NCBI RefSeq assembly: GCF_037023755.1
Contig: NZ_CP146100.1
Coordinates: 62,001-126,000 of the forward strand
Direction: 5' to 3'
Length of the DNA stretch: 64,000 nt
From: Saccharopolyspora sp. SCSIO 74807
GTDB taxonomy: Bacteria > Actinomycetota > Actinomycetes > Mycobacteriales > Pseudonocardiaceae
Shown: positions 1 to 64,000 of the stretch, piece by piece
How positions within the stretch are numbered: position 1 is the stretch's first letter
Layout of the letters: each line of letters begins with the position of its first letter
Translations under genes and position numbers: made by a program
Notes under the pieces: model-generated
The model's database searches: none
Told to the model about the DNA's origin: nothing
What the model saw: only the letters and a program-made list of their open reading frames with translations

Positions 1-1140
1 CTGCGCCACCGGATTCGGCGCCATCAGGCCGTTGGACCTGCCGTCCGAGTTGACCGCCGAGCCCCGCACGACCGCCAGGATCCGGTCGCCGTCGCGGTTC
101 GCATCGGAGAGTCGTTTGAGCACGACGACACCGCAGCCTTCACCGCGCACGATGCCATCGGCGGAAGCGTCGAAAGCCTTGCACCGACCGTCGTCCGACA
201 ACGCTCCGGCACGATCGAAGTTCGCCGTGATCGCCGGCGACAGCAGCAGGTTCACACCGCCGGCCAGCGCGACCCGGCTCTCGCCCGACCGCAGGCTCGC
301 GCACGCCTGGTGCACCGCCACCAGCGAGGACGAGCACGCCGTGTCGATCGCGGAACTCGGCCCCCGCAGGTCCAGGAAGTACGACAACCTGTTGGCCACA
401 ATGGACAGTGCTGCGCCGGTTCCGGTCCACGCGTCCACCGCTCGCAGATCGCGCGTGGTCAACGCGCCGTACTCGGTGGACGAAACCCCGACGAACACGC
501 CGGTCGCGCTGCCGCGCAACGCCGAAGGCACCACGCCCGCGTGTTCCAGGGCCTCCCACGCAACCTCCAGCAGCAGCCGCTGCTGCGGGTCCATGACCGC
601 GGCTTCGGTGGGCGAGATCTCGAAGAACTCCGCGTCGAACTCGTCCACTCCGTCCAGGAATCCGCCTGCCTTGGGCAGTTTGGACAGCGCGGGGTCCGCC
701 CCGGAGAACCTCTCCCAGCGCCCCTCGGGGACCACGCCGACACCGCTGGCACCGGACTCCAGCAGCTCCCAGTAGCGGCGCGGTCCTCCGGCTCCCCCTG
801 GGAAGCGGCAGCCCACGCCCACCACCGCGACGGGTTCGTCCGGCTCCGGTTTTCGCGGGCGGGGGAACGGATCCGGCGACTCGTCGGCGCCGTCGGACCC
901 GTCCGGTTGCGCCGCCAACGCCGCGGAAAGCCGGTCGATGGTCGGGTGCTCCCACAGCAGCGTCGGAGGCAACCGCTGCCCGACGATGTCCTGCACCCGC
1001 CCGGCCAGCTCCACCGCGTCCCGCGAGGACAACCCGAACTCCTGGAACGGGCGCCCGGTGTCCACCGAACCCGGGGGCAGCCCGAGCCGTCCGGCGACGT
1101 GCTGCGCCAGCCAGTCCGCCCACTCCGCGCGATCACGCAT
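1..1140 (-). CDS. Type I polyketide synthase, N-terminal part (ACP-KS), cut by window edge
   Basis: The gene starts at ATG 1140 and stays open through 380 codons to base 1, so its 3' part is missing. Residues about 5-75 form an acyl carrier domain with GLSSRD, where Ser39 would carry phosphopantetheine. After an Asp/Pro-rich linker, a ketosynthase begins near residue 102 ([13 protein letters not shown]) and has its active-site Cys269 in DTACSSSL; the catalytic histidines lie beyond the edge. An ACP placed before the KS, with this GLSSRDAV motif, is the architecture of Pks13-type condensing enzymes that are loaded by a fatty-acyl-AMP ligase. The start overlaps the stop of such a ligase by 8 bp (ATGCGTGA), so the two are probably translationally coupled. 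The product is unknown; a lipid-primed polyketide is inferred. Confidence 0.9.
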
Positions 1141-2881
1141 GATCGGCCTCCAAGTAGCGCTCGCGGCACAACCGGCGGGCGACCTTGCCGCTCGACGTGC
1201 GCGGAACGGTGTCCGGTTCCACCAGCACGAGATCGCTGAGCAGCACACCGTGCTCGGCCGAGACCGCCGAGCGCACCGCGCTGGTGATCTCCGCGGGGTC
1301 GCGGTCGGACGCGGCGACGCGCCTGCCGTACTCGGCCACGACGACCAACCGCTCACCTTCGGCCGCGCTGATCGCGAAAGCGGCGGTGTGGTGCTTGCGC
1401 ACCGCCGGGTGCGCCTGCTCCACGGTCAGCTCCACGTCCTGCGGGTAGTGGTTGCGGCCGTCGATGATGATCACGTCCTTCATCCGGCCGGTGACGAACA
1501 GCTCGCCGCCGTCCAGCACACCGAGGTCGCCGGTGCGCAGCCAGCCGTCCGCGGGCAGCTCACCCGCGCCTACCGGTTCGGCGCCTGCCAGCTCGACGCC
1601 AAAGGTGTCCTGCTCGTCCCGGCCCCAGTAGCCCTGGCCGGTGTTCGGGCCGTGCACCCAGATCTCTCCCACGCCGCCGTCGGGCAGCACGGTGTGCGAG
1701 TCCGGGTCGACCACCGCGACCCGCTGTCCCACCGGGCGGCCGCAGGAGACCAGGTCGCTGACCGCCTCAGTCCCCTGCGGTGGTCGTGCTCGGCCCAGGG
1801 CGAGCTGCTCTCGGCTGAAACCGGCCACCCGCGGTTCGCTGCCCGAATCGGTCACCGAGACGAAAACCGTCGCCTCCGCCAAGCCGTACGAACAGCGGTG
1901 CGTCTCCGGGCGCAGACCGCAATCCGCGAACGCCTCGTTGAACCGGTGCAGCGTCTCCGGGCGCACCGGTTCGCTGCCGTTGATCAGTGAAACAACTTCG
2001 TCGAGCTGCAACCACGCCTTCTCCTCGTCGCTGACGCGCGCCGCGCAGAAGTCGTAGGCGAAGTTCGGTGCGGCGCTGATCGAACCCGGGTGGTCCGAGA
2101 GCAGCCGCAACCACCTGCCCGGACGCTGCAGGAACGCCACCGGGTCCATCAGCACCGACGGCAGGCCACCGACCAGCGGCGCGGCCACGGACAGCACCAG
2201 ACCCATGTCGTGGAACAACGGCAACCAGCTCACCGAAACCGCACCCGGCTCGTTGCCGCCGTAGGCCCGCAGAGCCTGGTCCGCGTTGGCGAGCACGTTC
2301 GCGTGGGTCAGCTCCACACCGGCCGGGACGCGGGTCGAGCCCGAGGTGTACTGCAGGTACGCCAGATCGTGCGGGCCCGTCGACGGTGGCCGGTACTCGT
2401 CCGCCAGCGTCGCGGGCAGCGTGTCGACGGCCGCGCAATGCCGCGGAGAACCGTCCCGGATCTGCTCCCGCACCTGATCGAACGAGCTCTTGCCGGTCAA
2501 CGCGCAGCTCGGCGCGCAACTGTCCAGCACCCGCGCCAGACGGTCGCCGTGGCCGGGCAGGTCCGGGGTGAACAGCGGCACGGCGATCAGGCCCGCGTGC
2601 ACCGCGCCGAGGAAACCGGTCACGTACTCCAGGCCCTGCGGAGCCATGATCGCCACCCGCTCACCCGGTTCGCAGCGCTGCTGCAGCCAGGCGGCGACGG
2701 TCCGCACGCGCTCGTGCAACTCGGCCCAGGACAGCGACCAGGCCACACCGTCCGGGCTGGCGTCGTGGTCGACGAAGGTGACGGCGAGGTCCTCGCCCGC
2801 TTCGCGGGCCGCGGTCACCAGCGGGTCGGTGAGCAGTCGCGCCGGACGCTCGGCGAGCGGTTCGTCCGTGCTCGGCACCAT
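1133..2881 (-). CDS. Fatty-acyl-AMP ligase (FAAL), FadD32-like
   Basis: Acyl-adenylating enzyme of 582 residues expected to activate a fatty acid as acyl-AMP and hand it to the N-terminal ACP of the downstream polyketide synthase. Visible hallmarks are the AMP-binding P-loop YTSGST, the segment SWLPLFHDMGL, AAPNFAYDF, SYGLAEATVFVS and the C-terminal GRMKDVIII plus NHYPQDVE. The acceptor-facing segments PDLPGHGDRLARVL and INGSEPVRPETL resemble FadD32 of mycobacteria from memory. A GTG at 2896 is in frame, but ATG 2881 is preceded by GGAGGGAG at good spacing and is preferred. It overlaps the PKS start by 8 bp. Identification as FAAL rather than an acyl-CoA ligase rests on these segments and the PKS partner. 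Confidence 0.9.
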   Translation of the reverse strand: MVPSTDEPLAERPARLLTDPLVTAAREAGEDLAVTFVDHDASPDGVAWSLSWAELHERVRTVAAWLQQRCEPGERVAIMAPQGLEYVTGFLGAVHAGLIAVPLFTPDLPGHGDRLARVLDSCAPSCALTGKSSFDQVREQIRDGSPRHCAAVDTLPATLADEYRPPSTGPHDLAYLQYTSGSTRVPAGVELTHANVLANADQALRAYGGNEPGAVSVSWLPLFHDMGLVLSVAAPLVGGLPSVLMDPVAFLQRPGRWLRLLSDHPGSISAAPNFAYDFCAARVSDEEKAWLQLDEVVSLINGSEPVRPETLHRFNEAFADCGLRPETHRCSYGLAEATVFVSVTDSGSEPRVAGFSREQLALGRARPPQGTEAVSDLVSCGRPVGQRVAVVDPDSHTVLPDGGVGEIWVHGPNTGQGYWGRDEQDTFGVELAGAEPVGAGELPADGWLRTGDLGVLDGGELFVTGRMKDVIIIDGRNHYPQDVELTVEQAHPAVRKHHTAAFAISAAEGERLVVVAEYGRRVAASDRDPAEITSAVRSAVSAEHGVLLSDLVLVEPDTVPRTSSGKVARRLCRERYLEADHA

Positions 2882-3336
2882 GGGAACTCCCTCCACGCGA
2901 GCCCCGAGCGCAGCACGAGCACGACTCGTGGCTGATCGGGGCGGGAAGTGCCGGCGCGTCGGAGAATTGTCACCACTCGACTACGCCGGCGAGCGGAGAA
3001 AAATTGTCACGGCGCGTTCGGGCATGTCAAGCGAGCCGCATCGGCAACGACGCTTCGCGCACCTAGTTGATCGCTTTTCCGGAGTTTTTTATCAGCACCG
3101 TGACAATCGCCGATGACATCGGTTGATCAGTCCGACACCTCTGGAAGGACCACCGGGAAAGTACGCTGAGCTGGCACTAAAGCTACTCCACCCGGAAAGC
3201 GCACGACATTCGATTCACTCGCACGGAGCATTGCCAAACGGTCCGCGATGTTCCATCTTCAGCATCCCGGACACGGCCGAATGCCTGCCCGTAACCCGCT
3301 TTCCCCGGAAATCCTCGACTTTTTCCCGGAGCAGCA
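2882..3336. promoter_or_regulatory. Divergent intergenic region with three ATTGTCAC copies
   Basis: This 455-bp gap separates the FAAL/PKS operon from the lipase and is richer in A/T than its surroundings. I see no gene in it. The octamer ATTGTCAC occurs at 2966-2973 and 3003-3010, 37 bp apart, and inverted at 3100-3107; the last two also share the following GG and GC. That is a plausible set of regulator sites for the FAAL/PKS operon. No -10/-35 pair was clear enough to call. Confidence 0.45.
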
Positions 3337-4584
3337 ATGAAGATCGCCTCATCACGTGCGGCAAATGCCGTTTCCATCGGTCTCACCGCAGCGGTTCTGA
3401 CGGTTCTGACCGCTGCGCCCGTGCAGGCGGCGGATCCCGCGGCGCCGCAGGCACCGAGCGCCGCAGCGGAGCAACCGCCCGGCCCGTTCGACGACTCCTT
3501 CTACCGGCCGCCCGCCGAGCCCCCGGCAGGCGAGCCGGGTGACGTCATCCGCTGGCGCCCGGTCTTCCCCGCGCTCAACGGCGCCAATGCCGACGCCTGG
3601 CAAGTGATGTACCTGTCCACCGACGCCCGCGGCGAACGGAACACGGTCGTCGGCACGATCCTCGTGCCCAAGGGCGCCGATCCCGCCAAGACGCCCATCG
3701 TGGGTTTCGGACCGGGAACGCAAGGGCCCGCGTTCAAGTGCGCGCCGTCGAAAGCGGTCGAGCGCGGCACGCTCTACGACCAACCCGCGGTGAACGACGC
3801 GCTGTCGAACGGCTACGCCGTCGCGCTGACCGACTACGAGGGTTACGCGCCGGGCGAGGACAACAAGCCGACCTACATCGTCGGCCGCTCCGAGGGGCCC
3901 GCGCTGATCGACAGCGTCCGCGCGGCGCAACGGCTCCCGCAGGCCGGGCTCTCCGCTGAGTCCAAAGTGGCCTTCCAGGGCTATTCGCAGGGCGGCGGGG
4001 CCGTGATGTGGGCGGGCGAGATGCAGCCCGAGTACGCGCCGGAGCTGAACCTGGTGGGCGTCGCAGGCGGCGGCGTGCCCGCCGACCTCAACGAAGTCGC
4101 GAAAGGACTGGACGGCTACGTCGGGTTCGGCTTCCTCGCCTTCGCCGCCGCAGGACTGGACTTCGCCTACCCGGACCTGAAACTGGACTCCTACCTGAAC
4201 GAAACCGGCCGCGACGACCTCGCCGACGCGCGGCAGAACGACTGCGTCGTGGAGCTGCTGACCAAGTACCCGTTCAAGCGGATCAGCGACTACACCCACA
4301 CCGACCCGCTGGGCACACCGCAATGGCAGGAACGGCTGGCGGAGAACAAGCTGGGGCAGGGCAGGATCAACGCTCCGGTCTTCCAGTACCACGCCACCAC
4401 CGACGAGATCGTGAACACGCCGCAGGCCGAGGCGCTGCACGAGACCTACTGCGCCAAAGGCATGGACGTGACCTGGCGGACCTACCCGAGCGACCACTTG
4501 AGCGGGATCTTCGCGGGCAACCCGGACGCGCAGCAGTTCATCAAGGACCGGTTCGAAGGCAAGCCCACCACGCCCAACTGCTGA
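3337..4584 (+). CDS. Secreted lipase (secretory lipase family, alpha/beta hydrolase)
   Basis: Protein of 415 residues with a Sec-type signal peptide: a basic start (MKIASSR), a hydrophobic core and a likely cleavage after PVQA near residue 31. The nucleophile is Ser217 in GYSQGG. HATTDEIV and SDHLSG near the C terminus give the likely Asp and His of the triad. Conserved cysteines (KCAP, NDCVV, TYC, PTTPNC) suggest disulfides. Length and motif order fit the secretory lipase (LIP) family. The expected role is extracellular hydrolysis of lipid esters. ATG 3337 is preceded by GGAG. It is transcribed alone and followed by a strong hairpin terminator. The substrate cannot be read from the sequence. 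Confidence 0.85.
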   Translation: MKIASSRAANAVSIGLTAAVLTVLTAAPVQAADPAAPQAPSAAAEQPPGPFDDSFYRPPAEPPAGEPGDVIRWRPVFPALNGANADAWQVMYLSTDARGERNTVVGTILVPKGADPAKTPIVGFGPGTQGPAFKCAPSKAVERGTLYDQPAVNDALSNGYAVALTDYEGYAPGEDNKPTYIVGRSEGPALIDSVRAAQRLPQAGLSAESKVAFQGYSQGGGAVMWAGEMQPEYAPELNLVGVAGGGVPADLNEVAKGLDGYVGFGFLAFAAAGLDFAYPDLKLDSYLNETGRDDLADARQNDCVVELLTKYPFKRISDYTHTDPLGTPQWQERLAENKLGQGRINAPVFQYHATTDEIVNTPQAEALHETYCAKGMDVTWRTYPSDHLSGIFAGNPDAQQFIKDRFEGKPTTPNC

Positions 4585-4590
4585 ACAGCA

Positions 4591-4629
4591 CGGGCGCGCG
4601 GACCGCGACGATCCCGGTTCGCGCGCCCG
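4591..4629 (+). terminator. Hairpin terminator after the lipase gene
   Basis: A perfect 10-bp arm, CGGGCGCGCG at 4591-4600, pairs with 4620-4629. The stem continues inward through GACCG/CGGTT to about 15 bp with a 9-nt loop. It begins 7 bp after the stop and has no U tail, as is usual in actinomycetes. Confidence 0.7.
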
Positions 4630-4665
4630 GCATGGCCGGAAGGCCGGCCCGCCCCGACGTCCGGA

Positions 4666-4698
4666 AACTTAGATTTAACGTGAAGTCCAAGTTACTGT
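4666..4698 (+). promoter_or_regulatory. Probable SoxR operator and promoter of soxR
   Basis: An inverted repeat AACTTAGATTT (4666-4676) and AAGTCCAAGTT (4683-4693) matches at 9 of 11 positions around a 6-bp centre. It lies between a possible -35 TTAGAT (4669-4674) and -10 TACTGT (4693-4698) separated by 18 bp, the long-spacer layout of MerR-family promoters. The ATG follows the -10 after 6 nt, so the transcript is probably leaderless. Autoregulation is inferred. Confidence 0.55.
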
Positions 4699-4704
4699 GG
4701 ACGC

Positions 4705-5166
4705 ATGTCGAAACCGCCGCACACGTTGACCATCGGCGAAGTCGCGCACCGCAGCGGCGTCGCGCAGACCGCGCTGCGCTTCTACGAACAACGCGGCCTG
4801 ATCACCTCCAGCCGCACCAGCGGCAACCAACGCCGCTACGAACGCGCCGTGCTGCGCAGGCTGGCGTTCATCCGCGCGGCGCAACGCGTCGGACTGAGCC
4901 TGGAACAGGTGACCGAAGCGCTGTCCACGCTGCCGACCGACCACGCCCCCACCAAGAGCGACTGGACCCGGCTGTCCCGTTCCTGGCGCGACGAACTGGA
5001 CGCGCGCATCGACGGCCTGCAACGGCTGCGGGACCGGCTCACCGGCTGCATCGGCTGCGGTTGCCTGTCGTTGCGCACCTGCGCGCTGAACAACCCCGAC
5101 GACGAGATGGCCGAGCAAGGCCCCGGATCACCGCTGCTGGAACCCGCTGCCGATCGGTCGCACTGA
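4705..5166 (+). CDS. soxR: Redox-sensing MerR-family regulator SoxR
   Basis: Protein of 153 residues. The N-terminal MerR winged helix (TIGEVAHRSGVAQTALRFYEQRGLI) is followed by a dimerisation helix and the [2Fe-2S] cysteine signature CIGCGCLSLRTC, which is diagnostic for SoxR. The family senses redox-active compounds or superoxide through oxidation of the cluster and remodels a promoter with a long spacer. In actinomycetes SoxR usually responds to redox-active metabolites and controls few genes. Only its own promoter shows a matching dyad here. The start codon lies 6 nt after the proposed -10, consistent with a leaderless message, and no Shine-Dalgarno sequence is visible. It converges on the response regulator gene 3 bp beyond its stop. 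Confidence 0.93.
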   Translation: MSKPPHTLTIGEVAHRSGVAQTALRFYEQRGLITSSRTSGNQRRYERAVLRRLAFIRAAQRVGLSLEQVTEALSTLPTDHAPTKSDWTRLSRSWRDELDARIDGLQRLRDRLTGCIGCGCLSLRTCALNNPDDEMAEQGPGSPLLEPAADRSH

Positions 5167-5169
5167 GCT

Positions 5170-5850
5170 TCACCCCTGCTCGCGCCAGCGGTAGAACATC
5201 TCGGGACGTCCCACGCCCCCGTACCGCGGGTCGCGCCTGGCCATGCCGTTGTCGACCAGGTACTCCAAATAGCGCCGAGCCGTCACCCGCGACACCCCGG
5301 CTTGCTCCCCCACCGCGCCCGCGGAGGCGCCTTCGCGGTGCGCGCGCAGCGCCGACACGACGGCCGCCAGCGTCTCCTCGCCCATGCCCTTCGGCAACGA
5401 CGCGCGATCCACACCGCGCAAGGTGGAGAACGCGCGGTCGATCTCGCTCTGCCCGCTGGCCTCCCGATCGTGCCCGAGGCTCTGCCGGAACAGCGCGTAG
5501 TGCTCCAGCTTCTCCCGCATCGCCGCGAACGTGAACGGCTTCAACAAGTACTGCACGACACCGCTGGCGACCGAAGCGCGCACCACCTTCAGGTCCCGCG
5601 CCGAAGTCACCGCGATCACGTCGGCGGAGCTGCCCGCGTTGCGCAACGCCCGCGCGACCGCGAGACCGTCCATGTCCGGCAACCGCAGATCCAGCAGCAC
5701 CAGGTCGACCTGCGTGCGCTCCAAGAACCGCAGCGCCTCCTGCCCGGTGCGGACGCGCCCGGCGACCTGGAACTCGTCCAGCCGGGACACGTACATCTCG
5801 TGCGCCTCACCGGCGACCGGGTCGTCCTCCACGACCAGCACGGAGATCAC
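5170..5850 (-). CDS. Response regulator, CitB/DcuR family
   Basis: 226 residues from GTG 5850, which overlaps the kinase stop as GTGA. The receiver domain covers residues 1-120 with the acidic pair EDD, phospho-acceptor Asp in LLDLRLPDMDG, Thr/Ser in AVTSARD and Lys in LLKPF. The C-terminal half ends with a helix-turn-helix (SAGAVGEQAGVSRVTARRYLEYLVDNG), the arrangement of CitB/DcuR-type regulators rather than OmpR or NarL types. An in-frame extension to 6036 exists but lies inside the kinase gene and is not the start. Together with the kinase it should activate the divergent dicarboxylate carrier. The 9-bp tandem repeat at 7557-7574 is a candidate binding site. Confidence 0.9.
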   Translation of the reverse strand: MISVLVVEDDPVAGEAHEMYVSRLDEFQVAGRVRTGQEALRFLERTQVDLVLLDLRLPDMDGLAVARALRNAGSSADVIAVTSARDLKVVRASVASGVVQYLLKPFTFAAMREKLEHYALFRQSLGHDREASGQSEIDRAFSTLRGVDRASLPKGMGEETLAAVVSALRAHREGASAGAVGEQAGVSRVTARRYLEYLVDNGMARRDPRYGGVGRPEMFYRWREQG

Positions 5851-7535
5851 GAACTCACCTCCGGCAGCGGGATCCGCACGGTGAACACGGCTCCCGCGTC
5901 CCGCTGCACATCGACGTTTCCGCCGTAGCGGCGCACGCTCTGGCCCACCAGCGCCAGCCCCAAGCCGCGGCCGGAGTTCGCCGGGCCTCCCCCGCCGGAG
6001 CCCTCCGGGCCCCCGCCGGGGTCTTTGGTGGACCAACCGCGCCGGAACACATCCCGCGCAGTGTCCGGGTCCAGCCCCGGGCCGTTGTCCGCCACGCGGA
6101 TGACCAGCGCGTCCGGCTCGGCACGCACGCTCACCTCGACCCGCGGCGACGGCGCCTCCTGCGTCGCGTCCACCGCGTTGTCGATCAGATTGCCGAGGAT
6201 CGTCACCAAGTCGCGGGAACGCACGTTCCGCAGCACGCCGTCGTCGACGTCGCTGTCCTCCGACAGCACCACCTCGACACCGCGTTCCCGGGCCTCCGCG
6301 CTCTTGCCGAGCAGAACCGCCGCCAGCACCGGCTCCCCCACCGCGGTCACCACGCGATCGGTCAGCTGCTGGGCCAACTCCAGCTCAGCAGTGGCGAACG
6401 CGACGGCTTCCTCGGTGCGGCCGAGCTCGATCAACGACACCACCGCGTGCAGCCGGTTCGCCGACTCGTGCGCCTGCGAACGCAGCGACTCCGAGAATCC
6501 GCGCATCGAGTCCAGTTCCCCGGTCAACGCCTGCAGCTCCGTGTGATCGCGAAGCGTGACCACGCTGCCCAGATCACGCTCACCGCTGCGCACCGGCGAG
6601 ACGTTGACCAGCACCACGCGGTCAGCGGTCAGATGCACCTCGTCGCGGACCTCCCGGTGCGCGATCAGCGTCTCGACCAACGAGCCGGGCAGCCCGAGAT
6701 CGGCGGGACGGGAGCCCTCGGCCTCGGCGGGATCCACGGAAAGCAGCACAGCCGCACCATCGTTGCACAGCGTCACCGCGCCCGACGGGGAGACCAGCAG
6801 CAGCCCCTCGCGGACCGCGTGCAAGATCGCGTCGTGGTACTCGTACATCCGGCTCAGCTCCGCCGGGCGCAATCCGTAAGTGTGCCTGCGCAGCCGGCTC
6901 GCGACCAGGTAGCTGGCCAGCCCGCCGAACAGCAGCGCCGCGGCCGCCACACCGGCCAGCAGAAAGATCTGCCCGCGGAGCTCGGCGGTCAGGACCCGCA
7001 CCGTGATCCCCACTGCCACCAACGCGCGCACCCGCCCCGACTCGTCGAAGACCGGAGTCACCGCGCGCACCGATGGCCCCAACGTGCCGGTGTAGGTCTC
7101 GGTGAGCAGTTCGCCACGCTGCGCAGGTGCGATGTTGCCGATGAACGGCTGCCCGATCAGCGCCGCGTTCGGGTGCGTGTAGCGGATGCCGGCCGGATCC
7201 ATGATCGTGATGAACGCGACGCCCGTGTCCGCGCGCACGCGCTCAGCCAGCGGTTCCAACGTGGCCGACGGGTTCGGCGCGCCGAGCGCTCGCAGCAAGT
7301 CAGGGCTCGCCGCGAGGGTGCGGGCCACCCCGGTCACCTCCTCGGCGGCCGACTGAGTGCTGCGGCGCTGCGCGTTCACGTAACCCAGCACGGCGATGAC
7401 CAGCACTATCGCGGCCACCACGACCACTTGCAGCAAGAACAGCTGCGCGGCGAGGCTGGCTCCCCGCGCACCGCGCCGAGCCGCCCGATTGCTCAGCAGC
7501 GCGCGCAGGCGCCCGAGCAGAGGGAAATGCGACAT
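5847..7535 (-). CDS. Sensor histidine kinase, CitA/DcuS family
   Basis: 562 residues from ATG 7535; a TTG 39 bp upstream is a weaker start. A basic N terminus and first membrane helix (LFLLQVVVVAAIVLVIAVL) lead to an extracytoplasmic PAS/Cache-like domain containing IMDPAGIRYTHPN and LIGQPF, motifs of the CitA/DcuS family that bind citrate or C4-dicarboxylates. A second helix (FLLAGVAAAALLFGGLASYL), a cytoplasmic PAS domain, the phospho-acceptor His in SQAHESANRLH, and the ATPase motifs GNLIDNAVDA, VADNGPGL and GRGLGLALV follow. A Gly-rich insertion lies between the last two. It sits divergent to a DctA-type carrier, so sensing of external dicarboxylates is a strong inference. Confidence 0.9.
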   Translation of the reverse strand: MSHFPLLGRLRALLSNRAARRGARGASLAAQLFLLQVVVVAAIVLVIAVLGYVNAQRRSTQSAAEEVTGVARTLAASPDLLRALGAPNPSATLEPLAERVRADTGVAFITIMDPAGIRYTHPNAALIGQPFIGNIAPAQRGELLTETYTGTLGPSVRAVTPVFDESGRVRALVAVGITVRVLTAELRGQIFLLAGVAAAALLFGGLASYLVASRLRRHTYGLRPAELSRMYEYHDAILHAVREGLLLVSPSGAVTLCNDGAAVLLSVDPAEAEGSRPADLGLPGSLVETLIAHREVRDEVHLTADRVVLVNVSPVRSGERDLGSVVTLRDHTELQALTGELDSMRGFSESLRSQAHESANRLHAVVSLIELGRTEEAVAFATAELELAQQLTDRVVTAVGEPVLAAVLLGKSAEARERGVEVVLSEDSDVDDGVLRNVRSRDLVTILGNLIDNAVDATQEAPSPRVEVSVRAEPDALVIRVADNGPGLDPDTARDVFRRGWSTKDPGGGPEGSGGGGPANSGRGLGLALVGQSVRRYGGNVDVQRDAGAVFTVRIPLPEVSS

Positions 7536-7556
7536 GACTGAATCGTTGCTCCCGCA

Positions 7557-7574
7557 TGAACACAATGAACGCAA
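7557..7574. promoter_or_regulatory. 9-bp tandem repeat in the kinase/dctA divergent promoter region
   Basis: TGAACACAA (7557-7565) is followed immediately by TGAACGCAA (7566-7574), differing at one base. It lies between the kinase start and the carrier gene, where the CitB-type regulator would be expected to bind. Function is inferred. Confidence 0.35.
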
Positions 7575-7693
7575 CGGTGACGGTCACGGCCCGTGAGTCC
7601 GATAGTCTCCCCCGATGCGCTCGTGACCCAAGACACGACCGAATGAGTGACCGCCTACCACAGTGACAGGTACATCCCGTAGGAGTTTCACCC

Positions 7694-9076
7694 GTGCCAA
7701 GCAAAGACGCTGCGCCCGAGGCCGCCGGTGCACCGCCGAAGAAGCGGGACCGCACGCACTACCTCTACATCTTCGTCATCGTGGCGGTGCTGGCCGGCAT
7801 CGCGGTCGGGTTCGCCTTCCCCGACTTCGCGACCTCGCTGAAACCACTGGGCACCGGCTTCGTCAACCTGATCAAGATGATGATCTCGCCGGTCATCTTC
7901 TGCACCATCGTGCTCGGCGTCGGCGGAGTCCGGCAGGCCGCGAAGGTCGGCAAGGTCGGCGGCCTCGCGCTGGGCTACTTCCTCGTGATGTCCCTGGTCG
8001 CCCTCGTGATCGGGCTGCTGGTCGGCAACGTGCTGCACCCCGGTGAAGGTCTGCAGCTCACCGAGGAGATGCGCACCAGCGGCCAAGGCCAGCTCTCCGG
8101 CGGCGGTGAAGCCGAAGGACTCAGCGGCTTCCTGCTCGGCATCATCCCGAACACGCTGGTCTCCTCCCTCACCGAAGGTGAAGTGCTGCAGACGCTGCTG
8201 GTGGCGCTGCTCGCCGGGTTCGCCCTGCAAGCCCTCGGGGACAAGGGCACCCCGATCCTGAACGGCATCGAGCACATCCAGCGGCTCGTGTTCAAGATCC
8301 TCGCGATGGTGATGTGGGTCGCGCCGATCGGCGCGTTCGGCGCCATCGCCGCCGTGGTCGGCGCCACCGGCGTGGACGCGCTCAAGGGCCTCGGCATCAT
8401 CATGCTCGGCTTCTACACGACCTGCGTGCTGTTCGTGTTCGTCGTCCTCGGCCCGCTGCTGTGGGCGTTCGCGCGGGTCAACGTGTTCCGGCTGCTCGCC
8501 TACCTGGGCCGGGAGTTCCTGCTGATCCTGTCCACCTCCTCCTCGGAGGCGGCGCTGCCGCGGCTGATCGCGAAGCTGGAACACCTCGGCGTGAGCAAGC
8601 CCGTCGTCGGCATCACCGTGCCCACCGGGTACTCGTTCAACCTCGACGGCACCGCGATCTACCTGACGATGGCCTCGCTGTTCATCGCCTCCGCGATGGG
8701 CGAACCGCTGGCGCTCGGCGAGCAGGTCTCGCTGCTGATCTTCATGGTGATCGCCTCGAAGGGCGCGGCAGGCGTCAGCGGCGCCGGCCTGGCCACGCTC
8801 GCGGGCGGGCTGCAGTCGCACCGGCCCGAACTGGTCGACGGCGTCGGCCTCATCGTCGGCATCGACCGGTTCATGTCGGAGGCCCGCGCGCTGACCAACT
8901 TCGCGGGCAACGCGATCGCCACCGTGATCATCGGCTCCTGGACCAAGGAGATCGACCGGGAGCAGATGCAGCGGGTGTTCGCCAAGGAAGACCCGTTCAA
9001 CGAGCAGAGCTTCGTCGACGAGGAGGAGTCGACCGAGCAGGCAGCGGACAAGCAGCCCGCCACCACCGCACACTGA
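7694..9076 (+). CDS. dctA: Dicarboxylate:cation symporter, DctA type (SDF family)
   Basis: Protein of 460 residues. The charged N terminus is followed by about eight hydrophobic segments and the re-entrant serine-rich hairpin STSSSEAALPRL. Further family motifs are GTGFVNLIKMMISPVIFCTIVLG, VPTGYSFNLDGTAIY and the C-terminal DRFMSEARALTNFAGN, where the Arg/Asn residues bind substrate and cation. These place it with DctA/GltP carriers importing succinate, fumarate or malate with H+ or Na+. GTG 7694 has AGGAG 8 nt upstream. It is divergent from a CitA/DcuS-like kinase, supporting dicarboxylates rather than glutamate. A small hairpin (9082-9100) follows 5 bp after the stop, between it and the next gene. 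Confidence 0.9.
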   Translation: MPSKDAAPEAAGAPPKKRDRTHYLYIFVIVAVLAGIAVGFAFPDFATSLKPLGTGFVNLIKMMISPVIFCTIVLGVGGVRQAAKVGKVGGLALGYFLVMSLVALVIGLLVGNVLHPGEGLQLTEEMRTSGQGQLSGGGEAEGLSGFLLGIIPNTLVSSLTEGEVLQTLLVALLAGFALQALGDKGTPILNGIEHIQRLVFKILAMVMWVAPIGAFGAIAAVVGATGVDALKGLGIIMLGFYTTCVLFVFVVLGPLLWAFARVNVFRLLAYLGREFLLILSTSSSEAALPRLIAKLEHLGVSKPVVGITVPTGYSFNLDGTAIYLTMASLFIASAMGEPLALGEQVSLLIFMVIASKGAAGVSGAGLATLAGGLQSHRPELVDGVGLIVGIDRFMSEARALTNFAGNAIATVIIGSWTKEIDREQMQRVFAKEDPFNEQSFVDEEESTEQAADKQPATTAH

Positions 9077-9119
9077 TGCGCGCGCGGTGCGGTACCGCGC
9101 CGGGACAGATGGGAAGAAG

Positions 9120-10040
9120 ATGCACCGAGCAGTGCTGAGCTTGCTGATCGTTCTCGGCGCGGTCACCGCCACCGCCGCGCCCGCGCACGCGCACGCGGAT
9201 CGCCCGCCGCGCACCGGATGCGGCAGCGCATCCCCGGTCGAACCGGGCGTCACCACGAGCCGGACGGTCTTATCCGGCGGGCGGACCCGCGAATACCTGG
9301 TGCACGTACCGGAGAACTACCACCCGGACCGTCCGCTGCCGGTCGTGCTGTCCTTCCACGGGCACACTCGCAGCGCCGAATACCAAGAAGCGCTGACCGG
9401 GTTCTCCGAGCTGGACACCATCGCGGTCTACCCGCAGGGCCTGGTCGGCACCGACGGGGAAACGGCGTGGCAGGGCGCTCCCTACTCGGCCGACGCCGAC
9501 GACGTGCGGTTCACCGGCGACGTGCTGGACCAAGTGGAACGCGGACTGTGCGTCGATTCGAGGCGGATCTACGCCGCCGGGAAGTCCAACGGCGGCGGAT
9601 TCACCGAAATGCTCGCTTGCCGCCTCGGGCACCGCATCGCCGCGTTCGCGCCCGTCGCCGGCGCCTACTACCCGCAGAGCGGCAAGTGCGCGCCGACCGA
9701 ACCGGTACCGATGATCTCGTTCCACGGCACGGCCGACGACACCATCCCCTACGAAGGAGATCCATCGCGGGGGCTGCCATCGATCCCCGACTGGCTCGCC
9801 GAGTGGGCAGAGCGGGACGAATGCTTCTCGGAGCCGATCACGGATCGACCGCGGCAGGAAGTGACCAGGCAGCGCTGGGTCGGATGCGCCGGGCGAGGCG
9901 CACTCGAGCACTACCGCATCGACGGGCTCGGGCACGACTGGCCGAGCCGATCCGCGAACCCGGACTCCGAACGCCCCACCGTGCTCGAGGCGACCCCGAT
10001 CATCTGGAAGTTCTTCCAGCGGCACCCGCTGCACACCTGA
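9120..10040 (+). CDS. Secreted esterase, PHB depolymerase / LpqC-like family
   Basis: 306 residues from ATG 9120 (GGAAG upstream); an in-frame start at 9087 would bury the signal peptide. The leader (MHRAVLSLLIVLGAVTATA) is probably cleaved after AHA near residue 26. The alpha/beta-hydrolase core shows oxyanion segment LSFHGHTRS, nucleophile GKSNGGG, Asp in FHGTADDTIPY and His in GLGHDWPS. This order fits the esterase/PHB depolymerase family that includes feruloyl and acetyl-xylan esterases. Six cysteines probably form disulfides. It lies 43 bp behind dctA and may be partly cotranscribed. It converges on the his operon. Whether the substrate is a polymer or a plant-wall ester is not visible. 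Confidence 0.8.
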   Translation: MHRAVLSLLIVLGAVTATAAPAHAHADRPPRTGCGSASPVEPGVTTSRTVLSGGRTREYLVHVPENYHPDRPLPVVLSFHGHTRSAEYQEALTGFSELDTIAVYPQGLVGTDGETAWQGAPYSADADDVRFTGDVLDQVERGLCVDSRRIYAAGKSNGGGFTEMLACRLGHRIAAFAPVAGAYYPQSGKCAPTEPVPMISFHGTADDTIPYEGDPSRGLPSIPDWLAEWAERDECFSEPITDRPRQEVTRQRWVGCAGRGALEHYRIDGLGHDWPSRSANPDSERPTVLEATPIIWKFFQRHPLHT

Positions 10041-10071
10041 AACTTCGCCTGGCAGTAACAGCAGCTGGCAG

Positions 10072-10217
10072 TCACAGCAGCCAGGCGACCCCACCTGCGG
10101 CGGCGAGCACGGCCAGCACGGCCAGCACCGCCGCCATCACCTTGGCCGTCTTCCACATCGCGGCGACACCGCCGGCGAGGAAACCCGCCACGGCGAACAG
10201 GACCAGCGGTGCGAAGT

Positions 10218-10221
<4 letters not shown>
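10072..10221 (-). CDS. Small two-helix membrane protein at the end of the his operon
   Basis: A 49-residue frame starts at GTG 10221 and overlaps the hisB stop as GTGA, so it is probably translated by coupling. It reads as two hydrophobic helices ([20 protein letters not shown] and a Val/Leu/Ala repeat [11 protein letters not shown]) joined by WKTAKV. The codon periodicity matches its neighbours. It ends 32 bp from the convergent esterase stop. No known function is recognised; its conserved-looking position after hisB, where hisH usually stands, is the main clue. Confidence 0.65.
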
Positions 10222-11989
<1,768 letters not shown>

Positions 11990-13318
11990 TCAGCGGTCGA
12001 GTCCGGACGGGAAGCGGGCCGCGACGGCCTGCCCGTGCGCGGGCAGGTCCTCGGCGTCGGCGAGCGCGACGACCTTGCCCGCGACGTCCCGCAACGCCTG
12101 CTCGCTGTAGGAGACCACGTGGATGCCGCGCAGAAAGCTCTGCACGCTGAGACCCGAGGAATGCCGTGCGCACCCACCGGTCGGCAGCACGTGGTTGGAA
12201 CCCGCGCAGTAGTCGCCCAGCGACACCGGCGCGTGCGGTCCGACGAAGATCGCCCCGGCGTTGCGCACCCGCGCGGCCACCGCATCCGCGTCGGCGGTCT
12301 GGACCTCCAAGTGCTCGGCGGCGTAAGCGTCCACCACCCGCACGCCGTCTCCCAGCGTGCTCACCAGCACGCATCCCGACTGGTCACCGGTGAGCGCGGT
12401 GCGGATGCGCTCTTGATGCCGGGTCATCGGCACCTGGCCGTCCAGCTCGGCGTCGACGGCGTCCGCGAGTTCCGCCGAGGTCGTGACCAGCACGCTGGCC
12501 GCGAGCGTGTCGTGCTCGGCCTGGCTGATCAGGTCGGCGGCCACGTGCGCCGGGTCGGCGGTGTCGTCGGCCAGCACCGCGATCTCGGTCGGGCCGGCTT
12601 CGGCGTCGATGCCGATGATGCTGCGCAGGTGCCTCTTGGCGGCGGTGACGTAGACGTTGCCGGGGCCGGTGACCAGATCCGCTGGGGCGAGTTCGGCACC
12701 GTCGGTGTCCGCTGCGCCGTACGCCAGCAGCGCCACGGCCTGCGCGCCACCGACCGCCCACACCTCGTCGACCCCGAGCAGTTCCGCGGCCGCCAGGATC
12801 GTCGGGTGCGGCAGGCCGTCGAAAGCCTCCTGCGGCGGTGAGCAGACCACCAGCGACTCCACGCCGGCGGTCTGCGCGGGCACCACGTTCATCACAACGC
12901 TCGACGGGTACACCGCCAGCCCACCCGGCGCGTACAGCCCGACCCGGGACACCGGAACCCACCGCTCGGTGACCGTGCCGCCCGGCACGACCTGCGTCGT
13001 CACGTCGGTGCGACGCTGATCGTGGTGCACTCGGCGAGCGCGGTCGATGGACTCCTCGAGCGCCACCCGCACCTCGGGGTCCAGCTCGTCGAGCGCCCTG
13101 GTGAGTTCGGCTGCGGGTACCCGGACCTGCTTGGGCCGGACCGAGTCGAAGCGCTCCGTGTGCTCCAGCACCGCCTCCACACCGCGGTCCCGCACCGATT
13201 CGATCACCGGCCGCACCCGGTGCAGCACGTGCTCCACGTCCGTCTCCGCGCGCGGCAGCTTGGTGCGCAATTCGGCGGTGGACGGAACTCGACCGCGCAG
13301 GTCGGTACGGGTGAGCAT
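11990..13318 (-). CDS. hisD: Histidinol dehydrogenase
   Basis: 442 residues from ATG 13318, preceded by AAGGA; the open frame runs on to 13477 but that part is promoter region. The enzyme oxidises histidinol to histidine in two NAD-dependent steps using zinc. Family motifs seen are [43 protein letters not shown], the conserved [14 protein letters not shown] and [23 protein letters not shown]. It heads the operon hisD-hisC-hisB-small membrane protein. hisH, hisA and hisF are not adjacent as they are in many actinomycetes. Confidence 0.97.
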
Positions 13319-13434
13319 GAGCGTCCTTTCGACTCGGGTGACGCTGCCACCAGGGTAATCGGCCCGGACCGGGGCGTCCGATGCGCATGGTGCGGCGAAT
13401 GGGAAAACGGTGAGCAACTCCTTGCGACGTAAGT

Positions 13435-13480
13435 CGGTTGCCAACCGGTCCGCTACTCGGGGAACCTCATTGATCACAAT
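13435..13480. promoter_or_regulatory. Two short palindromes in the hisD/carboxypeptidase divergent region
   Basis: CGGTTG-C-CAACCG (13435-13447) and ATTG-N4-CAAT (13469-13480) lie between the divergent starts of hisD (13318) and the carboxypeptidase (13502). Either could be an operator, but no regulator is identified and chance occurrence of such short dyads is possible. Confidence 0.25.
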
Positions 13481-13501
13481 CAGTGCTCGATCGGAGGCCC
13501 G

Positions 13502-14755
13502 ATGTCCAGCGCACGGCGCAGAGCAGCAGCGGTGGCGGCCACCGCGTCCCTGGTACTGCTACTACCGGCCCAGGCGGGGGTGGCCGCGCCAGGCGGCACC
13601 GCCCAGCCCGGCGGAGCGGCCGTTTACACGGTGCCCGACACCGACAGCCGCATCCGCACCGACCTGAACGCCTCCGGAGCCCAAGTGCTCGGGGTGCAGG
13701 ACGGTGCGGCCACCATCGAGGCCACCGGCGAAGAGGCTGCGCAGCTGCGCGAACGCGGCCTGGCACTGCACCTGCAGGCCGCCAACGCCGAAGTGCTCGC
13801 GCAGCGCAACGCCAAGGCGGGGGCGCGGGACTTCCCACCCGGCGACGAGGCGTACCACAACTACGACGAGATGGTCGCCGAGCTGGGCAAGGCCGCCGCC
13901 GACCATCCCGACCTGGCCGCTCAGTCGAGCATCGGCAAGAGCTTCGAGGGCCGGGACATCCCCGTGCTCAAGATCAGCGACAACGTGGCGCAGGACGAGG
14001 ACGAGCCCGAGGTCCTGTTCGACTGCAACCAGCACGCGCGCGAACACCTGACCACCGAGATGTGCCTGCGCGTGGTCAACCGGCTCACCGACAACTACGA
14101 CGACCCGGCCGTCAAGGACATGGTGGACAACCGGGAGATCTGGGTGATCCCGTCGGTGAACGTCGACGGCTCGACCTACGACGTGGAGTCCGGGCAGTAC
14201 CAGGGCTGGCGGAAGAACCGCCAGGACACCGGTACCGACCTCAACCGCAACTGGGGTTACAAGTGGGGTTGCTGCGGCGGCGCCAGCGACGATCCGCAGG
14301 ACGAGACCTACCGGGGCAGCGCCCCGTTCTCCGCGCCGGAAACGGCCGCGATCGCCGAGTTCATCGATTCCCGCGTGGTCGGGGGCGAGCAGCAGATCAA
14401 GTCCGCGATCGATTTCCACACCTTCTCGGAGCTGGTGCTCTGGCCGTTCGGGCACACCCCGGACGACGTCACCGAGGGCATGACCCAGCAGGAGCACGAC
14501 CGCTTCGAGCGGGTCGGCAAGGAGATCGCCGGGACGAACGGTTACACCCCGCAGCAGTCCAGCGATCTGTACACCACCGACGGCGACAGCCTGGATTGGA
14601 TGTGGGGCAAGCACAAGATCCTCGCGTTCACGTTGGAGATGTACCCCTCCAGCGGTGGCATCGACGGGTTCTACCCGCCGGGTGACGTGATCGATCGGGA
14701 AACGGCCCGCAACGACGCGGCCGTGGACATCGTGATCCGGGAAGCCGGCGCCTGA
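13502..14755 (+). CDS. Secreted zinc carboxypeptidase (M14 family)
   Basis: Preproprotein of 417 residues, ATG 13502 with GGAGG upstream. A signal peptide (basic start, [14 protein letters not shown]) is followed by a propeptide of about 90 residues. The catalytic domain holds the M14 zinc site: [14 protein letters not shown] supplies His and Glu, and [10 protein letters not shown] supplies the third ligand. The substrate arginine/asparagine motif [10 protein letters not shown] and the catalytic Glu in [11 protein letters not shown] are intact. It should remove C-terminal residues from extracellular peptides, like carboxypeptidase T. Specificity is not deducible with confidence. A perfect 10-bp hairpin follows the stop. 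It is transcribed alone, divergent from the his operon. Confidence 0.9.
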
Positions 14756-14774
14756 GCTGTTCCCACCCCCGACC

Positions 14775-14807
14775 GGCGGGCCGTTCGCCAGTTGCGCACG
14801 GCCCGCC
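14775..14807 (+). terminator. Hairpin terminator after the carboxypeptidase
   Basis: GGCGGGCCGT (14775-14784) pairs perfectly with ACGGCCCGCC (14798-14807) around a 13-nt loop, 20 bp after the stop codon. Confidence 0.65.
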
Positions 14808-14871
14808 CTCGGCCGTCGCCGGGTCGCTACGATCGCCGGGTTCGCGCCCGCGGTAGGCGAGGAGGCCGGCG

Positions 14872-15708
14872 ATCGGCAGCGATGACGAGATTCTCGAGAG
14901 GCTGGCCGACATCCAGGGCGAACCTGATCTGCAGCGGCCGAACGCGGCGCGCATGTACGACTACTTCCTCGGCGGAACGCAGAACTTCCCCGCTGACCGG
15001 GTCGCCGCGCAGCGACAGCTGGGTCTGCTGCCCGCCACTCGCGTCGGGGTCCGCGAGAACCGCGCTTTCCTGCGACGGGTGGTGCGGCATTGCATCGGAC
15101 GCGGCATCCGCCAGTTCCTCGACTTGGGTTCCGGCATCCCCACTGCGGGGAACGTGCACGAGGTGGCGCTTCGCGACGCACCGGATTCCGTGATCGCCTA
15201 CGTGGACCACGAACCCGTGGCCGTGGCGCACGGGCTTCGGCTGCTGCATGGCGAACCGAACGTCACCGTCACCCAGGCCGATCTGGCCGAGCCGCGGGAC
15301 GTGCTGTCCGCCGCCGGCGTGCGCGGATTGCTGGACTTCGACCGGCCGATCGCCGTACTCGCGCTCTCGGTGCTGCATTTCGTGCCGGACGAGTCGGATC
15401 CTGCCGGGATTCTCGCGACTTACCGGCGTTCCTGCGCCCCGGGCAGCGTGCTGGCGATCAGCCACGCTTCCGGCGCGGGCCTGACGACCACCCAGGTCAC
15501 CGAGGGACTGCGCATCTACGACGAAACGCCGACTCCGCTGACGCTGCGCCCCGCCGACCGCGTGGACGAGTTGCTGGCCGGTTGGTCGGTCGTTTCGCCT
15601 GGCGTGGTCCCGGTCGTGGACTGGCGACCGGAGCACCAGGTCGACCCGGACGTTCGCGAGGCCGTCGGCAACGGCTGGGCCGCGGTGGCGGTGGCGACGG
15701 AGGCGTGA
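14872..15708 (+). CDS. SAM-dependent methyltransferase-like protein (DUF574 type), apparent ATC start
   Basis: The family begins with a conserved PxxARxYDYxLGG segment; here PNAARMYDYFLGG straddles the first ATG (14953), so that ATG is internal. Reading back in frame gives about 27 sensible residues to an in-frame stop at 14854 without any ATG, GTG or TTG. The codon ATC at 14872 sits 6 nt after a strong GGAGG (14861-14865) and is the best start candidate, giving about 278 residues. The core shows FLDLGSGIPT (SAM-binding), YVDHEPVAVAHG and ALSVLHFVPD. The family is very common in actinomycetes and its substrate is unknown. A CTG at 14902 is an alternative start. The gene lies alone after a terminator. 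Confidence 0.75.
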   Translation: MGSDDEILERLADIQGEPDLQRPNAARMYDYFLGGTQNFPADRVAAQRQLGLLPATRVGVRENRAFLRRVVRHCIGRGIRQFLDLGSGIPTAGNVHEVALRDAPDSVIAYVDHEPVAVAHGLRLLHGEPNVTVTQADLAEPRDVLSAAGVRGLLDFDRPIAVLALSVLHFVPDESDPAGILATYRRSCAPGSVLAISHASGAGLTTTQVTEGLRIYDETPTPLTLRPADRVDELLAGWSVVSPGVVPVVDWRPEHQVDPDVREAVGNGWAAVAVATEA

Positions 15709-15743
15709 CCGGGCGCGGGCGCGCCTCGGTGCCCTGGCCACTG

Positions 15744-17198
15744 TCAGTCGGTGGTCAGGTGAGGTGGTTCGTGGTGTGCCCGGTTGCCGGGCCTCGGTGT
15801 TCGCGCGGGGTCGACCCATGCGGGTGGGGTGAAGACCGGGCGTCCTTGGTGGAGCTGGATGTTCCAGTGCTGCGCGTGGATGACCGTGTGGTGATGGGCG
15901 CAGAGCATGACGAGGTTGGTCAGTGCTGTGTGGCCGCCGTCGGCCCAGTGGCGGATGTGGTGTGCTTGCGCGGTTCCGGGTGGGTGGTCGCAGCCGGGGA
16001 AGGCGCAACTGCCGTCGCGGGCGAGCAGGGCCGCACGCAGGTGTGGTGGGGCGGAGCGCTGTGCCCGGCCGACGTCGAGGGGGCGGCTTTCGCCGTCCAG
16101 CAGGACCGGCAGGATCTCGGCGTCGCAGGCGATGCGCCTGGCGTTGTCCGCGGTGATCGGCTGGCCGGTGGTGTCGATGGTGCCGCCGAATCGCGCGGCG
16201 GCGGCGTCCTCGGCGGTGCCGCGCAGCTGGTCGACGTTGATGGTCACGGCCATGTGCGGACGCTGCCCGCCGGAGCGCGGCAGGGCATCCGAGCCCAGGG
16301 AGGTCTCGAGCAGTTCGGCGAACGCGTCGGCACGGCGTTTGCTTGCCGAACGCATGTCGCGTTCGCCGGTGTTCTGTGCTCGCTCGCCGGTGTTCTGTGC
16401 TCGTGGGCCGGTGAGCGGTTCGAGCGCGGCTCGCAGCTTCGCGCCGGTTTCCCGGTCCAGTCGTCCTTTCAGCACGGTCATGCCGTCGCGTCCGGTGGTC
16501 AGCTGCAGCTCGCGGCGTTCGATCTGGTTCTGCTCCTCGCGCAGGGCACCGTCCTGGTCGAGCAGGTACCGGATGCGACGGGCCAGTACTTCCAGCTCGC
16601 GTGGTGAGAGCTTCTTCGCCTCGTCGGCGAGTAGTTCTTCGGCCTCGGCGCGCCGCTCGGCGCTGGTCCACGGCGGCAGTGCCGCAATGCCGTCCACGAT
16701 CACTTTCGCGTGGGCCAAGCTCATCTCCCGCGCCCGGAGCACGCCCGCCGTGGCAGGCAGCGACGGGGCCTGCTGGAGCCCTCCGGGCTCGGTGCGGTCG
16801 GTTACGGCTCGTGCCACGACCACTCGGGACGTCGCGTCCCCGGCATGGATGTTGAGCATCTCCCGCAGCCACACCGGCATCGAGCGCGTCCCAGCCGCGG
16901 TGTGCAGGCCGCGCTGCTCCGACTCGGCGATCTGCTCCGCCTGCCACACCAGGGCGGCGCGGATCACCGATTCGCAGTCGGCGATCCCGGCGACGAGTTC
17001 CTCGTCCGAGCGCGCGGCCGCCGCCCGATCGCGGCAACCGAGAAGTTCCTCCACAGCGGCTGCGACATCGAGGACGTCCTCCGCCTGCTGCCTTCGACCC
17101 GCGTGTGCACCGGCATCGCCGGACGACAGCACACGCCGCGGCTCGGGCACGGACTGCTCCGAGTCGCGAGGGGGCGGCACATCGACGAACGAATCCAC
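15744..17198 (-). CDS. DUF222/13E12-family protein with C-terminal HNH endonuclease domain
   Basis: Protein of 484 residues from GTG 17198. The N-terminal two thirds match the DUF222 (13E12 repeat) family, helical and charged. The C-terminal HNH module shows RDGSCAFPGCDHPP, AHHIRHWADGGHT and LVMLCAHHHTVIH, with both metal-binding Cys pairs and the catalytic His. These proteins are multicopy in actinomycete genomes and are often linked to mobile DNA. No intron or intein context is seen here. Two tandem AQNTGER units reflect a 21-bp DNA duplication (16360-16401). Weak ribosome binding site, so the exact start is uncertain. Confidence 0.88.
   Translation of the reverse strand: MDSFVDVPPPRDSEQSVPEPRRVLSSGDAGAHAGRRQQAEDVLDVAAAVEELLGCRDRAAAARSDEELVAGIADCESVIRAALVWQAEQIAESEQRGLHTAAGTRSMPVWLREMLNIHAGDATSRVVVARAVTDRTEPGGLQQAPSLPATAGVLRAREMSLAHAKVIVDGIAALPPWTSAERRAEAEELLADEAKKLSPRELEVLARRIRYLLDQDGALREEQNQIERRELQLTTGRDGMTVLKGRLDRETGAKLRAALEPLTGPRAQNTGERAQNTGERDMRSASKRRADAFAELLETSLGSDALPRSGGQRPHMAVTINVDQLRGTAEDAAAARFGGTIDTTGQPITADNARRIACDAEILPVLLDGESRPLDVGRAQRSAPPHLRAALLARDGSCAFPGCDHPPGTAQAHHIRHWADGGHTALTNLVMLCAHHHTVIHAQHWNIQLHQGRPVFTPPAWVDPARTPRPGNRAHHEPPHLTTD
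16360..16401. repeat. 21-bp in-frame tandem duplication in the HNH gene
   Basis: Units 16360-16380 and 16381-16401 differ at one base. They encode two copies of AQNTGER in the linker region of the DUF222/HNH protein, so the duplication keeps the frame. Confidence 0.85.
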
Positions 17199-17323
17199 GC
17201 CATCGAGCGTTCCAGCTCGAACACGGGTTCGTCATCACTTGATCAGGGTGTATCCACCGCAAAAAACCAAGCACACCGCAAAACCGACATCAGCGGCCGC
17301 GGAGCACTGCGACGCACTTCTCG

Positions 17324-17370
17324 CTCAGCGCTGCAGGCCACTCAGCGCTGCAAGGGCCTACTCAGCACTA
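17324..17370. repeat. Short direct repeats upstream of the HNH gene
   Basis: CTCAGCGCTGCA occurs at 17324-17335 and 17341-17352, with a degenerate third copy CTCAGCACTA at 17361-17370. Each full copy contains the palindrome CAGCGCTG. They lie between the HNH gene start and the small membrane protein stop. Function unknown. Confidence 0.6.
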
Positions 17371-17437
17371 CGCCAGTAACGGCGAGGGCGAGCCCGGAGC
17401 CTCGCCCGCGCCGGCTCGTGCGTCCGGAGGGAGCGGC

Positions 17438-17599
17438 TCAGGACAGCAGCAGAACGATCACGCCCACCACGATGCCGATCAGGACCACGACCGCCGCCGT
17501 GATCATGACGGCCCGAAGCTGCGGCTGCTGCTCCTTGGCCTCCGTCTGCGCTCGCTCGCGCCACTGCATGAACGTGGTGCCCTCGCCGCTGTCGCTCAC
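17438..17599 (-). CDS. Small single-pass membrane protein
   Basis: A 53-residue frame from GTG 17599 with GGGAG 6 nt upstream. The first 30 residues are hydrophilic and Gln/Glu-rich (WRERAQTEAKEQQPQLRA). The rest is one strong membrane helix (VVVLIGIVVGVIVLLL) ending at the C terminus, so it is a tail-anchored type protein. Good start signal and clean composition support a real gene. No family is recognised. Its neighbours give no functional hint. Confidence 0.6.
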   Translation of the reverse strand: MSDSGEGTTFMQWRERAQTEAKEQQPQLRAVMITAAVVVLIGIVVGVIVLLLS

Positions 17600-17961
17600 G
17601 TCTGTCTCCCACTCGTCGTGTGCTGCTTATGGCACCGCCCGCGGCCGTTCCGCGAACTTGTGGGCAATCACGATGCCACATCGGCGAGATCACATTAGGA
17701 CCACGTACCCGGCGGGCGGATCCAGGCAGCTCCGGCTGGTGCCCGATCGCAGCGCCGCGGCTCTGCCCGGCCGAGGCGCAGCCGGTGCTGCCGATCCGGC
17801 ACGTGGTGGAGGCGTCGAGGATGGCGGTCACGTCGCAGCAGATCAACCCGCCGGAAGACGAACCCGATCGTGGCGCGCGACTCGGGCGTGGCGCCCTCCT
17901 GCGGTGCTCGCGGAGGCAGGTGATCGCGGGGGCGGCTGCGACGTGCTCTCCGCCGCCCGGC
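17600..17961. other. Intergenic stretch with no recognised gene
   Basis: Open frames cross this region on both strands but none has a credible start, ribosome binding site or protein-like composition. It probably carries the promoter of the small membrane protein near 17610-17700. Confidence 0.5.
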
Positions 17962-18639
17962 CTAAGCAACCGGCCGCGGCAGCACCTGCACGGCGTACTC
18001 GCAGCTCAGCGCATCGCCATTGGCGGGGTCACCGAGTTCGGCACGCCACGAGCCGGCGAACTGGTCGACGGCCGGGTCCATCGGAATCGTGCCCGACAGC
18101 AGCACCGTTCCCGGCTCGGCCAAACCCCACGCACGAAGCTCACCGAGCCAATACGCCGGAGTGAGCAGCTCCGCGAGGGTGCCGTGCTGGATGCGCCGCC
18201 CGCCCGCCCAGGCGGTGAGCGTTAGTTCGTCGATCCGGTCGGCCACGTCGACCAGCCGCCACGCACGACGTCCCAGCACGTCCGGTCCGGCCTGCTTGCT
18301 CCACGCCACGCCGTGCACTTCCAGTTCCCGGTCGGTGTGGTCGCAGGCCGCGGTCAGCAGCACGTCGCGTTCGTCCGGGCCTGCGATGACCAGTGCCCAT
18401 TCCGCTTCACCGGAGGTGCGGGCGTGCTGCACCGGCACCTCGGCGACCTGCATCGCCAGGTACGGCGCGATCGGGTAGAGGCTGGGCGTGCGGGTGGGCG
18501 CGGGCACCCCCAGTTCGGCGAGTTCGGCGACGTGCGCGGCAACGTCGTCCTGGCGGCGCCCTGCGTAGCCGGCGTTGAGCAGGGTGCGGACCGGCACCTC
18601 GACGGACTCGCCGGCCACATCGAAACAAAGCGGAGACAT
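17962..18639 (-). CDS. DUF2848 family protein, putative hydrolase
   Basis: 225 residues from ATG 18639, preceded by GGGAGGG. The sequence fits the DUF2848 family, which is distantly like fumarylacetoacetate hydrolase folds: SLYPIAPYLAMQVAEVPV, SGEAEWALVIAG, CDHTDRELEVHGVAWSKQ and GTVLLSGTIPMDP. The reaction is not established. It is divergent from an MHS transporter, with a GntR-type operator between them that recurs before the nitrilase gene. An inducible catabolic step acting on an imported acid or amide is inferred. No membrane segment or signal peptide is visible. Confidence 0.75.
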   Translation of the reverse strand: MSPLCFDVAGESVEVPVRTLLNAGYAGRRQDDVAAHVAELAELGVPAPTRTPSLYPIAPYLAMQVAEVPVQHARTSGEAEWALVIAGPDERDVLLTAACDHTDRELEVHGVAWSKQAGPDVLGRRAWRLVDVADRIDELTLTAWAGGRRIQHGTLAELLTPAYWLGELRAWGLAEPGTVLLSGTIPMDPAVDQFAGSWRAELGDPANGDALSCEYAVQVLPRPVA

Positions 18640-18655
18640 CGAGCCCTCCCAATCG

Positions 18656-18672
18656 GCATACTTCTTGTATAC
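18656..18672. promoter_or_regulatory. Predicted GntR operator, site 1
   Basis: GCATAC-N5-GTATAC lies between the divergent DUF2848 and transporter genes. The same pattern GCATAY-N5-GTATAC is found at 20661-20677 in the gntR/amidase divergent region. Over 20 bp the two sites agree at 15 positions. Confidence 0.6.
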
Positions 18673-18738
18673 AGTTCGTATCACGCTTGCGGCCGCCCGC
18701 GCCGCCGATGTGACGAACCCCGTCGACAAGGAACCCGG

Positions 18739-20031
18739 ATGCAGCTCGCCGACACCCCGACCCGGCCGCCGCGGAAAGACCTGATCAAGGCGTTCACCGC
18801 CGCGCTGTCCGGCACCTCGCTGGAGTGGTACGACTTCGCCGCCTATTCGGTCGCCTCCGCCCTGGTCTTCGGCGACCTGTTCTTCCCCAGCCAAGACCCG
18901 CTCTCCGGCACGTTGCTGGCGTTCTCCACCTACGCCGTCGGATACCTGTCCCGGCCGTTGGGCGGTTTCGTGTTCGGCCGCCTCGGCGACGTGCTCGGGC
19001 GCAAGCAGGTTCTGGTGACGACGCTGCTGCTCACCGGCATCGCGACGGTGCTGATCGGCCTGCTGCCCACGCACGGCCAGGTCGGTTCGCTCGGCGCGGT
19101 GCTGCTGGTGACGCTGCGGTTCGCGCAAGGCGTCGGCATCGGCGGCGAATGGGGCGGCGCGGTGCTGCTCTCCAGCGAGTTCGGCAGCGACAAGCAGCGC
19201 GGCTTCTGGGCATCCGCCGCGCAGATCGGCCCGCCTGCGGGGAACCTGCTGGCCAACGGGGTGCTGGCAGCGCTGGCGGCGTTGTTGAGCACGCAGCAGT
19301 TCATGGCGTGGGGCTGGCGGATCGCGTTCCTGCTCTCGGCGGTGCTGGTGATCTTCGGACTCTGGATCCGGGTGCGGCTCGAGGAGACACCGGTCTTCCA
19401 GCAGCTCAAGCGCGAAGGCGAGCAGTCTTCCGCACCACTGCGCGAGGTGTTCACCCGCGAACCCCGCGCGCTGCTCGCGGCGATCCTTTCCCGGGTCGGG
19501 CCGGATGTGCTCTACGCGCTGTTCACGGTCTTCGTGCTCACCTACGCCACCAAGGAGCTCGGTCTGCCGCAGAGCTGGGCGGTCGCCGGCGTCATGCTCG
19601 GTTCCACTTGCCAGCTCGCGCTCATCCCGGTCGCCGGCTGGCTGTCCGATCGCTGGGGGCGCCGCCGGGTCTACGCGCTCGGGGCTGTCGGCGGCGCGGT
19701 GTGGCCGTTCCTGTTCTTCCCGCTGATCGGCGGTGGTTCAGCGCCGATGCTGGTGGTCGGTGTCGTCGTCGGGCTGCTGTGGCATTCGCTGATGTACGGG
19801 CCGCAGGGCGCTTTCGTCTCCGAGCAGTTCAGTCCGCGGCTGCGCTACACCGGTTGTTCGCTGGCCTACACGCTGGCCGGAGTGATCGGCGGCGCGTTGG
19901 CTCCGCTGCTGTTCACCTCGCTGTTCGCGTACTTCGACAGCTGGATCGCACCGGCCTGCTACCTGTTCGGGACGTGCGTGGTGACGCTGGCCGGACTGGC
20001 GATCAGCCCGCGAGCAGCACGTGCCGAGTAG
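18739..20031 (+). CDS. MFS transporter, metabolite:H+ symporter (MHS) family
   Basis: Protein of 430 residues with about twelve membrane helices. MHS-family signatures are visible: SGTSLEWYDFAAYS in the first helix, RPLGGFVFGRLGDVLGRK between helices 2 and 3, FAQGVGIGGEWGGAVLLSSE and WLSDRWGRRRVYALG in the second half. The family imports organic acids and betaines such as citrate, shikimate, alpha-ketoglutarate and proline. ATG 18739 has AAGGA upstream. It should import the substrate metabolised by the neighbouring DUF2848 and nitrilase-family enzymes. Its 3' end overlaps the convergent gntR gene by 29 bp. Confidence 0.88.
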   Translation: MQLADTPTRPPRKDLIKAFTAALSGTSLEWYDFAAYSVASALVFGDLFFPSQDPLSGTLLAFSTYAVGYLSRPLGGFVFGRLGDVLGRKQVLVTTLLLTGIATVLIGLLPTHGQVGSLGAVLLVTLRFAQGVGIGGEWGGAVLLSSEFGSDKQRGFWASAAQIGPPAGNLLANGVLAALAALLSTQQFMAWGWRIAFLLSAVLVIFGLWIRVRLEETPVFQQLKREGEQSSAPLREVFTREPRALLAAILSRVGPDVLYALFTVFVLTYATKELGLPQSWAVAGVMLGSTCQLALIPVAGWLSDRWGRRRVYALGAVGGAVWPFLFFPLIGGGSAPMLVVGVVVGLLWHSLMYGPQGAFVSEQFSPRLRYTGCSLAYTLAGVIGGALAPLLFTSLFAYFDSWIAPACYLFGTCVVTLAGLAISPRAARAE

Positions 20032-20647
20032 CTTCCAGGTGCGCGCTGATCGCCGCATCGGCCGCGGCGGCGTCCCCGGCGGTGAGCGCCTTGAGGATCG
20101 CGTCGTGCTCGTCGAGCACCGCGTTGCGGCGGTTGGCGGCCGAGAACAGGGCGACGATGCCCGCGCGCACTTGGCGCGCCCGCAGCCCGTCGTAGCTCTT
20201 GTTCAGCATGTCGTTGCCGACCGCGTGGACCAGCGCGGTGTGGAACCGGTGGTCGAGGTCGATGAACCTCCGCGTGTCGGCATCGGCCGGTATCGCCCGC
20301 TGCTCGTCGAGTTCGGTGCGCATCGCCGCGAGCGGAACGGTGCCGAGCTCCAGGGCCCTGCGCGCGGAGTACTGCTCGATCATGCCGCGCAGCTCGAACA
20401 GCTCCCGGATCTCGCGCCCGCCCACCGGTGCGATGTAAGCGCCGCGTTTGGGCACCAGCTGCACGAGTTCCTCGGCGGCCAGCAGCAGCAGCGCTTCGCG
20501 GATCGGCGTGCGGGACACTCCGATGTCGTCGGCGAGCGCCTGCTCGTTCACGAACCGGCCCTGCATGGCGGGATCGCTGAGCACGGCGTCTTTGAGATGC
20601 TCGTAAGCGAGCTGGCGTCCCGAGGTCAACGGTGGCTCCTCGCGCAT
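20003..20647 (-). CDS. GntR-family regulator, FCD (FadR) subfamily
   Basis: 214 residues from ATG 20647 (GTG 20653 also possible). The N-terminal winged helix contains GRFVNEQALADDIGVSRTPIREAL; the C-terminal FCD effector domain contains ELFELRGMIEQYSARRA, DLDHRFHTALV and the metal-binding His of DEHDAILKAL and ISAHLEATR. FCD regulators usually bind carboxylic acids and repress catabolic operons. Its gene is divergent from the amidase, with an operator-like sequence between them matching one in front of the transporter. It is therefore the likely repressor of the whole four-gene unit including itself. Confidence 0.9.
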   Translation of the reverse strand: MREEPPLTSGRQLAYEHLKDAVLSDPAMQGRFVNEQALADDIGVSRTPIREALLLLAAEELVQLVPKRGAYIAPVGGREIRELFELRGMIEQYSARRALELGTVPLAAMRTELDEQRAIPADADTRRFIDLDHRFHTALVHAVGNDMLNKSYDGLRARQVRAGIVALFSAANRRNAVLDEHDAILKALTAGDAAAADAAISAHLEATRHVLLAG

Positions 20648-20660
20648 GTTCACCGACGTT

Positions 20661-20677
20661 GCATATTGCTGGTATAC
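20661..20677. promoter_or_regulatory. Predicted GntR operator, site 2
   Basis: GCATAT-N5-GTATAC in the divergent gntR/amidase region, matching site 1 at 18656-18672. It starts 14 bp upstream of the gntR ATG, compatible with autorepression. Confidence 0.6.
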
Positions 20678-20708
20678 AACAGTGTAGAGGCGAAGGAAGG
20701 CGGAACCC

Positions 20709-21500
20709 ATGCGCGTGGCGCTGTGCCAGATCGTGTCCACTCCCGAGCCGGCGGCGAACCTGGAACTCGTCGCAGACGGCGTGCGCCGGGCCGCCGAGTC
20801 CGGCGCGGACCTCGCGGTGTTCCCGGAGGCCACGATGGCCTGCTTCGGCACGAAGCTGGGCCCGCTGGCCGAACCGCTGGACGGCCCGTGGGCGAGCGAG
20901 GTCCGGCGCATCGCCGACGACGCCGGGATCGCCGTCGTCGCGGGCATGTTCACTCCCGCCGATGAAGGCCGGGTGACCAACACCCTGCTGGTCACCGGGC
21001 GCGGGCTGGACGCGCACTACGACAAGATCCACCTCTACGACGCTTTCGGATTCGCGGAATCCCGCACCGTCGCACCCGGCGCCGAACCGCTGGTGGTGGA
21101 CCTCGCCGGCACTCGTTTCGGCGTAACGACCTGCTACGACGTGCGCTTCCCCGGACTGTTCACCGCGCTGGCCGACCAGGGCGCTTCGGTGATCGTCACC
21201 GCGGCGTCCTGGGGCGCGGGCGAGGGCAAGCGGGACCAGTGGGAACTGCTCGTGCGCGCACGCGCGCTGGACAGCACCTCGTGGATCGCGGCGTGCGGGC
21301 AGGCGGACCCGCGAACCCGGGGGATCGAGCCGAGCGGCAAGGCGCCCACCGGCATCGGCTACAGCACCGTCGCAGGCCCGCTCGGCGCGATCCACGCGCA
21401 GCTCGCCGATGCCCCGGACGTGCTGGTCGTCGACCTCGATGAGGAGCCCGTGCAGCAGGCGCGCGGCAGCGTCCCGGTGCTGGCGAACCGCAAGTTCTGA
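20709..21500 (+). CDS. Carbon-nitrogen hydrolase (nitrilase superfamily amidase)
   Basis: Protein of 263 residues. The catalytic triad of the superfamily is visible: Glu in AVFPEATMA, Lys in YDKIHLYDAFG and Cys in TTCYDVRFPGL. It should hydrolyse a C-N bond of an amide or carbamoyl compound in the cytoplasm. The motif YDKIHLYDAFGF resembles the Nit1/Nit2 branch, which includes omega-amidase and deaminated-glutathione amidase, but the catabolic setting may give it another substrate. ATG 20709 is preceded by GGAAGG. It is divergent from gntR across a predicted operator and converges on nadC 13 bp downstream. Confidence 0.88.
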   Translation: MRVALCQIVSTPEPAANLELVADGVRRAAESGADLAVFPEATMACFGTKLGPLAEPLDGPWASEVRRIADDAGIAVVAGMFTPADEGRVTNTLLVTGRGLDAHYDKIHLYDAFGFAESRTVAPGAEPLVVDLAGTRFGVTTCYDVRFPGLFTALADQGASVIVTAASWGAGEGKRDQWELLVRARALDSTSWIAACGQADPRTRGIEPSGKAPTGIGYSTVAGPLGAIHAQLADAPDVLVVDLDEEPVQQARGSVPVLANRKF

Positions 21501-21513
21501 GCGCGGCGCGCGC

Positions 21514-22401
21514 TCACATGTCCAACCCGATGTCCAGCGCGGGCGACGAGTGGGTCAACGCACCTACAGCCAGGTAGTGCACCCCGGTGTCGGCGTAGCT
21601 GCGGGCGACGTCGAGGGTGAGTCCGCCGGATGCTTCCAGCTCGGTGCCGGGTGAGACCTCGCGGGTGCGGCGCACCGCATCGGCGCAGTCCGCAGGGCCG
21701 AAGTTGTCCAGCAGGACCAGCTCGGCGCCCTCTTCCAGCACCTCGTCGAGCTCTTCCGGAGTGGACACTTCGATTTCGGCGGGCAGATCCGGCGCGTGTT
21801 CCCGGCAGGCGCGCAGCGCCGCGACGACCGAACCGGCCGCGACGACGTGGTTGTCCTTGATGAGCATGGCGTCGCCGAGCCCCATGCGGTGATTCACCCC
21901 GCCGCCGCTGCGCACCGCGTACTTCTGCAGCACCCGCAGGCCGGGCAGGGTTTTGCGGCTGTCCCGGATGCGGCAGCCGGTGCCTTCGACGGCACGCACC
22001 CATTCCGCGGTCGCGGTGGCGATGCCGGAGAGGTGACAGAGCAGGTTCAGCGCGGTGCGTTCGGCGGTGAGCAGGCCGCGAACCGGCGCGTGCACGCTCA
22101 ACGCGCTCTCCCCCGGCATGATCATGTCGCCGTCGGTTCGGCTGTGCAGCACCTTGTACCCGTCCGGGCCGAGGACTTCGTCGAGCACCGCGCGGGCGAC
22201 CGGGATTCCGGCCACGACGCCGGCCGGGCGCGATCGGAACTCGGCTTCGGCGATGGCGTCCACCTGCACCGTCGCCTCCGTGGTGGCGTCCAGCCCGTAG
22301 CGCAGGTCCTCGGCGAGCGCGGCCCGCACCAGCGCGCGCACTTCCTGCGGGTCCAGCCCTGCGGAGCGCAGTTGTGCCGTGGTCGCTTCGGACAGCGTCA
22401 T
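21514..22401 (-). CDS. nadC: Nicotinate-nucleotide pyrophosphorylase (quinolinate phosphoribosyltransferase)
   Basis: 295 residues from ATG 22401. It converts quinolinate and PRPP into nicotinate mononucleotide, the third step of de novo NAD synthesis. Family motifs are ERTALNLLCHLSGIAT, RDSRKTLPGLR, KYAVRSGGGVNHRMGLGDAMLIKDNH, VEVSTPEEL-like EIEVSTPEELDEVL and the C-terminal ASGGLTLD. The reading frame is open far upstream through nadB in another frame and should not be extended. Start overlaps the nadB stop as ATGA. It is the last gene of the nadABC operon. Confidence 0.96.
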   Translation of the reverse strand: MTLSEATTAQLRSAGLDPQEVRALVRAALAEDLRYGLDATTEATVQVDAIAEAEFRSRPAGVVAGIPVARAVLDEVLGPDGYKVLHSRTDGDMIMPGESALSVHAPVRGLLTAERTALNLLCHLSGIATATAEWVRAVEGTGCRIRDSRKTLPGLRVLQKYAVRSGGGVNHRMGLGDAMLIKDNHVVAAGSVVAALRACREHAPDLPAEIEVSTPEELDEVLEEGAELVLLDNFGPADCADAVRRTREVSPGTELEASGGLTLDVARSYADTGVHYLAVGALTHSSPALDIGLDM

Positions 22402-24002
22402 GCCACGCTCCTCACGGGTTCGCGATCGGTGCCCAGCAGCCGGCCCGACACGTCCAGGCGCAGCGGAATGCTGCGCCGCCAGCGTACGTCGTCCGGGTTC
22501 GGATGGTCGTTGCGCAAATGGCTGCCACGGGATTCGGCGCGGGTGGCGGCGGCTGCCAGCATCGCGTGCGCGGTGAGCGTGAGCGCGGCGCCCTCGACGG
22601 CCTGCCTGCTCCGAAGTGGACGGACGATGCCCGCGCGGTCGAGCGCGGCCGCCGCCTCGGCGAGCCCTTCCGCGCTGCGCCCGATGCCCGCGTGCCTGCT
22701 CATGGTGCGCTGCAACAGGTCCCGGTCCACCACGGCCGCCGCGGGTATCGGCGAGTGGACCGGCTTGCGCGCACGTCCGCCTGCCCGCAGGTCGCGCGCC
22801 ACGGCGCGGGCTGCTCGTCCGCCGACGACCAGCCCTTCCAGCAGGCTGTTGGAGGCCAGCCGGTTCGCCCCGTGCAGGCCGGTGCGGGCGACCTCGCCCG
22901 CCGCGTACAGGCCGGCCACCCCGGTCCGTCCGTCCACATCGGACAGAACGCCGCCGCAGGAGTAGTGCGCGGCGCTGGTCACCGGAATCGGTTCGCGCGC
23001 CGGGTCGATCCCGGCTTCCCGGCAGGCCGCGAACACCGTCGGGAACCGGGCGGCGAAACCGCTCAGCCCGGTCGCGTCCAGGTACGCGCACTCCGCGCCG
23101 GTCTCGGTGATCCGCCGGTTGATCGCCGCGGAAACCACGTCGCGCGGCGCCAAGTCCGCGAGCGGGTGCTCCCCGGCCATCACGCGCCGCCCCTGCGCGT
23201 CCACCAGCACGGCGCCCTCGCCGCGCACCGCCTCGGTGACCAGCGGGCGCCTGCCCCGTGCGCCGTCCGCGATGTGCAGCACCGTCGGATGGAACTGCAC
23301 GAACTCCAGATCCGCCACCGAAGCACCCGCGCGCAGCGCGAGCGCGATCCCGTCGGCCGTGGCGACTTCCGGATTCGTGGTGGCCGCGAAGAGCTGTCCC
23401 AGCCCACCGGTGGCCAGCAGTACCGCCGGACTCCGCAGCGTGCCCGGATTCGCGGACCCGTCGAGCGCGAGCGCACCCGCGATCGCGCCGCACTCGTCGC
23501 GGATCAGCTCGGCGACGCAATGCCCTTCCAGCACGGGGATTCCACCGGCGGCCACTGCGCTCGACAACGCCCGCTGCACCTCCGCGCCGGTCGCGTCCCC
23601 ACCGGCGCGGATGACGCGGAAAGCGGTGTGCCCGCCCTCGCGGGTTCGCGCGAGCGGTCCCGCGCTACCGGAATCGGTGTCGAACCGAGCACCGGCCGCG
23701 CGCAGTTCGGCCACCGCCGCCGCACCGTCGGTGAGGATCGCGCGGACGGCGTCCTCGTCGCACAATCCCGCTCCGGCGGTCAGGGTGTCGTCGACGTGCC
23801 GCTGCAAGCTGTCGCCCACGTCGTGCTCGTCGGGCCGGACCACGGCGACCCCGCCCTGCGCCCATCCGGTGTTGCCCGCCGAAACCGAGTCCTTGGTGAT
23901 CACCAGCACGTGCAACCCGAGCTGCCTGGCGCTCAGCGCCGCGGTGAGCCCGGCGACGCCGGAGCCGACGACGACCAGGTCCGCACCGGCTTCCCAGCTC
24001 AT
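22398..24002 (-). CDS. nadB: L-aspartate oxidase
   Basis: 534 residues. This FAD flavoprotein oxidises L-aspartate to iminoaspartate for quinolinate synthesis. The N-terminal dinucleotide motif ([13 protein letters not shown]), the active-site region [58 protein letters not shown] and the C-terminal [18 protein letters not shown] are all intact. It overlaps nadA and nadC by 4 bp each (ATGA), so the operon is coupled. Related fumarate reductases are excluded by the nad context and length. Confidence 0.96.
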
Positions 24003-25003
24003 TCGCCGCCCCCGGGCTTGCCGACGGAGATCATCCGCCGCACCGACTCGCGGGCGCGTTCGGCGACGTCGGCGGGCACCTCCACCTCGTCGGCCCGTTC
24101 GCGCAGGCAGCGCAGCAACGCCGCAGGCGTGATCATCTTCATGTACCGGCAGGAAGCGCGTTCGTTGACCGCCCGGAAGTCGATCTCCGGTGCGGCCCGC
24201 CGCAGCTGGTGCAGCATTCCGACCTCGGTGGCCACCAGCACCGAATCGGCCCCGGTCTCCCGCGCCGCATCGAGCATCGCGCCGGTGGAGAGGATCTTGA
24301 CCCGCTCCGGCGGCACCGTGCCCTCGCCCGCCAGGTACAGCGCGGAGGTCGCGCAACCGCACTCCGGGTGGATGAACAGATCGGCGTCCGGGTTGGAAGC
24401 CGCGCGGCCCGCCAGCTCCGGCCCGTTGATCCCGGCGTGCACGTGGCATTCCCCCGCCCACACGAGAACGTTGTCCCGCCCGGTTTCGCGGCGGACGTGC
24501 GCGCCGAGGAATTGATCGGGGCAGAACAGCACTTCGCGCTCGGCGGGGATCGAGCGGACGACGTCGACGGCGTTGGACGAGGTGCAGCAGATGTCGGTCT
24601 CGGCCTTCACCTCCGCGGTGGTGTTCACGTACGAGACCACGACCGCGCCGGGGTGTTCGGCCTTCCAGGCGCGCAGCTGCTCGGCGGTGATGGAGTCGGC
24701 CAGCGAGCAGCCGGCGCGCTCGTCCGGGATCAGCACGGTCTTGCCGGGCGCGAGGATCTTCGCCGTCTCGGCCATGAAGTGCACGCCGCAGAACACGATC
24801 GTCGATGCCGGGCTGTCCGCGGCGATCCGGCTCAGCGCCAGCGAGTCGCCGGTGTGGTCGGCGACGTCCTGGATCTCCGGCAGCTGGTAGTTGTGCGCGA
24901 GCAGCACCGCGTCGCGCTGCTCGGCCAGCCTGCGGATCTCCCGCGCCCATTCCGCGTCCGGTGCCACTCCCGTGTAGGCAGCCGGTGCGTCGGCAGCCAC
25001 CAT
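23999..25003 (-). CDS. nadA: Quinolinate synthase
   Basis: 334 residues from ATG 25003 with GAGGAGG upstream. It condenses iminoaspartate with dihydroxyacetone phosphate to quinolinate using a [4Fe-4S] cluster. Likely cluster cysteines are in [18 protein letters not shown] and ASCRYMKM. Other motifs are [36 protein letters not shown] and [20 protein letters not shown]. It is the first gene of nadABC. A promoter (-35 TTGTCC, -10 TACGAT, 16-bp spacer, minus strand) lies inside the start of divergent nrtR, with the shared palindrome just downstream. Confidence 0.96.
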
Positions 25004-25047
25004 CTCGTCCTCCTCACCACCGGAAACGCTGCGGTGCGCGCCCGGCG

Positions 25048-25119
25048 TTGCTCATCGAGCAGTTTTCGCCTCATAATCGAAAACGTGCCCCATCGTAGCA
25101 CCGGAGCCGACCCGGACAA
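25048..25119. promoter_or_regulatory. nadA/nrtR divergent promoters with a shared NrtR-type palindrome
   Basis: A perfect inverted repeat GTTTTCG-N9-CGAAAAC spans 25062-25084. For nrtR (+), -35 TTGCTC (25048-25053) and -10 CATAAT (25072-25077) are 18 bp apart, so the palindrome covers the -10 and ends at the GTG start. For nadA (-), -35 TTGTCC (25119-25114) and -10 TACGAT (25097-25092) place the palindrome at about +1 to +24. One bound dimer could therefore repress both directions. Assignment to NrtR rests on position. Confidence 0.6.
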
Positions 25120-25798
25120 GGGAGATGCAGGTCACGAAGTGCTCGCCGGAGTGCTCCGGGCGCACGAAGGCCGCCTGCAAGTCCTGCTGTGGCAACGCGC
25201 CAAACCGCCGCACGAAAACCGGTGGGCGCTGCCCGGCGGCAGGCTCGGCGACGACGAGGACGTGGAGCGCTCGATCCGCCGTCAGCTCGCGGAAAAGGTC
25301 GACGTGCACAAGCTCAGCCACGTCGAGCAGCTCGCCGCGTTCAGCGATCCCGGCCGCGTGCCCGGCCGCCGCGTCGTGGCGACCGCCTTCCTCGGGCTGG
25401 TCCCGTCCGATGTGGACCCGGAGGTGCCCGCGGACACCGCTTGGCACGCGCTGGACGACCCGCCGCCCACCGCGTTCGACCACGAGCGGATCACGCACGC
25501 GGCGCGGGACCGGCTGCGCGCGAAGCTCTCCTACACGAACCTCGGTTTCGCACTGGCGCCCGCCGAATTCACCATCTCCGAGCTGCGCCGGATCTACTCG
25601 GCCGCGTTGGGCTACCAGGTGGCCGCGACGAATCTGCAACGAGTGCTGACCCGGCGCGGAGCGCTGCAACCGACCGGGCGCACGGTTCCCGCAGGCCCTT
25701 CCGGCGGGCGCCCGCCCGCGCTGTTCCGGTTCACCAGCCCCGGCCTGGAGATCACCGACCCGTTCGCGGTGTTCCGCCCGCCGCCGGGTGCTTCATGA
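25085..25798 (+). CDS. nrtR: Nudix-related transcriptional regulator of NAD synthesis
   Basis: 237 residues from GTG 25085. The N-terminal Nudix-fold domain (residues about 12-150) has the GGRLGDDEDVERSIRRQLAEK segment in place of a working Nudix box: the catalytic REUxEE signature reads RQLAEK, so pyrophosphatase activity is probably lost. The C-terminal winged helix includes PAEFTISELRRIYSAALGY and NLQRVLTRRG, as in NrtR repressors that respond to ADP-ribose. It is divergent from nadABC, the classical NrtR target. The start lies 7 nt after a CATAAT box, so a leaderless mRNA is likely. The longer open frame upstream lies inside nadA and is not used. Confidence 0.88.
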   Translation: MPHRSTGADPDKGDAGHEVLAGVLRAHEGRLQVLLWQRAKPPHENRWALPGGRLGDDEDVERSIRRQLAEKVDVHKLSHVEQLAAFSDPGRVPGRRVVATAFLGLVPSDVDPEVPADTAWHALDDPPPTAFDHERITHAARDRLRAKLSYTNLGFALAPAEFTISELRRIYSAALGYQVAATNLQRVLTRRGALQPTGRTVPAGPSGGRPPALFRFTSPGLEITDPFAVFRPPPGAS

Positions 25799-25868
25799 GC
25801 GCCGCGTGGCCGACGTCCGGCGAATCGATGTTGGCCGCCGGGCCGGGAGTGCACGTAGGTTGGCAACC

Positions 25869-26546
25869 GTGACCGACACGTTGCCCCTGTTCCCGCTGAG
25901 CACCGTGCTGCTGCCCGGTGCGGCGCTGCCGCTGCACATCTTCGAGTCGCGCTACCGGCAGCTCGTGCTCGACCTGGTCAACGACGTCGTCCCGGACCGC
26001 CGGTTCGGCGTGGTCGGCATCCGGCAGGGCTGGGAGGTCGGCGACGACAACGTCGACTCGATGTACGACGTCGGCTGCTCCGCGCGGTTGCAGCAGGTCC
26101 AGCAGCTCCCGCAGGGCCGCTACGACGTCTCCGCGGACGGTGCGCAGCGGTTCCGGCTGCTGCAGATCGACCGGGAGGCCGCGCCGTACCTGATGGCGCG
26201 GGTGGAATGGCTGCCGGACACCGAACCCGCCGAGGATCCGCGGATCGGCCCGCGGCTGGACGCCGCCGCCCGCGCAGCGCACGAGCGGTACCACGGGACG
26301 GGCCTGCGCGGGGACCACTACGACCCGCCCGCCGCGGACACCGAGCTCGCCGACCTCGCCTACGCGCTCGCCGAGGACTGCGTGCTCAGCACCGAGGACC
26401 GCCAAGAGCTGCTGGCCGAGACCGACCCGCTGGCGCGGCTGCGGCTGGTGCGACGACTGCTGGTGCGGGAGGCCGAGTTCCTGCGCGAGCTGCGGGCCAT
26501 CCCGGCTCCGCTGGCCGAGTTCACCGAAGGCACCAGCGTGAACTGA
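25869..26546 (+). CDS. Lon substrate-binding (LON) domain protein
   Basis: 225 residues from GTG 25869; the open frame extends to 25788 but that part reads as upstream sequence. The protein begins directly with the LON N-terminal domain: TLPLFPLSTVLLPGAALPLHIFESRYRQL is the characteristic opening, followed by FGVVGIRQGWEVG and a helical C-terminal half (DRQELLAETDPLARLRLVRRLL). There is no ATPase or peptidase domain, so it is the stand-alone LON-domain type whose role is unknown (possibly recognition of unfolded protein). It runs in the same direction as nrtR, 70 bp behind it. Confidence 0.88.
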   Translation: MTDTLPLFPLSTVLLPGAALPLHIFESRYRQLVLDLVNDVVPDRRFGVVGIRQGWEVGDDNVDSMYDVGCSARLQQVQQLPQGRYDVSADGAQRFRLLQIDREAAPYLMARVEWLPDTEPAEDPRIGPRLDAAARAAHERYHGTGLRGDHYDPPAADTELADLAYALAEDCVLSTEDRQELLAETDPLARLRLVRRLLVREAEFLRELRAIPAPLAEFTEGTSVN

Positions 26547-26552
26547 ACCGGC

Positions 26553-27134
26553 TCAAGGCCGCCTGCCGAGGTCGTCGAAACCGTTCCAGGACGCCGCGAA
26601 GCCGTAACCGAGCGCGACCCCCAGCGGCTGCACCAGCACTGCCCACGGCGTCGAAACCTCCGGCGCCACGGTGATCTGCCCGCCGGCCCGCGGCGCGGCA
26701 GGCAGCGGGTAGAGATCGCCCGCGAACGTCGCCCCCATCCGCATCGCCAGCCACGCCGCCACCAGCGAACCGAGCACCGCGCCGATCAGCAGCACCGGCC
26801 CGCGCCGCCCGCGCACCGCCCACAGCACGCCCGCGGTCACCAGCCCGGCGGCGAACGTCAGCAGCAGGAACAGCCCGACCGCGTCGAACCGGTGGTAGCT
26901 CTCCGTGACCTGCGCCGGAACCGGGTTGCCGCTGCTGCTGAGCAAGGCGAGCTCCGGTGGCGCCAGCCGCGACCACAGCCAGCCGAGCGGCAGCCCCAGC
27001 AACGCCACGAGGGACAGCGCGCTCAGCGCGGGCAGCAGGTCGGCGCGAACCACCACGCGCGGGATCCGCGCGGATGGTTCCGGACCCGCCGCCCCTGCGG
27101 GCTCCGGTCCGGTTTCGACCGCGTCCGAAGGCAA
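26553..27134 (-). CDS. DUF2567-type membrane protein
   Basis: 193 residues from TTG 27134, preceded by GAGGAGGGA at suitable spacing. After an acidic N terminus there are four hydrophobic segments: ALSALSLVALLGLPLGWLW, VGLFLLLTFAAGLVTAGVLW, PVLLIGAVLGSLVAAWLAM and a C-terminal WAVLVQPLGVALGYGFA. Composition and layout fit the DUF2567 family found next to nad/bio genes in actinobacteria. No function is known. It converges on the LON-domain gene, the stops lying 6 bp apart. Confidence 0.7.
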   Translation of the reverse strand: MPSDAVETGPEPAGAAGPEPSARIPRVVVRADLLPALSALSLVALLGLPLGWLWSRLAPPELALLSSSGNPVPAQVTESYHRFDAVGLFLLLTFAAGLVTAGVLWAVRGRRGPVLLIGAVLGSLVAAWLAMRMGATFAGDLYPLPAAPRAGGQITVAPEVSTPWAVLVQPLGVALGYGFAASWNGFDDLGRRP

Positions 27135-27359
27135 TCGCCGTCCCTCCTCGATGTGCGCTCAGGGTTGTCCGGATCCGCGGCGGCGCCGCGTGCGGTGCGG
27201 AGGCGCCGGCCGACCCGCCGATCGACCCGAGACGCGGGGCGCCTCTGAACACCTTTCAGCACCCTAGCGGGTGATCACCGACAGCCGTGCGGCCGCGGCG
27301 CGAGCATCCTCTATTCTGCGCGGGCGCCCTGTCCCCCACCGCCGAAGGATCGAACTCAC

Positions 27360-29372
27360 GTGGCGGGAACCCTGCTGAGTCCGGCTCTGACCGGCCCCCG
27401 ACCGATCGACGCACCGCGCCAGGATTCGGCCGTGCGGCTTCCGCTGCGTACCGCGGTGATCGAGCTGCTGGCGGGTTCCGCGGTGGCCGCGGTGGTCAGC
27501 CTCGTCCTGCAGTTCGCGGTGACCCGGCTGGGCATCAGCGAGCCCAGTTACGCGCCGGAGGCGCTGGCCTCGCTCGGCGCCGGCCTGGTGCTGTTGATCA
27601 CGTTCGCGGTGCTGGCGTTCGCCCGAATCGGCGCGCCGCGGTGGCTGCGCGCGACGGGAACGTGGGTCGCGCTGTCGGCGTTCAGCACGCTGGCACTGGC
27701 GATCCCGTTGCAGGCCACCCGGTACTACTTCGGCGGTGCGTCCGTCGACAACGGGTTCCGGATGCAGTACATGACGCGGATGGCCTCGACGCTGGGCCTG
27801 GCGGACATGAACTACGCGGACACCGCGCCGTACTACCCGGCAGGCTGGTTCTGGCTAGGCGGCCGGTTCGCGAACCTGCTCGGCTGGGAAGGCTGGGCCG
27901 CCTACAAGCCGTACGCGCTGATCTGGGTCGCGGTGACCGCCGTGGTCACGTTCACGCTCTGGAGCGTGGTGGTGCGGCGCAAGCTGGCGCTGCTGGCGGC
28001 GGTGGCCACGACGCTGGCCGGGATGCTGCACGGCATCGAGGAGCCCTACGCCTGGCCGTCGGCGGCTTGGCTGGCGCCCATCGCGGTGCTGACCTGGCAC
28101 GCGCTGCGCCGTGGGGATCGCGCGCCGCGCTGGACGCTGATCGGCATCGGCGGCTACGTCGGTTTCGCCGCGATCACTTACACGCTGCACTTCGGATTCG
28201 CGGTCCTGCTGATCGTGGCCATGGCGGTGGTGATCGGCGTCTTCCGGGTGCGCCGCGGCGCGTCGCTGTGGCCGACGGTGCGGGGGCTTTTCCTGCGGCT
28301 GCTGCCGATCGGCGTGGTCAGCGGGCTGATCGCGCTGCTGGTGTGGTTGCCGTACGTGTTGTCCACGCACGTGTTCACCGACAACCCGCGCAGCGCTGCG
28401 CTGCACTACCTGCCGGAGGACGGTTCGTTCCTGCCGGTGCCGATGACCGAGCCGACTCCGTTCGGCGCGCTGTGCCTGGCCGGGTTCTGCTGGCTGTTGC
28501 TGCGCGCCCGCCGCAGCGAGATCGCCGCGGCGATGCTGATGCTGGTGCTGTCCATCTACGTGTGGTTCGGACTGTCCACTTTGGCGTTGGTGGCGAAGAC
28601 GACGTTGCTGTCGTTCCGGCTGAACGTGATCCTCGGCGCGGTGCTGGCCGTGGCGGGCGTGTTCGCGCTGCTGGAGTTCATCGGGTGGCTGCGGGAGCGC
28701 GTCGACCTGGCGTACGCCGCGCGGATCACCACGCTGTCCTGCGCGCTGGGCCTGATCGGCGCGATCACCCTCACCCAGGGGGCCATCGGCACCAAGCTGA
28801 AGGACTCCACCGAGCTGGCCTACGAGGACTACTACCCGACCGGGAACAACGCGATGGGCGCGCGGGACCCGCAGGAGACCGGGTCGTGGGCCGACGACGT
28901 CTACCGCGCGATCTCCGGTCTCACCGGCAAGCAGCCGCAGCAGAACATCCTGCTGACCACCGACTACAAGCTCATGTCGTTCCGGCCGTACTGGGGTTTC
29001 CAGCAGGAGACGCCGCACTACGCGAACCCGCTGGCCGAGTACGACGAGCGGGCCGCCGAGATCGAGCGGTGGTCGAAGGCGCGCAGCGGACCGCAGCTGC
29101 TGGCCGAGATGAACCGCGGAAAGTTCGCGGCCCCGAACGTCTTCGTGCTGCGCAACCCGATGAGCCCGGTCGCGTCGGAGAGCGAGAAGGAACGCGCCGC
29201 CGACCCGTCCGACCCGAACGGCCGGAAGCTGGCGCTGACGTTGAAGGGCGACTCGTTCCCGCAGCTGCCGAACGTGCGCGACTACGACGTCCACTTCGAT
29301 CCGGCGGTGTTCGACGGGCCCGGGTTCTCCCGCCGCGACGTCGGCCCGTACACGATCATCGCGGTGCGCTGA
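27360..29372 (+). CDS. aftA: Galactan 5-O-arabinofuranosyltransferase, AftA-like
   Basis: Protein of 670 residues with about eleven membrane helices (residues 30-470) and a soluble C-terminal part of about 170 residues. The segment DNGFRMQYMTRMASTL, TAPYYPAGWFWLGGR and HYANPLAEYDERAAEIERW recall AftA of mycobacteria, a GT-C enzyme that adds the first arabinofuranose from decaprenyl-phospho-arabinose to galactan. The acidic MNYAD motif after the first helices is the likely catalytic loop. It indicates an arabinogalactan cell wall. GTG 27360 has AAGGA at rather long spacing. A perfect hairpin follows 7 bp after the stop. Other GT-C arabinosyltransferases are the main alternative. Confidence 0.85.
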   Translation: MAGTLLSPALTGPRPIDAPRQDSAVRLPLRTAVIELLAGSAVAAVVSLVLQFAVTRLGISEPSYAPEALASLGAGLVLLITFAVLAFARIGAPRWLRATGTWVALSAFSTLALAIPLQATRYYFGGASVDNGFRMQYMTRMASTLGLADMNYADTAPYYPAGWFWLGGRFANLLGWEGWAAYKPYALIWVAVTAVVTFTLWSVVVRRKLALLAAVATTLAGMLHGIEEPYAWPSAAWLAPIAVLTWHALRRGDRAPRWTLIGIGGYVGFAAITYTLHFGFAVLLIVAMAVVIGVFRVRRGASLWPTVRGLFLRLLPIGVVSGLIALLVWLPYVLSTHVFTDNPRSAALHYLPEDGSFLPVPMTEPTPFGALCLAGFCWLLLRARRSEIAAAMLMLVLSIYVWFGLSTLALVAKTTLLSFRLNVILGAVLAVAGVFALLEFIGWLRERVDLAYAARITTLSCALGLIGAITLTQGAIGTKLKDSTELAYEDYYPTGNNAMGARDPQETGSWADDVYRAISGLTGKQPQQNILLTTDYKLMSFRPYWGFQQETPHYANPLAEYDERAAEIERWSKARSGPQLLAEMNRGKFAAPNVFVLRNPMSPVASESEKERAADPSDPNGRKLALTLKGDSFPQLPNVRDYDVHFDPAVFDGPGFSRRDVGPYTIIAVR

Positions 29373-29378
29373 CCGGTC

Positions 29379-29404
29379 GGCGGGCAGCCCGAGCGCTGCC
29401 CGCC
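29379..29404 (+). terminator. Hairpin terminator after the AftA-like gene
   Basis: GGCGGGCAG (29379-29387) pairs perfectly with CTGCCCGCC (29396-29404) around an 8-nt loop, starting 7 bp after the stop. Confidence 0.65.
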
Positions 29405-29515
29405 CGGGATCGATCCCGAACCCCGCGAGCACCGGCGATCCACGTGCCGCCGAGGCGCGGCGAACTCGGCGCCCTTGCGTCCGGTGATCGGTTCGAGGGG
29501 GTAGCGTGGCCGGAC

Positions 29516-30430
29516 GTGACTGGCCCTGATCCCGTGGACGTACGTCTGCTCACCGCCGTCGCCGAGTCCGGCCGCGCCGCGGTGCACGAGATCGCGGGCA
29601 GGCTCGGCATGGACGTGCGCGAAGTCGCCGCCCGGCTCGCCGCGCTGTCGACCACGGGACTGCCGATGGTGGTCGGCGTCGAATGCGACCCGGCAGGCAT
29701 CCGCAACGCGCTGGCCGCGGCGAACGCGTGGGTTCAGCAGCACAGCGGTGGCCACCAGGTGCACGGCGGCCCCAGTGGTGGCCACAGCGGCGGTCATCCC
29801 GGCACCGGCCCGAGCGGTCCGCAGCAGTTCGTCCCGGCGGCTCCGCCGTACGGCCCTCCGCAACAGCACGGTCCGCGGCCAGCCGAGCCGATGAACACGT
29901 GGGGCCCGCCCGGCTCTGCCGCGTGGACGCGCGGCGAGCAGTCCGGCCCGCGCGATCAGCAGGTCGTGGACGCGAACGCGCGGACACCGCAGGCCCCGCC
30001 CACGCCCCGCACCGGCGAGGTCGGCAGCAAGCTCGACGTGGACGGGCCCGAGGGCGAGCGGATCACCATCCAGCTCGTCGAGGTCGTGGACCCCGCGGAC
30101 TTCCTCTACACCGCCGCCGGCTACCAGCTCCAAGCAGGCGATCGCGCGATCGTGGTGCACACCGAGCTGACCAACCGCAGTGCCATGCCGTTCACCTCGC
30201 TGCCCGACCTGTACCTGGTGCTGGTCGCCACCGACGGGTCCACGATCGGCAAAGCCCCGGTGTCGCTGTCCTCGCGGCCGCCGCACCGCATCGGAGTGCC
30301 GCCGGGCGAGACCGCGGGCGGGCACACCGTCTACGTGCTGCCGCAGGACACCGAGCTCTCCGCGGTCCGCTGGTCGCCGCGGCCCGGTGACGAGCAGCGC
30401 AGCCTCATCTGGGACATCACCGACCTCTGA
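29516..30430 (+). CDS. HTH-domain protein with Gly/His/Pro linker and C-terminal Ig-like (DUF4352-like) domain
   Basis: 304 residues from GTG 29516. Residues about 3-65 look like an AsnC/Lrp-type helix-turn-helix (LLTAVAESGRAAVHEIAGRLGMDVREVAARLAAL). A low-complexity linker follows (residues 75-165, rich in Gly, His, Pro, Gln, with repeated GGHSGGH-like units). The C-terminal 130 residues form a beta-rich domain (VVHTELTNRSAMPFTSLPDLYLVL, RIGVPPGETAGGHTVYVLP) like the Ig-like DUF4352 domain, usually found in secreted or cell-surface proteins. No signal peptide or membrane helix is visible, so the combination is unusual. The frame is open upstream to 27287 but that part lies inside aftA in another frame. 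Confidence 0.75.
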   Translation: MTGPDPVDVRLLTAVAESGRAAVHEIAGRLGMDVREVAARLAALSTTGLPMVVGVECDPAGIRNALAAANAWVQQHSGGHQVHGGPSGGHSGGHPGTGPSGPQQFVPAAPPYGPPQQHGPRPAEPMNTWGPPGSAAWTRGEQSGPRDQQVVDANARTPQAPPTPRTGEVGSKLDVDGPEGERITIQLVEVVDPADFLYTAAGYQLQAGDRAIVVHTELTNRSAMPFTSLPDLYLVLVATDGSTIGKAPVSLSSRPPHRIGVPPGETAGGHTVYVLPQDTELSAVRWSPRPGDEQRSLIWDITDL

Positions 30431-30554
30431 CGGCGCGGATCTCCGGGTTCGACCGGGGGACGACCCGCAACTGCCACGCACCTCGGCGGCCTAGCGTCAA
30501 CGGCATGAGGTCGAAGCGGAAGCGAGCCGCTTCCCGGTGTCGCGAGGAGGAATG

Positions 30555-30701
30555 GTGTTGCCCGCACTTCCGCTGCCCGCATTGCTGCTCGGCGTCGGAT
30601 CGGCGCTGATGATGATCGGGATCGCCGAACTGGCCGGCCGGTCGGCCGCCGAGCGCGGCCGGGAGCCCGCGGTGACTACTGCCCGTCCCGGCGACGCTTG
30701 A
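30555..30701 (+). CDS. Small hydrophobic protein
   Basis: A 48-residue frame with AGGAGG (30545-30550) directly upstream. ATG 30552, GTG 30555 and TTG 30558 are all in frame; spacing favours GTG or TTG. One membrane helix (LPALLLGVGSALMMIGIAEL) is followed by a charged tail. Its last 26 bp overlap the convergent gene 30676-31086. No family recognised. Confidence 0.5.
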   Translation: MLPALPLPALLLGVGSALMMIGIAELAGRSAAERGREPAVTTARPGDA

Positions 30702-31086
30702 TCCACCCGAGCGGCCCGCCGGAGCGCTCCTCGTCACGAGGTTCCTGCCGCTCCCGGCGTTGCAGCGTCGGCCAATCCCCGGCGTCGCCGTAGGAGTCGC
30801 CCGGTTCCGGCGGTGCGCCACCGAGAACGGCCGGACCGCCCCGGCCGAAGTCCTCGGCCTGCACCAGCTCGGCGAGTCCGGTGTTCACCCGCTCGTCCGC
30901 ATCCGCCTGCGGGCTCCGCTGCGGTCCGATTCCGGCAGCGACCGGCCCCGCGGCTGCGATCGGCCCGGTCGCGGTTTCCTCCGCAGGTGCAAGCGGTTCC
31001 GGCTGCAACGTGCCGCGCCACGACAATCCCATCGGCGGGGTCGGGGTGTCCTCGACGTGCTCGTGCCGTTCACCCGCGTTCGACAT
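30676..31086 (-). CDS. Hypothetical hydrophilic protein
   Basis: 136 residues from ATG 31086, with a good GGGAGGGG ribosome binding site. The protein is rich in Pro, Glu, Gly and Ala, with a basic C-terminal end (GGPLGWIKRRRDG), and looks largely disordered. There is no signal peptide or membrane helix. Its 3' end overlaps the small + strand gene by 26 bp. No family is recognised. It runs in the same direction as the upstream rluD-lspA genes, which end 77 bp before its start, and could be cotranscribed. Confidence 0.55.
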   Translation of the reverse strand: MSNAGERHEHVEDTPTPPMGLSWRGTLQPEPLAPAEETATGPIAAAGPVAAGIGPQRSPQADADERVNTGLAELVQAEDFGRGGPAVLGGAPPEPGDSYGDAGDWPTLQRRERQEPRDEERSGGPLGWIKRRRDGQ

Positions 31087-31162
31087 CGCCCCTCCCAGCC
31101 CGCCCGATCTCGGCGGATTTCACCAGATTACGCGATGCGAGCCCCGGAGATCGCCGATTCGG

Positions 31163-32095
31163 CTAAGCGTCCTGCGCGCGCAGCACATCCAGCGCGTGCT
31201 GCAGGTCGGCCGGGTATTCGCTGGTGAACTCGACCCGAGTTCCGTCAGCAGGATGCTCGAACCCGAGCGAACGGGCGTGCAGCCACTGCCTGGTGAGCTC
31301 CAACCGCCGTCCCAGCACCGGATCGGCACCGTAGGTCAGGTCGCCAGCGCAAGGATGCCGCAAGGCCGCGAAGTGCACCCGGATCTGGTGCGTGCGCCCG
31401 GTTTCCAGCTTCACGTCCACCAGCGACGCCGCGCGGAACGCCTCCACCGTCTCGTAGTGGGTGACGCTCGGTTTGCCGCCGGTGACCACCGCGAACTTGT
31501 AGTCGTGCCGCGGATGCCGGTCGATCGGCGCGTCGATGGTGCCGCGGCTCGGATCGGGATGGCCCTGCACCAGCGCGTGGTAGCGCTTTTCCACCGTGCG
31601 TTCCTTGAACGCCCGCTTCAGCGCCGTGTAGGCGTGCTCGCTCTTGGCCACGACCATCACGCCGGTGGTTCCCGCGTCGAGCCGGTGCACCACGCCCTGC
31701 CGTTCGGCGGCCCCCGATGTCGCGATCGGGACGCCGGCCGCGGCGAGCCCGCCCACCACGGTCGGGCCTTCCCAGCCGGGGCTGGGGTGCACGGCCACTC
31801 CGATCGGCTTGTCCACCACGACGATGTCCGCGTCCTGGTGCAGGATCTGCAAGCCCTCCACCGGCACCGCCACGACCTCCGGTTCGGGCCGGGCGGCCGG
31901 CAGGGTGACCTCCAGCAGCGACCCGGCGGGCAGCCGGTCGGACTTGCCGACCTGGGCGCCGTCCAGCAGCACGTCGCCTGCTTCGGCGAGCCCGGCGACG
32001 GTGTTGCGGGACAGGCCGAGCAGTTTGGACAGGCCCGCGTCGACCCGCATCCCTTCCAGCCCGTCCGGGACCGGCAGCATCCGCAGATCGCTCAC
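31163..32095 (-). CDS. rluD: RluD-family ribosomal large-subunit pseudouridine synthase
   Basis: 310 residues from GTG 32095, which overlaps the lspA stop as GTGA; the frame continues upstream inside lspA but is not coding there. An N-terminal S4 RNA-binding domain ([30 protein letters not shown]) is followed by the synthase domain with catalytic Asp in [12 protein letters not shown]. The RluD-type motifs [24 protein letters not shown] and [12 protein letters not shown] are intact. It isomerises uridines in 23S rRNA. lspA-rluD is a common gene pair in actinobacteria. Exact target uridines are inferred from the family. Confidence 0.93.
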
Positions 32096-32727
32096 GACCG
32101 CTCCTTCTTCCGGTGCACCGTGCCGTCGTAGTCCCGGCCGAGCAGGGACATCAGCACCACGAGCACGCCGCCGCACACGATCGCCGAGTCCGCGACGTTG
32201 AACACCGGCCACACGCTGCCGTCCGGTGCGAACAGCGAGACGAAGTCGACGACGTGCCCGCGCAGGAACCCGGGTTCGCGGAACAACCGGTCCACGAGGT
32301 TCCCGCAGGCCCCGCCGAGCACGAGCCCGAGCCCGATGGCCCAGCCGGTGGAGCGCAGCTTCGGCGCGAGCCACAAGATCACGCCGACGACCACGATCGC
32401 CAGCAGCGCCAGCAGCCACGTCATACCGGTGGCCAGCGAGAACGCAGCGCCGGGATTGCGCACCAATACCAGGTAGACCGCACCGCCGAACAGCCGTGCG
32501 GGCGGCTGGTCCTCCAGTGCGGCGACCGCGGCGACCTTGGTTAGCACGTCGGCCGCCAACAGCAGCGCGGCGACGCCGAACAGCAGCACCAGCAGCCTGC
32601 GCGGGCGCGGGGACTCCCCCGTGCTACCGGAGTCACCAGCCCCGCTGGAATCCCCCGCGGCGGAGCCGCCCGGCGCGGCAGGTTCGGGCTGCTCGGGTTC
32701 GGATCGCTCGATGTTCACTCGTCCCAT
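32092..32727 (-). CDS. lspA: Lipoprotein signal peptidase (signal peptidase II)
   Basis: 211 residues from ATG 32727; GTG 32718 (208 residues) has better ribosome-site spacing and may be the true start. A disordered acidic N-terminal extension of about 40 residues precedes four membrane helices. Catalytic aspartates are in [12 protein letters not shown] and FNVADSAIV; the conserved [12 protein letters not shown] and HVVDFVSLF motifs are present. It cleaves the signal peptide of prolipoproteins ahead of the lipidated Cys. The substrate-binding lipoprotein at 44120-45469 is one likely client. It overlaps rluD by 4 bp. Confidence 0.93.
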
Positions 32728-32771
32728 TCTCCCCGAGCCGGAGACCGCCCTCGCATCGGCTCGAACCCGGG

Positions 32772-34136
32772 TCAGTTCAGCGCCGCCGGGAAACCCCGCG
32801 GATCGTGCTCGGGCACCCAACCGCCTTCTACCAACGCGTACCTCGAGCTCGGCCCGTCCGCGACCAGCCCGCGCAGCGCGTCGACGAACCTGTCCACGTG
32901 CTCGGTCGTCGTGCCGAGCCCGATGCTGACCCGCAGCGCGCGCTGCGCCCCGGAACCCGCCAGCAGGTGCCGCACCGCGCGGTGCGCGCAGAACAGCCCG
33001 TCCCGCACGCCGATGCCGTGCTCGGCGGACAGCGCGCTCGCGAGCAGTCCCGGGTCGCGAGCCTGCCCGGCATCGCGATTCTGCCCAGCATCGCGATCCG
33101 CCACGGTCAGGCTGACCACTCCGACCCGCGCGTGCTCGGGCCCGAACAGGCTCAGCTCGCGCAACCCGGGGATGTCGCGCAAGCCCGCGCGCAACCGAAT
33201 CAGCAGCGCGTCCTCGTGCGCGATGATCGACTCGGCGTGCTCCGACCACACCCGGCAGGCGGTGGCCAGCGCGTGCACGCCCACCGTGTTCGGCGAACCC
33301 GCTTCGTGCCGTTCCGGCCCGGTGTTCCAGTCGATCACGCCGTCATCCGGCACGGCGCGAGTCGCGCCGCCGCCGGCGAGGTAGGGCGGAGCCGCGTCGA
33401 GCCAGTCCGCACGGCCGATCAGCGCACCCGCCCCGAACGGCGCGTAGAGCTTGTGCCCGGACAGCACCACGTGGTCCACGCCCAGCTCGGCGATCCGCAC
33501 CGGCCGGTGCGGGGCGAGCTGCGCCGCGTCCAGCAACGTGCGGGCACCGCGCCGCCGCGCGACCCGCGCGAGTTCGGCGACCGGCCAGAGTTCACCGGTG
33601 ACGTTGGAAGCACCGGTGAGCACCGCGAGCTTCGGCCCTTCCGGGCAATCCGCGAGCGCTTCGTCGAGCGCCCGCACGGCTTCGTCCGCGCTCGCCGGGA
33701 TGCCGAGCCGCCGGACCTCGCTTCCCCAGGGCAGCAGCGCCGCGTGGTGCTCGGTGTCGAACACCACCACGGACGTTCCGTCCGGCACGGCCGCCGCCAG
33801 CAGGTTCACCGCGTCGGTCGTGTTCCGCGTGAAGATCACGGAGTCATCGCGGCGCGCGCCGACGAACCGGCGCAGAACGTCCCGGGCGCTTTCGTAAACC
33901 CGCGTGCAGACCTGGGAGGCGAATCCCGCGCCGCGGTGCACGCTGGCGTACCAGGGCAGTAACGCGTCGACGGCGTCGCGGACCGCGGTCAGGCACGGCG
34001 CGCTGGCCCCGTGATCGAGGTTGGCGTACTCGGCGGTGCCACCGGTGATCAGCGGCACCCGCAGCCCGCTACCGACCACACCGGGCACTTCGACGTCCAC
34101 ATCGGACTGCTGCGGATGCTCGACGGCTGACGACAC
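32772..34136 (-). CDS. Class V aminotransferase, cysteine-desulfurase-like
   Basis: 454 residues from GTG 34136 with GAGGAGA upstream; the open frame to 34205 is not used. PLP enzyme of the NifS/Csd group: YANLDHGASAPC, RNTTDAVNLLA, DTEHHAALLPW, the Asp in LLDAAQLAPHRP, and the PLP lysine in LSGHKLYAPFGAGALI. A conserved Cys near the C terminus (LFCAHRAVRHLL) could be the persulfide carrier, but the loop differs from IscS. Two RDAGQ units come from an 18-bp tandem repeat (33063-33098). Desulfurase, selenocysteine lyase or an isopenicillin-epimerase-like role are all possible. Confidence 0.75.
   Translation of the reverse strand: MSSAVEHPQQSDVDVEVPGVVGSGLRVPLITGGTAEYANLDHGASAPCLTAVRDAVDALLPWYASVHRGAGFASQVCTRVYESARDVLRRFVGARRDDSVIFTRNTTDAVNLLAAAVPDGTSVVVFDTEHHAALLPWGSEVRRLGIPASADEAVRALDEALADCPEGPKLAVLTGASNVTGELWPVAELARVARRRGARTLLDAAQLAPHRPVRIAELGVDHVVLSGHKLYAPFGAGALIGRADWLDAAPPYLAGGGATRAVPDDGVIDWNTGPERHEAGSPNTVGVHALATACRVWSEHAESIIAHEDALLIRLRAGLRDIPGLRELSLFGPEHARVGVVSLTVADRDAGQNRDAGQARDPGLLASALSAEHGIGVRDGLFCAHRAVRHLLAGSGAQRALRVSIGLGTTTEHVDRFVDALRGLVADGPSSRYALVEGGWVPEHDPRGFPAALN
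33063..33098. repeat. 18-bp tandem repeat in the aminotransferase gene
   Basis: Units 33063-33080 and 33081-33098 differ at two bases and encode repeated DAGQ(N/A)R residues in a surface loop. The frame is preserved. Confidence 0.8.
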
Positions 34137-34381
34137 GACATCTCCTCGGGTCACTCCGGACCCGCCAGCGTCCGTGCCAGGCCCGCGCTTGCCGGATCGC
34201 CGCACGCGACCGGCCAGGTCCTCACCCGGGGCACCCCACCGCGGTCGGAGGGTTGCCGGCCAGCAAACCGGGGTTTACCGCTGGCACTCATGACCTTCGA
34301 TCAAGAGGTTAGAACACGCTGTTAGGTCCGCCGCCACCGGGTATCGGTGTGCGCGGCAGCCAGCTGGCAGCCCGCGGTACG

Positions 34382-34873
34382 TCAGCCCGCGGTCCGCGCC
34401 TGCCCCGCCAGCACGGCGTCGGGCGTGCAGCGGGCGCAGGAGGTGAAGCCCAGTTCGCGGGCTTCGCGCACCGGCAGGCTCAGCACCTCGCGGTCGCCGA
34501 GCCAGCCGCACGCGGCCAAGTGGTATCGCGGGCGTTCGTCGACCACGACCACTTCTTCGTCCGATTCGGACACCAGCAGCGCGTCCGCCGCGTCGGTGTC
34601 CTCCTCGGCCGGTTCGTCCCCCGAACCGTCCTCGACCGTCGCGGACTGCGCGGACGTTCCCTCGCTGGAATCATCCGCGGGCACTGCGGGGCCGGGCCCC
34701 GACGGCGACGAGCTCGCCTCCCGTCGCCGTCGGAGCCGGTCCACCACGAGCAGGACCGCGCACACCGCGCACAACACGACCGACAGCCACGACCACGCGG
34801 GGCTGCCGATCACCACCGAGGTCACCAGGACACCGGCTGCGGCCAGGACCAGCGCCAGAACCACCAACAACAC
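34382..34873 (-). CDS. Two-helix membrane protein with acidic linker, downstream of wag31
   Basis: 163 residues from GTG 34873 with GGGAG upstream. Two membrane helices (VVLALVLAAAGVLVTSVVI and WSWLSVVLCAVCAVLLVV) are followed by basic residues, an acidic Ser/Glu/Asp linker of about 60 residues, and a C-terminal motif with three cysteines (HLAACGWLG, FTSCARCTPDA). The cysteine spacing could bind a metal or redox partner. A membrane protein in this position after wag31 is also seen in mycobacteria (Rv2144c, from memory). Function unknown. Confidence 0.75.
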   Translation of the reverse strand: MLLVVLALVLAAAGVLVTSVVIGSPAWSWLSVVLCAVCAVLLVVDRLRRRREASSSPSGPGPAVPADDSSEGTSAQSATVEDGSGDEPAEEDTDAADALLVSESDEEVVVVDERPRYHLAACGWLGDREVLSLPVREARELGFTSCARCTPDAVLAGQARTAG

Positions 34874-34954
34874 GTCGGACTCCCACTCACCGAACGACCG
34901 CCTGTGACGCCCTCGCCACGCTCACCGTGCACGGGCGGCGTCCGGGAACGCCGA

Positions 34955-35791
34955 CTAGCCCGCCTCTGCCGCGCGGGCGCCGAAGCTGTAGGTGTTCTGC
35001 TGGGCCGAGCTGCGACCGTTGCTCTCGGCAGGAGCCGCCGACCCGCGGTCCTGCAGTTCACGCAGCTGCGATTCCAGGTAGGTCTGCAACCTCGTGCGGT
35101 ATTCGCGCTCGAAGGTGCGCAGCGTGTCGATCTTCTTCTCCAGCGCGTTCTTCTCCTGGGTGATGTTGCCCATCACCTCGGCGTGCTTGCGCTGGGCATC
35201 GCGTTCCAGACCGGCGGCCTTCTCGCGGGCCTGCCGCTCCAGGGTCTCCGCGCGCGTGCGCGCGTCGTTGAGCATCGTCTCGGCCCGGGTGCGGGCCTCG
35301 TTGACCATGCTTTCGGACTTCGCCCGGGCGTCCGAGAGCAGTTGCTCGGACTTGGTGCGGGCCTCCGAGAGCATCCCGTCGGCCTCGGCCTTCGCCTCAC
35401 CGGTCAGCCGGTCGGCCATCTCCTGCGCCAGGCCCAGCACCTTCGCGGCCTGCACGTGGTGATCTCCACCCGGGGAGGTCTGCTCGGCAGCGGTCGGGGC
35501 CGGGACCGGCGCGAGCCGACGCGGTTCTTCCGCCGGAGCGGGGGCGGCGGGAGCGGCGGGGACCGCGGACGCCTGGCTGCGGGCGTCGTCGAGGTCGACC
35601 TGCGCGGTCTGCAGCTGGTTCTCCAGCTGCTCAACCTGGCTGCGCAGGTCGTTGTTCTCCTCCACCAACCGGGCGAGCTCGGCTTCGACGAGGTCGAGGA
35701 ACGCGTCCACCTCGTCCTCGTTGTAGCCGCGCTTCCCGATCGGCGGTTTACTGAACGCGACGTTATGCACGTCGGCGGGGGTCAGGCCCAC
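34955..35791 (-). CDS. wag31: DivIVA/Wag31 polar growth protein
   Basis: 278 residues from GTG 35791, GAGGTGA upstream. The N-terminal DivIVA membrane-targeting domain ([37 protein letters not shown]) is followed by a first coiled coil, a Pro/Ala-rich linker (residues about 85-115) and a long second coiled coil with repeated [11 protein letters not shown] / [11 protein letters not shown] heptads. It marks cell poles and septa and recruits wall-synthesis enzymes in actinobacteria, where it is usually essential. It is the last gene of the sepF-yggT-wag31 group. A 6-bp hairpin (34936-34953) lies just beyond the stop. Confidence 0.96.
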
Positions 35792-35853
35792 AAGATCACC
35801 TCACGCACTCTTCGGCTGCGGGTCACCCGGGTTCCCCGTTACCCGGACTTCGC

Positions 35854-36150
35854 TCAATGTCCCAGCAGCAACCTCAACAGCAGCTGCATCAGTATGTACA
35901 CAACCAGCAGCAGCACCATAATGGATAGGTCCAGCCCCACTCCGCCGATCCGGACCGTCGGGATCACCCGACGTAGCAGCCGGACGGGCGGGTCGGTCAC
36001 TGTGTAGATGCTCTCCAACGCGATTGCAACCCCTCCAGCGGGGCGCCAGTCGCGGGCGAACACCCGGACGAGTTCGATCACGATACGGGCCGTGAGCAGC
36101 AGCCAGAAGAAGAAGACCGCGTAGTAAAGGATGATCAGGAGCAGTTCCAC
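35854..36150 (-). CDS. YggT family membrane protein
   Basis: 98 residues from GTG 36150. Two to three membrane helices (LLIILYYAVFFFWLLLTARIVIELV and SIMVLLLVVYILMQLLLRLLL) flank the conserved YggT segment IYTVTDPPVRLLRRVIPTVRIGGVGLDLS. The family is found between sepF and divIVA across Gram-positive bacteria and cyanobacteria and is linked to cell division or osmotic tolerance, without a defined biochemical role. It lies 19 bp behind sepF. Confidence 0.93.
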   Translation of the reverse strand: MELLLIILYYAVFFFWLLLTARIVIELVRVFARDWRPAGGVAIALESIYTVTDPPVRLLRRVIPTVRIGGVGLDLSIMVLLLVVYILMQLLLRLLLGH

Positions 36151-36169
36151 GGTTCAACTCTGCCACCGG

Positions 36170-36805
36170 TCACCCGTAGTTGAAAAAGGCGCCCTCGGCG
36201 AGCTTGCGCTTGTCCTCGGCCGCGACGTCCACGTTCGGCGGTGAGAGCAAGAACACCCGGTTGGTGACCTTCTCGATCGATCCGCGCAGCGCGAAGGCCA
36301 GACCTGCGGCGAAGTCGACCAGCCGCTTGGCGTCCGCTTCGTCCATCTCGGTCAGGTTCATGATCACCGGACTGCCGTCCCTGTACTGCTCGCCGATCGT
36401 GCGCGCCTCGCTGTAACTGCGCGGATGCAGCGTTGTGATCTTGCTCAAGTTGAACATGCTGCCGGTGTCGGTGACCGCGCGCAGCCGGGAGACCGACTCG
36501 CGTTCGCCGCCCGCCGGGCGGGACGGCGCCTCCGCGGGCCACTGCCTGCGGACCGGGGGCTTCACCTCCCGGTGATCGTCCGCGCGCGGCACGTCCTCGT
36601 AGGGTTCGCTCGCGGGTTCCGGCTGGTAACCGCCGCGCACGCCGACGCGGCGGCGCCCGCCGATCCGGTCGGCCGGGGCGTCGTAGCCGTCGTCGACCGG
36701 GTGGCGGTCGTACTGGCGGTCGGCGTAGGTCTCGTCCTCGAATTCCTCGATCTCGTCGGCCGGGACCATGCCGAAATATGCCTTCAGCTTGTGCAGAGCG
36801 CTCAT
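36170..36805 (-). CDS. sepF: Cell division protein SepF
   Basis: 211 residues. The N-terminal amphipathic membrane anchor (MSALHKLKAYFGM) is followed by an acidic, disordered linker and the C-terminal SepF domain (residues about 125-211: HPRSYSEARTIGEQYRDGSPVIMNLTEMDEADAKRLVDFAAGL and NRVFLLSPPNV). SepF anchors FtsZ to the membrane in actinobacteria, which lack FtsA and ZipA, by binding the FtsZ C-terminal peptide. It is in the ftsZ-pgeF-yggS-sepF-yggT-wag31 run. Confidence 0.96.
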   Translation of the reverse strand: MSALHKLKAYFGMVPADEIEEFEDETYADRQYDRHPVDDGYDAPADRIGGRRRVGVRGGYQPEPASEPYEDVPRADDHREVKPPVRRQWPAEAPSRPAGGERESVSRLRAVTDTGSMFNLSKITTLHPRSYSEARTIGEQYRDGSPVIMNLTEMDEADAKRLVDFAAGLAFALRGSIEKVTNRVFLLSPPNVDVAAEDKRKLAEGAFFNYG

Positions 36806-36875
36806 GGCATGACCTTCCTCCGCGACTCCTACGAGCCGAGCGCGGTACGACCGGCCGTCGACCCCCCGCCGCTGG

Positions 36876-37613
36876 CTACGGCGAGATTAGCCCGCGGCCT
36901 CCTAGCAACGCTGTTCCGACACGCACTCGCGTGGACCCGTGCGCTACGGCACTCTCCAGATCTCCGCTCATGCCCGCCGAGATTTCTTCAGCCTCGGGGT
37001 GATCCTGGCGCAGCCGTGCGGCGATCTCGGAAAGTGTGTCGAACGCCACTTCCGGCCGGACGTGCTGCGGAGCCACCGCCATCACTCCCCGCAACCGCAG
37101 CTCACTCGTCGTCGTGATCACCTCTGCGAGTGACCTGACCTCCGCAGGTGGGCACCCGCCGCGGCCCCGCGCCTCGTCCAAGTTCACCTGAACGAGAACT
37201 TCGAGCGGGCGTGTCCGCTCCCCCGCTGCGAGCGCGTTCGCCGTCGCCCGGTCCAACGCCTCGACCAGGCGCGGACTGTCCACCGACTCCACGACGTCCG
37301 CCCAGCGCACCACCGAACGCGCCTTGTTCCGCTGCAGCTGGCCGACCATGTGCCAGCGGGCGCCGGAGCGCGGGCGCAACTCGTCGAACTCGGCGACCTT
37401 GCCGCGCGCCTCCTGCTCGCGGTTCTCCGCGAACTCCCGCAATCCCAGGTCGGACAGTAGCGCAACGTCGCGCGCCGGGAACGTCTTGGTGACCGCCAGC
37501 AGCTCGACCTCAGCCGGCGCACGACCGGCGGCGTGGCACGCCGCGGCGAGGCGCTCGTGGACCTCTTTGAGCGACTCCGCCAGCTCCGCGCGGCGACAGT
37601 CGTCGTCGGTCAC
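36876..37613 (-). CDS. YggS/PLPBP pyridoxal-phosphate homeostasis protein
   Basis: 245 residues from GTG 37613, with GAGGAGGGG upstream and a GTGA overlap with pgeF. It has the alanine-racemase-like barrel with the PLP lysine in LLAVTKTFPARD, plus GLREFAENREQEA, WHMVGQLQRNKAR, SVDSPRL, VQVNLD and the phosphate-binding MSGDLESAVAHGSTRVRVGTALLG. The family binds PLP without a known enzymatic activity and buffers vitamin B6 and amino/keto acid pools. Its place in the ftsZ-sepF interval is conserved in actinobacteria. Confidence 0.94.
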   Translation of the reverse strand: MTDDDCRRAELAESLKEVHERLAAACHAAGRAPAEVELLAVTKTFPARDVALLSDLGLREFAENREQEARGKVAEFDELRPRSGARWHMVGQLQRNKARSVVRWADVVESVDSPRLVEALDRATANALAAGERTRPLEVLVQVNLDEARGRGGCPPAEVRSLAEVITTTSELRLRGVMAVAPQHVRPEVAFDTLSEIAARLRQDHPEAEEISAGMSGDLESAVAHGSTRVRVGTALLGGRGLISP

Positions 37614-38329
37614 GGCCCCTCCTCGGGTTCGGCCCACACGACGGCCGCGAAGCGACCGGTGCGGGGTCCGTCGCGGCGATGGCTGAACAGTTCCCGGGTT
37701 TCCATCGTGCAGCGCGGATCAACCCCGATCTTGCCGATGCCCGCGCCCGCGAGCTGCTCCCACAGCCCGGCGCGCAGGTCCAGGCCGGGAGTTCCCTTGC
37801 GGGTGCGGCAGGCGCTGCCCGGCAGGTGCTGCTCGACGTCGTCGCGCATCGCGGCGGGCACCTCGTAGCACTCGCCGCAGGCAGCGGGGCCGAGCAGTGC
37901 CTCGACGCGGTCGACGTGCGCTCCGGCCTGCTGCATCGTCTTGAGCGCGGCGACCAGCACGCCCACCCGGGCACCGACCCGCCCGGCGTGCACCGCGGAG
38001 ACGACGCCGCTGACCGGATCACCGAGCAGCACCGGCACGCAGTCCGCGACCAGCGCCGCCAGCGCCAGGTTCGGCTGCGCGGTCACCAACCCGTCCGCGG
38101 CCTCCACCGGCTCCGGCTGCGCACCGTCGACCAGCGCCGCGTGCCTGCCGTGGAGCTGCTCCATCCACACCAGCCGTTCCCGGCCGAGCCCGATGCCCTC
38201 GGCGAGTTTGCGCTCGTTGGCAACCAGCGCGGCGGGGTCGTCACCGACGCGGCCGCCGAGGTTGAACGAGTCGAACGGCGGCCCGGAACTGCCGCCTTCC
38301 CGCGTGGTGATCACGCGCCGGATCCGCAC
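37610..38329 (-). CDS. pgeF: YfiH/PgeF family multicopper-oxidase-like protein, putative peptidoglycan editing factor
   Basis: 239 residues from GTG 38329 with GGGAGG upstream; the longer frame to 38392 covers the hairpin region after ftsZ. Family motifs are FDSFNLGGRVGDDPAALVANERKLAEGIG, WMEQLHGRHAALV, LALAALVADCVPVLL, VHAGRVGARVGVLVAAL and the metal-binding His/Cys set. In the related family HAGW is usual; here the Trp is replaced (HAGRVG). In E. coli the homologue removes wrongly incorporated L-Ser/Gly muropeptides; purine nucleoside activity is reported for other members. It follows ftsZ after two hairpins. Confidence 0.9.
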   Translation of the reverse strand: MRIRRVITTREGGSSGPPFDSFNLGGRVGDDPAALVANERKLAEGIGLGRERLVWMEQLHGRHAALVDGAQPEPVEAADGLVTAQPNLALAALVADCVPVLLGDPVSGVVSAVHAGRVGARVGVLVAALKTMQQAGAHVDRVEALLGPAACGECYEVPAAMRDDVEQHLPGSACRTRKGTPGLDLRAGLWEQLAGAGIGKIGVDPRCTMETRELFSHRRDGPRTGRFAAVVWAEPEEGP

Positions 38330-38345
38330 CCTGTGCCTCCCTGCT

Positions 38346-38416
38346 CCGGGGCTGCGCCCCGGCCGACGAAGGGTGCCCGCACGAACGGGCACCGGGGCGA
38401 AACCTCGCCCCGGTGC
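38346..38416 (-). terminator. Two hairpins between ftsZ and pgeF
   Basis: The nearer one is a perfect 12-bp stem, GCACCGGGGCGA (38389-38400) with 38405-38416, loop AACC, starting 28 bp after the ftsZ stop. The second is CCGGGGC-TGC-GCCCCGG (38346-38362), directly before the pgeF ribosome site. They should terminate or attenuate ftsZ transcripts ahead of pgeF. Confidence 0.65.
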
Positions 38417-38443
38417 CGATTCTCGCCCATGCCGCTGCGGCGA

Positions 38444-39901
38444 TCACCGCCGCATGAAGGGGGGAATGTCCACGTCGTCGTCGTTGTCGTCGGCGACCGG
38501 CATCGGGCGTTGCGGCAGCGAACCGCTCATGCCCTGGTTGCCGGTGTGTGTCGGATAGCCGCCGCTGGACCGGGTCGGTACCGAGACGCTGGGCGCCGCG
38601 CCTTCCCCGTAGGCCGGCCGCTGCTGCTCCTGGCCGGGCCGCTGCTCGTAGTCCGGCGCGGACGGCTGCTCGCCCTGGTCGCGGCCGACCGGTTCGCGGC
38701 GCTCGGGCTGCGGCTGCGGGGCCGACGGCGGTTGCGGGGCCGGTGCCGACTGCGCGGTGGGAGCCGGTTGCGGCGACGGTTGCGCGGGGGCCGGTTGCGC
38801 AGGCGCCTGCTGCTCGACCGGCTGCGGCCGGGCGGGCGGGGCCTGCGCGCTCGGCGTCGATTCGCCGTCCACGACCTGGCCCTCGGTCACCTGGGTTTCG
38901 CCGGCTTCGTCGGTGCCGCCGATCTGCTGCGGGTCGAGCTTCTTGTGCGTCGGCGCGCCCGCGTCGAACCCGGCGGCGATCACGGTCACCCGCACCTCGT
39001 CCCCGAGCGAGTCGTCGATCACCGTGCCGAAGATGATGTTGGCTTCGGGGTGCGCGGACTCCTGCACCAGCGAGGCCGACTCGTTGATCTCGAACAGGCC
39101 GAGGTCGGAACCGCCCGAGATGGCCAGCAGCACGCCGTGCGCGCCCTCCATCGAGGCTTCCAGCAGCGGCGAGTTGATCGCCTTCTGCGCGGCCTGCACG
39201 GCTCTGCCCTCGCCACGGGCCGATCCGATCCCCATCAGCGCGCTGCCCGCGCCGGACATCACGCTCTTGACGTCGGCGAAGTCCAGGTTGATCAGCCCGG
39301 GCGTGGTGATCAGGTCGGTGATGCCCTGCACACCGGACAGCAGCACCTCGTCCGCGGAGCGGAACGCGTCCATCAGGCTGACCCCGATGTCGCCGAGCTG
39401 CAGCAGCCGGTCGTTCGGGATCACGATCAGCGTGTCGCAGCAGTCGCGGAGTTCCTTGATGCCCTCTTCGGCCTGGTTCGCGCGCCGCTTGCCCTCGAAG
39501 GAGAACGGGCGGGTGACCACGCCGATGGTCAGTGCGCCGAGCTTGCGGGCGACGTCGGCGATCACCGGCGCGCCGCCGGTACCGGTGCCGCCGCCTTCGC
39601 CGGCGGTCACGAACACCATGTCGGCGCCCTTGAGGACCTCTTCGATCTCGTCCTTGTGGTCCTCGGCCGCCTTGTGCCCGACCTCGGGGGCGGCGCCCGC
39701 GCCGAGGCCGCGGGTCATCTCGCGGCCGATGTCCAGCTTGACGTCGGCATCGGACATCAGCAGGGCCTGCGCGTCGGTGTTCACCGCGATGAACTCGACG
39801 CCTTTGAGCCCGACCTCGATCATGCGGTTGACGGCGTTGACGCCGCCGCCACCGATGCCGACGACCTTGATCACCGCGAGGTAGTTGTGCGGGGGCGTCA
39901 T
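38444..39901 (-). CDS. ftsZ: Cell division GTPase FtsZ
   Basis: 485 residues from ATG 39901; the frame runs on to 40093 without a credible start. The tubulin-like GTPase domain (residues about 10-315) has [15 protein letters not shown], the signature [12 protein letters not shown] and the synergy loop [23 protein letters not shown]. The C-terminal linker (about residues 325-470) is rich in Pro, Gln, Ala and Glu and clearly longer than in mycobacterial FtsZ (about 380 residues total). The conserved tail [11 protein letters not shown], which binds SepF and other partners, is intact. Its upstream gene ftsQ is displaced 5.7 kb away by an accessory block. Confidence 0.97.
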
Positions 39902-40194
39902 CGGGTCCGCCTTCCTGATCGTGGCTGAGCGCTCTGCGTTGCTCGGACCGCCGCGTGCGCGGTCACCGGGGGTACCGGCCGACTGTCCGGCCGTTGCCGG
40001 GGTGTTCCCGTGCAAGCACAAGATCGAAACGCGGTCAACCCTGTACCGGGTGCGGACGTTAGGCATGTCGGCGCGGCCGCGTCCAGCAGCCACGCCGGAA
40101 GATCTCCCAGGAGTGTCCCCACGTCACAGCTCCGCCTCGACCGTCGTTCTCGCCTGCCCGTAATCACCTGCTCGCCTCCGCAGGCAGTGCCGCG

Positions 40195-40306
40195 CTCGTC
40201 CGCAGCCGTGCCTTCGTCCGCAGCCGGGCCTTCGTTCTTTGCAGCCGGGTCTTCTTTTTGCAGCTATGTCTTCGTTTTGCAGCTGCACCTTCGTTCGCAG
40301 CCGACG
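40195..40306. repeat. Six imperfect 17-21 bp tandem repeats upstream of ftsZ
   Basis: Units start at 40195, 40212, 40230, 40251, 40270 and 40289. The common core is CTTCGTtcGCAGCCG, with T-rich variants in units 3-5. The array lies about 300-400 bp upstream of the ftsZ start and 170 bp before the SDR gene, in the 577-bp divergent gap that otherwise holds no gene. Confidence 0.75.
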
Positions 40307-40338
40307 CGGTGATCCGCGCGTTACGCGATCACCGCGTC
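40303..40338. promoter_or_regulatory. Perfect 12-bp palindrome in the ftsZ/SDR divergent region
   Basis: GACGCGGTGATC (40303-40314) is repeated inverted at 40327-40338 around a 12-bp centre. It directly adjoins the tandem array. No gene ends here, so an operator or chromosomal structural site is more likely than a terminator. Confidence 0.5.
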
Positions 40339-40478
40339 CACCGTACCGCGCGTCCGGCGGCGCAAGGCGGGGCATTCGGCAAAGCGCTCGCGGTGAATCG
40401 CGACAGCAGATGTCCGGATTGGGGGTCAGGCTCACCGCGTCGGCCGTTCTGAGCGGCCGTTCGACAGGGAGGAAACGC

Positions 40479-41387
40479 ATGGCTGGACCGCTGCAGGGCA
40501 AGGTGGCGCTGGTGGCCGGAGCGACGCGCGGCGCGGGCCGCGGCATCGCCGTCGAACTGGGCGCGGCGGGCGCGACGGTTTACGGGACCGGGCGCACCAC
40601 CCGCGAACAGCAGTCGGACTACGGACGGGCGGAGACCATTGAGGACACTGCACGGCTGGTCGACGCGGCGGGCGGCGAGGGCGTCGCGGTCCGCGCCGAC
40701 CACACGCAGCCGGACGAGGTGCGCGAGGTGGTCGCACGGATCGAAAGCGAACGCGGCAGGCTGGACCTGCTGGTCAACGATCTGGGCGGCGAGCACCTGA
40801 CGGACTGGCACAAGCCGGTCTGGGAGCACTCGCTGCGGATCGGGATCGACCGGCTCCGCGTCGGCATCGAAGCGCACCTGATCACGAGCCATTTCGCGCT
40901 CGGGCTGCTGTCGCGCACACCCGGCGGCCTGGTCGTGGAGCTGACCGACGGCACGGCGGAGTACAACCGGCGCTACCGCGGCGACCTGGGCGCGTTCTTC
41001 GACGTGGCGAAGACCGCCGCGAGCCGGATGGCGTTCGGGCTGGCCGAGGAGCTGCGCCCGCACGGCGGCACCGCGGTCGCGGTGACGCCGGGCTGGCTGC
41101 GTTCGGAGATGATGCTGGACCTGTTCGGCGTGACCGAGCAGAACTGGCGGGAGGCGACCGAGCCGCACTTCGGCATCTCGGAGTCACCGCGGTTCGTCGG
41201 GCGGGCGGTCGCGGCGCTGGCCGCCGATCCCGAGGTTGCCCGGTGGTCCGGGCGGACGCTGTCCAGCGCGCAGTTGGCGCAGGTCTACGGACTCACCGAT
41301 GTGGACGGTTCCCGGCCGGACTGCTGGCGCTACATCGAGGAGGTCGTCGAGGCGGGAAAGCCGGAGGACGTCACCGGCTACCGCTGA
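40479..41387 (+). CDS. Short-chain dehydrogenase/reductase
   Basis: 302 residues from ATG 40479 with GGGAGG upstream. The N-terminal Rossmann motif reads GATRGAGRGIA (TGxxxGxG type), followed by ADHTQPDEV and the NDLGGE segment in place of the usual NNAG. The canonical catalytic Ser-Tyr-x-x-x-Lys is altered: after TDGTAEYNRRYRGDLGAFFDVAKTAASRMAF a Lys is present but the normal YxxxK spacing is FDVAK. It resembles the SDR group with this degenerate motif, common in actinomycetes. The substrate is unknown. It converges with the WYL regulator (17-bp overlap). Confidence 0.85.
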   Translation: MAGPLQGKVALVAGATRGAGRGIAVELGAAGATVYGTGRTTREQQSDYGRAETIEDTARLVDAAGGEGVAVRADHTQPDEVREVVARIESERGRLDLLVNDLGGEHLTDWHKPVWEHSLRIGIDRLRVGIEAHLITSHFALGLLSRTPGGLVVELTDGTAEYNRRYRGDLGAFFDVAKTAASRMAFGLAEELRPHGGTAVAVTPGWLRSEMMLDLFGVTEQNWREATEPHFGISESPRFVGRAVAALAADPEVARWSGRTLSSAQLAQVYGLTDVDGSRPDCWRYIEEVVEAGKPEDVTGYR

Positions 41388-42363
41388 GCTGCGCGAGTTC
41401 GCCCGCCTCCGCGTAGAGCCCGGCGAACCTGGCCGCGGCGCGCGCCATCCGCCCCCGCAGTTCCGGCGGTGCCAGCACCTCCACCTCGGGGCCGAGCGCG
41501 AGCAGCTGGTCGTGGGCGACGTCCAGGGATTCGACGGGCAGCGTGGCCGTGACCAGCCCCTGCTCGTCGGTCTCGCCGTGCTCGGCGTGCTCCGCGGCGA
41601 AGCGGTCGAGGTGCACCGGCAAGGCGCGCACGCCTGCGGGCGTGAGCCGGACGGTGACGCTGTCGCGCAGCAGGCTGCGGGCGAAGTCCTCGCTGCGCCG
41701 CTGCCAGAATCCGGGCAGGTCGAAGGACTCGTCGCGGTCGAACGGCCCGGCGAGCTCGACGTGCTGGAACCGGTCGGCGCGGTAGACCAGGAACCGCTGC
41801 CCGACCCGGCAGGCGACGTACCAGGCGCCCGCTTTGAGCACCAGCCCGTGCGGCTCGACGTCACGCCGGACCTCCCGGTCACCGCGCCGGTACACCGCTC
41901 GCACCGACCGGTCCTGCCAGACGGCTTCGGCGAGTTCGCCCAGCAGCGGCGGAGTTCCGCAGCGGCGGAACCAGCCGGGCGCGTCGAGGTGGAACCGCCT
42001 GCTGACCCGCTCCGGCGCGTCCTGGGCGCCCGGGGCGAGCGCCGCGGAGATCTTGCGGCGCGCGCTGGCGACCTCGCCGGTCAGGCCCATTTCGGCCGCC
42101 GGGCCGGGGATCGCGGCCAGCAGCAGCGCCTCGGCTTCGCCCCGGTGCAGCCCGGTCAGCCGGGTCCGGTAGCCGCCGAGCAGCCGGTAGCCGCCGTGCC
42201 TGCCGCGTTCGGCGTAGACCGGCACGCCCGCTTCGGCCAGTGCGAGCACGTCGCGGGCCACGGTGCGTTCGGAGACCTCGAGTTCGCCCGCGAGGTCGGG
42301 GCCGGTCATGCTGCCGCGCGACTGCAGCAGCAGCACCAGCGAGATCAGTCTTGCCGCGCGCAT
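41371..42363 (-). CDS. WYL-domain transcriptional regulator (YafY type)
   Basis: 330 residues from ATG 42363 with GGGAG upstream. The N-terminal HTH_11 domain (LISLVLLLQSRGSMTGPDLAGELEVSERTVARDV) is followed by the linker GGYRLLGGYRTRLTGL and a WYL domain (AWYVACRVGQRFLVYRADRF), then a WCX-type C-terminal part. WYL domains sense nucleic acids or small ligands. It stands between the SDR gene and the sugar ABC transporter, and is transcribed in the same direction as the transporter, 52 bp after its stop, so it may be the last gene of that operon. Confidence 0.9.
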   Translation of the reverse strand: MRAARLISLVLLLQSRGSMTGPDLAGELEVSERTVARDVLALAEAGVPVYAERGRHGGYRLLGGYRTRLTGLHRGEAEALLLAAIPGPAAEMGLTGEVASARRKISAALAPGAQDAPERVSRRFHLDAPGWFRRCGTPPLLGELAEAVWQDRSVRAVYRRGDREVRRDVEPHGLVLKAGAWYVACRVGQRFLVYRADRFQHVELAGPFDRDESFDLPGFWQRRSEDFARSLLRDSVTVRLTPAGVRALPVHLDRFAAEHAEHGETDEQGLVTATLPVESLDVAHDQLLALGPEVEVLAPPELRGRMARAAARFAGLYAEAGELAQLSGSR

Positions 42364-42415
42364 GGCTCCCCCTTCCGACCGGCACGCTACGGGCGAGCCC
42401 CGACAGACCGACCGA

Positions 42416-43237
42416 TCAGCGCAGCCCGCTGGTCTTCAGTGACGAGATCAGCCAGCGCTGCCCGAGCAGGAACACCAGCACGGTCGGGATCGCGGCGAGC
42501 ATCGCGGCGGCGATGACGTAGTGCTGCTTGGAGGCGTACTGCCCTTGCAGCGAGGCGATGCCGACCTGCACGACGGTCAGCGACTCGTCCTGCGCCACCG
42601 CCAGCGGCCACAGGAAGGAGTTCCAGTTGGCCAGGAAGAACAGCACGGCCAGCGCGGCCAGCATCGGCCTGCTCAGCGGCAGCACCACGTGCCAGTAGAT
42701 CCGCCAGTGCCCGCAGCCGTCGAGGTGCGCGGCCTCCTCCAGCTCGCGCGGTACGCCGAGGTAGAACTGCCGCAGCAGGAAGATCCCGAACGCGTTGAAC
42801 ACCCCGGGCACGATCAGGCCCGCGTAGGAGTCGACCAGCCCGAGCGAGCGCACGATCAGGAACAGCGGCACCAGGATCACCGGCAGCGAGACGAGCAGCG
42901 TCGCCACCACGGAGGCGAACGCCATGCCGCGCCCGCGGAAGCTCATCCTGGCCAGCGCGTAGGCCGCCATCGAGTGCGCGGCCAGCGCGAGCACCGTGAC
43001 CGCGGTGGCGACGAACGCGCTGTTGGCCAGGTACCGCAGGAAGGGCACCTCGGTGAGCACGTAGACCACATTGGACAGCGTCAGCGTGCGCGGCCAGCTC
43101 GTCGAGAACAGCTCCGACTCCGGGCGGAACGCCGCCAGGGCCAGCCACAGCAGCGGGGCCACCGTCAGCAGCGCCGCCAGGTACGCCAGCACCGCCTTCA
43201 CTCGCGGCTTCGTCGCGCGAAGCGCCTTATTGGGCAT
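42416..43237 (-). CDS. Sugar ABC transporter permease, MalG type
   Basis: 273 residues from ATG 43237, overlapping the preceding permease gene by 11 bp. Six membrane helices and the cytoplasmic EAA loop EEAAHLDGCGHWRIYWHVVLPLSRP, which docks the ATPase. C-terminal region LISSLKTSGLR fits the MalG/UgpE branch. With its partner permease it forms the channel for an oligosaccharide or polyol. No ATP-binding subunit is encoded nearby, which suggests sharing of an MsiK-like ATPase as is common in actinomycetes. Confidence 0.93.
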   Translation of the reverse strand: MPNKALRATKPRVKAVLAYLAALLTVAPLLWLALAAFRPESELFSTSWPRTLTLSNVVYVLTEVPFLRYLANSAFVATAVTVLALAAHSMAAYALARMSFRGRGMAFASVVATLLVSLPVILVPLFLIVRSLGLVDSYAGLIVPGVFNAFGIFLLRQFYLGVPRELEEAAHLDGCGHWRIYWHVVLPLSRPMLAALAVLFFLANWNSFLWPLAVAQDESLTVVQVGIASLQGQYASKQHYVIAAAMLAAIPTVLVFLLGQRWLISSLKTSGLR

Positions 43238-44123
43238 CGAACCGCCCTCCCCTGGTCGCCGCGAACAGCCCGCCGGTGATCGCGGCCAGCACCAGCACCA
43301 GCAATCCGCAGATCGCCGCCGCGTAGCCGAACCGGCCGAACTGGAACGCCTGCTGGTAGGCGTAGTAGACGACGGTGGAGGTGGCGTTGGCAGGCCCGCC
43401 GGAGGTGGTGACGAAGACCAGGTCGAAGGCCTGCAGCCCGGTGACCGCGTTGACCGTCGAGGTGACCAGCACGAAAAAGCTCGTCGGCCGCAGCATCGGC
43501 CAGGTCACGTGCCGGAACCGGTGCCACGTCCCCGCACCGTCCACGGTGGCCGCGTCGTAGAGGTCGCGCGGGATGTCGTGCAGCCCGCCGAGGAAGATCA
43601 GCATCTGGTAGCCCATCAGGAACCACGCGCTGATCAGCACCAGCGTCAGCAGCGCCAGGTCCGGGTCGCCGAGCCAGGACACCCCGCCGAGGCCGAACAC
43701 CGCCGAGAGCTTGCTCAGCAGCCCGGTCTTGTCGGTGAGCAGGAACTGCCACAGCAGCCCGACCACGACCAGGCTCACCGCGTTCGGCAGGAACAGCGCG
43801 GCCCGCACCGCGCCCACCCCGGGGAAGTGGTCCCGCACCAGCAGCGCAAGACCGAGCCCGAGCGCGAACGCCAGCGGCACGAACAGCACCGCGTACAGCG
43901 CCGTCACGCCGAAGCTGCGCCACAGCAGCCCGTCCCCGGCCATCAGCCGGAAGTTGTCCAGCCCGGCCCACTCCACGTTGCCGAAACCGTCCACATCGAA
44001 CAGTCCGACCACCAGCGCCAGCACCGCGGGGATCGCCACGAACACCAGCAGGCCGATGCCGTCCGGCGCCAGGAACGCCAGCGCCGTGCGGCCTTCGCGG
44101 CGCCGAGTCCGCGGGGCCGTCAT
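43227..44123 (-). CDS. Sugar ABC transporter permease, MalF type
   Basis: 298 residues from ATG 44123, which overlaps the binding-protein stop as ATGA; upstream in-frame sequence belongs to that gene. Six helices, opening with ALAFLAPDGIGLLVFVAIPAVLALVVGLFD, and the EAA loop DLYDAATVDGAGTWHRFRHVTWPMLRP. The periplasmic-side segment GVSWLGDPDLAL is typical of the UgpA/MalF branch. It is the second gene of the binding protein-permease-permease operon. Confidence 0.93.
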   Translation of the reverse strand: MTAPRTRRREGRTALAFLAPDGIGLLVFVAIPAVLALVVGLFDVDGFGNVEWAGLDNFRLMAGDGLLWRSFGVTALYAVLFVPLAFALGLGLALLVRDHFPGVGAVRAALFLPNAVSLVVVGLLWQFLLTDKTGLLSKLSAVFGLGGVSWLGDPDLALLTLVLISAWFLMGYQMLIFLGGLHDIPRDLYDAATVDGAGTWHRFRHVTWPMLRPTSFFVLVTSTVNAVTGLQAFDLVFVTTSGGPANATSTVVYYAYQQAFQFGRFGYAAAICGLLVLVLAAITGGLFAATRGGRFDAQ

Positions 44124-45469
44124 TGGATCGCCGCCCCGTCGTAGGTGCCGAGGAACGTGTCGATCTGCTCGGCGGCGCCCGCCACCGCCTGCGCCGGGTC
44201 GGCGCCGTCGAGCTGGCAGGCCTGCAGCGCGTCGGAGATCGCGCGGTAGACCTCCGGCGGATAGCGCGGTTCCGGTCGCGCTTCGGTCATCACCTCGTCG
44301 GCGAACACCCGCAGCGGTCCGCTCTCGAACGCCCCGTGCCGGTCGGCGGCCCGGCGCACCGAGTACCGCGCGGGCAGGTTCGTCTTGGCCTCGGTGTTCC
44401 ACCGCCGCACCCGCTCCACGCAGGCCGGGTCGGACGAGCCCAGCGCCCACACCACGAACTCCGCCGCCGCGTCCGGGTTGTTGCCCTGGGCGTTGGCGAC
44501 CATCGCCCAGCTGCCCAGCGCGGTGGTGTAGGAACCGCCCTGCGGCACCGGCATCGGCGTCACGCCGTAGCGGAAGCCGGGCGCCTGCTCGGCGATTTCG
44601 GCGATGCCCCAGATCCCGAGCTGCTGCATCGCGCAGTAGCCGTCCGCGAGGTTGGAGATCGAGTCGTTGCCGCCCTCACCCCGCACTCGGCGCGGAGCGG
44701 AACCGGCGCGCACGGCGTCCTGCCACCACTGCAACGCGCGGTGCGTGGCGGGTGAGTCCAGCGAGCAGCGGCGCTGGTCCGGGGTGAACACCTCGCCGCC
44801 CGCCATCCACATGCACTGGTACCAGGTGTAGTTCTGGTAGTAGCCGGGATTGGTCTCGAACAGCATCCCGAACCGCTCCGGCGTGGTCAGCCGTTCCGCC
44901 AGCGCGAGCAGGTCGTCCCAGGTGCGCGGCAGGTCCCCTTCGGACAGGTGCGCCTGCTCGAAGGCTTGCTCGCCGTAGAACAGGGCGAGCGGTTCGATCT
45001 CCATCGGCAGCCCGTACACCCGGTCGTCGACGACCCTGGTGGACAGTCCCTGCGGCAGGAAGTCCTCCCGCATCCCCGGTTCCAGGTGCGGGGTGAGGTC
45101 GGCGAGCGCGCCGCCGTTGTAGTAGCGCAGGAAGTCGCCGGGGCTGAGCAGGAACACGTCCGGTCCGGCGCCCGCGCTGAACGAGGTCTGCAGCGTCGGC
45201 CCGGACTTGTAGTCCTTGTTCGGCACGTACCGCAGGCGGACCTGCACGTCGTGGGTGGCGTTCCACTCCGCGGCCAGCTGCACGACCCAGTCGCTCTGGC
45301 TCTTGGTCTGCCCGCCCGGACCGTAGAAGTTCCAGAAGTTGATCTCGTTCGGAGTGCGCGCCGGTGCGCAGCCCGCCGCGGCGCCCGCGAGCACGGTCGC
45401 GCCGGCTCCGCGCAGCACGGCGCGGCGGCTGATCCCGGTGGTCCTGCTGATCCCGTAGGCATCGCCCAT
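44120..45469 (-). CDS. Sugar ABC transporter substrate-binding lipoprotein
   Basis: 449 residues from ATG 45469. The leader has a twin-arginine-like SRRAVLRG and a lipobox LAGAAAGC with lipidated Cys34, so it is an LspA substrate. The rest is a family 1 solute-binding protein: EINFWNFYGPGG, PDVFLLSPGDFLRYYNGGALADLTPHL, YGLPMEIEPLALFYGEQAFEQA, LPRTWDDLLALAERL, and AQGNNPDAAAEFVVWAL. The ligand is probably an oligosaccharide, not identifiable further. A good promoter and a LacI-like palindrome precede it (45480-45526). It heads the operon inserted between ftsQ and ftsZ. Confidence 0.93.
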   Translation of the reverse strand: MGDAYGISRTTGISRRAVLRGAGATVLAGAAAGCAPARTPNEINFWNFYGPGGQTKSQSDWVVQLAAEWNATHDVQVRLRYVPNKDYKSGPTLQTSFSAGAGPDVFLLSPGDFLRYYNGGALADLTPHLEPGMREDFLPQGLSTRVVDDRVYGLPMEIEPLALFYGEQAFEQAHLSEGDLPRTWDDLLALAERLTTPERFGMLFETNPGYYQNYTWYQCMWMAGGEVFTPDQRRCSLDSPATHRALQWWQDAVRAGSAPRRVRGEGGNDSISNLADGYCAMQQLGIWGIAEIAEQAPGFRYGVTPMPVPQGGSYTTALGSWAMVANAQGNNPDAAAEFVVWALGSSDPACVERVRRWNTEAKTNLPARYSVRRAADRHGAFESGPLRVFADEVMTEARPEPRYPPEVYRAISDALQACQLDGADPAQAVAGAAEQIDTFLGTYDGAAIQ

Positions 45470-45479
45470 CCAGCACCCC

Positions 45480-45526
45480 CAGAAAACGATTGCTGAACGG
45501 TAGTCCGAGGCGTGGATCACGGTCAA
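45480..45526 (-). promoter_or_regulatory. Promoter and LacI-like palindrome of the sugar ABC operon
   Basis: On the minus strand, -35 TTGACC (45526-45521) and -10 TACCGT (45502-45497) are separated by 18 bp. Immediately downstream, CAGAAAACGATTGCTG (45480-45495, plus strand) is an imperfect palindrome with the central CG typical of LacI-family operators. No LacI-type gene is in the window. Confidence 0.5.
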
Positions 45527-45616
45527 TGCGCTGTTCGGGCCAACGCCGCCGGGGCAGCGCGAGCCGCACAGGTCCCGCGACGGCCGCAGCCGCCTGCGAG
45601 ATCGACGAGCGGACGC

Positions 45617-46348
45617 TCAGGCCACGGTGGGCAGCGCGGGGCTGGTGACGTCGTAGACCCGGCCGGGCTGACCCAGCAGCGGCGGCAGGATCGCGGCCTT
45701 GCGCGCGGCCTGCTCGTCGTCGCCCCAATGCACCTGGCGGTTCGCGGTCAGCACCAGGCTCAGGTCCTGCGGCTGCTGCGCGGACACCGCCTGGACCTGG
45801 CCGCGCAGCTCGGGCGGCAGCGCGGTGAGCGCGTCCAGCGCCGCCCGCACACCGGCCGGGCGGTCGGCGCCGAGGCGCAGTTCCGGCAGACCCGGCGGCG
45901 GCTTCGGCGCGCTCCGGAACGCCACCCCGGCCTCGTCCACCAGCCGCGCCCCGCCCGGCTCGGCCAGGTACGCCACCGCGTGCCGCTCGGTCACCTGCAG
46001 CGCCACCGTCGACGGCCACTCCAGCCGGACCTGCGCGGAAGCGATCTCCGGCAGTTCGCCCAACCGGCCGCGGACGTCGTCGGTGTCGACGCGCATCATC
46101 GGCTGCCCGAGTTCGACCGCGGCGGCCTCCAGCACCGCCTGCTGCGGCGTCGCGGTGAGCCCGTCGACCCGCACCGAACGCACCCCGAGCAGCGGGGTGA
46201 AGTACAGCGCCAGCACCACGACGGTGATCACCGCCAGCCCCAGCGGCAGGATCCACCGGCGCGGCTGGCGCGGACGGGCCGCCCGCACCGGGCGGCCGCG
46301 GGTGCTGCGCGCACCCGGCCGGTTCGCCGCGCGCCCGGCGGGGCTCAC
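45617..46348 (-). CDS. ftsQ: Cell division protein FtsQ
   Basis: 243 residues from GTG 46348, adjoining the murC stop. A basic cytoplasmic tail (RAARPRQPRRW) precedes one membrane helix (ILPLGLAVITVVVLALYFTPLL) and the extracytoplasmic POTRA domain (VRSVRVDGLTATPQQAVLEAAAV) with the FtsQ beta domain (EWPSTVALQVTERHAVAYL, GARLVDEAGVAFR). It links FtsL/FtsB to the divisome. In most actinobacteria ftsZ is the next gene; here 5.7 kb of other genes intervene. Confidence 0.94.
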   Translation of the reverse strand: MSPAGRAANRPGARSTRGRPVRAARPRQPRRWILPLGLAVITVVVLALYFTPLLGVRSVRVDGLTATPQQAVLEAAAVELGQPMMRVDTDDVRGRLGELPEIASAQVRLEWPSTVALQVTERHAVAYLAEPGGARLVDEAGVAFRSAPKPPPGLPELRLGADRPAGVRAALDALTALPPELRGQVQAVSAQQPQDLSLVLTANRQVHWGDDEQAARKAAILPPLLGQPGRVYDVTSPALPTVA

Positions 46349-47793
46349 ACCGCTTCCCCGGTGGCGGCGCGGTCCAGTTCGGTCAGGATCTCGGCTCCGA
46401 GCATGGTCACGTCGCCCGCGCCCATCGTCAGCACCAGGTCGCCCGGTTTCGCCAAGCCCGCCACCAGCGGCGCGGCCGCGGTCAGCGACGGCTCGTAGTG
46501 CACCCGCTCGGGGGCCGCCGGGATCGCGTCGGCGATCAGCGCACCGGTCACGCCGGGCTCCGGGTCCTCCCGCGCGCCGTACACGTCGAGCACCACGATC
46601 TCGTCGGCCAGCGCCAGCGCGGTCGCGAACTCGCCCGCGAACGCGGCGGTGCGGGAGAACAGGTGCGGCTGGAACACCACGACCAGCCGCCCGTCCGCGG
46701 CGACCGGGCGGGCCGCGCGCAGCTGCGCGTCCACTTCGGTCGGGTGGTGCGCGTAGTCGTCGTAGACCTGCACCCCGGCGGCCTGGCCCTTGAACTCGAA
46801 ACGCCGCCGCACTCCGCCGAACGCGGCGAGACCGTCCAGCAGCCCTTCCAGCTCGGCACCGAGTTCCAGCCCCGCGAGCATGGCGGCGACCGCGTTGCCC
46901 GCCATGTGCTCGCCCGGCACCGAAACCTGCACGTCCACGCGGTGCGCCGGGTGGTCCGGCCCGGCGTGCAGCTCGACGGTGGCGACCCCGGCGCCGTGCT
47001 CGGGGCGGTAGCCGACCAGGCGGGCGTCGCCGTGCCCGGTGACCGAATGCCCGTAGCGGCGGACCCGCAGCCCGGCGAGCTCGGCGCGTTCGGCCAGCGC
47101 CGCCGCGCCCGGGTCGTCGGCGTCGGCGATGAGCACTCCGCCGGGTTCGATGCGGCGCACGAACTCCTCGAAGACCTCGGTGTAGGCCTCCGCGGTGCCG
47201 TGGTGGTCGAGGTGGTCCGGTTCCACGTTGGTGACCACCGCGACCGACGGCGCGAACACCAGGAACGAGCCGTCGCTCTCGTCGGCTTCGGCGACGAACA
47301 CGCCGCCTTCCCCGTGGTGCGCGTTCGCGCCGGAGTCGTTGAGGTCGCCGCCGATCGCGAACGACGGGTCCAGCCTGCAGTGCTGCAACGCCACGGTGAG
47401 CATCGACGTCGTGGACGTCTTGCCGTGTGTGCCCGCCACGCAGGCCACCCGGTGATCGGCCATCAGCGCCGCGAGCGCTTCGGCGCGGCGCAGTACGGCG
47501 ACTCCGCGCCGCTGCGCTTCGAGCAGCTCCGGGTTGTCCGGGCGGATCGCGGTGGAGACCACGATCGCCGTCGGGTCGCGGTCGAACTGGTCCAGGTTCT
47601 CCGCCCGGTGCCCCAGCGCCACGTGCGCGCCCTGCGCGCGCAGTGCCAGCACGGTGCGCGAGTCGCGCGCGTCGGAACCGGACACCTGGCGGCCGCGGGC
47701 CAGCAGGATGCGGGCGATGCCGCTCATCCCGGCGCCGCCGATGCCGACCAAGTGCACTCGGGACAGCAGGTCCTCGTCGGGTCGCTCGCTCAC
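46345..47793 (-). CDS. murC: UDP-N-acetylmuramate--L-alanine ligase
   Basis: 482 residues from GTG 47793, overlapping the murG stop by 4 bp. It adds L-Ala to UDP-MurNAc in the cytoplasm. Motifs: N-terminal [20 protein letters not shown]-binding [52 protein letters not shown] and [10 protein letters not shown]. All Mur-ligase signature residues are intact and the length is normal. Confidence 0.97.
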
Positions 47794-49217
47794 TGCCCGG
47801 CCACCTCCAGCACGATCCGGGCGAGGACCTGGTCGGCCTCGCGGTGACCGCTGCCCAGCGTCGCACGGCTCATCATCTGCAGCCGCTGCGGGTCGCGGGC
47901 CATCGGCAGCAGCTCACCGGCGACCTTGTCCGGGGTCATGTCCTCGTCCGAGACCAGCACCGCGCCCCCCGCGGAAACCACCGGCTGCGCGTTGAGCGCC
48001 TGCTCGCCGTTGCCGTGCGGCAGCGGCACGAACACCGCGGGCAGGCCGACCGCGGAAACCTCGGCGACGGTCATCGCGCCGGACCGGCACACCACCAGAT
48101 CGGCAGCGGCGTAGGCGAGGTCCATGCGCTCCAGGTACGGCACGGCCACGTAGTTCGGGGCGCCCGGAACCTGTTGCACCGCAAGGGTGTTCTTCGGCCC
48201 GTGCGCGTGCAGCACGCCGATCCCGGCGCGGCCGAGCGCTTGCGCTGCGCCGGAGAACGCGGTGTTCAGCGTCTGCGCGCCCTGCGAACCGCCGAAGACC
48301 AGGATCGTCGGGGCGTGCGGGTGCAGCCCGAAGAACTGCCGCGCCTGCGCGCGCAGCGCCATCCGGTCCAGGCCGGTGATCGATTCGCGCAGCGGGATCC
48401 CGATCGGGCGGGCGCCCGCCAGGCCGCTGTCCGGGGTCGCCGAGAGCACCCGCTCGGCGTAGCGCGCGCCGATCTTGTTGGCGATTCCGGCGCGCGCGTT
48501 TGCTTCGTGCACCACGATCGGCGTCCGCCCGCGCGCGGCGAGGTAGGCGGGCAGCGAGACGTAGCCGCCGAAGCCGACGACGACGTCGGCCTGCACGCGC
48601 TCCAGGATCTCCTTGGTCTGGCGCACCGACTCGCGGACCTTCATCGGCAGCTTCAGCAGCTCGGTGCTGGGTTTGCGCGGCATCGGCACCGGCGGCACCA
48701 GCTCCAGCGGGTAGCCGCGGGCGGGAACCAGGCGGTTCTCCATGCCGCGTTCGGTGCCCAGCGCGGTGATTCGCGCGTCCGGGCGCGCGCGGCGGACGGC
48801 GTCGGCGAGCGCCAGCGCGGGCTCGATGTGCCCGGCCGTGCCGCCGCCCGCGACGACGACCGAGAGCGGGCGCTGCGGCGGGCCGGGTTGCCAGCCCGGG
48901 TACGGCTGGTTCGCCTGCTGGCCGGGGAAGCCGGGCGGCGGGCCGGGTTGTCCCGGCTGCGGCGGTTGGCCCTGCTGAGGCTGGCCCGGATAGCCCGGGT
49001 AGCCCTGCTGCCCGGGATGGCCCTGCTGGCCCTGCTGCCCGGGGTAGCCCTGCTGCCCCGGATGACCCTGCTGACCCGGATGCCCCGGAAAACCGCCAAC
49101 CGGTCCCGGCTGCCCCGGGAAACCGCCCTGCGGTCCGGGAGGGCCGGCCTGCCCGGGAGATCCGGGCCCGCCCGGAAAGCCGGGCTGGCCGCGGTAGCCG
49201 GGTTGCTGCCCGTTCAA
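47790..49217 (-). CDS. murG: MurG N-acetylglucosaminyltransferase with collagen-like N-terminal extension
   Basis: 475 residues from TTG 49217, which overlaps the ftsW stop as TTGA and has AGGAGG 6 nt upstream, so the start is well supported. Residues 1-116 are an unusual extension made largely of Gly-X-Y triplets (about 24, residues 7-80, with two one-residue breaks) rich in Pro and Gln, such as [12 protein letters not shown], then a Pro/Gln-rich stretch. The normal MurG core follows: [63 protein letters not shown] and [25 protein letters not shown]. The core converts lipid I to lipid II at the inner membrane face. The role of the extension is unknown. Confidence 0.95.
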
Positions 49218-50650
49218 CGGTTTCCTCCTCGTGTCGGTGCCCGGGAACCGGATTTGGCGCGCGGCGCCGTGCGCCCTCGCGCGTCCGAGGTTCCCCGGCG
49301 GGTCTGCGACGCCCCGGTGCTGCGCGAACCGGGGCGGTTGGACGGCGCTGGGCGCGCGGCCCGTCGTTTGGCGGGCGGGCGGTACGGCGCGGGCGTCGGC
49401 AGCCGCAGCAGCTTGCCGACGCGACCCGGCCCGAGCGAGCGCAGCGCGGCGATCGCCTCCGGCTCGTTGCGCGCGAAGTTCGCCAGCAGCCCGAACACCA
49501 GCATGCTGGTGACCACCGACGACCCGCCGGAGGAGATCAACGGCAGCGGCAACCCGGTGACCGGCAGCAGCCCCACCACGTAGCCGACGTTGATCGCGGC
49601 CTGCCCGGCCAGCCAGGTGGTCAGCGTCGCCGAGACCAGCCGGATCCACGGGTCGGTGTTGCGCGCCGCGATCCGCAGGCCCACGTAGGCGGTGGTGCCG
49701 AACAGGCCGAGCACCACCGCGCAGCCCACGAAGCCGAGTTCTTCCCCGATCACGGCGAAGATGAAGTCGTTGTGCGTGTTCGGCAGGTACTGCCACTTCG
49801 ACCAGCCCTGCCCGAGCCCGCGCCCGAACAGGCCGCCGTCGGCGAGCGCGTACAGCGCCTGCTGCGCCTGGTAGCCCGCGCCGCTGGAGTTGGCCGAGGG
49901 GTTGAGGAACGAGGTGATCCGGTCCATCCGGTAGGTCGCCAGCGACGCCAGCACTATCGCCGCGGTCACCGCGCCGAGCACCCCCACGCCGAACAGCCGC
50001 AGCGGTGCCCCGGCGAACCACATCAGCGCCAGCAGCACGATGAACAGCGTGACCGTGGAGCCGAGGTCGGGCTGCAGCATCACCAGCGCGAACATCACCA
50101 GCCCGGCGGGCACCACCGGCACCAGCAGGTGCCGGTACTGCGCCAGCATTCCGCGCTTGGTGACCAGCACGTGCGCGCCCCACACGGCGAACGCGATCTT
50201 GGCGAACTCGACCGGCTGGAACGAGACCGGCCCGAAGTCGAACCAGCTGCGCGCGCCGCCGCGTTCCTCCCCGAGCGGGGTCAGCACCAGCACCAGCAGC
50301 AGCAGGCAACCGCCGAACACCGACAGGCTGTGCCTGCGCAGCAGCTTCACCGGCATCCGCAGCGCGCCGTAGAACAGCACCAGCCCCGCCGCGCAGTACG
50401 CGAGCTGCTTGACGAAGATCCCGTAGGACGACCCGCCGCTGCTGAACGAGTCCACACTGGACGCCGACAGCACCATGACCAGTCCGAACACGGTCAGCAG
50501 CCCGAACACCGCCAGCAGCAGGTGGAACGAGGCCAGCGGCCGGGTCAGCCAGGCGGTCAGCGGCGTGGTCAGCGCGGCGAGCCCGGTGGGGCGTTGGTTC
50601 TCGCGCGAGCCCTGGTTCTTGCGCGGGCTCTGGGCGGTGGCGGTCGCCAT
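49214..50650 (-). CDS. ftsW: Septal peptidoglycan polymerase FtsW (SEDS family)
   Basis: 478 residues from ATG 50650. About ten membrane helices with SEDS motifs: [90 protein letters not shown] and [10 protein letters not shown]. The conserved Asp of the polymerase active site is in LQPDLGS. It has a long basic, Arg/Pro-rich cytoplasmic tail (about residues 400-478). It pairs with FtsI to build septal wall. 6 bp separate it from the murD stop. Confidence 0.96.
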
Positions 50651-50656
50651 CGTCGC

Positions 50657-52063
50657 TCACCCGCCGGTCGTGGTCGCGACGGCGGGCAGGGCGCGCACCG
50701 CGTCGGCGAACGCCCGGCCGCGGTGCGCGTAGTCGGTGAACATGTCCATCGAGGCGGCCGCGGGCGCGAGCAGGACCGCCGTGCCCGGCCGGGCGTGCCC
50801 GGCCGCCAGCTGGACTGCTTGTGCCATGCCCGCATCGTCTCCCGCCGCGACCTGCTCGATCGGCACCCGGGGGGCGTGTCGGGCCAGTGCGTCGGCGAAT
50901 TTGCCCCGGTCGCGTCCGATGAGCACCACCGCGTCCAGCCGTTCGGCGTTGCGCGCGACGACGTCGGTCACGTCGGCGTCTTTGAGCAGCCCACCCGCGA
51001 TCCACACCACCCGCGGGTGCGCCCGCAGCGCGGCGTCCGCGGCGTGCGGGTTGGTCGCCTTGGAATCGTCCACATAGGTCACACCGGCGGCTTCGGCGAT
51101 CACCACCGAACGGTGCGCCCCGGGCTCGAATTCGCGCAGCCCGCGGGAAACCGCATCGGGTTCGACGCCGTGCGCGCGGGCGAGCGCGGCCGCGGCGAGC
51201 GCGTTGGCCTGGTTGTGCGGGCCCGCGGGATGCACGTCGGCGATCGAGGCGAGCCGCACGTCCTCGCCGAAGGCGTCGCCGACACCGCCGAAGGCCCGAT
51301 CGACCAGCGCGCCGCCGGAGATGCCGAGCTGCCCGGGCCCCGGCTCGGACAGCGTGAACGACACCGCCCGCTGCGTCCCGGCGGCCAGCTTCGCGGACCA
51401 CTCGTCGTCGGCGTTGTGCACCGCGACGGCGTTGCCCGCGTACACCTTCGCCTTCGCCGCCCCGTAGGCGTCCATCGACCCGTGCCAGTCGAGGTGGTCG
51501 TCGGCGAGGTTGAGCACGACACCGGCGTGCGCGGCCAGCGACCGCGACCAGTGCAGCTGGAAGCTGGACAGCTCCACCGCGAGCACCCGATGCCCGGCGC
51601 GCACCGCGTCCACCACCGGGAGCCCGACGTTGCCGCAGGCCACCGCGTCCGCACCGGCCGCGCGCAGCACCGACTCCAGCATCCCGACGGTGGTGGTCTT
51701 GCCGTTCGTTCCGGTCACCGCGAGCCACTCCGCCGGTTCGGGGCGTTGCCGGTCCAGCCACCAGGCGAGTTCGACCTCGCCGATGACTTCGACGCCGGCG
51801 GCTTCGGCGGCCGCCAGCAGCGGCACGCCGGGTCGCCAGCCGGGGCTGGTCACCACCAGGTCGGTACCTGCAGGCGGCTCCGCCAGGCCCGGCACCAGCT
51901 CGGCGCCTTCGGCGCGCAGCGAGGCCAGCTCGGCGAGCCGTTCCTCCGAGGCGTCGGTGAGCGTCACCCGGGCACCCGCGGCCAGCAACGCTTCCGCGGC
52001 CGACCGCCCGGACACCCCGGCCCCGGCGACCAGCACGTCCCGGTCCCGCAATGCTTGCGCCAC
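50657..52063 (-). CDS. murD: UDP-N-acetylmuramoylalanine--D-glutamate ligase
   Basis: 468 residues from GTG 52063 with GGGGAG upstream. It adds D-Glu to UDP-MurNAc-L-Ala. Motifs: [24 protein letters not shown]-binding [74 protein letters not shown] and [12 protein letters not shown]. The MurD SKATN motif distinguishes it from the other Mur ligases. Longer in-frame extensions upstream belong to mraY in another frame. Confidence 0.97.
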
Positions 52064-52073
52064 GCCGTGCTCC

Positions 52074-52107
52074 CCTGATTCCCCGACGATCCTGATTCCC
52101 CGACGAT
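52074..52107. repeat. Exact 17-bp tandem duplication between murD and mraY
   Basis: Units 52074-52090 and 52091-52107 are identical (CCTGATTCCCCGACGAT). They fill much of the 86-bp gap between mraY and murD, one of the few real gaps in the cluster. Confidence 0.85.
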
Positions 52108-52149
52108 CCTCCTGGCCTGCGGCCGCCCGGGCAGGCGGCCCCATCCCGC

Positions 52150-53232
52150 TCACGACCCGGACAGCGCCAGCCAGTCCGCGTAGAACAGCCCGAGGCCGAA
52201 CAGCGCGCTGATCCCCGCCAGGATCCAGAACCGGATGATCACCGTGGTTTCCGCCCACCCCGCCAGCTCGAAGTGGTGGTGGAACGGCGCCATCCGGAAC
52301 AGCCTTCGCCGCGTGCTGCGGAACACCACGATCTGCAGCACCACCGACAGCGCCTCGACCACGAACAGCCCGCCCACGACGACCATCAGCAGCTCGGTGC
52401 GGGTCACCATGGACAACCCGGCGACCAGGCCGCCGATGGCCAGCGAACCGGTGTCGCCCATGAAGATCTTCGCCGGTGCCGCGTTCCACCACAGGAACCC
52501 GATGCACGCGGCCATCGCCGCGGCCGCCACCACCGCGATGTCCAGCGGGTCGCGCACCGTGTAGCAGGCCGGCGTGGGCCCGCCGCCGGTGGGCGCGGTG
52601 CAGTCGTAGCGCAGCTGCCAGAACGAGATCAGCACGTAGCACGCCAGCACCATCGCCGCGGTGCCACCGGCAAGGCCGTCCATGCCGTCGGTGAAGTTGA
52701 CCGCGTTGGACCAGCCGCTGATCGCGATGTAGGCGAAGATCACGAACCCGACCACGCCGAACGAGACGACCGTGATGTCCCGGATGAACGACAGGTGCTC
52801 GGAGGCCGGCGTGATGCCCGCCTCGTCCTGGAACTGCATCGCCAGGATCGCGAACAGCACCGAGGCGACCAGCTGGCCCACCAGCTTCGCGGTCTTGTTC
52901 AGCCCCAGGTTGCGCTGCTTGCGGATCTTGATGAAGTCGTCCAGGAACCCCACGATGCCCAGCGCGGTGGTCAGCCCGAGCACCAGCAGCCCGGACGCCG
53001 ACGGCGCCTGGTCGGCCACCGTGAGGTGGGTGGCCAGGTACCCCGCCCACATCGCGACGAGGATCGCCATCCCGCCCATGGTGGGCGTTCCCCGCTTGGC
53101 CGAGTGCGACTTCTGCACCTCTTCGCGGATCTCCTGGCCGAAGCCCTGCTTCGAGAAGATCCGGATCAGGTACGGGGTGAACAGGATGGACACGACCAGC
53201 GCCACCGCGGCGGCGACGAGGATGCTCTTCAC
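52150..53232 (-). CDS. mraY: Phospho-N-acetylmuramoyl-pentapeptide transferase
   Basis: 360 residues from GTG 53232, overlapping the murF stop as GTGA. Polytopic membrane enzyme that attaches phospho-MurNAc-pentapeptide to undecaprenyl phosphate (lipid I). Motifs: [35 protein letters not shown] with the DD pair, [29 protein letters not shown] and the C-terminal [21 protein letters not shown]. All conserved aspartates and the HHH motif are present. Confidence 0.97.
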
Positions 53233-54707
53233 GCGGCACCCCCGGTCAGCGCCTCGGCGACCTGCCACAGCGCGGCCACTTTGGACGCCTTGGCCAGCAC
53301 GACGTCACCGGGACGCAGCTCGTCGCGCAGCAGCGCGACGGCGGCATCGACGTCCGGCACCAGAACCGACTCCTCTCCCCACGACCCTTCCAGCGACGCA
53401 CCCTGGTGCATCGCGCGCGCCTGGTCACCGACGACCACGAGGCGGTCGATGTTGAGCCGGACGGCCAGCCGCCCGATCTCGTCGTGCGCGGCGACCCCGG
53501 ACTCGCCGAGTTCGCCCATCACCCCGAGCACCGCCCAGGCGCGGCCGGGTTTTCCCCTGGTCATCGACGCGAGCGTTTTCAGCGCCGCGCGCACCGACTC
53601 CGGGTTGGCGTTGTAGGCGTCGTTGACGACGGTGACGCCGCCGGAGGTCTCGGCGACCTCCATCCGCCGCGCGGACACGCGCCGCACCGAACCGAGCCGT
53701 TCGGCGGTCTCGGCGAGCGTCGCGCCGAGTTCCAGCGAGATCGCGGCGGCGGTCAGCGCGTTGCCGACGTGGTGCTCGCCGTGCAGCGGCAGGCTCACCC
53801 GCGCCGAGCCTTCGGCGGTGACCAGCGTGAACGTGGGCCGCGCCCGCTCGTCGAGCTCGACGTCCTCGGCGCGGACTTGCGCCTTCGGGCTCTCGCCGAC
53901 GAAGACCACGCGAGCCGCGGTCCGCTCGGCCATCGCGGCCACCAGCGGGTCGTCGGCGTTGAGCACCGCGACTCCGCCGTCGGCAGCCGCGGGCAGCGCC
54001 GCGACGAGTTCGCCCTTGGCCTGCGCGATGGCTTCCGGCGAGCCGAATTCGCCGAGGTGCGCGCTGCCGACGTTGAGCACCGCACCGATCCGCGGCGGCG
54101 CCACCTCGCACAGCGCAGCGATGTGGCCGACGCCGCGCGCGGACAGCTCCAGCACGAGGTGCCTGGTGTGCTCGTCGGCGCGCAGCACCGTCCACGGGTG
54201 GCCGAGTTCGTTGTTGAACGAGCCGGGCGGCGCCACGGTCGGCCCGGCCGGTTCCAGCACCTGCGCGATGAGGTCCTTCGTGGAGGTCTTGCCGGACGAT
54301 CCGGTCACCCCCACCACGGCCAGCTCCGGCAGCCGGTCCACCACGTGCCGGGCCAGCCGCGCCAGCCCGGCCAGCACCGCGGCACCGCTGCCGTCGGCGT
54401 CGCCCGCCAGCGCCATCGCGCGGGACGGGTGGTGCGCGGGCAGCTCGGGAACGATCACCGACGGGATCGGCGCGTCCGCTGTGGACACTTCGCGGGCGGC
54501 GAGCACCCCGGCGGCGCCGTCCGCGACGGCTCCGGCGGCGTAGTCGTGCCCGTCGACGCGTTCACCGGGCATCGCCACGAACAACCCGCCGGGGCCGATC
54601 TGCCGGGAGTCGAACTCGACGGGGCCGGTGACGGTTTCGGTGCCGTCCGCGTGGTGGAGCCTGCCGCCGACCGCTCGCGCGATGTCAGCGAGGCTGAGCG
54701 GGATCAC
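53229..54707 (-). CDS. murF: MurF module with its own internal start
   Basis: Alternative 492-residue product from GTG 54707, in frame within the murE-murF reading frame. AGGAGG lies 4 nt upstream, a strong site at suitable distance, and a perfect hairpin CCCCGGCC-N3-GGCCGGGG (54726-54744) stands just before it, as if this had been an intergenic gap. The module starts with the normal MurF N terminus ([16 protein letters not shown]) and is complete to the stop, which overlaps mraY. It adds D-Ala-D-Ala to the UDP-MurNAc-tripeptide. Whether the cell makes the fusion, free MurF or both cannot be told from sequence. Confidence 0.75.
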
Positions 54708-56384
54708 CTTGCCTCCTCGTTGCTGCCCCGGCCTCCGGCCGGGGACGTGGGCTCCCCCAGATTTCCTTGCGCGGCTTGAAGTTTCGTGCGCCGGCCTGCG
54801 CCGCAGCGCCGCGGCGACCTCGTCGCGGTCGGAGAACGGGTGCACCACCCCCGCGATCTCCTGCCCCGTCTCGTGGCCCTTGCCCGCGATCACGACCACG
54901 TCCCCGGTGCGCGCCCGCGACACCGCCTCGCCGATGGCTTCGCGGCGATCGCCGACCTCGCGGACCTCGCCGCGTTCGCCCGCGGGCACTTCCAGCGCAC
55001 CGGCGAACATGGCGGCGCGGATGTCGGCGGGGTCTTCGCTGCGCGGGTTGTCGTCGGTGACGATCAGCAGGTCGCTGCGGCGCGCGGCGGCCTCGCCCAT
55101 CAGCGGCCGTTTGGCGATGTCCCGGTCGCCGCCGCAGCCGAGCACGACCAGCACGCGGGACTCGCCGGCCTGCGCGCGGGCGGCGTCGAGCACCGCGGCG
55201 ACCGCGCCCGGTTTGTGCGAGTAGTCCACGACGGCGGTGAAGTCCTGGCCGAGCGCGACGCGCTCCATCCGGCCGGGAACGTCCACTTCGGCCAGTCCGC
55301 GCTCGACGGCCGCCGCCGGGACCCCGGCGGCGCGCAGCACTCCGGCGGCCAGCAGCGCGTTGGCCACGTTGAACGGGCCGGGCAGCCGCAGCCGCACCGC
55401 CAGGTCGCCGTCCGGGCCGTGCGCGGTGAAGCGCTGCTCACCGGTCGGAAACGCCTGCACCGGGCCGGGCGTCCAGGAGGCGTCGCCCGCGGTGGAGACG
55501 GTCGTGGTGTCCGCGGTGACCAGCCGGCGCCCCCACTCGGTGTCCACGCACACCACTTCGCGTTCCGAGCGGCCGTCGAACAGCAGCGCCTTGGCCTGGA
55601 AGTAGTCCTCCAGGTCGCGGTGGAAGTCCAGGTGGTCCTGGGACAGGTTGGTGAACGCGCCGACCGCGAACCGGGTGCCGCCGACGCGGCCGAGCGCGAG
55701 CGCGTGGCTGGAAACCTCCATCGGCACGTGCGTCACGCCGTGCTCGACCATCACCGCCAGCAGCGCCTGCAGGTCCGGGGCCTCCGGAGTGGTGAACGCG
55801 CTTTCCAGGCGCTCCCCCGCGATGCGGGTTTCCACCGTGCCGACCAGGCCGGTGGTGTGCCCGGCCGCGCGCAGCGCGGACTCCAGCAGGTAGCAGGTGG
55901 TGGTCTTGCCGGAAGTGCCGGTGACGCCGAGGACGGCGAGCTTGCCGGACGGGTCGCCGTAGATGCGGGCGGCAGCGGCACCGAGCACGTCGCGCGGATC
56001 GTCGTGCACCAGCAGCGCGACCTCGCCGGAACGCACCCGCGGGTCGTCGAGCAGCGCGACCCGGTCGATCCCGGCCTGGTCGGTGAGCACCGCGGCGGCA
56101 CCCGCGCTCAGCGCTTCGCCCGCGAAGTCGGCGCCGTGCACCCGGGTGCCCGGGAGCGCGGCGAACAGATCGCCGTCGAGCACGTGCTGCGCCCGCAGCG
56201 TCGCACCGGTCACGACCCCCGCGCCGGGGGAATGACCAGGAACGTCGATGACCCGCGCACCGATGTTCTCGGCGAGCTGCTGGATCCGCACCGGCTCGAC
56301 GTGAGCGGGTCGAGGCGGGGCTGTCGCGACCGCGGAAGGCACGTCGCGCAAGGCTACCGGTACCACTTGACGGGTCATGCTCAT
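53229..56384 (-). CDS. murE-murF: MurE-MurF in one continuous reading frame
   Basis: From ATG 56384 (ATG 56378 possible) the frame runs 1051 codons to 53229 with no stop between the two ligases. Residues 1 to about 531 are MurE (UDP-MurNAc-Ala-Glu:meso-diaminopimelate ligase): [55 protein letters not shown] and the DAP-specific DNPR motif in [12 protein letters not shown] basic Gly/Arg linker (about 532-559) leads into MurF (560-1051), the D-Ala-D-Ala adding ligase: [30 protein letters not shown] and [11 protein letters not shown] ribosome site and GTG at codon 560 could also give separate MurF. In the +1 frame the linker would stop at a TGA overlapping that GTG, so an indel cannot be excluded. 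Confidence 0.85.
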
Positions 56385-57134
56385 GGTCGGCTGTGCGCGC
56401 CGGGTACTCGCCCGCTGACGCGACCGGGACCACTCGGTCGTTTTCGCGCGGCGCCGCGCAGGGGCCGCCGGAAGCGCCGCCCGCAATTCGCCGAAAACGC
56501 GGCGGAATCCCGCTCCGCGAATCGCCGCATCGCGGCCGTTGTCCGAACTCGGGCAGAAACCGCGAACAACGATTCCGACCTCCCGCATTCCTGAACGATC
56601 GGCGACACCGCCGATTCGGTGATATTCGATAACTGCGTTCTGGAGCGGGTCGCGAACCGTCGCTCACACCACCGCCCGCGGACCGGCGCCGAGCAAGTTT
56701 CACCAGCTCAGCGCCATGATCCAAAAACATCGGAGAACTGCGGTAATCCGCCGCTCAACCGCCCGAATATCCGGCGCCGCGCCCAATGTCGGCGGCAAGT
56801 GCTCTGAAGGGGTCACACACGTTCGGCAGAAAGCCGATGCCACCCCGTGGCCGGCCAGGCGAGGACCCGACGTACGGCCGGGGCCGTCCGTGCGAAGTTG
56901 TTGGTCCGTCTCGTGCAATTTTGTGGTGCTGCGGGTGCCCATTCGCTTAGCGTTGCATCCCGTCAGGTCGACGGTTCCGCTGGTTTTCGGGGAGGGCTCG
57001 TGGGAGCACGACCCGCGAGGTGCGCCGCGCTGCACCGCCCGCACCGGCGGAACCGTCCTGCCCCGCCTGACGTGAGCCGTGCACGGGCCGTGGCGCGAAC
57101 GGCCCGTGCACGCGCTGGAACCGCGAGCACGCCG
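56385..57134. other. 750-bp gap between ftsI and murE
   Basis: No gene is supported here; the open frames on both strands lack ribosome sites and family signals. Near the ftsI end it holds a strong terminator (57078-57112). A small hairpin ATCGGCG-ACAC-CGCCGAT lies at 56598-56615. The A/T-richer stretch 56615-56640 may hold the promoter for murE and the genes after it. Confidence 0.6.
57078..57112 (-). terminator. Strong hairpin terminator after ftsI
   Basis: A perfect 14-bp stem: CGTGCACGGGCCGT (57078-57091) with ACGGCCCGTGCACG (57099-57112), 7-nt loop, 22 bp beyond the ftsI stop. No U tail. It should separate mraZ-rsmH-ftsL-ftsI from murE onward. Confidence 0.7.
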
Positions 57135-58991
57135 TTAGTGGACCTGCAAGGTCTGCACCGGCGCGGGTTCCGGGGAGAGCGGGATCTGGTAGCGCTGCGC
57201 GAGGTACGCGGCGATGTCGTGGAACAACGGAGCAGCCGAATCCGAGTCCGGCAGGCCCTTCTTCGGCGCGTCCAGCATCAGCCCGACCACGAACCGCGGA
57301 TCGTCCGCGGGCATGATCCCCGCGAAGGTGATCCAGTTCGAGGACTGGCTGTAGCAGTTGCACGCCGGGTTGACCTGCTGCGCGGTACCGGTCTTGCCGG
57401 AGATCTGGAACCCCTCCAGCGCCGCGTCCTTGCCGGTGCCCTGCTGCTTCGGCGCGCCCTGCACCACGCCGCGCAACATGTCCTTCACCGTGTGCGCGGT
57501 CTGCGGGCTGACCACCCGCACCCCGTCCGGGGGCGGCTTTTCCACCCGCGTGCCGTCCGGGCGCACCTCCGAGGAGATGATCCGCGGCGGCACCCGCACC
57601 CCGTCGTTGGCGATGGTCTGGTACATCCCGGCCATCTGCAGCACCGTCATCGAAAGGCCCTGCCCGATCGGCAGGTTCGCGAACGTGCTGCCGGACCATT
57701 CCTCCCGCGGCGGCACCGTGCCCCCGCTCTCGCCGGGCAGGCCGATGCCGGTGGGCTGGCCCAGTCCGAACTTGCGCACCAGCTCGTTGAACCGGTCCGG
57801 CCCGAGTTCCTGCGCGGTCATCAGCGTGCCCACGTTGGACGACTTGCCGAGCACGCCGGTGAAGGTCAGCGGGATCGTGCCGTGCGACCAGGCGTCCCCG
57901 ACGGTGCGGTCCGCGACCTTGATCGAACCCGGCACCTGCATGACCGTCTCCGGGCGCTTGATCCCGTGCTCGATCGCCCCGGCCGCGGTGATCACCTTGT
58001 TCACCGAACCCGGTTCGAAGGGCGTGGTCACGGCCGGGTTGCCGAGCCCGTCCGGGCCCCACTTCGGCGAGTTCGGGTCGAACGACTTGTCGTTGGCCAG
58101 CGCGTACACCTCACCGGTGTGCGCGTCGAGCACCACCGCGCTGGCGCTGCGCGCCTGGGTCTTGCGCGCGTACTTGGTCAGCTTGTCCTGGACCATGTAC
58201 TGCACGTCGGAGTCCAGCGTCAGCCCGACGTCGGAGCCGGGCACGGCCGATTGGACCTGCCGCTCGGTGCCGGGGATGACCAGGTCGCTGCCCATCGCGG
58301 TGTCCGAGACCTTCTTGCCGTCGGTGCCCGCGAGCAGCTTGTCCAGCGAGCCCTCCAGCCCGATCCTGCCCAGCACCTTGCCCGCGTCCTCGCTCCACCG
58401 CGCACCGCCGAGCACCGCCGAACCGGTGTCGCCCGCCGGGTATTCGCGGGTGGCGCGGTACTCGGCGCCGATCTGCGAGTACTTCTCGGTGATCAGGCGC
58501 GCGGCGCCGGGGTCGATCACCGGCCCGATCTTGACGTAGCTGGAGTCGCTGAACAGCGCCTCGGTGATCTGCCGCTCGTCGACCCGGTCGCCGAGCACCT
58601 GGTGGATGTAGCGGGCGACCTCGTGCTTGTACTGCTCGGCGGTCGGTTCCGCCGGGTTCTTCGCGTGTTCCTCGTTCTGGTCCTCGGTGAGCTTGTTCGG
58701 CGTCGCGTACAGCTGCCTGGCTTCGCTGCTGAACGCCAGCACGTTGCCGCTGCGGTCGGTGATCGAACCGCGTTCGGCGGGGATCGCCGAGACGGTGTGG
58801 CGCTGCTTGGCGGCGTCCGCGGACAGCTGCTGCGCCTGCAAGCCCTGGACCTGGACCAGCTTCCCCCCGGTGAGCACCAGCGCCAGCACCAGCAGCAGGC
58901 GGCCGATCTTCAACCGCCGCGCGCTGCCGGCCACGTCGGTGCGCGCGGTCCGCCGGCTCCCCCCGGCGGGCCGCGTCCCCCTGCGGACCAT
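57135..58991 (-). CDS. ftsI: Septal class B penicillin-binding protein (FtsI/PBP3)
   Basis: 618 residues from ATG 58991, overlapping the ftsL stop by one base. A short cytoplasmic basic tail and one membrane helix (IGRLLLVLALVLTGGKLVQV) precede the dimerisation domain (ERGSITDRSGNVLA) and the transpeptidase domain with SxxK in PGSVNKVI, SxN in KSSNVGT and KTG in ISGKTGTAQQV. An NPACNCYSQSSNW insert carries two cysteines after the KTG motif. It crosslinks septal peptidoglycan with FtsW. Confidence 0.96.
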   Translation of the reverse strand: MVRRGTRPAGGSRRTARTDVAGSARRLKIGRLLLVLALVLTGGKLVQVQGLQAQQLSADAAKQRHTVSAIPAERGSITDRSGNVLAFSSEARQLYATPNKLTEDQNEEHAKNPAEPTAEQYKHEVARYIHQVLGDRVDERQITEALFSDSSYVKIGPVIDPGAARLITEKYSQIGAEYRATREYPAGDTGSAVLGGARWSEDAGKVLGRIGLEGSLDKLLAGTDGKKVSDTAMGSDLVIPGTERQVQSAVPGSDVGLTLDSDVQYMVQDKLTKYARKTQARSASAVVLDAHTGEVYALANDKSFDPNSPKWGPDGLGNPAVTTPFEPGSVNKVITAAGAIEHGIKRPETVMQVPGSIKVADRTVGDAWSHGTIPLTFTGVLGKSSNVGTLMTAQELGPDRFNELVRKFGLGQPTGIGLPGESGGTVPPREEWSGSTFANLPIGQGLSMTVLQMAGMYQTIANDGVRVPPRIISSEVRPDGTRVEKPPPDGVRVVSPQTAHTVKDMLRGVVQGAPKQQGTGKDAALEGFQISGKTGTAQQVNPACNCYSQSSNWITFAGIMPADDPRFVVGLMLDAPKKGLPDSDSAAPLFHDIAAYLAQRYQIPLSPEPAPVQTLQVH

Positions 58992-59833
58992 CAGCGCCCC
59001 TCCACCGCCGGGATCGGCACGGCCTGCCGCTGCGGATCAGGCACCTGCTGCCCGTCCGGCGGCGGCTGCGGCGCCGGTGACTGCGGAGCCGGCGGCTGCG
59101 GAATCGACGGCGGGGAAACCGGCGGCGGGGGCGGCGGCGTCGCGGGTTCGGGCGCGGTCGCCGCCTGCGGATCACCGATCGTGCGGACACCGCCGTCCGG
59201 CTGCACCAGCAGGTGCGCCGGCGGCGAGTCCGGCGGCACCATGCCCAGCTCGGCGGCTTTGCGCTGCAAGGCGGGGGTGGAGTCCATGTTGCTGACCTCC
59301 CGCAGCAGCAGCTCGCGCTGCTCGTTGAGCGCGGTCAGTTCCGCACCGGAGCGCTGCAGCCGGTAGGAACCGCCGACGGTGGCGATGGACAGCGACAGCG
59401 AGGTCACCAGGCCCACCCCCAGCACGCCCATCACCACGACGACCAGCGGCGCCCGCGAGGTCGCCACCTTGGCCTGCAACTGGCGGGCCGCCGGGCGCAC
59501 CGCGCTGAGCCGCAGCAGCCGCGGCTGGCGCTGCTCGACCGCCGGGCGCTGCCCGCGCGGGCGGCGTTCCGGAGCTTCCCGGGCGGAGCGTTCCCGGCGT
59601 TCCTCCCGGCGGTTGTAGGCGCGTTCGGCGGCCGCGGACCGGCCGCGGGCCTTGGTGTCCTGTTTGGACTTCGTCGCCGAGTTCCGGCGGGTCGCGGTCT
59701 TCTGCGTCGCCGTCTTCTGGGTCGCAGTCTTGTCCGCCCCGGACTGCTGCGACTTGCCCTTCTCGGTGGTGTTCTTCTTGCCCGCGGTGCCGGTGCGCGA
59801 AGCAGCCGTCTTGGCGCGAGTCGGTGCCGTCAT
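58991..59833 (-). CDS. ftsL: FtsL-like septum protein with long basic and Pro-rich tails
   Basis: 280 residues from ATG 59833, overlapping rsmH as ATGA. The cytoplasmic part (residues 1 to about 125) is very basic with KTATQ repeats and an Arg/Glu segment ([20 protein letters not shown]). One membrane helix ([24 protein letters not shown]) is followed by a short coiled coil ([22 protein letters not shown]) and a Pro/Gln-rich C terminus of about 80 residues. Position between rsmH and ftsI and topology identify it as FtsL, though sequence conservation is low in this family and both tails are longer than usual. Confidence 0.85.
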
Positions 59834-60810
59834 GCCGCCTCCTTGATCCGTTCGGCGGCGCGCAGCCGCACCGACGCGGCCCGCGGGTTCTCCGCCGCTT
59901 CCTGTTCGCCCGCGAGCTCGGCGCCCCGGGTCAGCAGCCGCAGCTGCGGACCGTGCCCGGGAAGTTCCACGGGCAGGTCGATCGGAGTGCGGGACCGGGC
60001 GAGTTCGGCCATCGCCCGCTTGACCAGGCGGTCCTCCAGCGAGTGGTAGGACAGCACGACGATCCGCCCGCCCCCGGCCAGCGAGTCCAGCGCCGCGGGC
60101 AGCGCCCGCCCGAGCACGTCGAGCTCGGCGTTGACCTCGATGCGCAACGCCTGGAAGGTGCGTTTCGCCGGATGCCCGCCGGTGCGCCTGCTCGCCGCGG
60201 GCACCGCGTCGTAGACCAGTCGCACCAGCCGATCGCTGCGGTCGAACGGTTCCTTGCCGCGCTCCCGCACGATCGCGCCGGCGATCTTGGAGGCGAACCG
60301 CTCCTCCCCGTAGTCGCGCAGGATCCGGACCAGTTCGCCGGTGGAGTAGGTGTTGAGCACGTCGGCCGCGCTCTGCCCGGCGCCCGGGTCCATCCGCATG
60401 TCCAGCGGCGCGTCCCGGGCGTAGGCGAATCCGCGCTCGGCTTCGTCCAGCTGCAGCGACGAGACCCCGAGGTCGAACAGCACCGCGTCCACAGTGGGCA
60501 GTTGGAGGCGGTCGAGCACTTCGGCCCACTCGTCGTAGACCGCGTGCACCAGGTGCAGCCGGTCGGCGAACTCCGCCAGCCGCAGGCCCGCGAGCCGCAG
60601 CGCTTCCGGATCGCGGTCCAGGCCGATCAGCGTGAGCTGCGGGTGCGCGCGCAGCAGCGCTTCCGCGTGCCCGCCCATGCCCAGCGTCGCGTCCACCGCG
60701 ACCGCGGGGCGGTCGGCGAGCGCGGGCGCCAGCAGTTCCAGCGTGCGCGCCAGCGCCACCGGAACGTGCCGGTCGCGGGCGGAGCCGCCGGCTTCCGATG
60801 CGTCGGTCAC
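59830..60810 (-). CDS. rsmH: 16S rRNA (cytosine1402-N4)-methyltransferase
   Basis: 326 residues from GTG 60810 with GGAGG upstream; ATG 60831 is also in frame but lacks a site. It methylates C1402 of 16S rRNA in the decoding centre. Motifs: [16 protein letters not shown]-binding [71 protein letters not shown] and [12 protein letters not shown]. Second gene of the dcw cluster, 227 bp after mraZ. Confidence 0.96.
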
Positions 60811-60972
60811 TGCGGTCCCTCCCTCCCGCATACCTGGTCCGCGCCACCGCCCCTGCGGCGGCGGCAGGCTCGTCCACCTGCACAGCTGTCTCACCAACGC
60901 GGCGCCGCAGCGGCCTCGCGGAAGTTCCCGCCCGGCGGCACCGATCACGCCTGGTCCCAGCCCGCCCGTGCC

Positions 60973-61000
60973 TCCTGGTGCCGGGGAAGGTGCACCAGGA
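60973..61000 (-). terminator. Hairpin between mraZ and rsmH (possible attenuator)
   Basis: A perfect 9-bp stem TCCTGGTGC (60973-60981) with GCACCAGGA (60992-61000), 10-nt loop, 38 bp beyond the mraZ stop. It may reduce read-through from the mraZ promoter into the cluster. Confidence 0.4.
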
Positions 61001-61037
61001 CGCCGAGGCGGACCGAGGCCGGACGCCACCGGTCCCG

Positions 61038-61469
61038 CTAGAACAACCCGGGCAGGACCTCCTCCCTGGCTTGGGCGTAGCTCTCCTCGTGCTCGTCGAG
61101 GTAGGACTGCCACCGTTCGGCGTTCCAGATCTCCAGCCGGTTGATCGCGCCGATCACCACGCAGTCCTTGTCCAGTCCCGCGTAGCGGCGCAGTTCCGGT
61201 GCGATCGGGATCCGGCCCTGCCCGTCCGGGCGCTGCTCGTCGGTGCCCGCGAACAGGTACCGCTGGTAGGCGCGGACGGATTCGTTGGTGAGCGGGGCCT
61301 CGGCGACCTTGCGGGCCAGCTGCTCGAACTCGGCACGCGGGAAGACGTAGAGGCAGTGGTCCTGCCCTTTGGTGACCATCAGCCCCCCTGCCAGTGCGTC
61401 CCGGTACTTCGCAGGCAGCGTCAGACGCCCCTTGTCGTCGAGCTTGGGGCTGTAGGTACCGAGGAACAT
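61038..61469 (-). CDS. mraZ: Transcriptional regulator MraZ
   Basis: 143 residues from ATG 61469. Two SpoVT/AbrB-type DNA-binding halves are seen, each with the DxxGR motif: [17 protein letters not shown] near the N terminus and [19 protein letters not shown] in the second half. MraZ forms a ring-shaped oligomer and binds several GTGGG-type repeats in its own promoter to control the dcw cluster. Four such repeats with exact 10-bp spacing lie 145-179 bp upstream (61614-61648). Confidence 0.97.
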
Positions 61470-61613
61470 CCCGGGACCACCTCCCCCGCGGACCCGACGG
61501 TCCGACGACTCCGGCAACGACGGGCGATCGGCGGTGCCTGCCGCTGCGCCACCAGCGGCGGTCGCACCGGGCCACCTCGGCGCTCCCCGGAGCCGGGCGG
61601 AGCCCCCGTTTGC

Positions 61614-61648
61614 CCCACCGGGCGCCACAGTACCCCACTTCCCTCCAC
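61614..61648 (-). promoter_or_regulatory. Four MraZ boxes at 10-bp period
   Basis: On the minus strand, reading from 61648, GTGGA, GTGGG, GTGGC and GTGGG occur with exactly 5 bp between each (61648-61644, 61638-61634, 61628-61624, 61618-61614). This is the known MraZ recognition layout of GTGG-type repeats on one helix face upstream of mraZ. The rest of the 575-bp mraZ/MoxR divergent gap (61470-62044) holds no recognised gene. Confidence 0.8.
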
Positions 61649-62044
61649 CGTCAACCGGGACCGGAGCCCGACACGCCGCGGCGAGTCGGGCGTTTGCCCA
61701 GCTAAACGGCCTCTTAACGCAAGTGGTGCGGGGTGGGGGACGTGGTGCGGCACTCGGCACCGGACTGCGCCGAAACACCCGATCGGGATCTCCCCCGGCA
61801 ACCCGGCCCGCCCGCCCGTGCGGATGCCGGGGAGCGGGCGTGGGGGAAGGTGGGGAACGGCCAGGCCACCGGCACCGGTACGGACTCCGACGCCGGTTTG
61901 GCACACTGCGGAGGCACGCTCAGCGCGCGATCAGCCGACGATCGCCGTGATCGCCCGCCTGCGGCGCCGGAACAGCGCCCGCGCGGAAGGGCCCACGCGG
62001 AAGGTGACTCGCCGCGGCGCCCGGAGCAGCACCTTGGAGGTTGC

Positions 62045-63100
62045 GTGACGCCCAACATGCCCACATCCGGCACCGCTTACGCCGGTGGCGGGCAAGCCGA
62101 ACCCGGCTCCGGCGACGGCGGCACGCAACAGCCGGCCGAACCCGGCACCATCGCCGGCCTGCACTCGACGCTGCAGCGGATCGCGGCGAACGTGGAACAG
62201 GTGCTGGTCGGCAAGCCCGAGGTCGTGCGGGTGGCACTGGTCACCCTGCTCGCCGAAGGCCACCTGCTGGTCGAGGACGTGCCGGGCGTCGGCAAGACCT
62301 CGCTGGCCAAGGCGCTGGCCCGGTCCATCGACTGCACCGTGAACCGCATCCAGTTCACCCCGGACCTGCTGCCCAGCGACATCACCGGCGTGGCGATGTA
62401 CAACCGGCAGGCGGAGTCCTTCGAGTTCCGGCCCGGCCCGGTGTTCGCCAACATCGTGGTCGGCGACGAGATCAACCGCGCATCCCCGAAGACCCAGTCG
62501 GCGCTGCTGGAGTGCATGGAGGAGAACCAGGTCACCGTCGACGGCGAGACCTACCCGCTGGAAGCGCCGTTCATGGTCATCGCCACCCAGAACCCGGTGG
62601 AGATGGAGGGCACCTACGCGTTGCCGGAGGCGCAGCGGGACCGCTTCACCGCCCGCGTGTCGGTCGGCTACCCGGATCCGCAGGCCGAACTGGCCATGGT
62701 CGACGAGCACACCGGGCACGAGCCGATGGACCAGCTGCGCCCGGTCGCCGACGGCGGCCGGATCCGCGCGCTGCTGCAGGCGGTGCGCGAGGTGCACGTG
62801 AGCACCGAGCTGCGCCGCTACGTGATCGAGATCGTCAGCGCCACCCGGTCGCTGCCGGAACTGCGACTGGGCGCCTCGCCGCGCTCGACGCTGCAGCTGA
62901 TCCGCGCCGCGCGGGCGCAGGCCGCGCTGTCCGGCCGGGACTACGTGGTCCCGGACGACGTGCAGGAGGTCGCCGTGCCGGTGCTGGCGCACCGCCTGGT
63001 GCTGACCAGCGAGGCCCGCGCCACCAGGCGTTCCGCTTCGGACCTGGTGCGCTCGCTGCTGCGCCGCGTCGAGGTGCCGCGCGGCGACGCCGGGCGGTAG
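62045..63100 (+). CDS. MoxR-family AAA+ ATPase
   Basis: 351 residues from GTG 62045 with GGAGG 4 nt upstream; ATG 62057 is also possible. After a Gly/Pro-rich N terminus of about 35 residues come the MoxR core motifs: VLVGKPEVVRVALVTLLAEGHLLVEDVPGVGKTSLAKAL (Walker A), QFTPDLLPSDITG, NIVVGDEINRASPKTQSALLE (Walker B), MVIATQNPVEMEGTYALPEAQRDRF (sensor 1), and a lid with SPRSTLQLIRAARAQA. MoxR proteins act as chaperones that mature membrane or secreted complexes. It is followed 3 bp later by a DUF58 gene, the usual partner. Confidence 0.93.
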   Translation: MTPNMPTSGTAYAGGGQAEPGSGDGGTQQPAEPGTIAGLHSTLQRIAANVEQVLVGKPEVVRVALVTLLAEGHLLVEDVPGVGKTSLAKALARSIDCTVNRIQFTPDLLPSDITGVAMYNRQAESFEFRPGPVFANIVVGDEINRASPKTQSALLECMEENQVTVDGETYPLEAPFMVIATQNPVEMEGTYALPEAQRDRFTARVSVGYPDPQAELAMVDEHTGHEPMDQLRPVADGGRIRALLQAVREVHVSTELRRYVIEIVSATRSLPELRLGASPRSTLQLIRAARAQAALSGRDYVVPDDVQEVAVPVLAHRLVLTSEARATRRSASDLVRSLLRRVEVPRGDAGR

Positions 63101-63103
63101 CCG

Positions 63104-64000
63104 TTGCTGTCCGGCCTGACCGTGCGCGGCCGCTGCCTGCTGGCGGCGGGCGTGGCCGCCGCAGTGTGCTCGGTGGCGCTCGACGAGCGGGACCTGCTGC
63201 GGATCGCCGCTTTCGTCGTAGTGCTGCCGCTGCTGGCGATGGTCGTCGCCGCCCGCGTCCGGCACGGGCTGCGGGTGCGGCGGGAGGTGCTGCCCGGCCG
63301 GGTCCAGGTCGGTGCGCAGGCGGAAGTCCGGCTGCACGTCACCGGCTCGGGTGCGGTGCCGCTGGGCGGGCTGCAGCTGGAGGACGAGGTGCCGCACGCG
63401 CTCAGTTCCCACCCGTACTTCCGCGTCGAGCACGTCCGCCGCGCGGGCGCGGTGCTGGACTACCAGGTCACGCCGCAGCTGCGCGGCATCCACCAGATCG
63501 GGCCGCTGCGCACCCGGGTCGGCGATCCGTTCGGGCTGGCCGAGTTCGGCCACGAGCTCGGCGGCCGCAGCAGGCTGGTGGCGGTGCCGCGGGTGGTCCC
63601 GCTCGGCGGCTTACCCGCCGGTTCGGGTCTGGGCACCGGCGAGGACGGCACCACGCGGCTGCGCGCCGGGCACGGCGACGACGACACGATGGTGCGGGAG
63701 TACCGGCACGGCGACGACATCCGGCGGGTGCATTGGAAGAGCACCGCCAAGCGCGACGAGCTGATGGTGCGGGTCGAGGAGCGGCCTTGGCACGGCGGCG
63801 TGACGGTGCTGCTGGACCGGCGAACGGCTGCGCACCGCGGCAGCGGCGCGGCCTCCAGCCTGGAGTGGGCGGTCTCGGCCGCAGCGAGCATCTGCGCGCA
63901 CCTGCACGCGCACGACCAGCAGGTTCGGTTGATCACGGAGGACGGTGCCGCGCTGGCGGGCGGTCCGGGCCCGTTCGACGGCGGCCAGGACGATTCGGCG
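63104..64000 (+). CDS. DUF58 domain protein, 3' end cut by window edge
   Basis: Open from TTG 63104 to the window end (299 codons). TTG has no strong ribosome site, and translational coupling to the MoxR stop (63100) is likely; CTG 63107 or GTG 63122 are alternatives. Two membrane helices near the N terminus (LLAAGVAAAVCSVAL and IAAFVVVLPLLAMVVAA) precede a beta-rich region and the DUF58 signature YRHGDDIRRVHWKSTAKRDELMVRVEE. This MoxR-DUF58 pair is widespread and usually continues with a transglutaminase-like gene in actinobacteria, which would lie beyond the edge. Confidence 0.9.
   Translation, partial: MLSGLTVRGRCLLAAGVAAAVCSVALDERDLLRIAAFVVVLPLLAMVVAARVRHGLRVRREVLPGRVQVGAQAEVRLHVTGSGAVPLGGLQLEDEVPHALSSHPYFRVEHVRRAGAVLDYQVTPQLRGIHQIGPLRTRVGDPFGLAEFGHELGGRSRLVAVPRVVPLGGLPAGSGLGTGEDGTTRLRAGHGDDDTMVREYRHGDDIRRVHWKSTAKRDELMVRVEERPWHGGVTVLLDRRTAAHRGSGAASSLEWAVSAAASICAHLHAHDQQVRLITEDGAALAGGPGPFDGGQDDSA

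Follow-up and report, generated by a model that had tools for sequence, protein, structure and literature searches.

The MurG protein encoded in the dcw region of Saccharopolyspora sp. SCSIO 74807 carries a collagen-like N-terminal extension of 116 residues ahead of its catalytic core, and this long tail is a new feature on an otherwise known, ordinary lipid II synthase. Taken as a whole, the evidence is best read as a species-specific expansion that would yield a disordered, extended and weakly sticky tether on the lipid II synthase, a reading to which we give a probability of about 0.5. The window analysed here is the whole stretch of 64,000 nucleotides, taken from a genome assembled as one contig of 6.69 Mb. 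Its relevant features, all on the minus strand, are the following.

46345..47793, minus strand: murC, the next dcw gene (TIGR01082, 474.8 bits against a cut-off of 335.1)
47790..48869, minus strand: catalytic core of murG, with the N- and C-terminal GT28 domains and the stop codon (TIGR01133, PF03033 and PF04101 over cut-off)
48870..49217, minus strand: N-terminal extension of MurG, 116 residues, rich in Gly, Pro and Gln (translation, no internal start codon, PF01391 match)
48870..48977, minus strand: aperiodic Pro/Gln linker, residues 81-116, between the triplets and the MurG core
48978..49199, minus strand: Gly-X-Y part, residues 7-80, with 24 triplets and two one-residue Pro breaks
49215..49217, minus strand: TTG start codon of murG, overlapping the ftsW stop codon as TTGA
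49224..49229, minus strand: AGGAGG ribosome-binding site of murG, conserved in the 30 closest loci
49214..50650, minus strand: ftsW (TIGR02614, 383.6 bits against a cut-off of 337.5)

The genes on this strand follow the order mraY, murD, ftsW, murG, murC and ftsQ. Curated profile cut-offs are exceeded by mraY, ftsW, murG and murC; ftsQ matches an FtsQ model with 120.8 bits, short of the cut-off of 353, and murD was assigned from a reading of its open reading frame. In MurG, TIGR01133 spans residues 118-468 (287.7 bits against a cut-off of 250.25), both GT28 domains (PF03033 and PF04101) score over their cut-offs and the core aligns end to end with 48 relatives. The dcw order ftsW-murG-murC is present, with both flanking genes confirmed by their profiles (TIGR02614 and TIGR01082). 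By profile and gene order, the protein with the tail is MurG and is predicted to transfer GlcNAc to lipid I. Its closest named relatives among the matches listed are from Saccharopolyspora, with 84-88% identity in a search that may leave out the nearest records. The whole catalytic core, the motif GGGTAGH and the place between ftsW and murC are those of the known GT28 lipid II synthases of the TIGR01133 family, which differ from the present protein in having no 116-residue repeat tail ahead of the core. In three solved MurG sequences, chain residues 5-9 align with residues 115-120 of our query and none has such a tail; the solved chains 1f0k and 1nlm are presumably E. coli MurG.

The tail corresponds to the first 348 nt of the minus-strand coding sequence (49217..48870). 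Codon 1, TTG, is the sole ATG, GTG, TTG, CTG, ATT, ATC or ATA among codons 1-122; since there is no alternative start within the tail, it should be made together with MurG. The TTGA overlap with GAGGAGGA ahead of it, as well as the AGGAGG site, is kept in all 30 of the closest loci (L010-L039, two of them from the same species); the overlap with ftsW was checked in the nearer relatives, the FtsW motif having failed for L066, L067 and L070-L127. An earlier note, made from the DNA letters, had proposed that the start is set by these two elements and that the extension is translated. Its coordinates are right, and the conserved start, the open frame and the lack of any other start codon in the tail support both proposals.

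The tail consists almost entirely of three residues, with 35 Gly, 32 Pro and 27 Gln (94 of 116), and contains two charged residues. Its triplets are laid out as nine in residues 7-33, one Pro, three more triplets, a second single Pro and then twelve triplets up to residue 80, so that our recount agrees with the roughly 116 residues, 24 Gly-X-Y triplets, Pro/Gln richness and two one-residue breaks described earlier. Uninterrupted and in register, the longest Gly-X-Y run counts 13 triplets; in 20,000 shuffles that preserve the composition, no run exceeded 10. When Gly is instead counted across the whole tail in the best single register, the value of 17 was matched by 1,220 of the 20,000 shuffles, because the breaks shift the array between registers. 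The Pfam Collagen model PF01391 scores 28.2 bits in the whole protein (cut-off 27.2) and 35.7 bits with the tail alone, and we call the tail collagen-like on the basis of this match over the cut-off together with a Gly-X-Y run beyond chance. At the DNA level it is the strongest tandem repeat of the window, in which the three tandem-repeat rows scoring at least 90 all lie inside the MurG tail, and the repeat units in the Gly-X-Y part are 9, 18, 27, 30 and 45 nt in length. No signal peptide was seen on the tailed MurG by eye.

MurG was found through its core in 377 of 390 family genomes, and upstream DNA was examined in 287 loci drawn from family, order and class searches and from named genomes. 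The core motif was present in 285 of these loci, all except L210 and L223, giving 239 distinct MurG upstream sequences (L104, L105 and L209, which have N upstream, are counted); a stricter core motif gave the same totals, L301 having matched in the wrong frame. The survey is weighted towards the best-scoring genomes rather than random, and MurG outside the class is represented by the solved structures only. A run of 13 Gly-X-Y triplets occurs in two of the 239 sequences, both from this species, while the other 237 have at most five Gly-X-Y triplets in the upstream open frame; among the species examined, the tail was seen only in this one. Since every other species examined lacks the long tail, MurG as such can do without it. 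In the four other species of the genus that were examined, the MurG tails are 14, 14, 17 and 20 residues in length (LSGQQPAPGYP and the like) and differ by whole GHP, GYP or GQP units, each coded by 9 nt.

Across the Pseudonocardiaceae examined, MurG mostly has a short and variable N-terminal tail of about 3-42 residues, and a beginning similar to SGQQP is common to several genera. The short-tailed proteins resemble the long-tailed one in their start and ribosome-binding site, which are identical in the 28 nearest relatives, and differ from it in lacking a Gly-X-Y array and in their length, which in cases with a clear start does not exceed about 42 residues; examples are LSG[ED]QT[VA]RI... in Saccharopolyspora, L[SN]TQQP... 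in Actinopolyspora and LSGQQPGPG... in Halopolyspora. The earlier statement that MurG normally begins directly at its core therefore holds for many other families of the class, where the N-terminal tail is absent, but not for most Pseudonocardiaceae. Its further supposition, that random variation of the region with frame breaks in sister species would speak against the extension, meets a divided result, because the sister species keep the same start and show no frame breaks, whereas the length differs greatly (14-20 against 116-126 residues). No MurG with such a tail is named in the titles and abstract openings of the literature matches listed, in agreement with the earlier remark that no case had been described.

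A search with query residues 1-150 against the 390 family genomes gave matches in 23 and the long array only in the two of this species; as at most ten candidates per genome were scored, the spread was judged on upstream DNA instead. One genome (G357), in which the match reached query residue 27, was dismissed as a carrier, its locus having a tail of 27 residues without the array. An order-wide search with the whole protein gave many matches starting at query residues 5-40; the Gly-X-Y tail was not found in the 20 of them that were read, together with the 28 loci L260-L287, and that turned out to be chance alignments to other frames or across stop codons. Far-upstream starts picked for ten loci (L069, L078, L105, L174, L183, L193, L196, L206, L238 and L248) were judged by eye not to be real tails, and none of these loci has a Gly-X-Y run longer than four. 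A run of five occurs in the open frame of L184, where the start was nevertheless picked at the core. In L078 (Actinosynnema pretiosum), 31 consecutive prolines are found in the murG frame upstream of murG, probably untranslated.

A second genome of the same species also has the tail, lengthened to 126 residues. It differs from the reference by one exact in-frame duplication of 30 nt, corresponding to residues 78-87 and straddling the junction of triplets and linker, and the extra 10 residues break the triplet register. Over the shared murG coding sequence the two genomes differ by eight substitutions, two in the tail and six in the core, all of which are synonymous. What is directly observed is that the frame is open, that the start is conserved, that the sister species have short tails and that the two genomes differ by an in-frame duplication. 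As the sister tails of 14-20 residues step by 9-nt Gly-X-Pro units, the long tail appears to be derived, and it is most simply explained as an in-frame repeat expansion of a short ancestral stub, grown in place. A seed similar to S-G-Q-Q-P-x-P-G-[YH]-P may have grown through duplication of 9-nt Gly-X-Pro units and of larger multiples. Such a history would show how a collagen-like array can arise in place, in 9-nt steps from a Gly-Gln-Pro seed, and on a housekeeping enzyme of the cytoplasm instead of a surface protein.

The tail has a lower GC3 (94 of 116 codons) than the core (338 of 359; p 6e-5), the value for ftsW being 453 of 478. A foreign origin of the tail, which the lower GC3 might indicate, was rejected because similar units grow in place in the tails of sister species. 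Each of 200 recodings with the codon usage of the neighbouring genes gave an mRNA with more structure than the natural tail, whereas among 200 versions in which the tail kept its own synonymous codons in shuffled order, 21 had an equally weak or weaker structure, so that the weak structure largely follows from the lower GC3. Weak structure is as expected for a translated 5' region, and we prefer to read the lower GC3 as a codon choice for weaker mRNA structure.

Resemblance to collagen raises the possibility of a cytoplasmic collagen, in which three tails wind into a triple helix and make a MurG trimer or a rod-linked scaffold. Besides the 24 triplets, a longest run far above the shuffles and the PF01391 match, the tail matches 24 distinct solved-structure sequences, nearly all of which are named collagens. 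The best of these is 8zxl chain X (spindlefibril/axialfibril), a solved fibril protein which shows that Gly-X-Y chains lacking charges can form fibrils. Like the MurG tail, it is nearly uncharged in its Gly-X-Y repeat and has Pro and Gln in Y, and this match led us to weigh the collagen explanation slightly higher; unlike the tailed MurG, however, it is a 780-residue repeat of small residues (GAP, GSQ, GLQ) and has no enzyme core. Gly-X-Y runs and a PF01391 match are likewise shared with the bacterial collagen-like proteins (phage EPcl, streptococcal Scl2), although the MurG tail sits on a cytoplasmic enzyme. An excerpt of PMC3368898 describes Gln in Y as common in the collagens of Gram-positive bacteria and Pro in Y as common in human collagens. 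Against a triple helix, of the 28 triplets that lie in Gly-X-Y runs of two or more, nine have Tyr, Phe or His at X, three have Gly at X and two have Phe at Y, and Pro occupies Y in 16 triplets but X in just 4. The E. coli phage collagens are described in the same excerpt as having Pro mainly in X, 22% charged residues, no Phe, His, Trp or Tyr, and separate trimerisation domains (PMC3368898); the MurG tail does not share their X/Y preferences or their charge. This composition is not universal, since 8zxl and the Gram-positive collagens also depart from it. Bacteria are said there to be without the prolyl hydroxylation that stabilises Pro in Y, and Gram-positive collagens to have far fewer charges and more Gln in Y (PMC3368898), so that the low charge of the tail (2 residues in 116) excludes nothing on its own. 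Pfam recognised no trimerisation domain in the protein, finding the Collagen and the two GT28 domains only, though oligomers of the core (as in Bordetella) could serve instead. The register is moreover broken in the reference tail and again in the second genome. The tail thus resembles collagen by its sequence, and a triple helix is possible but unlikely; the trimer proposed in the earlier note loses ground to the lack of a recognised trimerisation domain, the frequent Tyr, Phe and His in X and the broken register of the second genome.

The main rival to the tether is a neutral one, namely that slippage during replication of a GC-rich 9-nt unit extended a disordered tail that the enzyme does not need, and that selection merely tolerates it as ballast because length changes in multiples of 3 nt would leave the core unharmed. 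It gains from the fact that tail length and sequence vary freely among the relatives, that no other tandem repeat of the window is as strong as this array and that the exact 30-nt duplication ignores the triplet register. Comparison of the repeat units with each other bears on the question from both sides. Among four 18-nt units chosen for the peptide [HY]PGQQG, pairwise differences fall on 13 of 24 synonymous and 3 of 84 nonsynonymous sites, and 15 units chosen for the peptide Gly-[QYHF]-Pro show 0.67 synonymous against 0.20 nonsynonymous differences per site, but these counts are biased because a choice of units by their peptide conceals nonsynonymous differences. When six arrays were selected by DNA similarity instead, each of them varied most at the third codon position, which argues against neutrality and is clearest in the 18-nt array (1, 0 and 5 differences of 13 at codon positions 1, 2 and 3) and the 45-nt array (1/21, 2/20 and 7/20). 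In several of the same arrays, however, the differing codons are nonsynonymous about as often as synonymous (synonymous/nonsynonymous 2/1, 3/4, 5/4, 4/1, 3/4 and 1/4), the arrays overlap so that the counts are not independent, and in whole-tail comparisons at lags of 30-45 nt any excess of differences at the third position is small or absent. The absence of nonsynonymous change between the two genomes also argues against neutrality, with just two substitutions in the tail to draw on. Taken together, this modest evidence suggests that the tail peptide is under some selection. Since the arrays picked by DNA give the weaker signal, weight was moved from the tether reading to neutral ballast, which we consider a genuine possibility without favouring it.

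Two further explanations would remove the tail from the working protein or from the genome altogether. Translation might start in an unusual way at the core, or the tail might be cleaved off, as would suit the MurGs of many actinomycete families and the solved MurGs, which start at or near the core, and a tail that is dispensable in relatives. Codons 2-122 contain no ATG, GTG, TTG, CTG or ATH, though, and the conserved TTG start and AGGAGG site also serve the short-tailed MurGs of close relatives, which makes this explanation very improbable. GC-rich tandem repeats are error-prone in sequencing and assembly, but an artefact is hardly conceivable here, because the tail is present with its frame intact in two assemblies of this species, one in a single contig and the other in about 30.

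Returning to the tether, the product of the tail would be a disordered, extended and nearly uncharged chain dotted with Tyr, Phe, His and Trp. Such a chain could act as a flexible tether or spacer through weak multivalent contacts and might raise the local concentration of MurG near its membrane partners, while catalysis itself should stay unchanged. Among candidate partners the nearest is FtsW, whose gene lies directly upstream and whose Arg-rich cytoplasmic tail (49217-49426, minus strand) contains 19 Arg/Lys and one acidic residue in the last 70 residues; contacts between Arg of the FtsW tail and the aromatic residues of the MurG tail are thinkable. The last 70 residues of FtsW contain 15-19 Arg/Lys in all 12 loci compared (two of them from this species), and this tail is similar in length and charge in most of them. 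Relatives whose MurG tail is short have an FtsW tail that is just as basic, which counts against a contact with FtsW.

Physical linkage of the two proteins has a precedent in an actinomycete, as an ftsW/murG gene fusion that joins the C-terminus of FtsW to the N-terminus of MurG is noted for Kribbella flavida in an excerpt of PMC4929429; here, in contrast, ftsW and murG are two separate, overlapping genes. An excerpt of PMC6420597 describes oligomers of Bordetella MurG, proposed to be a scaffold for Mur enzymes, and one of PMC7864634 an enrichment of Mycobacterium smegmatis MurG in the cytoplasmic and membrane-domain fractions. As a more specific version, and a long shot, Tyr, Phe, Trp and His of the tail might bind the Arg-rich tail of FtsW or each other and build up a sticky layer or a bundled rod of collagen type beneath the membrane. 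Lipid II would then be made beside its polymerising enzyme, in a non-covalent counterpart of the Kribbella fusion. If the tether works, the genus would offer a natural experiment, with the same enzyme carrying tails of 14-126 residues, and the effect of an N-terminal tether on the site of lipid II synthesis could be compared across species.

Elsewhere in the genome, PF01391 has few matches. There are eight in total, two of which are the MurG tail; the other six, along with two weak ones, were set aside as probable chance runs, mostly in non-coding frames. One place at about 867.6 kb (L040/L042) exceeds the cut-off of Pfam Collagen; it has a Gly-X-Y run on each strand, of 8 and 12 triplets, and looks like a 9-nt-periodic stretch in non-coding frames.
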